Positions 1-21,674 of a DNA stretch of 21,674 bases are shown in pieces. The notes below the pieces were generated by a model, which saw only the letters and a program-made list of their open reading frames with translations, was not told the origin of the DNA and searched no databases. The position numbers and the translations under genes are program-made. Numbering within the stretch: position 1 is the stretch's first letter; the number at the start of each line of letters is the position of its first letter. Source of the DNA: a virus; IMG/VR virus record IMGVR_UViG_3300047557_001726, positions 1 through 21,674 of that record, one strand, 5' to 3'.

Positions 1-55
1 CGCGCTCACTTTGCAAACTTTTTACCTGCTACCGAAGATGCCGGCGGGGGGTGTT
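1..55 (-). other. Window edge downstream of the HNH gene
   Basis: This short non-coding stretch follows the HNH stop. On the minus strand a GTG (positions 9-7) and a TTG lie near the window edge, downstream of an AGGTAAAA stretch that could act as a weak ribosome binding site. A new gene may therefore begin here and run out of the window. Terminase genes often follow an HNH gene in this position, but too few codons are visible to identify anything. Confidence 0.2.
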
Positions 56-367
56 TTAATTATGTGCGCGATTCGACTTTTGTGAATTACAACTTCGGCA
101 AAGAACTTGAACATTGCTTGGAACTGATAATCCTCCGCGACTGAGGGGGATTATATGATCCACCGTCAAATCATTTGCCCTGCCACAATAAGAACAAAAT
201 GGTTGAACACTCCGCGCCCATTTACTAAGTGCCACCCACTCTTTGTCATACCCGCGAGCGATACGACTAGGGCGTTGTGATTCTTTTCTTCGCTGACATT
301 GTGTGCATCGTTTAGTTCTTACAACAACTCCACAATCAATGCAGGGCTTAGGAAGTAATGCCATCAT
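56..367 (-). CDS. HNH endonuclease (terminase-proximal type)
   Basis: The 103-aa protein has an N-terminal CxxC zinc pair (CIDCG) followed by a second pair (CTQC). The C-terminal half is a classic HNH module: CSYCG, then DHIIPLSRGG with the metal-binding DH, then an N and an LCRSCN-x-x-K tail. HNH nucleases of this size commonly sit next to terminase genes and assist genome packaging in siphophages; that role is known for relatives and is inferred here. Start: ATG at 367, with a second ATG at 364 also possible. There is no Shine-Dalgarno, but the gene overlaps the end of the endonuclease VII gene by 20 nt, so translation is probably coupled. It is the last complete gene of the minus-strand replication operon. 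Confidence 0.85.
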   Translation of the reverse strand: MMALLPKPCIDCGVVVRTKRCTQCQRRKESQRPSRIARGYDKEWVALSKWARSVQPFCSYCGRANDLTVDHIIPLSRGGLSVPSNVQVLCRSCNSQKSNRAHN

Positions 368-728
368 TCTTGACTAAGTATTCAATCGCCATAGCGAGGC
401 GGGTGGGGGAGTCCTTAAAGAATCCAAGACCTGAGTTGCAATACTGACAAAGCAATCCACGAACTTCTAATGTTTCGTGGTTGTGATCGATTCTGAATTT
501 GTTTTTCGATTCAGTAATGTGAATACCGCAAATCGCGCAACAACCGTTTTGTTCAAATAGAATCTCATCGTATTGTTTATTAGCTTTCCTAATAACCTTC
601 CGATGTATATTCCGACAACTTCTGCAAATCGGATGTCGTCTGTTCGCTGCTTTATTGGTGTGCCTAAATTCTGTTATGGCTTGAATACGAAGACATTTGC
701 GACACTCTTTGAGAGAGTCATTCAACAT
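348..728 (-). CDS. Recombination endonuclease VII-like HNH nuclease
   Basis: The 126-aa protein shows the endonuclease VII signature: two zinc pairs near the N-terminus (CRKC and CRSC), then CAICG, then DHNHETLEVRGLLCQYCNSGLG, which is the diagnostic DHxH...RGLLC-x2-CN-x-GLG pattern. T4 gp49 of this family resolves branched DNA before packaging. Such small versions are common in phages and may resolve recombination intermediates or act as homing nucleases. Start: ATG at 728 overlaps the preceding acidic gene's stop; an ATG at 734 is equally plausible because GGAAG lies 9 nt upstream of it. Having it directly before an HNH gene gives two adjacent zinc nucleases at the end of the operon. Confidence 0.88.
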   Translation of the reverse strand: MLNDSLKECRKCLRIQAITEFRHTNKAANRRHPICRSCRNIHRKVIRKANKQYDEILFEQNGCCAICGIHITESKNKFRIDHNHETLEVRGLLCQYCNSGLGFFKDSPTRLAMAIEYLVKNDGITS

Positions 729-921
729 CCTCATCTTCATCATCTTCCATTTCAAGACCAACAACACTCAAGCGGTCTTTCTCAGGCAGCGCCATATACA
801 GTTGAAGAACACTTACAACTGCGCGGTTGAGTAGGGATTCGATCGCATCAAATGAGAGGTCTGAGTCAGTAGTCAGCTCGGTCTCAATCTCCCCGATTCC
901 GATGCTGATGTTTAGAGCCAT
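718..921 (-). CDS. Small acidic protein of unknown function
   Basis: This is a 67-aa protein I do not recognise. The N-terminus (MALNISIGIGEIETEL) looks like a beta-strand segment, the middle is amphipathic helix, and the C-terminus is strongly acidic (MEDDEDEDVE). Start: ATG at 921 is chosen because GGGAG lies 7 nt upstream. A longer reading from TTG at 999 overlaps the upstream stop as TTGA, but its extra N-terminus looks non-coding. Its end overlaps the endonuclease VII start by 11 nt. Acidic tails of this kind recur in this window (see 8181-8270), which could reflect DNA-mimic or charge-based partner contacts; that is speculation. Confidence 0.7.
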   Translation of the reverse strand: MALNISIGIGEIETELTTDSDLSFDAIESLLNRAVVSVLQLYMALPEKDRLSVVGLEMEDDEDEDVE

Positions 922-992
922 TGGTTTGCTCCCATCTGAATCAAGGGATGGCAAACGCTGATGCGAAAAGCATAACAAATTTGTGCCGACAT
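912..992 (-). CDS. Possible 26-aa micropeptide
   Basis: The gap between the HTH gene and the acidic gene holds a 26-codon frame starting at ATG 992 with AGAGAGG about 8 nt upstream, and ending with a TAA just inside the next gene. The product (MSAQICYAFRISVCHPL...) has two cysteines and nothing recognisable. The good ribosome binding site is the only support. The frame could be chance, or could be a leader that feeds ribosomes to the next gene. Confidence 0.22.
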   Translation of the reverse strand: MSAQICYAFRISVCHPLIQMGANQWL

Positions 993-995
993 TTC

Positions 996-1754
996 TCAAG
1001 TCCTCTCTGTCACTTGAGTCTTCAGGGCTTGGACTATTGCTGCCAAGTCGTAAAGACTCCCCCTGCGTTCGATGTCGTATTTCTTGATGACTTTAAGGAC
1101 ATCTCTTTGAGTCATCTGTAACCATAAGGCAATCGCCTCAAGGTCTAGGAAGAATCTTTTATTGGGGTTGGACATTGCCAATGCCACCAATCGTAAGACC
1201 GACCAGGTTTGCTTACATCCGAAACAACTCACATCGTTTTGCAACTGCTCGACATCGATCACAATAAACTTCTTGCAATCATCTGTCGGACAAGGAATTC
1301 GTCGTGCTTGTTCGCGGAACTTCTTAGTCGCTGCTCTCCCCTTGGCGTGGAGGCTAAGAACTTCCGAGTGAAATTCTACCGCCCAATCCTGCGACAAAGA
1401 CCAGGAAAGGTGGACAAGGTGGAAGTCACAGGTCGCCTGGACTTCAAGTTCGGTGTTCTCGTTTTTAGGCACCAGCGCCGGCGGGGTCAACCCTCGGTCG
1501 CGCCTGACTATCTGCTCCCATCCGTGCAGGATGGCGAGCAGGTCGGTCGCCAGCGAGAAGTCAAGAGCCGTGACATTTATGCCAATGCTTCTCTCGGTTG
1601 AGACAAACCCTGATCCTGTCCGTGATGGCTCAAGGTAGAAGCCCGCCTCGAACTGCAACGCAGGCAGTTCAATCAGAGCCGACTTAACCTTCAGCTCGCA
1701 GATGAAGCAGGTGCCTTCTCGTTTAGAAGGGCGCTTGCAGATTCGACAGGTCAT
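996..1754 (-). CDS. Zinc-ribbon protein with C-terminal helix-turn-helix
   Basis: This 252-aa protein starts with a zinc knuckle at residues 3-19 (C3, C6, C16, C19). It carries a second zinc ribbon around residues 154-183 (CPTDDC then CFGC) and ends with an HTH-like stretch (DLEAIALWLQMTQRDVLKVI) that resembles a DNA-recognition helix pair. Similar HTH proteins are common in actinophage early regions, but no precise function is known to me. Start: ATG at 1754 has GAAAGGAAGG just upstream. An upstream in-frame extension lies inside the previous gene and is proline/serine rich, so it was rejected. The gene starts 32 nt inside the preceding zinc protein. Its position next to the 10-bp repeat array makes it a candidate for the protein that binds it; that is inference. 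Confidence 0.75.
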   Translation of the reverse strand: MTCRICKRPSKREGTCFICELKVKSALIELPALQFEAGFYLEPSRTGSGFVSTERSIGINVTALDFSLATDLLAILHGWEQIVRRDRGLTPPALVPKNENTELEVQATCDFHLVHLSWSLSQDWAVEFHSEVLSLHAKGRAATKKFREQARRIPCPTDDCKKFIVIDVEQLQNDVSCFGCKQTWSVLRLVALAMSNPNKRFFLDLEAIALWLQMTQRDVLKVIKKYDIERRGSLYDLAAIVQALKTQVTERT

Positions 1755-2076
1755 TGACCTTCCTTTCAGGTTTTTCCCAGTAGTTAGGAATCTCGGTGTC
1801 AAAGAGAACGGTGTTGGTGCATAGGTGGTCGGCGAGGATGCGGATGTTCTTCTTGCGCCCACCCTGGATTCGGATAAGGCTTCGCTCGACCGCTTCAAAG
1901 GAAACGGCGGTGCGGTGGCACTCGTAGGTCTTGCGCCCACTCAGGATGGCAACTATCTCTTCCTCAATGGTTAGGGTCTTCTTATCTAGCCTCTTGGCAA
2001 AGCCAGCCCAGGAGATGCCCTCCCAAACAACGGCACCGCATCGCCGGCAATTTATTGGTTTGAAGTTTTCATTCAT
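1723..2076 (-). CDS. Small zinc-finger-like protein, unknown function
   Basis: This 117-aa protein is unrecognised. Near the N-terminus it has CRRCG (residues 10-14), and later a Cys-His pair (YECHRTAVSFEAVERSLIRIQGGRKKN) that could complete a metal site. The segment around SFEAVERSLIRIQGGRKKNIRILADHL is basic and could contact nucleic acid. Start: ATG at 2076 has no Shine-Dalgarno, but its ATGA overlaps the stop of the ORF crossing the repeat array (2073-2333), so translation is probably coupled to that ORF. Its 3' end overlaps the next gene by 32 nt. Confidence 0.65.
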   Translation of the reverse strand: MNENFKPINCRRCGAVVWEGISWAGFAKRLDKKTLTIEEEIVAILSGRKTYECHRTAVSFEAVERSLIRIQGGRKKNIRILADHLCTNTVLFDTEIPNYWEKPERKVNDLSNLQAPF

Positions 2077-2333
2077 AAGTGAACCCAATCGCCGACTGAA
2101 CCGAACCGAACCTGACCCCCTCTAAAGAGGGGGGTCAGAGGTTCGGTTTCTTCGGTTTTCTGTGATTTTTTGGAGGTTCGGTTAGGTTCAGTTAGGTTCA
2201 GTTGAGTTTTTACGCGTAAATTACTCAAAAACCGAACCTGACCGAACCTATTTCCTAAAGTTTCAGGTTTGGTTAGACAAAATAACTGAACCTGTCCAAG
2301 ATGTTGCCTCAGGTTCGGTTGATTTAGGCTCAT
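2073..2333 (-). CDS. Coupled ORF running through the repeat array
   Basis: An 86-codon open frame crosses the whole 10-bp repeat array. Its ATG (2333) overlaps the helicase stop as ATGA, and GGGAG sits about 6 nt upstream. Its TGA (2073-2075) overlaps the next gene's ATG, again as ATGA. This is the junction style used through the operon, so translation is likely. The peptide has low complexity and reflects the repeats (GQVRF occurs twice, and NLTEPNR once), with no recognisable fold. It may serve mainly to carry ribosomes to the downstream gene, which lacks its own binding site. The alternative is that the open frame is chance and the segment is purely a DNA element. Confidence 0.45.
   Translation of the reverse strand: MSLNQPNLRQHLGQVQLFCLTKPETLGNRFGQVRFLSNLRVKTQLNLTEPNRTSKKSQKTEETEPLTPLFRGGQVRFGSVGDWVHL
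2113..2137. repeat. GC-rich inverted repeat inside the array
   Basis: TGACCCCCTCT (2113-2123) faces AGAGGGGGGTCA (2126-2137), one base short of perfect, and the hairpin is extended by flanking array copies in opposite orientation (2104-2113 and 2139-2148). The RNA hairpin is not followed by a U-run on the minus strand, so it is not a standard terminator. It could form a cruciform or a primer-recognition hairpin at an origin. Confidence 0.55.
2209..2220. repeat. Perfect 12-bp palindrome TTTACGCGTAAA
   Basis: The palindrome is centred at 2214/2215 and flanked by GAGT (2204-2207) and ACTC (2223-2226), which extend the dyad. Three forward 10-bp repeats lie to its left and two reverse repeats to its right, so it is the centre of a larger near-symmetric element. 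Its A/T-flanked CGCG core would suit a dimeric binding protein or an origin core; the function is inferred. Confidence 0.6.
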
Positions 2334-4387
2334 TTTGGCTCCCAGGGTTGCACATCATTAGCCAAGAAAATCTTGTGATGAGAATAGAGTTGTTTCTGAC
2401 CAACCTGACGAACAGCGACAGAACCGCGAGCTACTAGATGCTCAAGGGCGGTTCGCACCATATCTGACCCCATTCCGATTCCTTCATCGCGGAGCCTTGA
2501 CTTAATTTCATTGAAGTTCATCTCGTATCCGTGGCGCTCTAAGAAGGAGCTAACTTGTTCCATCCTCTGATCGGCAGATGAGACCTGAACCGAACCGCCG
2601 GTAATACTGACCGAGATGTGACCGTCACCGACAGAGCGGATGTTGGCAACGCCGACGGTCTTGGCATCAGGGCAGATGGCGCGGACAAAGCCTGGTCGAT
2701 CCTTCGTGCAAGTTATATCTAAGGCACCGTCAATGCCACGGCCGAACGGCAAGGACACCGAGACGGCAAAGGCCGCACCATCGATGTCGGCTCGCTTTGC
2801 CTGAGCGCCGATCGCATAATTGCCACGGTTGTCCTTGGATTTCGTGACATGATCAATGGTGAGGATGCCAGCGCCACCGACACGAAGTGGGCGAAGAACG
2901 GTCTGTGAGAAGGTGGTCGCATCCTTGTTCTTCTCAAGGTCTAGGTTCATCAGATTCATCGCTGCATTTACGCCGTCAACAACAATCAAGGTTGGTAGAT
3001 AAGCCATTATCTCGGTTCGCATTAGTTCGGCGACCCCTGGCTCGATTGCCTGGTCAGGGTTGGCATAACGGAAGAATTTGAACTTATCGGTTGGAACTTT
3101 CATTGTCTTTAGGCGATTTAAGATGCCTCTTGCCGAGTCCTCAAAATCAAGATAGAAGACGATGTTGTTCTTCTCTAGCTCTTGGCGGATAGCTTCTAGT
3201 GCAAGCCAAGTCTTGCCTGATTCTGATTCACCAAAGATGGCATTTATTTTGCCCGAATAGAGCAGGCAGTTGCCATCCTCACGGCGCAACATTGTCGGCG
3301 GGTTTTCATCTTCTAGGTCAATTTCTGAGAGTTGCTTTGGTATCCAGGAAGATTCAATGACTTCGCCTTCTTCATTGTGAAGCTGAACCATTGATGGTGC
3401 GTGAATTTCAAGAGTTCCGAGTTCTTTGCGGGCTTCGCCGTAGCCAAGGCTTCGCAAGGCTTTGGCAGCAGCCGAGAAGTCTGCGCCGTGTTCGACTAAG
3501 GCATAGACGGCAAATTTTGAATAGGCTCTTTCGGGTTCGAAAATGGTTGACGATGAGAAGACGAAGAACTTGTCAATGCCGGCGTGATTTGTTGTGGCGC
3601 TGATGCCTTCGGTCTTGCCTGGTCGCCTCCAAGCCGTCACCCCTGCCCGATTAGTGTGAACCTTTGTCCAACCTAGAGGTTCAAGAATCTGCTCCCAGGT
3701 GACTTTTGCGTTGTAATCATCACCAGGAGTTAGACCTTCGCCTTTGGGCTTGAGTTCTTCCTGGATGTTCTCTTGCTTCGGAATTGCATCAAATGTGGCA
3801 AACAAAGAATGAAGTTGAGAGCGTTCGGCGACCGTCAGGGTCGGGATTGACTTCGGCCCGCCATTTAGCATCTTCCAATGCCCGCCTGATGGATGGCAGG
3901 TGCCATTTGTCGGAGCGACAATGACAAAGCCACCTTCGCCTCTTGTTTCGGCTAGGACATCGATTCGATCGGCCTCACCTGGCCTTCTTGCGAGCTTAGT
4001 ATTTCCTGGCACTTCGCCATCGATGCGATAGAGCCAATGCAACCCGCCCGATGGTGTCATCTCTACATAACCATTGTTAATGCGCTCCCAAACTTCGCCG
4101 AGGCCAGCGTTATGGGCCATCTCTTTGAGTTCGATGTGGAGTTTGTCGGCGACAGCGCGGCCTTCAAGTTCGAGCATCTCTAGGTTGCCCGATACTTTTC
4201 CACAGATAACGCCAACGCCTTGAGCATCTGAAAACCAGGTCATCAATTCTTGGGTGTTTGGTTTTCTCTCTTGGTATTGCTTCCAAGTAGAAACCCCAGG
4301 GCGCTTTGATCCGTCGGTGGCAACTGGCACGACTGAGATGCCCTCGTTGGCAAGTTCGAGTGCAGTTAAAAGGATGTCAGTTTTCAT
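2330..4387 (-). CDS. Bifunctional primase/polymerase-helicase (PrimPol + RepA-like ATPase)
   Basis: This 685-aa replication protein has an N-terminal PrimPol domain (residues 5 to about 170): ANEGISVVPV, then an acidic pair MLELEG (E73, E75) where many PrimPols have DxD, GGLHWLY (residues 114-120) and EGGFVIVAPT. The centre is a RecA/RepA-like ATPase with a Walker A GESESGKT (about 386-393) and a Walker B LIVVDG (about 466-471). The C-terminus looks like a winged helix (MEQVSSFLERHGYEMNFNEI). It is expected to prime and unwind phage DNA. ATG at 4387 overlaps the methyltransferase stop as ATGA. The repeat array begins right after its stop, consistent with a replication initiation unit. E-x-E in place of D-x-D is, as I recall, usual in related phage proteins. 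Confidence 0.9.
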   Translation of the reverse strand: MKTDILLTALELANEGISVVPVATDGSKRPGVSTWKQYQERKPNTQELMTWFSDAQGVGVICGKVSGNLEMLELEGRAVADKLHIELKEMAHNAGLGEVWERINNGYVEMTPSGGLHWLYRIDGEVPGNTKLARRPGEADRIDVLAETRGEGGFVIVAPTNGTCHPSGGHWKMLNGGPKSIPTLTVAERSQLHSLFATFDAIPKQENIQEELKPKGEGLTPGDDYNAKVTWEQILEPLGWTKVHTNRAGVTAWRRPGKTEGISATTNHAGIDKFFVFSSSTIFEPERAYSKFAVYALVEHGADFSAAAKALRSLGYGEARKELGTLEIHAPSMVQLHNEEGEVIESSWIPKQLSEIDLEDENPPTMLRREDGNCLLYSGKINAIFGESESGKTWLALEAIRQELEKNNIVFYLDFEDSARGILNRLKTMKVPTDKFKFFRYANPDQAIEPGVAELMRTEIMAYLPTLIVVDGVNAAMNLMNLDLEKNKDATTFSQTVLRPLRVGGAGILTIDHVTKSKDNRGNYAIGAQAKRADIDGAAFAVSVSLPFGRGIDGALDITCTKDRPGFVRAICPDAKTVGVANIRSVGDGHISVSITGGSVQVSSADQRMEQVSSFLERHGYEMNFNEIKSRLRDEGIGMGSDMVRTALEHLVARGSVAVRQVGQKQLYSHHKIFLANDVQPWEPK

Positions 4388-4989
4388 TTTGTCATCCGCT
4401 CAATAATCCATTGGACAACAGGCACCGCCACCGCATTGCCCATTTGTTTATATCGGTGCGAATCGGCTTGGCCATCTGTCCATCCATCAGGAAAGCCTTG
4501 CAATCTCTCGCACTCTGTCGGTGTCAGGCGACGGACAACTTGTGGCGTTGCAACCGCCGGTGCTTGTAATCGATCCAGGGTATAAGCAGGCGCACCATCA
4601 TCACCGATTCCGGTTCCGTTTTGATGTTTCTCTAATTCTCTCGCATCATCTATCGGAAATATCGCTGGCACATTCCCTCCCCCTGTTCCCCATCGTTGAA
4701 TTACTGTTTGCATCACCGAATCTTCATAAACTCTGACATCACCAACGCGAGTGCCATCAAGAATGAAAACTGTGTGAAAGTTGGATGTTGCAAGTGTGAA
4801 TGCTTTATCATCACTCAAAAGAAATCCCTTCCCCCCCCCGCTCTTTCCTTCTCGTTCTCGCATTAAAATCACAACTGTTGTTCTTGTATCACCGCAATCA
4901 AAACCATTCAATGTCGGCACTACCCCCCCCGCAACCCAAGTCTCGTCATCATCGACCGATTGCGCTCTTTTTGATTTAACGAACCACAT
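4384..4989 (-). CDS. C5-cytosine methyltransferase, C-terminal part (motifs IX-X)
   Basis: This 201-aa piece completes the methyltransferase that starts at 5710. It holds the end of the target-recognition region (KSKRAQSVDDDETW, then PTLNGFDCGDTRTTVV), motif IX (RRLTPTECERLQGFPDGW) and motif X (YKQMGNAVAVPVVQWI), but no catalytic motifs. It is in the +1 frame relative to the N-terminal part and overlaps it by 14 nt. Start: ATG at 4989, or TTG at 4992, with AAGG 7-10 nt upstream, so it could be translated on its own and act as a second subunit, as in M.AquI. Otherwise a one-base indel or a +1 frameshift at the CGT-TAA junction has split one gene. It contains runs of nine and eight G on the coding strand. 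Confidence 0.8.
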   Translation of the reverse strand: MWFVKSKRAQSVDDDETWVAGGVVPTLNGFDCGDTRTTVVILMREREGKSGGGKGFLLSDDKAFTLATSNFHTVFILDGTRVGDVRVYEDSVMQTVIQRWGTGGGNVPAIFPIDDARELEKHQNGTGIGDDGAPAYTLDRLQAPAVATPQVVRRLTPTECERLQGFPDGWTDGQADSHRYKQMGNAVAVPVVQWIIERMTK

Positions 4990-5710
4990 CAATGATTGCC
5001 TTGTTATCTAGCAAATCATCTGCTGCAAGTCCTTTGTAATCTCTAGCAGTTAGCGTTCCTGCGATGGCTCGTTCGCCACTTGATTCAGCGCCTCTTGCAA
5101 TGGTGGTGGCAGAACCTTTCCTCGGCGCGTTGCTCTTCTCAAGATACCTTGCGCGGCCTTCTGCGATAGCGAGTATTTCTTCAGGTGTTCGCCCTGAGTC
5201 TCCAAGACATCCGACAATGAAGACTCGACGACGGCGTTGGGGAACTCCGAAGTATTGAGCATCAAGCACCCGCCATCCCACGCGATACCCGCGTTTGACC
5301 AACGCTTCAATGACGACGGCCATATCTCTTCCGTTATTTGAGGAAAGAAGACCAGGCACATTTTCGAGGATAAACGACTGCGCTCTTGTTTCGTCAAGGA
5401 GTCGGCAGATTTCCCAAAAAAGTCCACTCCGTTTTCCTGCCAATCCTGCTCTTCTACCGGCAACCGATAAGTCTTGACAGGGGAATCCTCCTGTAATGAT
5501 TCCATTGGAAGGATCGAATCCTGCTTGTATAAGTTGCTCACCTGTAACCCCCTGGATGTCGCCGAAAATTGTGGCGTTCGGAAATCGCCTTCTTAAAACA
5601 TTCTGTGCGTGTTTATCCCATTCGACCGATGCGGCTACAATGTAGCCACAACGCTCTAAAGCCAAATCAAATCCGCCAACGCCGGCGAACAATGACACCG
5701 CCGTTTTCAT
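4976..5710 (-). CDS. C5-cytosine DNA methyltransferase, N-terminal catalytic part
   Basis: This 244-aa protein transfers methyl from SAM to cytosine C5 in phage DNA, probably protecting it from host restriction. Visible motifs are I (SLFAGVGGF, residues 6-14), II (SVEWD), IV with the catalytic Cys (GGFPCQDLS, C78), VI (ENV, 116-118) and VIII (QRRRRVFIV, 158-165). It then enters the target-recognition region (TLTARDYKG) and stops at TAA 4976-4978, before motifs IX-X, which lie in the next frame (4384-4989). Start: ATG at 5710 overlaps the upstream zinc peptide as ATGA, with GGGGATGG just upstream. As it stands the protein lacks the C-terminal motifs, so it is a frameshifted gene, a two-subunit enzyme, or an assembly error. 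Confidence 0.88.
   Translation of the reverse strand: MKTAVSLFAGVGGFDLALERCGYIVAASVEWDKHAQNVLRRRFPNATIFGDIQGVTGEQLIQAGFDPSNGIITGGFPCQDLSVAGRRAGLAGKRSGLFWEICRLLDETRAQSFILENVPGLLSSNNGRDMAVVIEALVKRGYRVGWRVLDAQYFGVPQRRRRVFIVGCLGDSGRTPEEILAIAEGRARYLEKSNAPRKGSATTIARGAESSGERAIAGTLTARDYKGLAADDLLDNKAIIDVVR
5050..5541 (-). CDS. Overlapping +1-frame protein inside the methyltransferase gene
   Basis: A 163-codon frame lies wholly inside the cytosine methyltransferase, one base out of frame. It begins at GTG 5541 with GGGGG six nt upstream, a good ribosome binding site. The C-terminal third (SSLSDVLET, then KYSLSQKAAQGILRRATRRG and LPPPLQEALNQVA) reads like a structured protein. From memory it resembles products found overlapping methyltransferases in other phages, with a YxLSxKAxxGILRRAxxRGKxLP pattern. 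This conserved-looking part lies where the methyltransferase itself is poorly conserved (after motif VIII), so it is not simply a by-product of methylase codons. The function is unknown. No search was run. Confidence 0.5.
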   Translation of the reverse strand: MSNLYKQDSILPMESLQEDSPVKTYRLPVEEQDWQENGVDFFGKSADSLTKQERSRLSSKMCLVFFPQITEEIWPSSLKRWSNAGIAWDGGCLMLNTSEFPNAVVESSLSDVLETQGEHLKKYSLSQKAAQGILRRATRRGKVLPPPLQEALNQVANEPSQER

Positions 5711-5889
5711 ATTGACCACCATCCCCGAATCGTTCCTCCCTGTGGGCAGATGTTCCAATCTGCCTTCCCATCTGCAATCCATTGCCGATGAAGCCTTGCT
5801 TGTTCTTCAAAATCTGTCTCGTGAGTATCGCGCCCGCAATCAGGACAGATTTCTTGCCCGACATATTCGTAAATATGACGGCACTTCAT
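5707..5889 (-). CDS. 60-aa zinc-binding peptide
   Basis: The small protein has an N-terminal CxH (MKCRH), CPDCGRDTHETDFEEQARLHRQW in the middle, and a C-terminal CPQGGTIRGWWSI. The cysteines and histidines could coordinate one zinc. Peptides ending in a GTIRGWW-like sequence are familiar to me from phage genomes, but no function is established. ATG at 5889 overlaps the upstream methyltransferase stop as ATGA, and its own stop overlaps the cytosine methyltransferase start as ATGA. The 4-nt junctions on both sides support it as a real gene in the modification cluster. Confidence 0.75.
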   Translation of the reverse strand: MKCRHIYEYVGQEICPDCGRDTHETDFEEQARLHRQWIADGKADWNICPQGGTIRGWWSI

Positions 5890-6491
5890 AAATCATCAAT
5901 CTCCCAAAGAGCTACAGACTTGTCGCGGTCGTCATCCCAAATGTATCCCTCAATTAAAAGGTCTTTCGGAAATGGCAAGTTGAAAGGCTCTTGATGCAGA
6001 TTTAATCTGCGCCAGTCGCCGGTTTCAATGTCTTGATTGAATGGTCGCTCTTGCCAAAAGTAATTCGTGGTTAGCAAATACTTCGATCCTGATTCCTTAA
6101 TGTTTGCCAAGGCATCTTTGACTTTCTGATTTGATAGATGAACCAAGCAATCGCGGGAAAAGATTAAATCAACTTTCGGCAATTTATCCTTAGTGATGTC
6201 AAGAACTGTGAACTCTCTAATCGCGCCGGCTAGAAACTCATTATTGCGCTCAATTAGTGGCTCAACAATGTCAGCTCCAATGTAATAGCCATCAAACTTG
6301 ACTCGCTTCATCCAGTTAAAGTCACCACAAGGAATGTCAAGCATCGAGCGAATCTTGTAACGCTTCAAGAAAAGCCCTAGTTCATCGACAAGAAAAGAAG
6401 TGTTGGCGGTGTCGCTGCCAATGCCGGAGACAGATTCTCTGCCACCCCAATAGTTTGTTTCGTAAATCTTGGTGAAGACTTCTTTGCTCAT
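5886..6491 (-). CDS. Class I SAM-dependent methyltransferase
   Basis: The 201-aa protein has a SAM-binding motif I (MLDIPCGDFNWMK), an acidic strand end (GYYIGADIVEP) and a later FSRDCLVHLS motif typical of small-molecule or sugar methyltransferases of the Rossmann type. The N-terminus (YETNYWGG-x-ESVSG) and C-terminus (KSVALWEID) are those of a family often found in phage and surface-polysaccharide loci. The substrate is unknown; a sugar, a nucleotide or a protein is possible. Start: ATG at 6491 has GGGGTGG upstream and overlaps the FmdB-like stop as ATGA. It precedes the zinc peptide and the cytosine methyltransferase. Confidence 0.8.
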   Translation of the reverse strand: MSKEVFTKIYETNYWGGRESVSGIGSDTANTSFLVDELGLFLKRYKIRSMLDIPCGDFNWMKRVKFDGYYIGADIVEPLIERNNEFLAGAIREFTVLDITKDKLPKVDLIFSRDCLVHLSNQKVKDALANIKESGSKYLLTTNYFWQERPFNQDIETGDWRRLNLHQEPFNLPFPKDLLIEGYIWDDDRDKSVALWEIDDL

Positions 6492-6664
6492 TTGCCACCC
6501 CATCCATCGCCTTTGAAGATGACACCGGCAACCGACCAATCGCGTTGCATTGGTATTTGACAACCATCGCAAAGCGGGCAGTCAGAGCCTCCGTCTGTGT
6601 TCATCTGACGAAAAACTGTCTTGGTTGCAGAGCAAGCCCCGCATCGGTAAAGATATTTAGGCAT
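6488..6664 (-). CDS. FmdB-like zinc ribbon protein
   Basis: The 58-aa protein begins MPKYLYRCGACS and has a second pair CPLCDGC, forming the zinc ribbon of the FmdB/CxxC family of putative regulators. The C-terminal QRDWSVAGVIFKGDGWGGK is a family hallmark (VAGVxFKGxGW). Phages often carry one copy, with unknown function. Start: ATG at 6664 has AGGAGGAAGA upstream, one of the best ribosome binding sites in the operon, and follows a structured non-coding segment. It overlaps the next gene by ATGA. Confidence 0.85.
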   Translation of the reverse strand: MPKYLYRCGACSATKTVFRQMNTDGGSDCPLCDGCQIPMQRDWSVAGVIFKGDGWGGK

Positions 6665-6785
6665 TCTTCCTCCTTCTTTTGCCTTGTGAAGATGATGGAG
6701 TCGAACCATCAAGCGCCCCCGAAGTCGCTGCAAAGCCCTGCTCTTCTTTTCGTCGTGTCGAAAGGTATTAAGCCACGACGAATGT
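6665..6785 (-). other. Structured intergenic element with a tRNA T-arm-like hairpin
   Basis: This 121-nt gap is unusually long for the operon. On the minus strand it contains GATGG-TTCGACT-CCATC (about 6709-6693), a textbook T-arm with the TTCRA loop, followed by ATCTTCAC. GAAGA lies about 32-36 nt before the T-arm and could pair with TCTTC as an acceptor remnant. A 3-bp D-like hairpin and an AGCG/CGCT hairpin lie between them, but the spacing is too short for a normal tRNA. Further upstream a perfect 9-bp inverted repeat (TTCGTCGTG at 6749-6757, CACGACGAA at 6774-6782) encloses 16 nt. It could be a decayed tRNA, a tRNA-like RNA or a processing site. Confidence 0.4.
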
Positions 6786-7256
6786 TTATGCCGGTTTAGC
6801 TCCTAGTTGACCAAGCAACGCCATCACTTCAGGTGGCAAGTTGTTTGGATCAAGTGGCGCAGCCGGTGCCTGTGCCGCAGGTTTAGGCGCTGCCGGTGCC
6901 GGTGCCGAGCCAAGATAGGAATTGGCTTTGGCAACGGCTGAGGCATCGCCGGTGGCATCGACAAGAATCCACGGCGCAGACTTTCCAGGCTTTGCTGTTC
7001 CCTGACCGATGCGAGCTAGAACTTTCTGTCCGACTTTGCTCTTCAAAGAATTGCGAAGTCCGACATTGAACCAAAGCAACGAGTCGTGCTGCGTGTTGGT
7101 GTCAAGATCGACAACATTGACTTCGACCGCTTCGGCAAGGCCGTGAACGGTTTGAATTCCTGTCTTGTATTCAACAGGAGTGATTATCAGAAGGTGGTTG
7201 GCAAGGTCGGCGACCTTAACCCCTTCTGAGGTATTGCTAGGGCTTGAGAATGTCAT
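6786..7256 (-). CDS. Probable single-stranded-DNA-binding or OB-fold protein
   Basis: In this 156-aa protein residues 20-115 look like a beta-rich OB-fold core (LLIITPVEYKTGIQT, then VEVNVVDLDT, SLLWFNVGLRNSLK and GQKVLARIGQG). They are followed by a low-complexity Ala/Pro tail (PAPAAPKPAAQAPAAPLDP) and a short C-terminal helix. The layout, a compact core plus a disordered tail, and the company of exonuclease, resolvase and helicase genes, fit an ssDNA-binding protein. The tail lacks the acidic DDDIPF tip of bacterial SSB, so partner contacts would differ. ATG at 7256 overlaps the upstream stop as ATGA. Confidence 0.5.
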   Translation of the reverse strand: MTFSSPSNTSEGVKVADLANHLLIITPVEYKTGIQTVHGLAEAVEVNVVDLDTNTQHDSLLWFNVGLRNSLKSKVGQKVLARIGQGTAKPGKSAPWILVDATGDASAVAKANSYLGSAPAPAAPKPAAQAPAAPLDPNNLPPEVMALLGQLGAKPA

Positions 7257-7453
7257 CCCCGATTTTCCTCTCTATTCATTTGGCTTTCTTCGGCATTGCG
7301 TTTGATGTCATTTATTGTCATCAAATTCTCATCTTCATCTTCATAAGCAATAAGTCCAACTGGCAGACCTTTAAGACCTAAGGCTCGCGCTACCCAGTAG
7401 AGAACGGTCTCTTTCCAGGGTTTTAAGGTCACAACTAAGAGTTGTTGTTTCAT
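7253..7453 (-). CDS. Conserved-position hypothetical protein
   Basis: This 66-aa protein is unrecognised. The N-terminal half is hydrophobic and basic (LLVVTLKPWKETVLYWVARALGLKGLPVGLIAY). The C-terminal half is charged (EDEDENLMTINDIKRNAEESQ). It is probably soluble, since its hydrophobic stretch is interrupted by lysines. It joins both neighbours by ATGA overlaps, between the exonuclease and the OB-fold candidate, so it may belong to the recombination module. Confidence 0.7.
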   Translation of the reverse strand: MKQQLLVVTLKPWKETVLYWVARALGLKGLPVGLIAYEDEDENLMTINDIKRNAEESQMNREENRG

Positions 7454-8184
7454 TGAGTATCACCTGGGCATCCCTTAGAGGCTTCGGTTGAATAAGGTAA
7501 AAAGTAAGGACACCAGTTGCAGTTTCTTGAGGCAACTTTTGGAATCACATTCCACATTGCAGGATTATTCTCGACATCTAACTGAGCAAGAAGAGCGGTG
7601 ATGTCATCAACTCTTGCTAGAGCATCGAGGGCTACCTTTTCATCGTAATCGTGAAGTTCTAGGTGCATTTCTTCTAGGCTGCCGGAAGTTGGCAGATAGA
7701 CCAGGGCAACTTTGTTGACCTTAGCTCCACTTAACGCTTTGCCATAGCCATAAAGTTGCACCTGAATAATGTGCTGTTGGCTTGCGCCACTCTTGCGATA
7801 TTCCTGGAGCTTTGAATAACCAGTTGTCTTCCAATCCATAACAATTCCACGCACCGTGTCAAAGAGATCGACGGTGCCGGCAAGTTGTCCACGGATGGTG
7901 ACTTTCTGTTCTACTTCAAAGCCTTCTTTCTTGCGAAAAATCTCAGCGAGATGAGCGTGAATGGCAGTTCCGACCTGACTTGCCCAGTTGCTTGATTGAG
8001 AGACATTTACCTGTTCCCAATCGAGCAACTTGTAAGCAAGACGGCGAGAGCATTCGTGACCCATCTCTGAAGGGCCGATTGCCACTTGGCGGGCGCGTGG
8101 AGTCCAAACGCCGGCATCGTGAATCATCTGTGCGAGTTCCATCGCAAGAGTCTTGTTCGGCTTATGCGGTGCAGCGAAGGTCAT
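7450..8184 (-). CDS. Cas4/RecB-like PD-(D/E)XK exonuclease
   Basis: The 244-aa protein has the nuclease core GTVDLFDTVRGIVMDWKTTG, giving the D...D-x-K active site, followed by the QVQLYGYG motif of RecB-family nucleases. One cysteine lies near the N-terminus (GHECSRRLAYKLL) and a C-terminal set reads NCNWCPYF...GCPG. Together these four cysteines match the iron-sulfur arrangement of Cas4/AddB-type exonucleases. It is expected to resect DNA ends for phage recombination or replication. No CRISPR genes are nearby. ATG at 8184 overlaps the 29-codon acidic gene as ATGA. Confidence 0.85.
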   Translation of the reverse strand: MTFAAPHKPNKTLAMELAQMIHDAGVWTPRARQVAIGPSEMGHECSRRLAYKLLDWEQVNVSQSSNWASQVGTAIHAHLAEIFRKKEGFEVEQKVTIRGQLAGTVDLFDTVRGIVMDWKTTGYSKLQEYRKSGASQQHIIQVQLYGYGKALSGAKVNKVALVYLPTSGSLEEMHLELHDYDEKVALDALARVDDITALLAQLDVENNPAMWNVIPKVASRNCNWCPYFLPYSTEASKGCPGDTQ

Positions 8185-8270
8185 TCATCATCCTCATCTT
8201 CATCGTCGTAGTCAGGGATTTCGATATAAGTCGGTTCGTCTATTGACGGAAATCCCACTCTTGGACTCAC
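8181..8270 (-). CDS. 29-aa acidic peptide
   Basis: A 29-codon gene begins at GTG 8270, overlapping the upstream stop as GTGA, with AGGA about 6 nt upstream. It ends in ATGA overlap with the exonuclease start. The peptide has a short N-terminal segment (MSPRVGFPSIDEPTYIEIP) and a C-terminus in which nine of the last ten residues are Asp or Glu. Both junctions match the operon's style, which is the main evidence that it is translated. The acidic end could mimic nucleic acid or regulate the adjacent nuclease; this is inference. Confidence 0.6.
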   Translation of the reverse strand: MSPRVGFPSIDEPTYIEIPDYDDEDEDDE

Positions 8271-8587
8271 TCTGAATCCTGATCGATTAAAGTGAATCGG
8301 CGTGAAATCTGCTCTGTTTCAAACAAAGCGATTACATTGTCGGGCAAGGTTTCTCTTGCCTTCTTAACATCAAATCTCTTTGATGTCACAGTTGACCAAC
8401 GAACAACTTCTTGACCTTGATAGATGGCGTGTTCATTGTCGCCAATCGCAGCCTCAAGGTGTGACCGCGCAATGTCGGCAACTTCTTGCCATTCCTTAAC
8501 CTTGGCTAAAGCATCGCGGTATTGCTTCAACCATTGGGCGGTGTTGTCATCAAAGATGACAGACCCAGGTTCGATTTGCACAGTCAT
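8267..8587 (-). CDS. Exonuclease-associated phage protein
   Basis: The 106-aa protein is mostly helical in the first half (AQWLKQYRDALAKVKEWQEVADIARSHLEAAIG). A compact second half reads HAIYQGQEVVRWSTVTSKRFDVKKARETLP and ends VIALFETEQISRRFTLID. This C-terminal pattern resembles segments that accompany YqaJ/RecB-type phage exonucleases, as I recall them. It lies two genes upstream of the Cas4-like nuclease. Start: ATG at 8587 has AAGGAGAA upstream. It may be an accessory subunit; no catalytic motif is visible. Confidence 0.65.
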   Translation of the reverse strand: MTVQIEPGSVIFDDNTAQWLKQYRDALAKVKEWQEVADIARSHLEAAIGDNEHAIYQGQEVVRWSTVTSKRFDVKKARETLPDNVIALFETEQISRRFTLIDQDSE

Positions 8588-8596
8588 TGGTTCTCC

Positions 8597-9061
8597 TTAA
8601 TACCAAAGATTGCGTTCAAAATGACTCCAGGCGTGGCAAGGAGTCTTGTGTCGCCTGTGAATATAGGCGAGCGTTGCCACGAGTTGTGGCACCGAAGCCT
8701 CGGAATGTTTCATCCCAAGATTGCGATAGGTGGCATCGAGTAACTGACCGATACCTTTTGCACTTGATTTCGGGTTCTTTGCAGAAGCCCGCCAAGCTGA
8801 CTCCTTGCCCAATAAATTAGCAAGGCACTTATATTGAGTTTTGTTTAGCAACTGTTTCGCTAACTTCTTGGCATCTACTTGGTCAATAATTGGTCGCTCC
8901 TTATAGATGACAACAGGTGAAGCGGGAATTGCTTGTTGTGGTGCGAATCCAGCGTTGACAATCATTGATGTCATTGCCGAAACCCCGATGATGATGGCGA
9001 CCCCTCTGAGGGTCTTTCGATTGGTTGTGATTGGCTTTCTCCTTCCAATTTCGCATTCCAT
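8597..9061 (-). CDS. Transglycosylase-like (SLT-type) exported protein
   Basis: The 154-aa protein has a signal-like N-terminus, RRKPITTNRKTLRG followed by the hydrophobic VAIIIGVSAMTSMIVNAGFA (residues 21-40). The domain at 77-150 carries CLANLLGKESAWRASAKNP and GIGQLLDATY, the goose-lysozyme/SLT pattern with E87 as likely catalytic acid. It would cleave peptidoglycan glycan strands. Start: ATG at 9061 keeps the whole signal peptide but has a poor ribosome binding site and overlaps whiB by 91 nt. ATG at 8974 makes the ATGA junction used elsewhere but removes the basic part of the signal. It sits among replication genes rather than in the late lysis cassette, which is odd. Confidence 0.75.
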   Translation of the reverse strand: MECEIGRRKPITTNRKTLRGVAIIIGVSAMTSMIVNAGFAPQQAIPASPVVIYKERPIIDQVDAKKLAKQLLNKTQYKCLANLLGKESAWRASAKNPKSSAKGIGQLLDATYRNLGMKHSEASVPQLVATLAYIHRRHKTPCHAWSHFERNLWY

Positions 9062-9438
9062 CTTTTAATCACGCGAGTCACATAGTTCATTTCGACTCGG
9101 CAGATTTCTGCGATTTCTTTATGAGTGCGCCCCTGTTGATAAAGCTGTCGGATGTTGCGAGCGACATTGTTGACGAACAATTTTCGCTGACTATTTCCGG
9201 CAAACCCTCGCATCGCAGGCGTTGTGCCTGCCCAAATGCCGTGGGGTATTTCTTCATTGAGCGCGTATTCCAAGCACTCCTTTCTTTCAGGACATCCTGC
9301 GCAAATTGCTTGCGCAAGTGGGAGGCTCCTTGCCTCTTCTGCTTTGCTATCGGGAAAAAATAAGTTGGGAAATGGGTAATCACGGCACAGAGCGAGTGGT
9401 AACTTTGGAAGTGTCGGATAGAACTCAAAAGCATTCAT
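8971..9438 (-). CDS. whiB: WhiB-family iron-sulfur transcription regulator
   Basis: The 155-aa protein has the four cysteines that bind a 4Fe-4S cluster (C18, C46, C49, C55, with CAGCPERKEC), then the GIWAG turn (67-71) and a basic C-terminus. The C-terminus includes an HTH-like stretch (QLYQQGRTHKEIAEICRVEMNYVTRVIKRW), longer than in minimal WhiB proteins. WhiB proteins are confined to Actinobacteria and their phages, so this identifies the host phylum. Phage WhiB proteins are known to alter host WhiB regulation (TM4 WhiBTM4). Start: ATG at 9438, ATGA overlap with the resolvase stop. The final 30 codons are read in two frames because the transglycosylase gene begins inside it. Confidence 0.92.
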   Translation of the reverse strand: MNAFEFYPTLPKLPLALCRDYPFPNLFFPDSKAEEARSLPLAQAICAGCPERKECLEYALNEEIPHGIWAGTTPAMRGFAGNSQRKLFVNNVARNIRQLYQQGRTHKEIAEICRVEMNYVTRVIKRWNAKLEGESQSQPIERPSEGSPSSSGFRQ

Positions 9439-9785
9439 TCTCTCTCTGCCAACCAACTCTCTAAATCCTGGATTACAAAAGCATCATCAATGGATGCGTT
9501 TCTTCTTTTGACTATGACGAACGCCGGCGGAGTCTTTTCAAGCCCCCTGGCTTTTGCATAGTTCTTGGCTTCTTTGACGGCCTCATCCCAAAAGGTCGGA
9601 AGCGAGATTGACTTTCGGTTCTTGAGTTCAAGCACATAAGTCTTGCCAGCGACAATCGCAACGATGTCTCCTTCATCTTTGACACCCGACAACCGCAAGC
9701 GTTCAGCATTGACACCGCGAGAACGCAACCACTTGAGAACTCCGATTTCAAAAGCTGAACCCTTGCGACCGTTGGGATTAGCCAT
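9435..9785 (-). CDS. Holliday-junction-resolvase-like PD-(D/E)XK nuclease
   Basis: The 116-aa protein has the layout of archaeal Hjc-like and phage resolvases: GRKGSAFEIGVLKWLRSRG with the first acidic residue E13, then GVKDEGDIVA (D40), then TYVLELKNRK (E53-x-K55). The C-terminus has FVIVKRRNASI. It likely cuts branched DNA in recombination or before packaging, working with the Cas4-like exonuclease. Start: ATG at 9785 overlaps the previous TAA by one base (TAATG). The presence of endonuclease VII as well (348-728) gives the phage two junction-type nucleases. Confidence 0.8.
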   Translation of the reverse strand: MANPNGRKGSAFEIGVLKWLRSRGVNAERLRLSGVKDEGDIVAIVAGKTYVLELKNRKSISLPTFWDEAVKEAKNYAKARGLEKTPPAFVIVKRRNASIDDAFVIQDLESWLAERE

Positions 9786-10123
9786 TACTTGACCAATTCC
9801 AAACTGACAGGGCGACCGGCAACGGCGCGGGCGAACTGCACAGATTCAACAAGCGCCTTTGCCAAAGCCAGCGCCTCTTGTTCATTCATTTGCGCAACTT
9901 TGACCACGCACTCAGGCACCTGTTGACGGACTTTATCGAGAAGCCTGGCTGCATCTAAGGACTTCATCGAATCGATGCCTGAGTGGTCGCGTAGTCGAGC
10001 GAGATGAAACATTGGAACCTGAGCCATTACATCTTCAAGCAGGTCAAGATTGGCATCGGGTTCTTCTAGGTAGAGGACAAAGGAGCCGTCTGAGGCGTTG
10101 TGAATCGAGAATAGGTTGCTCAT
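9785..10123 (-). CDS. Hypothetical early protein
   Basis: The 112-aa protein is unrecognised. It starts with MSNLFSIHNASDGSFVLYLEEPDAN and becomes helical (LLEDVMAQVPMFHLARLRDH, then SLDAARLLDKVRQQVPE, then EALALAKALVESVQFARAVAG). It is acidic in the first half. ATG at 10123 has no Shine-Dalgarno, but overlaps the stop of the 51-codon membrane gene as ATGA. It is the second gene of the minus-strand early operon. Confidence 0.75.
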   Translation of the reverse strand: MSNLFSIHNASDGSFVLYLEEPDANLDLLEDVMAQVPMFHLARLRDHSGIDSMKSLDAARLLDKVRQQVPECVVKVAQMNEQEALALAKALVESVQFARAVAGRPVSLELVK

Positions 10124-10275
10124 CGGCGGGTTGCCCTGCCTAAGCCTTCCAGGTGCCTCTTAAATTCTTTGACGGTCTGCTCGGCTTCGGTTGGGCGTAG
10201 CCTTGCCTCCGCCTCTAGGATGCCCCAAAATAGGGCTAGAACGCCCATTAGAGCCACGAATATCTGAAAAGTCAT
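10120..10275 (-). CDS. 51-aa single-pass membrane protein, first gene of the early operon
   Basis: A 51-codon frame starts at ATG 10275 with AAGGGGG seven nt upstream and ends in an ATGA overlap with the next gene. The N-terminus MTFQIFVALMGVLALFWGIL is a clear membrane segment, followed by a charged soluble tail (EAEARLRPTEAEQTVKEFK, then RATRR). The strong binding site, shared word for word with the gene at 11677-11973, and the coupled stop make it a confident small gene. Its function is unknown; host takeover or membrane anchoring of replication are possibilities. Confidence 0.7.
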   Translation of the reverse strand: MTFQIFVALMGVLALFWGILEAEARLRPTEAEQTVKEFKRHLEGLGRATRR

Positions 10276-10286
10276 AAATCCCCCTT
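10273..10286 (-). promoter_or_regulatory. Shared 14-nt leader/ribosome binding site (copy 1)
   Basis: The minus strand reads AAGGGGGATTTATG, with the start codon of the 51-aa membrane gene at its end. The identical 14-mer occurs at 11971-11984 before the DUF6378-like gene, and a close variant (AAGGGGGAAATATG) at 13305-13318 before the GT25 gene. Confidence 0.7.
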
Positions 10287-10322
10287 AGTTGGTTGAGCGT
10301 AAGTATGGGGGAAGAGGCGGAC

Positions 10323-10352
10323 ATCCTAAGCCCGACACGCCGAAGATGTCTA
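10323..10352 (-). promoter_or_regulatory. Candidate promoter for the minus-strand early operon
   Basis: On the minus strand TAGACA (10352-10347) and TAGGAT (10328-10323) are separated by 18 nt, giving a predicted start near 10316 and a leader of about 40 nt before the 51-aa gene. The hexamers are imperfect. It lies back to back with the plus-strand promoter. Confidence 0.35.
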
Positions 10353-10364
10353 GTTGCTTGTGTA

Positions 10365-10393
10365 TTGACATTTGTCAGGACAACCCTTAGAGT
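10365..10393 (+). promoter_or_regulatory. Promoter with nested inverted repeats for the plus operon
   Basis: TTGACA (10365-10370) and TAGAGT (10388-10393) are spaced by 17 nt, a strong sigma-70-type match. TGACA-TT-TGTCA (10366-10377) and TTGTC-AG-GACAA (10372-10383) are overlapping inverted repeats between the hexamers, as expected of an operator. The ribbon-helix-helix protein encoded in this operon is a natural candidate for binding it; that is inference. Confidence 0.55.
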
Positions 10394-10430
10394 TCAGTCA
10401 TTGAGGAAATACCTCAAGCGAAAGGTAAAA

Positions 10431-10739
10431 ATGACAGAGATCAACTACACAACCAGCGAAACCGCAAAGCTCATCAAGAATCACCTCAAGGCAGAATTTC
10501 CAGGTGTTAAGTTCTCAGTTCGTAAGCCTTATTACGGAGTCATCAACATTGAGTTTGCAGGCACTAAGGAAATGGCAGAAAAAGTTGAGCGAATCGCTGA
10601 TTCTTATGAATGTGGCAGCTTTGATGGAATGACAGATTGCTTGAATTATTCACGCAAGAAGGTTGGAGATTTGTTCATCGATTATGGAACACGCTTCATC
10701 TTCGTAAGATGTGAGCGCACCGATAAGGCGGTGGCATAA
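10431..10739 (+). CDS. LPD29-domain-like protein
   Basis: The 102-aa protein reads TSETAKLIKNHLKAEFPGVKFSVRKPYYGVINIEF, then KVERIADSYECGSFDGMTDCLNYS. This matches the pattern I know from the large polyvalent protein-associated domain 29 (LPD29) found in phages and plasmids. Its role is unknown; such domains often appear in DNA-processing or anti-defence polyproteins. Start: ATG at 10431 has AAAGGTAAAA upstream. A longer in-frame reading from 10293 would include the promoter and was rejected. It is the first gene of the plus operon, and its TAA overlaps the next ATG by one base. Confidence 0.75.
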   Translation: MTEINYTTSETAKLIKNHLKAEFPGVKFSVRKPYYGVINIEFAGTKEMAEKVERIADSYECGSFDGMTDCLNYSRKKVGDLFIDYGTRFIFVRCERTDKAVA

Positions 10740-10855
10740 TGCTAGAGATTCTTTTCGGCACTCACCTTGCCGGTTGGCAAGCAATGGTTCAGTTTTGGTT
10801 TTGGACAGGTTTGTTTCTAGGAATTGCGATTCATTGGTTTAGGAGGCAGAAGTGA
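10739..10855 (+). CDS. 38-aa membrane peptide
   Basis: A 38-codon gene starts at ATG 10739 in TAATG overlap with the LPD29-like gene. Its hydrophobic centre (MVQFWFWTGLFLGIAIHWF) is long enough to span a membrane once and is followed by RRQK, which favours the C-terminus in the cytoplasm. It ends in a GTGA overlap with the ribbon-helix-helix gene. It is too short for a family assignment. Confidence 0.55.
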   Translation: MLEILFGTHLAGWQAMVQFWFWTGLFLGIAIHWFRRQK

Positions 10856-10977
10856 AGAAGATTCGATCCGTCAGAGTAAGCGACCAACTGTGGGCGCGGG
10901 CAAAGGCGAAGGCGCGGTCAGAAGGCAAGACAGTCTCAGAAGTCATCGTTGACTTCTTAAAGGAGTTCGTCAAATGA
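10852..10977 (+). CDS. Ribbon-helix-helix (CopG/Arc-like) DNA-binding protein
   Basis: The 41-aa protein reads MKKIRSVRVSDQLWARAKAK, then SEGKTVSEVIVDFLKEF. This is one basic beta strand (IRSVRV) followed by two helices, the minimal Arc/CopG fold. Such proteins dimerise and bind operators. Start: GTG at 10852 has AGGAGG six nt upstream and overlaps the previous stop as GTGA. Its stop overlaps the PrimPol start as ATGA. It is a likely regulator of its own operon through the inverted repeats near 10366-10383. Confidence 0.72.
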   Translation: MKKIRSVRVSDQLWARAKAKARSEGKTVSEVIVDFLKEFVK

Positions 10978-11426
10978 CAACCGCCGAGATTGCCAAAGCC
11001 TACGCCGAGCGCGGATGGTTCGTTCTTCCTTGCTATCCACAACAGAAGATTCCGTTCTTTCCAATAGCGAAGCACGGATACAAGTCGGCTTCTAATAAAC
11101 CAAAGACTGTGGCGAAATGGTTTGAGAAGTCGCCATTGCTAAACATTGGCATCGCCTGTGCGCCATCGGGCATCGTGGTTTTAGATGTGGATTTCCGCAA
11201 TGGTGGCAACATTGAAGGCTTAAATCTTGACACCTTTACAGTTGCCACCGGCGATGGAATCCATCTCTACTATCGAGCGAGCAAGGGGGCGACCTTCCCT
11301 GGGAAATTACGCGATGGCGTTGACATCAAGTTCAATGGCTATGTCGTCACCGCCGGATCGATGCACGAGAACGGCAAGTTCTACGAAATCATCAAAGATG
11401 TTGACCTTGCGGAGTTGTCGCTGTGA
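10974..11426 (+). CDS. Stand-alone PrimPol domain protein
   Basis: The 150-aa protein is essentially one bifunctional primase-polymerase N-terminal domain: AKAYAERGWFVLPCYPQQKIP, IVVLDVDF with catalytic D71 and D73, GDGIHLYY around H97, and GVDIKFNGYVVTAGS. It keeps the DxD that the larger PrimPol-helicase (2330-4387) has replaced with ExE, and has no ATPase part. It could supply primers or gap-filling synthesis, while the large protein unwinds. ATG at 10974 overlaps the ribbon-helix-helix stop as ATGA; its stop overlaps the next gene as GTGA. Confidence 0.85.
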   Translation: MTTAEIAKAYAERGWFVLPCYPQQKIPFFPIAKHGYKSASNKPKTVAKWFEKSPLLNIGIACAPSGIVVLDVDFRNGGNIEGLNLDTFTVATGDGIHLYYRASKGATFPGKLRDGVDIKFNGYVVTAGSMHENGKFYEIIKDVDLAELSL

Positions 11427-11656
11427 TTCGCTGGATTCTCTGCCCTTTGGCAGTTCCGCTTGCTATTGGTAAAGGGCGCAACCCTTTTCTTTGGTTCTCA
11501 CTTGTCTTTCTTACACCTTGGGCTTTTGCCATCTTGGTAATCAATAAGACTCATCCAATGAAACCGATTTATCTGCCGAAGCCTTTGATTGAGCGCCTTA
11601 CGAAGAAGAGCGTGGATCGAGAAATTGCAAAGTTAGAAGAGCAGTTCACAAAATAA
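11423..11656 (+). CDS. Small membrane protein
   Basis: The 77-aa protein has hydrophobic segments at residues 3-16 (RWILCPLAVPLAIG) and 21-41 (PFLWFSLVFLTPWAFAILVIN), followed by a charged amphipathic C-terminus (IERLTKKSVDREIAKLEEQF). One or two membrane passes are likely. GTG at 11423 overlaps the PrimPol stop as GTGA. The last gene of the plus operon, it stops five bases before the terminator. Function unknown. Confidence 0.65.
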   Translation: MIRWILCPLAVPLAIGKGRNPFLWFSLVFLTPWAFAILVINKTHPMKPIYLPKPLIERLTKKSVDREIAKLEEQFTK

Positions 11657-11660
11657 AAGC

Positions 11661-11701
11661 AACCCCCGCCATCGGTTTATTTATCCGAGGCGGGGGTTTT
11701 T
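11661..11701. terminator. Bidirectional intrinsic terminator
   Basis: AACCCCCGCC (11661-11670) pairs perfectly with GGCGGGGGTT (11689-11698), with an inner CGG/CCG extension, and is followed by TTT on the plus strand. On the minus strand the stem is followed by GCTTTTATTTT. It separates the plus operon ending at 11656 from the minus gene whose stop (11677-11679) lies inside the hairpin loop. Confidence 0.85.
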
Positions 11702-11973
11702 CCTTGCCGTTGCGCGATTTCGGCAAGTTCGCAGGCAATGGCGAGATAGGCAGCACCATCTACGAAGTTGTCCTCTTTGAAGGACTCCATCGAGCGAGAA
11801 ATCTTGACCAAAACCTGACAAACGGCGACTTGTTCCGGCGTTATCTTTGTTTCTAAATATGCCGACCAAAGCTCTGCAATTCGCAAGTGATTTAGATAAG
11901 GAGTTCCATAAGACTCTTGGCGATCCTCGCTAGTCAACTGCGAGGCTAGTTTGAGAACATCTTGGCGCTTCAT
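11677..11973 (-). CDS. DUF6378-like phage protein
   Basis: The 98-aa protein begins MKRQDVLKLASQLTSEDRQESYGTP and continues NHLRIAELWSAYLETKITPEQVAVCQVLVKISRS...DNFVDGAAYLAIACELA. This strongly matches the DUF6378 pattern (DRxxxYG...A.LWS.YL...I...DV...M.KxaR...D...D..GYaaiA). The family is widespread in phages with no assigned function. Start: ATG at 11973 has AAGGGGG upstream. It is a single-gene unit bounded by the terminator hairpin, divergent from the glycosyltransferase at 12032. Confidence 0.82.
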   Translation of the reverse strand: MKRQDVLKLASQLTSEDRQESYGTPYLNHLRIAELWSAYLETKITPEQVAVCQVLVKISRSMESFKEDNFVDGAAYLAIACELAEIAQRQGKTPASDK

Positions 11974-11984
11974 AAATCCCCCTT
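11971..11984 (-). promoter_or_regulatory. Shared 14-nt leader/ribosome binding site (copy 2)
   Basis: The minus strand again reads AAGGGGGATTTATG, identical to 10273-10286, ending in the start codon of the DUF6378-like gene. Both copies front the first gene of a minus-strand unit, so the element may extend beyond ribosome binding. Confidence 0.7.
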
Positions 11985-12019
11985 GGACAATAGGCGCGAA
12001 AATTAGCACAAGTCTGCTC

Positions 12020-12032
12020 TAGTCTTTGGCAA
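12020..12032 (+). promoter_or_regulatory. Possible leaderless-transcript -10 element
   Basis: TAGTCT (12020-12025) ends seven bases before the A of the glycosyltransferase ATG (12032), the spacing expected if transcription starts at the start codon. The gene has no Shine-Dalgarno, and leaderless mRNAs are common in Actinobacteria. No convincing -35 hexamer was found. The inverted repeat TTGGC-AATG-GCCAA (12026-12039) spans the start codon. Confidence 0.35.
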
Positions 12033-12721
12033 TGGCCAAGATTGCGATGCTGTGGTTTCATAATTCTATGACCGGCGTTCAACGCCTGTCTATTCGGTCA
12101 TTCCTGCATCACGGTCACGATGTGACCATCTTTACTTATGGCGCTATCGAAGCGCCCGATGGGGTCTCCTTCGCCGATGCCGGCGAGATAATCTCAGAGG
12201 ATAAAATCTTCAAGAGCCACGATTCCTTCGCAGCGTTCTCGGATGTCTTTCGTTATCGCCTGCTTGCGCAGACGGACTTCATTTGGGCAGATGCAGACAC
12301 GGTTTGCCTGCGCCCTGATTGGAATTTTGATGAATACCTTTTCAGCTTCCAAGAGCCGGTTAAGGTCACAAATAATGTCTTGGGTTATCCACAAGGCTCG
12401 CAATTAGCCAAGCGTTTGGTCGATGAATGCGTATATCAAGAGGGCAAAGCCTATGACGAACTAGGGCCAGTCTTGCTCACTCGGATTGTGGCAGAACTCG
12501 GTCTTGGCGGTTATGTCCTGCCAAGTGACACCTTCAATCCGCTTCATTGGACTCATTACTCAGCGCCATTTAATGAAGCGATGACCCTAGATGTCCTGCG
12601 CAAAGTGCAAGGTTCTCACGCTGTTTCGCTTTCAAACTACTTGCTCAAATATCACGGCTTCGACCGCGACAACTTCCCACCAGGATCAGCGATTGCCCTT
12701 TGGGATGAAACCTTTAGATGA
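12032..12721 (+). CDS. Glycosyltransferase (DxD, sugar-transfer family)
   Basis: The 229-aa protein begins MAKIAMLWFHNSMTGVQRLS, then FLHHGHDVTIFTYG. At residues 83-90 it has FIWADADT with the metal-binding D87-x-D89, the pattern of alpha-glycosyltransferases with a DxD sugar-binding region (Och1/capsular type). It likely transfers a sugar to a surface glycan, a host wall component or phage DNA/protein; the acceptor is unknown. Start: ATG at 12032, no ribosome binding site, possibly leaderless; a TTG at 12026 is in frame. It is alone on the plus strand in the late region and its 3' end overlaps the minus-strand GT25 gene by eight bases. Confidence 0.78.
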   Translation: MAKIAMLWFHNSMTGVQRLSIRSFLHHGHDVTIFTYGAIEAPDGVSFADAGEIISEDKIFKSHDSFAAFSDVFRYRLLAQTDFIWADADTVCLRPDWNFDEYLFSFQEPVKVTNNVLGYPQGSQLAKRLVDECVYQEGKAYDELGPVLLTRIVAELGLGGYVLPSDTFNPLHWTHYSAPFNEAMTLDVLRKVQGSHAVSLSNYLLKYHGFDRDNFPPGSAIALWDETFR

Positions 12722-13307
12722 TGCTTGAGCGATAATCCACTTCGTGCTTGCGAATGTCAGAGAAGTCCGGCGTTTGAGTGACAAAGGATGGGTTTGCCAT
12801 ATAGGTAACGACTTGGCGATGGAGTAAGCCATAAGCGGCATCGATTGGATTGCTAGTATCAAGTGAGCATTCAATAAGGCGCTCAAAGATTTCTCGCTTG
12901 GCTCCGTAGGCGTGGGTGAGAATGTTGCCTTCAGTTTTCTTCAAGCCTTCAATGCCAATGTCAATGATTGAGTAAGGCCAGGAACCCAGGTAGAGCATTT
13001 GCCAATCGTCAGGCACGACCTTTGAGATGTGGTCAAATTTGGCATTAAATTCAGCATCAAATCCAGCATCATCTTCAAAGATAAACAACCGCTCAACGCC
13101 ATCGGCCAGGGCATCGGCGATGACTTGGCGATGCGATGCTGCGCAGGCGCGTTGCCCAGTAATGCCACAAGCCTCGGCATCGACGGCGCTATAACGCACA
13201 AATTCGATTCCGAGGCTTATCGCTTGCGAGACGAAGCGACCGAGTCGGTCAGTTCGTCTGTCTAAATTGATCAGCGCAACGCGGTCAAAGAACTCGTTGA
13301 GCTTCAT
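12714..13307 (-). CDS. Glycosyltransferase family 25 (LPS-type)
   Basis: The 197-aa protein has the GT25 hallmarks: INLDRRTDRL near the N-terminus (13-22), the ACAASHRQV segment, and the acidic FIFEDDAGFD (E78, D79, D80), then LYLGSW and HAYGAKREIFERL. GT25 enzymes transfer galactose or similar sugars. It resembles host-type surface glycosyltransferases and could modify a phage or host glycan. Start: ATG at 13307 has AAGGGGG upstream, a variant of the shared leader. It follows the holin with a 17-base gap in the late operon. Confidence 0.85.
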   Translation of the reverse strand: MKLNEFFDRVALINLDRRTDRLGRFVSQAISLGIEFVRYSAVDAEACGITGQRACAASHRQVIADALADGVERLFIFEDDAGFDAEFNAKFDHISKVVPDDWQMLYLGSWPYSIIDIGIEGLKKTEGNILTHAYGAKREIFERLIECSLDTSNPIDAAYGLLHRQVVTYMANPSFVTQTPDFSDIRKHEVDYRSSII

Positions 13308-13324
13308 ATTTCCCCCTTGTTTGA

Positions 13325-13510
13325 TTACTTCTTTTTACGACCGAACTCCGGCGCTGAAGGATCGAGCCACTTCAACACAGGGCCGAGGAATCCTGCTAGA
13401 GCCGCCATCGCTAGGGTTTTGAGGTCGGTCTCACCTGCAAGATAAAGCGCGATTGCAGCCGAAGCCGAAGCGCGAAACCAGGTCAGAGATACTTGCTTAA
13501 ATTGCTCCAT
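13325..13510 (-). CDS. Holin-like small membrane protein
   Basis: The 61-aa protein reads MEQFKQVSLTWFRASASAAIALYLAGETD, then LAMAALAGFLGPVLKWLDPSAPEFGRKKK. This gives two hydrophobic segments with a short loop and a basic C-terminal tail, the layout of class II holins in actinophages. It would let the endolysin reach the wall. Start: ATG at 13510 has AGGTGG upstream; a GTG at 13519 is in frame. It begins 14 nt before the endolysin gene ends, so the two form a lysis pair. Confidence 0.75.
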   Translation of the reverse strand: MEQFKQVSLTWFRASASAAIALYLAGETDLKTLAMAALAGFLGPVLKWLDPSAPEFGRKKK

Positions 13511-14024
13511 TTTTTCCACCTTTTGCCACCTTTTGTGGCCTATGGATTACACAACAAGTGCAGACGGCGGTTGGCAAAGGCGCTTTCTTTTTGCGCTTTG
13601 GAGCCAACTTAGCCTTCACTTGATTGATGGCCTTTGGTTCATTTAGCCACCAAAACCAGGGCGAAGTGTTATCGCCTTGAGATTTCTTGATTGAACAATG
13701 GATGTGCTTTGTATGTGGATTCTTGCCGGTGTATTTGCGAACGCCTCTAGCCTTAGACCAAATCTTATGGTCAAAAATCAGATAATCAACTCGCTCATCT
13801 TCGCGCCATTTGATGAAGCATTCGCCGGCATCGATGCCATTGTCAGGGTCGTGAGTTAGATCAAAGGCAAGACCTGTGTTGTGGTCAGAATTAGGATTGG
13901 CGATTAGATGCGCAGCAGAAGGAAGCAGTCCATCGCTCGCCTTCGCTCTTTTCGGAGCAAGAGCAGTCGCCTGTCGCAACGCTGCGACGGCAGCAGGACT
14001 GGGTTTCTTCGCTAATGGTTTCAT
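13497..14024 (-). CDS. Endolysin, peptidase M15-type (D,D-carboxypeptidase fold)
   Basis: The 175-aa protein carries NSDHNTGLAFDLTHD (H48, D55), matching the HxxGxAxD zinc site of VanY/LAS peptidases, and HTKHIHCSI with H107 and H109. It should cut peptide cross-links of the host wall. The basic C-terminal stretch (KAKLAPKRKKKAPLPTA) and a cysteine cluster (VCTCCVIHRPQ, residues 154-164) could bind the wall or another protein and are unusual. Start: ATG at 14024 has GAGGAAG upstream and abuts the preceding TGA directly. It overlaps the holin start. Confidence 0.82.
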   Translation of the reverse strand: MKPLAKKPSPAAVAALRQATALAPKRAKASDGLLPSAAHLIANPNSDHNTGLAFDLTHDPDNGIDAGECFIKWREDERVDYLIFDHKIWSKARGVRKYTGKNPHTKHIHCSIKKSQGDNTSPWFWWLNEPKAINQVKAKLAPKRKKKAPLPTAVCTCCVIHRPQKVAKGGKNGAI

Positions 14025-14228
14025 TCACTTCCTCAGAGCTTCCTTCACTAAATCGGTCAAGAAGTCCACTTTCTCTTCAAGCGCGTTGACTTTATCTTTT
14101 ACGCTAGAGCCACCATTGGGCTTTAGTTCATAGAGATAATGCTTGGTCAGAAACTTGACCAGCGTAGCGTGAGCGCCGAAGATAGTAACTAGGCCTACAA
14201 TGAGGCCGATCCATTGTGCAGGGGTCAT
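14025..14228 (-). CDS. Small membrane protein with coiled-coil tail
   Basis: The 67-aa protein has one membrane segment (WIGLIVGLVTIFGAHATLV, residues 6-24), a short basic turn, and a helical tail rich in heptads (SSVKDKVNALEEKVDFLTDLVKEALRK). It lies directly upstream of the endolysin and may be a second holin, an antiholin or a spanin-like factor; DUF2746-type proteins have this layout. The start ATG at 14228 lacks a close ribosome binding site (GGAG is 13-14 nt upstream). The endolysin ATG follows its TGA with no gap. Confidence 0.7.
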   Translation of the reverse strand: MTPAQWIGLIVGLVTIFGAHATLVKFLTKHYLYELKPNGGSSVKDKVNALEEKVDFLTDLVKEALRK

Positions 14229-14234
14229 TTTTGT

Positions 14235-14495
14235 TTATGGCTCCATATAAAGAACTGAGGCAACGCCTGTTTCATTGTTTGCTGTAACTGCCCAAATTAC
14301 TGACTTGGGAGCAACTCTAAAATTGATGTAAGCATCCTTCGGCAAAGCAAAGCCGTTGGAGGTGGTTACGCTTGGCCCGCCGAGATACATCGTATGCGAA
14401 CCAACATTGCGAAGGTGGCAATCGCGGTTTTCGCCGTAGGATTCAATTACCAAAACGGCTGTCGAAGTGACCGAGGTTTGACTTGATGAAGCCAT
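14235..14495 (-). CDS. Small structural protein (beta-rich)
   Basis: The 86-aa protein is mostly beta strand: TSTAVLVIES, then RDCHLRNVGSHTMYLGGPSVTTSNGFALPKDAYINF, then SVIWAVTANN. The LRNVG...MYLGGPSVTTSNGFALP pattern recalls small phage proteins that bind the virion surface or tail tip. Start: ATG at 14495 has GGAGAAA right upstream. Its first 53 nt overlap the possible 46-aa ORF (14443-14583). Confidence 0.72.
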   Translation of the reverse strand: MASSSQTSVTSTAVLVIESYGENRDCHLRNVGSHTMYLGGPSVTTSNGFALPKDAYINFRVAPKSVIWAVTANNETGVASVLYMEP

Positions 14496-14583
14496 TTTTC
14501 TCCTTCAGTAAGACCCCGATGCTTTCAAATAAATCTATGTGGTCATCAATCGTGCGGATGACATCTTCAATCTCGTAAATCAA
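14443..14583 (-). CDS. Possible 46-aa helical protein
   Basis: From TTG 14583, which overlaps the sulfotransferase stop as TTGA, a 46-codon frame reads LIYEIEDVIRTIDDHIDLFE, then SIGVLLKEKNGFIKSNLG. It is amphipathic helix and looks protein-like where the alternative is an 84-nt gap. Against it are the weak start signal and the 53-nt overlap with the next gene. Confidence 0.35.
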   Translation of the reverse strand: MIYEIEDVIRTIDDHIDLFESIGVLLKEKNGFIKSNLGHFDSRFGN

Positions 14584-15335
14584 GCCAATAAAGCCTTAAG
14601 TTCTAAATCTAACAATTCAACTTTTGTCTGCAATTCATCTGATAATTCAACATTTATGATTCTTCTACCGATTTCACTTCTAATTTCGTGTAAGCCAACA
14701 AGACTTAAATCAGAGTCATAATTCGGATTATCAATTTCTAAAAAATTGTGTTCAAAGTTATCTATTTCACAAAATTCATAAAGTTTTGTAAAAACTTCAA
14801 AAGGCTCTGTTATTAAATCATCGTAAGAAATAAAATGAAATTGACCATCATCGTTTAACTTGGCATTTTTTAACCCATTGAAGGATCGAATAATTGGTTC
14901 AGAATTATCATCTAAAAGACCAGATTCAGGATTCTGCCAGTTGTTCATTTTTCTAATAAAAACCAAACTTTTGACAATCTCTGAAATTGGTCTGTGCATA
15001 ACGACTATCTTTGGTTTTTTAGTTATGTATTTTTCAATCAATTCAAGATTAGCCGGTAATGTCCACGACCTGCACTTATCAATTACGACTTTATTGTTGA
15101 CAGATTTATAGAATAATTTTGGAATAGCTTTCAAATAAACTTCTGTAAAATCAGGCGAATTCTTCATTTGCTCTGTTTGCCAGCAGGAAACTTGGGCATC
15201 CCACATTATTTGACAAAGCGCCGAATTCCCCTGTGTGTGAACATCGGGGTTTTGACTTAGAATTGCCGTCAATAAGGTTGAGCCGGTTCGAGGCAAACCG
15301 CTTAGAAAAATGATTTCCTGACCCCGTTTTGTCAT
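14580..15335 (-). CDS. Sulfotransferase (PAPS-dependent)
   Basis: The 251-aa protein starts TKRGQEIIFLSGLPRTGSTL, where GLPRTGST (13-20) is the 5'-phosphosulfate-binding loop of sulfotransferases. VVMHRPISEIVKSL matches the 3'-phosphate motif with its conserved R and S. FHFISYDDLITEPFEVFTKLYEF is also typical. It would transfer sulfate to a hydroxyl or amine on a glycan, lipid or protein. The gene is strikingly AT-rich (14 G+C in the 60 bases from 14761), against about 48% in neighbours, which suggests recent acquisition. Start ATG 15335 follows the preceding stop by one base (TAA-A-ATG), with no ribosome binding site. Confidence 0.85.
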   Translation of the reverse strand: MTKRGQEIIFLSGLPRTGSTLLTAILSQNPDVHTQGNSALCQIMWDAQVSCWQTEQMKNSPDFTEVYLKAIPKLFYKSVNNKVVIDKCRSWTLPANLELIEKYITKKPKIVVMHRPISEIVKSLVFIRKMNNWQNPESGLLDDNSEPIIRSFNGLKNAKLNDDGQFHFISYDDLITEPFEVFTKLYEFCEIDNFEHNFLEIDNPNYDSDLSLVGLHEIRSEIGRRIINVELSDELQTKVELLDLELKALLA

Positions 15336-15336
15336 T

Positions 15337-15744
15337 TTAGAAGTCTATCTTAACCCAGGCTAGATTCTCTTCATCCCAAGAATAAGTGTATTTGCGACGC
15401 TCCTCAGCAGGAATAACAGGCATTGGCACCGGAGCTTGCCAAGTGCAAGTTTCCTCATTCAAAACCCAAGAAGGAAATTCAGGTTTTGGCGGAATAAAGG
15501 CATCACGGCTTGAATCGTATTTGAACCCGATTGAAGCATAATTTTTTCTAAAGGGTATGCCATCGCCTACATGAATACCTGCGAGGGTATTGTAAGAAGT
15601 TCTTTTACACCTGAAACCAGCAAAATCACCGTAGAATTCTTCCCAATCAACTAAATTTCCATTATTGTCGGGTTCATTTTCATCTTTGCCAACAATAACT
15701 TGAACAACAATGTCATTTTCATCTAAAAAAGCGTAATGTGCCAT
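15337..15744 (-). CDS. Tail-associated protein of the MAHYAxLDEN family
   Basis: The 135-aa protein begins MAHYAFLDENDIVVQVIVGK, then FRKNYASIGFKYDSSRDAFIPPKPEFPSWVLNEETCTWQAP and YSWDEENLAWV. This arrangement is widespread in aquatic tailed phages and cyanophages in tail-fiber regions, as I recall, and is probably a fiber-associated or decoration protein. Start: ATG at 15744 overlaps the glycine-rich protein's TAA by one base (TAATG). It is translated just before the sulfotransferase. Confidence 0.78.
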   Translation of the reverse strand: MAHYAFLDENDIVVQVIVGKDENEPDNNGNLVDWEEFYGDFAGFRCKRTSYNTLAGIHVGDGIPFRKNYASIGFKYDSSRDAFIPPKPEFPSWVLNEETCTWQAPVPMPVIPAEERRKYTYSWDEENLAWVKIDF

Positions 15745-16673
15745 TATGTCCAACTCACATTTCCTGTGCCTGCTGTGAAGGTTCTTATCTTATATGAGCC
15801 GGAAGTTGTTTCAGAAGAAGTTAAACCAGCTCCGACTGTAATTGTTCTAACTGCTGAATAACGCAAAATGACAACGCCTGAACCGCCTTGTCCTGGGTCT
15901 CTAACAGTTGCACCGCCATATCCACCACCACCGCCACCTCCGGTGTTAACTGTTCCGCTACCACCAGCGCCAAAGTAACCGCCACCGCCACCGCCACCGC
16001 CTGAGCCGCCAGCGCCAGGATTAATATCACTAGCACCGCCACCGCCACCGCCGCGAGTAACACTTGATCCGGTTATGTCATTTGAAAGACCGGCACCGCC
16101 CGCGCCACCAGTTCCACTACCTGCCGAAGAACCATTACCACCAAGACCACTAGCACCGCCACCGCCACCGCCACCGCCTTGATTAAAAACAGAAGCAGCA
16201 TTTCCACCATTGCGACCTTGATTAGCAGTTCCAGCGCCACCAGTTCCAGTTTGTGTTCCTCCGCCACCGCCTGATCCGCCTGAATTTCCAGCGACAGAAT
16301 TTCTACCGCCACCGCCACCGCCGGTTGAAGTGATAGTTCCAAAAACACTATCAGAACCATTTGATCCCTGAATGTTACGACTTCCCGCCGTAATACCGCC
16401 ACCAGCACCAACCGTGACGGTGTAGTTAGTGCTTAGAGAAATGGTTATAGGAGATTCTGCGCTTGAATTAGCACCCGAAGTTCCTAGTGAAGTTCTATAT
16501 CCACCCGCACCACCGCCTCCGCCATTGCGAAAATCGCTTGTATCTGGGCCTATTCCTCCGGAGGCACCGCCGGCAATGACAAGATAATCAACTTGCAAAG
16601 GAGGTGGCCCAAAAGATTTGAAAGCGCCGAAACCTTGAGCTGCGGAATTGGCAAGTGTTTGAATTAGTGGCAT
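15744..16673 (-). CDS. Glycine-rich tail/adhesin protein
   Basis: The 309-aa protein has a short N-terminus (MPLIQTLANSAAQGFGAFKS, then PPPLQVDYLVIAGGASGG). A long glycine-rich central domain (residues about 50-270) with repeated GGGGG tracts resembles the polyglycine type II sandwich of T4-like gp38 adhesins. The C-terminus is VVILRYSAVRTITVGAG and SYKIRTFTAGTG. VDYLVIAGGGxGG starts many such phage tail proteins. It is likely the receptor-binding tip or an auxiliary fiber. Start: ATG at 16673 has GGGGA eight nt upstream. At the DNA level it is a long run of CCACCG-type triplets. Confidence 0.8.
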   Translation of the reverse strand: MPLIQTLANSAAQGFGAFKSFGPPPLQVDYLVIAGGASGGIGPDTSDFRNGGGGGAGGYRTSLGTSGANSSAESPITISLSTNYTVTVGAGGGITAGSRNIQGSNGSDSVFGTITSTGGGGGGRNSVAGNSGGSGGGGGTQTGTGGAGTANQGRNGGNAASVFNQGGGGGGGGASGLGGNGSSAGSGTGGAGGAGLSNDITGSSVTRGGGGGGASDINPGAGGSGGGGGGGGYFGAGGSGTVNTGGGGGGGYGGATVRDPGQGGSGVVILRYSAVRTITVGAGLTSSETTSGSYKIRTFTAGTGNVSWT

Positions 16674-16685
16674 TGAATTCCCCTA

Positions 16686-17390
16686 TTAAGCGAACTTAGT
16701 TTGAGTTTCTAAAACTGTGTAAGTCGGTGTCGCTGCTGTTTTAATAATTGTGAAGGTGTAAGCATCGATGGCGCTAGCATTGCCGGCACTAATCGCCGCA
16801 GGAACCTTGGGCGTGACGGTGTTGCCATCAATTTGAATGACATTCGGATAGTAAGGAGTCGCGCCATTGGTGTTAAGCCAAACAAGCGTGATGGCATCGC
16901 CGACCGCCAGTTTAGAGCTAAGGGTGTTCGATCCGTCATAACGGAAATTTAAGGTGTGATTGGCGGTGGCGTTTGAGGTGTAATACCAAACCGAGGCGGT
17001 GGCAACATCAAAATTGATGGTGCCGGTGGCAGCAGAAGCAACCACATTGACATCTTCTTCAAAGCCTTTAATAACTAAATCTGATTGAGCAGAAGCAATG
17101 CTTAAAGTAACTGAGCCACTTGAACCCCCACCTGTTAAGCCGGTGCCGGCGGTAACGGCAGAAATATCGCCATCACCAATCGCACTCCAAGAAGAGCCAT
17201 CATATTTCTCAACGGCATTGGTGTCTTGTAGGTAGGACATCATTCCCTCTGCTAAGACTCCCGAAAGAGCAGTTGTGCGAGCTGATGCGTTAGCAAAGAC
17301 CATCACGGTTTGTTGCATCAAGTATGTGTTGACCTGCGCGGCCGTTAGCACATCGCCGGTGTTGAACAGTTTGTAACCTGCTCCTGCCAT
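16686..17390 (-). CDS. Minor tail / fiber protein
   Basis: The 234-aa protein starts MAGAGYKLFNTGDVLTAAQV, then NTYLMQQTVMVFANASARTTALSG and GMMSYLQDTNAVEKYDGSSW. This head section is a frequent opening of phage fiber and tail-tip proteins. The remainder (TAGTGLTGGGSSGSVTLSIA) is the typical fiber-shaft repeat start, followed by beta strands. Start: ATG at 17390 has AAGGAGAAAC upstream. It sits between the Dit/Tal-like protein and the glycine-rich protein, in the usual tail-tip to fiber order. Confidence 0.8.
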   Translation of the reverse strand: MAGAGYKLFNTGDVLTAAQVNTYLMQQTVMVFANASARTTALSGVLAEGMMSYLQDTNAVEKYDGSSWSAIGDGDISAVTAGTGLTGGGSSGSVTLSIASAQSDLVIKGFEEDVNVVASAATGTINFDVATASVWYYTSNATANHTLNFRYDGSNTLSSKLAVGDAITLVWLNTNGATPYYPNVIQIDGNTVTPKVPAAISAGNASAIDAYTFTIIKTAATPTYTVLETQTKFA

Positions 17391-17403
17391 TGTTTCTCCT
17401 TAT

Positions 17404-18666
17404 TTAGTATGAAAGAACGCCTTGCGTTCCATCAAGTATGCCCTGCGTTGTTGAATCTAAAATGAATGCCTGAATTATAGGCTCGGCGGTCAGAAACTTC
17501 GTCATCCAACTTGTCGGAGTGATGTCGTGCTGAATGCCTTGAACGAATAATTCAAGAGTAAAGGTCGAAGATGCCTGCCCTGTCTTGGTGACATTGATGA
17601 GGGTGAAAAGGTCGGAATCTATGCCCGCCTTTATCAAGTCAACCGAAGTGGCATCTTTTAGATTTAAGCCGATTGAATCGATGCGAAGTAGAGCCTCATC
17701 TCTAGCATTCAAGAGCATCTGCGCCTGATCGAGCGCCTCGGTGTCGGTCTGCATAAGCAAATCGGTGCGCTGACCTGAATGGATGAAATAGGTCTCTATC
17801 GAACTTGTGGACTGGACATTCTGAGGGCTTCCGCCAAGTCTTGTGACGGTTATGTCGTTGAAAATCTGTGTGTCATCGTAGGCAAAGTCAATGGTTGAAT
17901 AAGGAATATCGGTGCCATTGTCATTGAATTGAAGCGGAGTTTGATCGGCTTCTTGAGAGACGGTCGTGCGAGATAGGAAGACCGCATTTCCTTCGGGGTC
18001 AATGAAGAAACCGCCAAGTTCGGTCTGCTCGACTGTTTGGCAGGCACCAAGCAATGTCCGCGCCGTTCCTGGGTCGGCCTGGACTGTGCTATCGCCGGTG
18101 TCAATGAGCCTTTGGCTTGTTGGATAGGAGGCAACATCAAGAAGATTCTCAATTCTTGCTCCACTTGTCTGCCCTGCGCTAGTGCCGGCAACGGTTGTGA
18201 TGTTGACATTTTGAAAGAGGCGGAAGGCATCGACACATTGCAAAGTCACGCTTGAGACTTCATCAAAGCCTAGGCGGAAGGTGTTGTCATAGCTCGTGAT
18301 ATAGCCTGAATAGAGATAGTAGCGGTCGGTGCCACCGCCATCGTCATAATCTGCCCAAATACGAATCTTGCGAAGAGGCAAGAGTTTTCCATAATAAGGC
18401 GAAGAAGTATTCTGTGGATTCCAGTCGCCGTTCTGATCCTCTAAAACAACCGTTGCCGTTCCTGCCTCAAATGAGTTAAGGATTCGATTCCTACCGCGAC
18501 GGATAGAAACGCGAAGAGCAATGTTTGAAACATCAACAACATCGGCAGGAGCATCGGCCAGGATACCTGTGCCAAGCGGTGTCGAAGGGTCATCAAGGAT
18601 TAGTGGGTTTCCGAATGCTGGCCCATTAGCGAAATCAATGCTGACTCCAAGAATAGGAGTTGTCAT
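17404..18666 (-). CDS. Minor tail protein (Dit/Tal-like)
   Basis: The 420-aa protein has in the first third SIRRGRNRILNSFEAGTATVVLEDQNGDWNP, KLLPLRKIRIWADY and LYSGYITSYD, the usual pattern of distal tail and tail-tip proteins. The centre (VTLQCVDAFRLFQN and ENLLDVASYP) and the C-terminus (QAFILDSTTQGILDGTQGVLSY) fit actinophage minor tail proteins next to the tape measure. It would form the tail tip on which fibers assemble. Start: ATG at 18666 shares one base with the tape measure TGA (TGATG); a GTG at 18669 overlaps it as GTGA. Confidence 0.82.
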   Translation of the reverse strand: MTTPILGVSIDFANGPAFGNPLILDDPSTPLGTGILADAPADVVDVSNIALRVSIRRGRNRILNSFEAGTATVVLEDQNGDWNPQNTSSPYYGKLLPLRKIRIWADYDDGGGTDRYYLYSGYITSYDNTFRLGFDEVSSVTLQCVDAFRLFQNVNITTVAGTSAGQTSGARIENLLDVASYPTSQRLIDTGDSTVQADPGTARTLLGACQTVEQTELGGFFIDPEGNAVFLSRTTVSQEADQTPLQFNDNGTDIPYSTIDFAYDDTQIFNDITVTRLGGSPQNVQSTSSIETYFIHSGQRTDLLMQTDTEALDQAQMLLNARDEALLRIDSIGLNLKDATSVDLIKAGIDSDLFTLINVTKTGQASSTFTLELFVQGIQHDITPTSWMTKFLTAEPIIQAFILDSTTQGILDGTQGVLSY

Positions 18667-21053
18667 CACAGACCGCCGAGGAAGAGGACTGGCTTACCAC
18701 TTTGTTGCTCTAACAAAAGGCGCTGACGAATGGCATCTGCTAAATCTTTCTCGGTCTGCACATTACCTTGCACAGTCATATTGATTGTCAAACCTGAATT
18801 GTCCACCATTCTAAAAGCAGAAGGATCAAAGGTTGACCCCGCAGTAATGCCAGGTCTTTCAAGAAGTCTCATTTGAGCTAATCTTGCCTGTTCATCGCCA
18901 AGTGCATTAAGGGCATTAGTGCTGAGTGAACTGGTCAATGTGTCAATGTGTTCCTTCAATAAGAAAGAAATTGCTGTGCCTGATTCAACTGTTTGTCGCA
19001 AACTCGTCAAGGTTGCAATCTGAGAGTTAATCGCATCCGTTGGAATCGGCGCTGAGGCGGGATTAAACGGATTTGGAACTGTTCGTGTTCCATTGCTTGC
19101 ATTTCCACTAGGAGTGCCACTAGGGGTTCCCGAAGGAATTGGCGTAGGACTGCCACTTGCCAAAGCCGCAAGATAAGCGTTAAGAGCTGCTAAAGCTCGT
19201 TTCCAAGCCTCTGCTGCCGCATCTCCTGGGAGTGCCCAATTTGGAGAAAGAATTTTTTGCAAAGCAGTTCCGGCTTGAACTTCTTTTGCATAGGCAACAA
19301 CTTCAGCGCGGGTCATTCCCCACTTGCCCATCAACTCTTCAATTTCTGAGTCGTCTAATTTTTCATCTTTGAGAGCGCGAGTGAAGTCAACATATTTCTC
19401 GGCTTCTTCTTTAGTTAGACCCCAAGCCATTAACAATTTAATAACTGCGGCATCATTTAAATCGGTTGTGTTTGCAGCGTAGATGCGAGCGATGTATTCC
19501 ATCACTTCGCCCTTAGTGAGATTCCACTTAGCGGCTAGGACTGAAACTTCTTCATCGCTGATAATTTGATCCGAGAGAACAGTTAGAAGGTCAGAGTAGC
19601 GTTGTGCTGCTTCATTTAATTTCATTTGTGCTTCTAAAGCATCCATCATTGTCTGAATTCGCTCCGCTTCAGCGATGCGATTCTGACGGATAAGATTTAG
19701 ACGAGCGGCCTCGAGTTGAATTGGGTCGGTTTCTTTAGTGGTAACTCCCAATTTCTTGAGTTTAGCAAGAACTTGCTCTGCCTGAATCTGCTCTTTGGTC
19801 TTTTTGACCGTGTTTGTGATTGTGCGAAGATTTATCGCATTCTTGACATTGGCAGAGGCAACTGCTTTTTCAAGATTCTTCAAATCAGCAAGATGTCCGA
19901 CAACTGCCGAGTTGTATTCCTTGACGGCGGTTGTGCTTGTTGTAACGCTATCGGTGAATTGATTGATTAAGAAAATCGTGCCGGCTGCTGCCGCGCCAAA
20001 TGCTACTAAGCCGGCGGCTGCTGAAACTGCCGTGGCTCCGCCTGTTGCGAGAGCGGTGGCGGTGCCTGCGGCTCCTGCCGCGACTGCCTGCCGTCTAAAT
20101 AATGTGATAAGTCCTGCGATACCGGCTGCGATTAGTTGAATACCCGCAGCGATTTTTGTGCCAACAAAGGTTCCAACAATGATTCCGGCAAAGACTTTGA
20201 GTGCGCCAGTATTGTCGGCAATGAGTTTGAACATCTTGCCAAGCGCCCTAGTGATGTTTATGACTGCATCTATGCTGTCGCGTAAGCCTTGAGCAATTCC
20301 TTCTTTGTTATTCTCAATGAAACTCTGAAGGACTGGCAAAACTTCAGCTTTAATTACATTGGCAAAGTCAGAAAGAACTGGGATGAGCGCATAGCCAAGA
20401 GATTCAATAATTTCGCCATAGGCTAGTTGTAGGCCGCGCAATCTGCCCTCAAATGTATCGGCAGAGGCCGCGCCTGCGCCGGCGAATGTCTTAGAGAGAG
20501 AATCAAGTGCTGCCTTGAAGTCTTTTGACTTTATGATGCTGTCATCAAGAGGAACATTTAACTTACGCAAAGCACCAACATTGCCCTGGTAAGCCTTGAC
20601 CATTGCATTGGTGACTGAAGCTAAATCGCGTTGAGTTCCGGCTGCGACATCGATTGCAACATTTTGAATTGCTTGCGCTTGCCCCAAATCACGAGTTACT
20701 GCTGCGAGAGCCGCTAAAGATGGGCGAAGGTCGTCATCGGCGATGGAGAACTGAGATTGCATTGCCGAGATATATGCCTCAGCAGCAACTATGGATTCAT
20801 CGGTTGCGCCGACGGTATTGCGAAGAGCATTAGCGAGAAGAGCTTGACTCTTTTGATCTGCGATTGCTGCCTGAACAGCATCCTTGCCAATCTTTACGGC
20901 GAGGGCGGCGGTGGCTGCGCCTGCAACTAGAAACGCCTTGGCAATCTTTTTTCCTGCCTCGGCAAAAGACTTTTCTAGTTTATTGACATCCTTGATGGCC
21001 TGCTTTGAACCTTTGTCGTTATAGACCGTGATAATGCGTTCAATTAGCGCCAT
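18666..21053 (-). CDS. Tape measure protein
   Basis: The 795-aa protein sets tail length (a long non-contractile tail). The N-terminus is helical with NKLEKSFAEAGKKIAKAFLV, then DLGQAQAIQNVAIDVAAGTQRDLASVTNAMVKAYQGN and DTFEGRLRGLQLAYGEIIESLG, standard tape measure segments. Hydrophobic stretches lie at about 284-320 and 338-365, which could insert into the host membrane. At about residues 490-595 are three related repeats of about 37 residues (DEEVSVLAAKWNLTKGEVMEY, DAAVIKLLMAWGLTKEEAEKY, DSEIEELMGKWGMTRAEVVAY). The C-terminus ends LEQQSGKPVLFLGGL. Start: ATG at 21053 has AAAGAGGTG upstream. Confidence 0.93.
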   Translation of the reverse strand: MALIERIITVYNDKGSKQAIKDVNKLEKSFAEAGKKIAKAFLVAGAATAALAVKIGKDAVQAAIADQKSQALLANALRNTVGATDESIVAAEAYISAMQSQFSIADDDLRPSLAALAAVTRDLGQAQAIQNVAIDVAAGTQRDLASVTNAMVKAYQGNVGALRKLNVPLDDSIIKSKDFKAALDSLSKTFAGAGAASADTFEGRLRGLQLAYGEIIESLGYALIPVLSDFANVIKAEVLPVLQSFIENNKEGIAQGLRDSIDAVINITRALGKMFKLIADNTGALKVFAGIIVGTFVGTKIAAGIQLIAAGIAGLITLFRRQAVAAGAAGTATALATGGATAVSAAAGLVAFGAAAAGTIFLINQFTDSVTTSTTAVKEYNSAVVGHLADLKNLEKAVASANVKNAINLRTITNTVKKTKEQIQAEQVLAKLKKLGVTTKETDPIQLEAARLNLIRQNRIAEAERIQTMMDALEAQMKLNEAAQRYSDLLTVLSDQIISDEEVSVLAAKWNLTKGEVMEYIARIYAANTTDLNDAAVIKLLMAWGLTKEEAEKYVDFTRALKDEKLDDSEIEELMGKWGMTRAEVVAYAKEVQAGTALQKILSPNWALPGDAAAEAWKRALAALNAYLAALASGSPTPIPSGTPSGTPSGNASNGTRTVPNPFNPASAPIPTDAINSQIATLTSLRQTVESGTAISFLLKEHIDTLTSSLSTNALNALGDEQARLAQMRLLERPGITAGSTFDPSAFRMVDNSGLTINMTVQGNVQTEKDLADAIRQRLLLEQQSGKPVLFLGGL

Positions 21054-21056
21054 CAG

Positions 21057-21674
21057 TTACACCTCTTTCCCGCTATCAAGTTGGTTCTGTAATTTTGAAA
21101 TTGTGGTTCTTAAAGCGGCTCTAACTTCAACAAAGATTCTGCCTCTGTTATTGTCAAAGGCTCGAATCAATGCTCGACCTTTATCATTGCCCTCGTGTCT
21201 AGCAGTAGGCAAAGCAGGTGGATAGGCACTTTGTAATCTTGTAATAAAATCTCTTGAGGCATTTGGATTGCGTGAGCGAGAGGCTCTTGTCCTAGATCGA
21301 GATGCCTTGCTTCCACGACCGGCGGTTTCAAAGATAGCACCTGCGGGGTCGCGTTGAACGATTCCATAAAAACCTGTGTAACCTGTGGAATTCTTTTTGG
21401 CTTTTGGCGTGATTGTTTTTAATCCGGCCTTTGCTCGGCTTCCATCATAAGCGATGAAGCCACGAGTCTGATTGATGTTTAGCGGGCCAATACCTGAGAA
21501 TTTCTTAAAACCACCTTTTGCCCAACCTGATGGTGTGATTGCTTCGGTGGCAGGATAATTGCCTTGTGCTTCAACAAGGATAGGGCGAAGAAGCCCTTTA
21601 ATATCTTTATCTAATTGTTTTTTGAGTTCAGGCGCGAGTTTTTGAAAAGTCTTAATGTCCTCTTTTACATTTAG
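21057..21674 (-). CDS. Tail protein upstream of the tape measure (start outside window)
   Basis: The frame is open for 205 codons from the window edge to the TAA at 21057, five bases before the tape measure start, and has no start inside the window. Readable parts are KTFQKLAPELKKQLDKDIKG, then LVEAQGNYPATEAITPSGWAK, GFIAYDGSRAKAGLK, FYGIVQRDPAGAIFETAGRG and HEGNDKGRALIRAFDNNRGR. The basic, extended nature and the position just before the tape measure suggest a neck, tail-completion or HK97-gp10-like protein. The tail assembly chaperones that often lie here are not visible, so they may be further upstream. Confidence 0.7.
   Translation of the reverse strand, partial: LNVKEDIKTFQKLAPELKKQLDKDIKGLLRPILVEAQGNYPATEAITPSGWAKGGFKKFSGIGPLNINQTRGFIAYDGSRAKAGLKTITPKAKKNSTGYTGFYGIVQRDPAGAIFETAGRGSKASRSRTRASRSRNPNASRDFITRLQSAYPPALPTARHEGNDKGRALIRAFDNNRGRIFVEVRAALRTTISKLQNQLDSGKEV

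Follow-up and report, generated by a model that had tools for sequence, protein, structure and literature searches.

A putative iteron replication origin 3' of a PrimPol-AAA_25 helicase gene, apparently exchanged together with the C-terminal winged helix of the protein within a phage family

Described initiators and their origins

In phage lambda an iteron origin is tied to the phage initiator O; ori lies inside the O gene, and O is neither a helicase nor a primase. The DNA analysed here (the window) is a whole IMG/VR virus record of 21,674 nucleotides, which is classed as linear and is probably a fragment, and unlike lambda ori its repeat array is located 3' of the gene of a primase-helicase. 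This gene (positions 2330–4387, minus strand) encodes a protein of 685 residues, hereafter PrimPol, a proposed origin-binding initiator in which Pfam identifies a Prim-Pol domain at residues 9–175 (1.6e-12) and an AAA_25 domain at residues 375–518 (1.2e-7).

The Rep protein of SaPIs and the Cch2 protein of SCC elements bind iterons just downstream of their own genes by means of C-terminal domains (PMC7581432). SaPI Rep and SCCmec Cch2 are self-loading initiator helicases (PMC7581432), and the protein of the window, a putative initiator helicase, resembles them in having short repeats directly downstream of its gene and a C-terminal domain that may bind them, the primase being fused or nearby. 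The position of the origin-like array directly 3' of the helicase gene is the same, and the C-terminal domain is here predicted to be a winged helix, which co-varies with the repeats. The helicases of SaPI and SCC are however of the DUF927 or the D5/Primase_Cterm type, whereas Pfam assigns the motor of the window to AAA_25, with an N-terminal Prim-Pol domain, and in contrast to these elements the members of a single phage family exchange five apparent specificities here. In the PLE satellites of Vibrio cholerae the cognate specificity of initiator and origin has been shown experimentally, and the origin varies in step with the DNA-binding domain of the initiator, the two moving as one module between otherwise conserved replicons (PMC8263062). 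A putative DNA-binding domain and an array that co-vary and swap together are likewise found at the present locus, but the recognition domain of the PLE initiator is an N-terminal RepA_N domain with two described specificities (PMC8263062), and PrimPol is not of the RepA_N type. Its winged helix is C-terminal and, unlike in PLE, abuts the proposed origin, so that one recombined block carries both.

In pRN1 ORF904 and phage BIP-1 an AEP primase, a helicase and a C-terminal winged helix are combined in one protein, and the origin has a large stem-loop 3' of the gene (PMC4234260), where a large stem-loop is also found in the window. The pRN1 helicase belongs to SF3, whereas the motor of the window is an AAA_25 domain and not SF3, and the pRN1 origin differs in having no iterons, with specific binding undetected (PMC4234260). 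As cited in the same source, the alpha protein of phage P4 is a primase-helicase that binds the repeats of its origin by means of a winged helix. The primase of P4 alpha is in contrast a Toprim domain. To our knowledge no comparable swapping of cassettes is known in P4. The replicon of plasmid VBR1, shown to replicate, includes an AAA_25 (PF13481) protein and an oriV with direct repeats, but two proteins and a 570-bp AT-rich oriV are needed there (PMC12753305). Roseophage CRP-810 also has a Prim-Pol/AAA_25 protein in replication, and the passage that describes it mentions no origin (PMC11288001). The plan of the origin is already known; a search of open-licence papers gave no description of the AAA_25/PrimPol version with five interchangeable specificities, which is likely spread over many phage groups.

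The repeat array and its hairpin

The array (2099–2320) fills the 253 bp that separate the PrimPol stop (2330) from the next co-directional gene, which starts at 2076, and contains the repeat AGGTTCRGTT, here called type A, in both orientations. With at most one mismatch there are 14 matches in the window, against a mean of 2.2 and a maximum of 7 in 100 shuffles, and 11 of the 14 fall in the array, eight exact and three with one mismatch. The record of 21,674 bp contains no exact copy beyond these eight, and the reversed pattern, used as a control, does not occur in it. Short repeats in this intergenic stretch exceed chance, as in origins of the iteron type, and the iteron-like array in both orientations that was described in the original prediction is confirmed. 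Three abutting 10-bp iterons on the plus strand (2174–2203, starting at 2174, 2184 and 2194) are mirrored, as had been stated, by two abutting inverted copies (2230–2249, minus strand), the second of which, at 2240, has one mismatch. In short-form arrays of type A this triplet comes first after the PrimPol stop and is accompanied by one more iteron, the hairpin and an inverted copy; short-form arrays are about 105–140 bp long. The window carries the long form (about 230–265 bp) with an additional mirrored block, the two inverted copies being found in long-form arrays only, and the outer iterons of the long form are within 2265–2320, at 2265–2274 (plus strand, one mismatch), 2284–2293 (minus strand) and 2311–2320 (plus strand). 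The perfect palindrome TTTACGCGTAAA, around which the array was thought to be built, is present at 2209–2220, but the other long-form arrays lack it; as it occurs in the window alone, it was rejected as a core element and is probably incidental. Inspection by eye for an AT-rich unwinding element gave short AT-rich pieces that are not conserved across the repeat types, and the short-form arrays share no clear AT-rich stretch of this kind, which is a point against an origin.

The GC-rich hairpin earlier placed at 2113–2137 exists and is longer than noted, as its stem is extended by the flanking inverted iterons at 2104–2113 (minus strand) and 2139–2148 (plus strand) around the core CCCCCTCTTTAGAGGGG (minus strand, 2133–2117). 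The whole hairpin (2104–2148) has an imperfect stem of about 20 bp and a folding energy of -18.8 kcal/mol as single-stranded DNA (z = -5.3 in the window), and a hairpin of two inverted iterons and a GC-rich core forms in all five repeat types described below. The outer stem varies with the iteron type, which can be explained by concerted repeat evolution alone. Paired changes of the inner stem within one type, CAC/GTG or CGC/GCG in type E, CCG/CGG or GTG/CAC in type B and GAA/TTC or GAC/GTC in type A, appear to be a better sign of a maintained stem than the outer one, though they are few and amount to less than a formal test. A GC-rich hairpin between two genes might also be a transcription terminator, with the repeats incidental. 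This is hardly credible, as the hairpin has no T tract and was not called in a terminator scan, and as the copies of the repeat change type together and in step with a protein domain. A search of Rfam gave no match for the hairpin region, leaving both the terminator and the Rfam explanation without support.

Among PrimPol relatives in IMG/VR there are 78 distinct loci containing the end of the gene, and the array is at the same place in 77 of them, the exception being L199 with 28% identity; the conservation of the repeat block in relatives, a check set beforehand, is thus borne out. The repeat word varies among the relatives, with five types, A (AGGTTCRGTT), B (CGGAACRGTT), C (GGGAAACAGTT), D (GGGAACAGTT) and E (CGGCGCGGTT), and all copies within one phage switch together. 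In six records of 31–34 kb the iterons of the type proper to each genome are concentrated in the array, with one stray match, in G004. The type A doublet is found in 22 IMG/VR stretches, of which 21 encode a member of the PrimPol family of the window; L057, which has type A repeats without this PrimPol, contains a short tandem run before a RecA-like ORF, has no hairpin core and was set aside as unrelated. Five loci (L021, L030, L042, L155 and L170) have genes inserted between the end of PrimPol and the array, which stays beside the next gene, indicating that strict adjacency to PrimPol is not required. PAPS-reductase-like genes, as judged from their sequence, are located in the insert of L021 and L155, and in L155 and L170 part of the sequence of the PrimPol tail is retained beyond the insert. 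Peas-type Arthrobacter relatives share the N-terminal half of PrimPol alone, and have no intergenic gap after the gene.

The C-terminal winged helix and the exchanged block

The C-terminus of PrimPol shows weak matches, below the cut-off, to the winged-helix families PaaX and Penicillinase_R. AlphaFold (AF2), given the last 105 residues and 43 sequences, predicts helix-helix-helix-strand-strand with a block-mean pLDDT of 80–86 over the core, and the Foldseek matches of the model are mostly DNA-binding winged helices, the best being 2mh2 (TMt 0.92) followed by the DNA-binding domains of BlaI and Fur/Zur. The tail is thus modelled with a winged-helix fold, at about residues 605–670 (2378–2575, minus strand), and this is the proposed iteron-binding domain on account of the model, the Foldseek matches and the co-variation described below, the fold alone being no proof of its ligand. 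The domain has weak matches in two phages (E = 8e-3 and 0.3); the former is in Vibrio phage vB-Vv-ZX4290 (PV485168.1, 12660–12860, 37% identity), in a protein annotated as an ArsR family regulator. No cultured phage near-identical to the window was found. The window also encodes a second, stand-alone Prim-Pol protein of 150 residues (10974–11426, PF09250, E = 9.9e-28) on the strand opposite to the PrimPol-helicase.

Among 46 PrimPol proteins the 37 columns most informative on type A versus type B are all located in residues 601–685, and 19 columns separate the two types perfectly. The proteins of L040 and L049, both type B, are 95.6 and 94.3% identical to that of the window over residues 1–600 and 45.9% identical over residues 601–685, against 98.2 and 88.2% over the same parts for L009, which is of type A. 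A tree of residues 1–590 requires 16 changes of repeat type, and a tree of residues 603–685 requires five, with four as the minimum possible, all these counts being approximate because of short tree searches and some weak forks; the starred branches of the 1–590 tree alone force at least seven changes for A and for B.

The gene just downstream of the array (1723–2076, minus strand) encodes a zinc-ribbon-like protein of 117 residues (PHROG 10480), and according to the original prediction this protein or the HTH-like protein at 996–1754 might be what binds the array. The array does stay directly upstream of the zinc-ribbon gene even where genes are inserted after PrimPol, but with matched rows the trees of the two proteins need 15 and 12 type changes respectively (endonuclease VII needs 11), compared to five for the C-terminal part of PrimPol, and the 996–1754 protein is 94–95% identical to that of the window in L011 (type A) and L040 (type B) alike. 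Binding by either protein is therefore very unlikely, and both were dropped as candidates on the evidence of the trees. Between these proteins and PrimPol, the co-variation decides for the C-terminal winged helix of PrimPol as the probable partner of the array, which is in line with the other option of the prediction, that the PrimPol-helicase acts at this site.

In the A/B pairs L079/L103 and L018/L187 the DNA is 97–100% identical close to both edges of a divergent block and 38–68% identical inside it, the block reaching from about nucleotide 1790 of PrimPol to where the array ends, or a little way into the gene that follows. The window shows a similar breakpoint pattern when compared with L040 and with L049, and in some pairs the right breakpoint is up to about 100 bp inside the next gene. 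Near-identical phages differ by this single block of about 450 bp, from PrimPol codon ~597 through the array, and as the breakpoints enclose the C-terminal part and the array, one block carries both the recognition domain and the sites. By pairwise identity the approximate cassette of the window is 2076–2597, ending about the start of the next gene. The pattern has the appearance of a specificity-cassette exchange, for which recurrent recombination between types would be the simplest cause.

The conserved place and layout, the concerted switching, the co-inheritance with the C-terminal domain alone, the single-block breakpoints and the presence of the hairpin in all types are read from the sequences, and from them we infer that the array is very probably an iteron replication origin, read by the C-terminal winged helix of PrimPol itself and swapped as a specificity cassette. 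The candidate origin of the original prediction gains support from the relatives and from the co-variation with PrimPol. The terminal winged helix of PrimPol would bind the 10-bp iterons beside its own gene and gather the protein there, the AAA_25 motor would open or enter the DNA close to the hairpin, and synthesis would be primed by the Prim-Pol domain. Comparable steps are described for SaPI and SCC (PMC7581432), for P4 and pRN1 (PMC4234260) and for PLE (PMC8263062), and VBR1 is a precedent for a PF13481 protein acting with an oriV that bears repeats (PMC12753305). Since the recognition domain (the last ~85 codons) and the sites (the next ~110–250 bp) lie side by side, a single recombination event could replace both, and new specificities might in this way spread between otherwise near-identical phages.

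The main rival is an operator, bound by the same winged helix and regulating its own operon or the downstream genes, with replication starting elsewhere. It accounts for the co-variation equally well, the sites are upstream of the next co-directional gene, and BlaI- and Fur-like folds are found in repressors. However, the proposed binding domain is part of a primase-helicase and not of a regulator, no sigma-70-like promoter was detected in the region (by a method that may not suit the host), origins typically combine a dense array with a long hairpin, and in five loci the array is apart from the end of PrimPol. The fusion to the primase-helicase and the build of the array favour an origin, and an operator is considered unlikely. 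A cumulative GC-skew minimum at the array, which had been proposed as a check of the origin, was not observed; in the six longest relatives the extremes are at 8–9 kb, at 18 kb or near the contig ends, and according to CheckV no record is 90% complete or more.

Similar loci in other phages and a possible genome end

A search of IMG/VR with the hairpin core also retrieved unrelated phages. Their gene with its 3' end facing the hairpin again encodes AAA_25, combined with Toprim, a DnaG zinc-finger or PriCT_2 instead of Prim-Pol, and with other repeat words. In L212, L215, L220, L224, L235, L252, L262, L278 and others a repeat array and a GC-rich hairpin come after an AAA_25 helicase, and the partners of AAA_25 in this set are Toprim, DnaG zinc-finger, PriCT_2 or DnaB N-terminal domains. 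Outside the family, the exact core CCCCCTCTTTAGAGGGG is located beside AAA_25 genes at 24 of 42 loci, near-duplicates among them, but a control hairpin with a scrambled stem is also beside AAA_25 genes, in 12 of 45 loci. A universal 17-nt hairpin word was therefore rejected, the shared feature being a GC-rich hairpin and not the 17-mer. A repeat-rich stretch 3' of the AAA_25 gene is present in cultured phages of Paenibacillus, Bacillus, Streptococcus and Enterococcus, and likewise of Alteromonas, Salicola and Idiomarinaceae. In 23 of 25 regions outside the family the repeat score is reached by at most one of 200 shuffles and in one by six of 200, while L230 gave no repeat signal, the sample being small and found partly through the hairpin. 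An AAA_25 gene with an array and a hairpin may thus possibly represent a general phage replicon class.

It is tempting to go further and to propose, tentatively and with some doubt, that AAA_25 phages carry origin-specificity groups and that compact cassettes of winged helix, iterons and hairpin are traded between otherwise near-identical phages under selection to escape interference directed at the origin, the same build, with other primases and iteron words, being a general replicon class across many unrelated phages. Such interference could come from ectopic or prophage origins acting as decoys, from nucleases that cut origins, or from competition with co-infecting relatives. Extra, ectopic copies of the origin block lambda (PMC4488673), and the origin-directed nuclease with which some ICP1 phages cut PLE origins fits one PLE origin type only (PMC8263062), so that escape from interference would be a reasonable, if conjectural, cause of the switching. 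The analysis replaces a vague candidate origin by a specific protein-DNA pair that can be tested, for which evolution has provided natural swap experiments with five repeat types in dozens of phages with near-identical backbones. These constitute a ready data set on how a winged helix alters its recognition sequence, offer a way to predict which co-infecting phages share replication control, and give a rule for finding origins in uncultured phages, namely to search 3' of the AAA_25 primase-helicase gene.

In many independent records, G001, G002, G003, G005 and G006 among them, the hairpin is 2.0–2.3 kb from the contig end. Several left contig ends share a GATGCCACGGGGGG-like sequence (window 1–60), and in G003 (34.2 kb) GGAATACGCGGG is found near both ends. 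The recurrent distance and the shared end sequences suggest a physical genome end (cos) near position 1 of the window, and a genome of about 33–34 kb. It is highly improbable that the array itself serves for packaging or as a genome-end signal (cos/pac), or for partition. Its distance of 2.0–2.3 kb from one end in many contigs, with an HNH gene nearby, would suit the former and the binding of centromeres by winged helices the latter (5k5q is among the Foldseek matches), but no terminase or ParA/ParB was found beside the array, and the co-variation is restricted to the primase-helicase. On the other side of PrimPol, upstream of the gene, there is a cytosine DNA methyltransferase-like gene (window 4384–5782) split over two overlapping ORFs (4976–5782 and 4384–4992), and the second part of this gene is variable in the relatives, where it aligns in several pieces.
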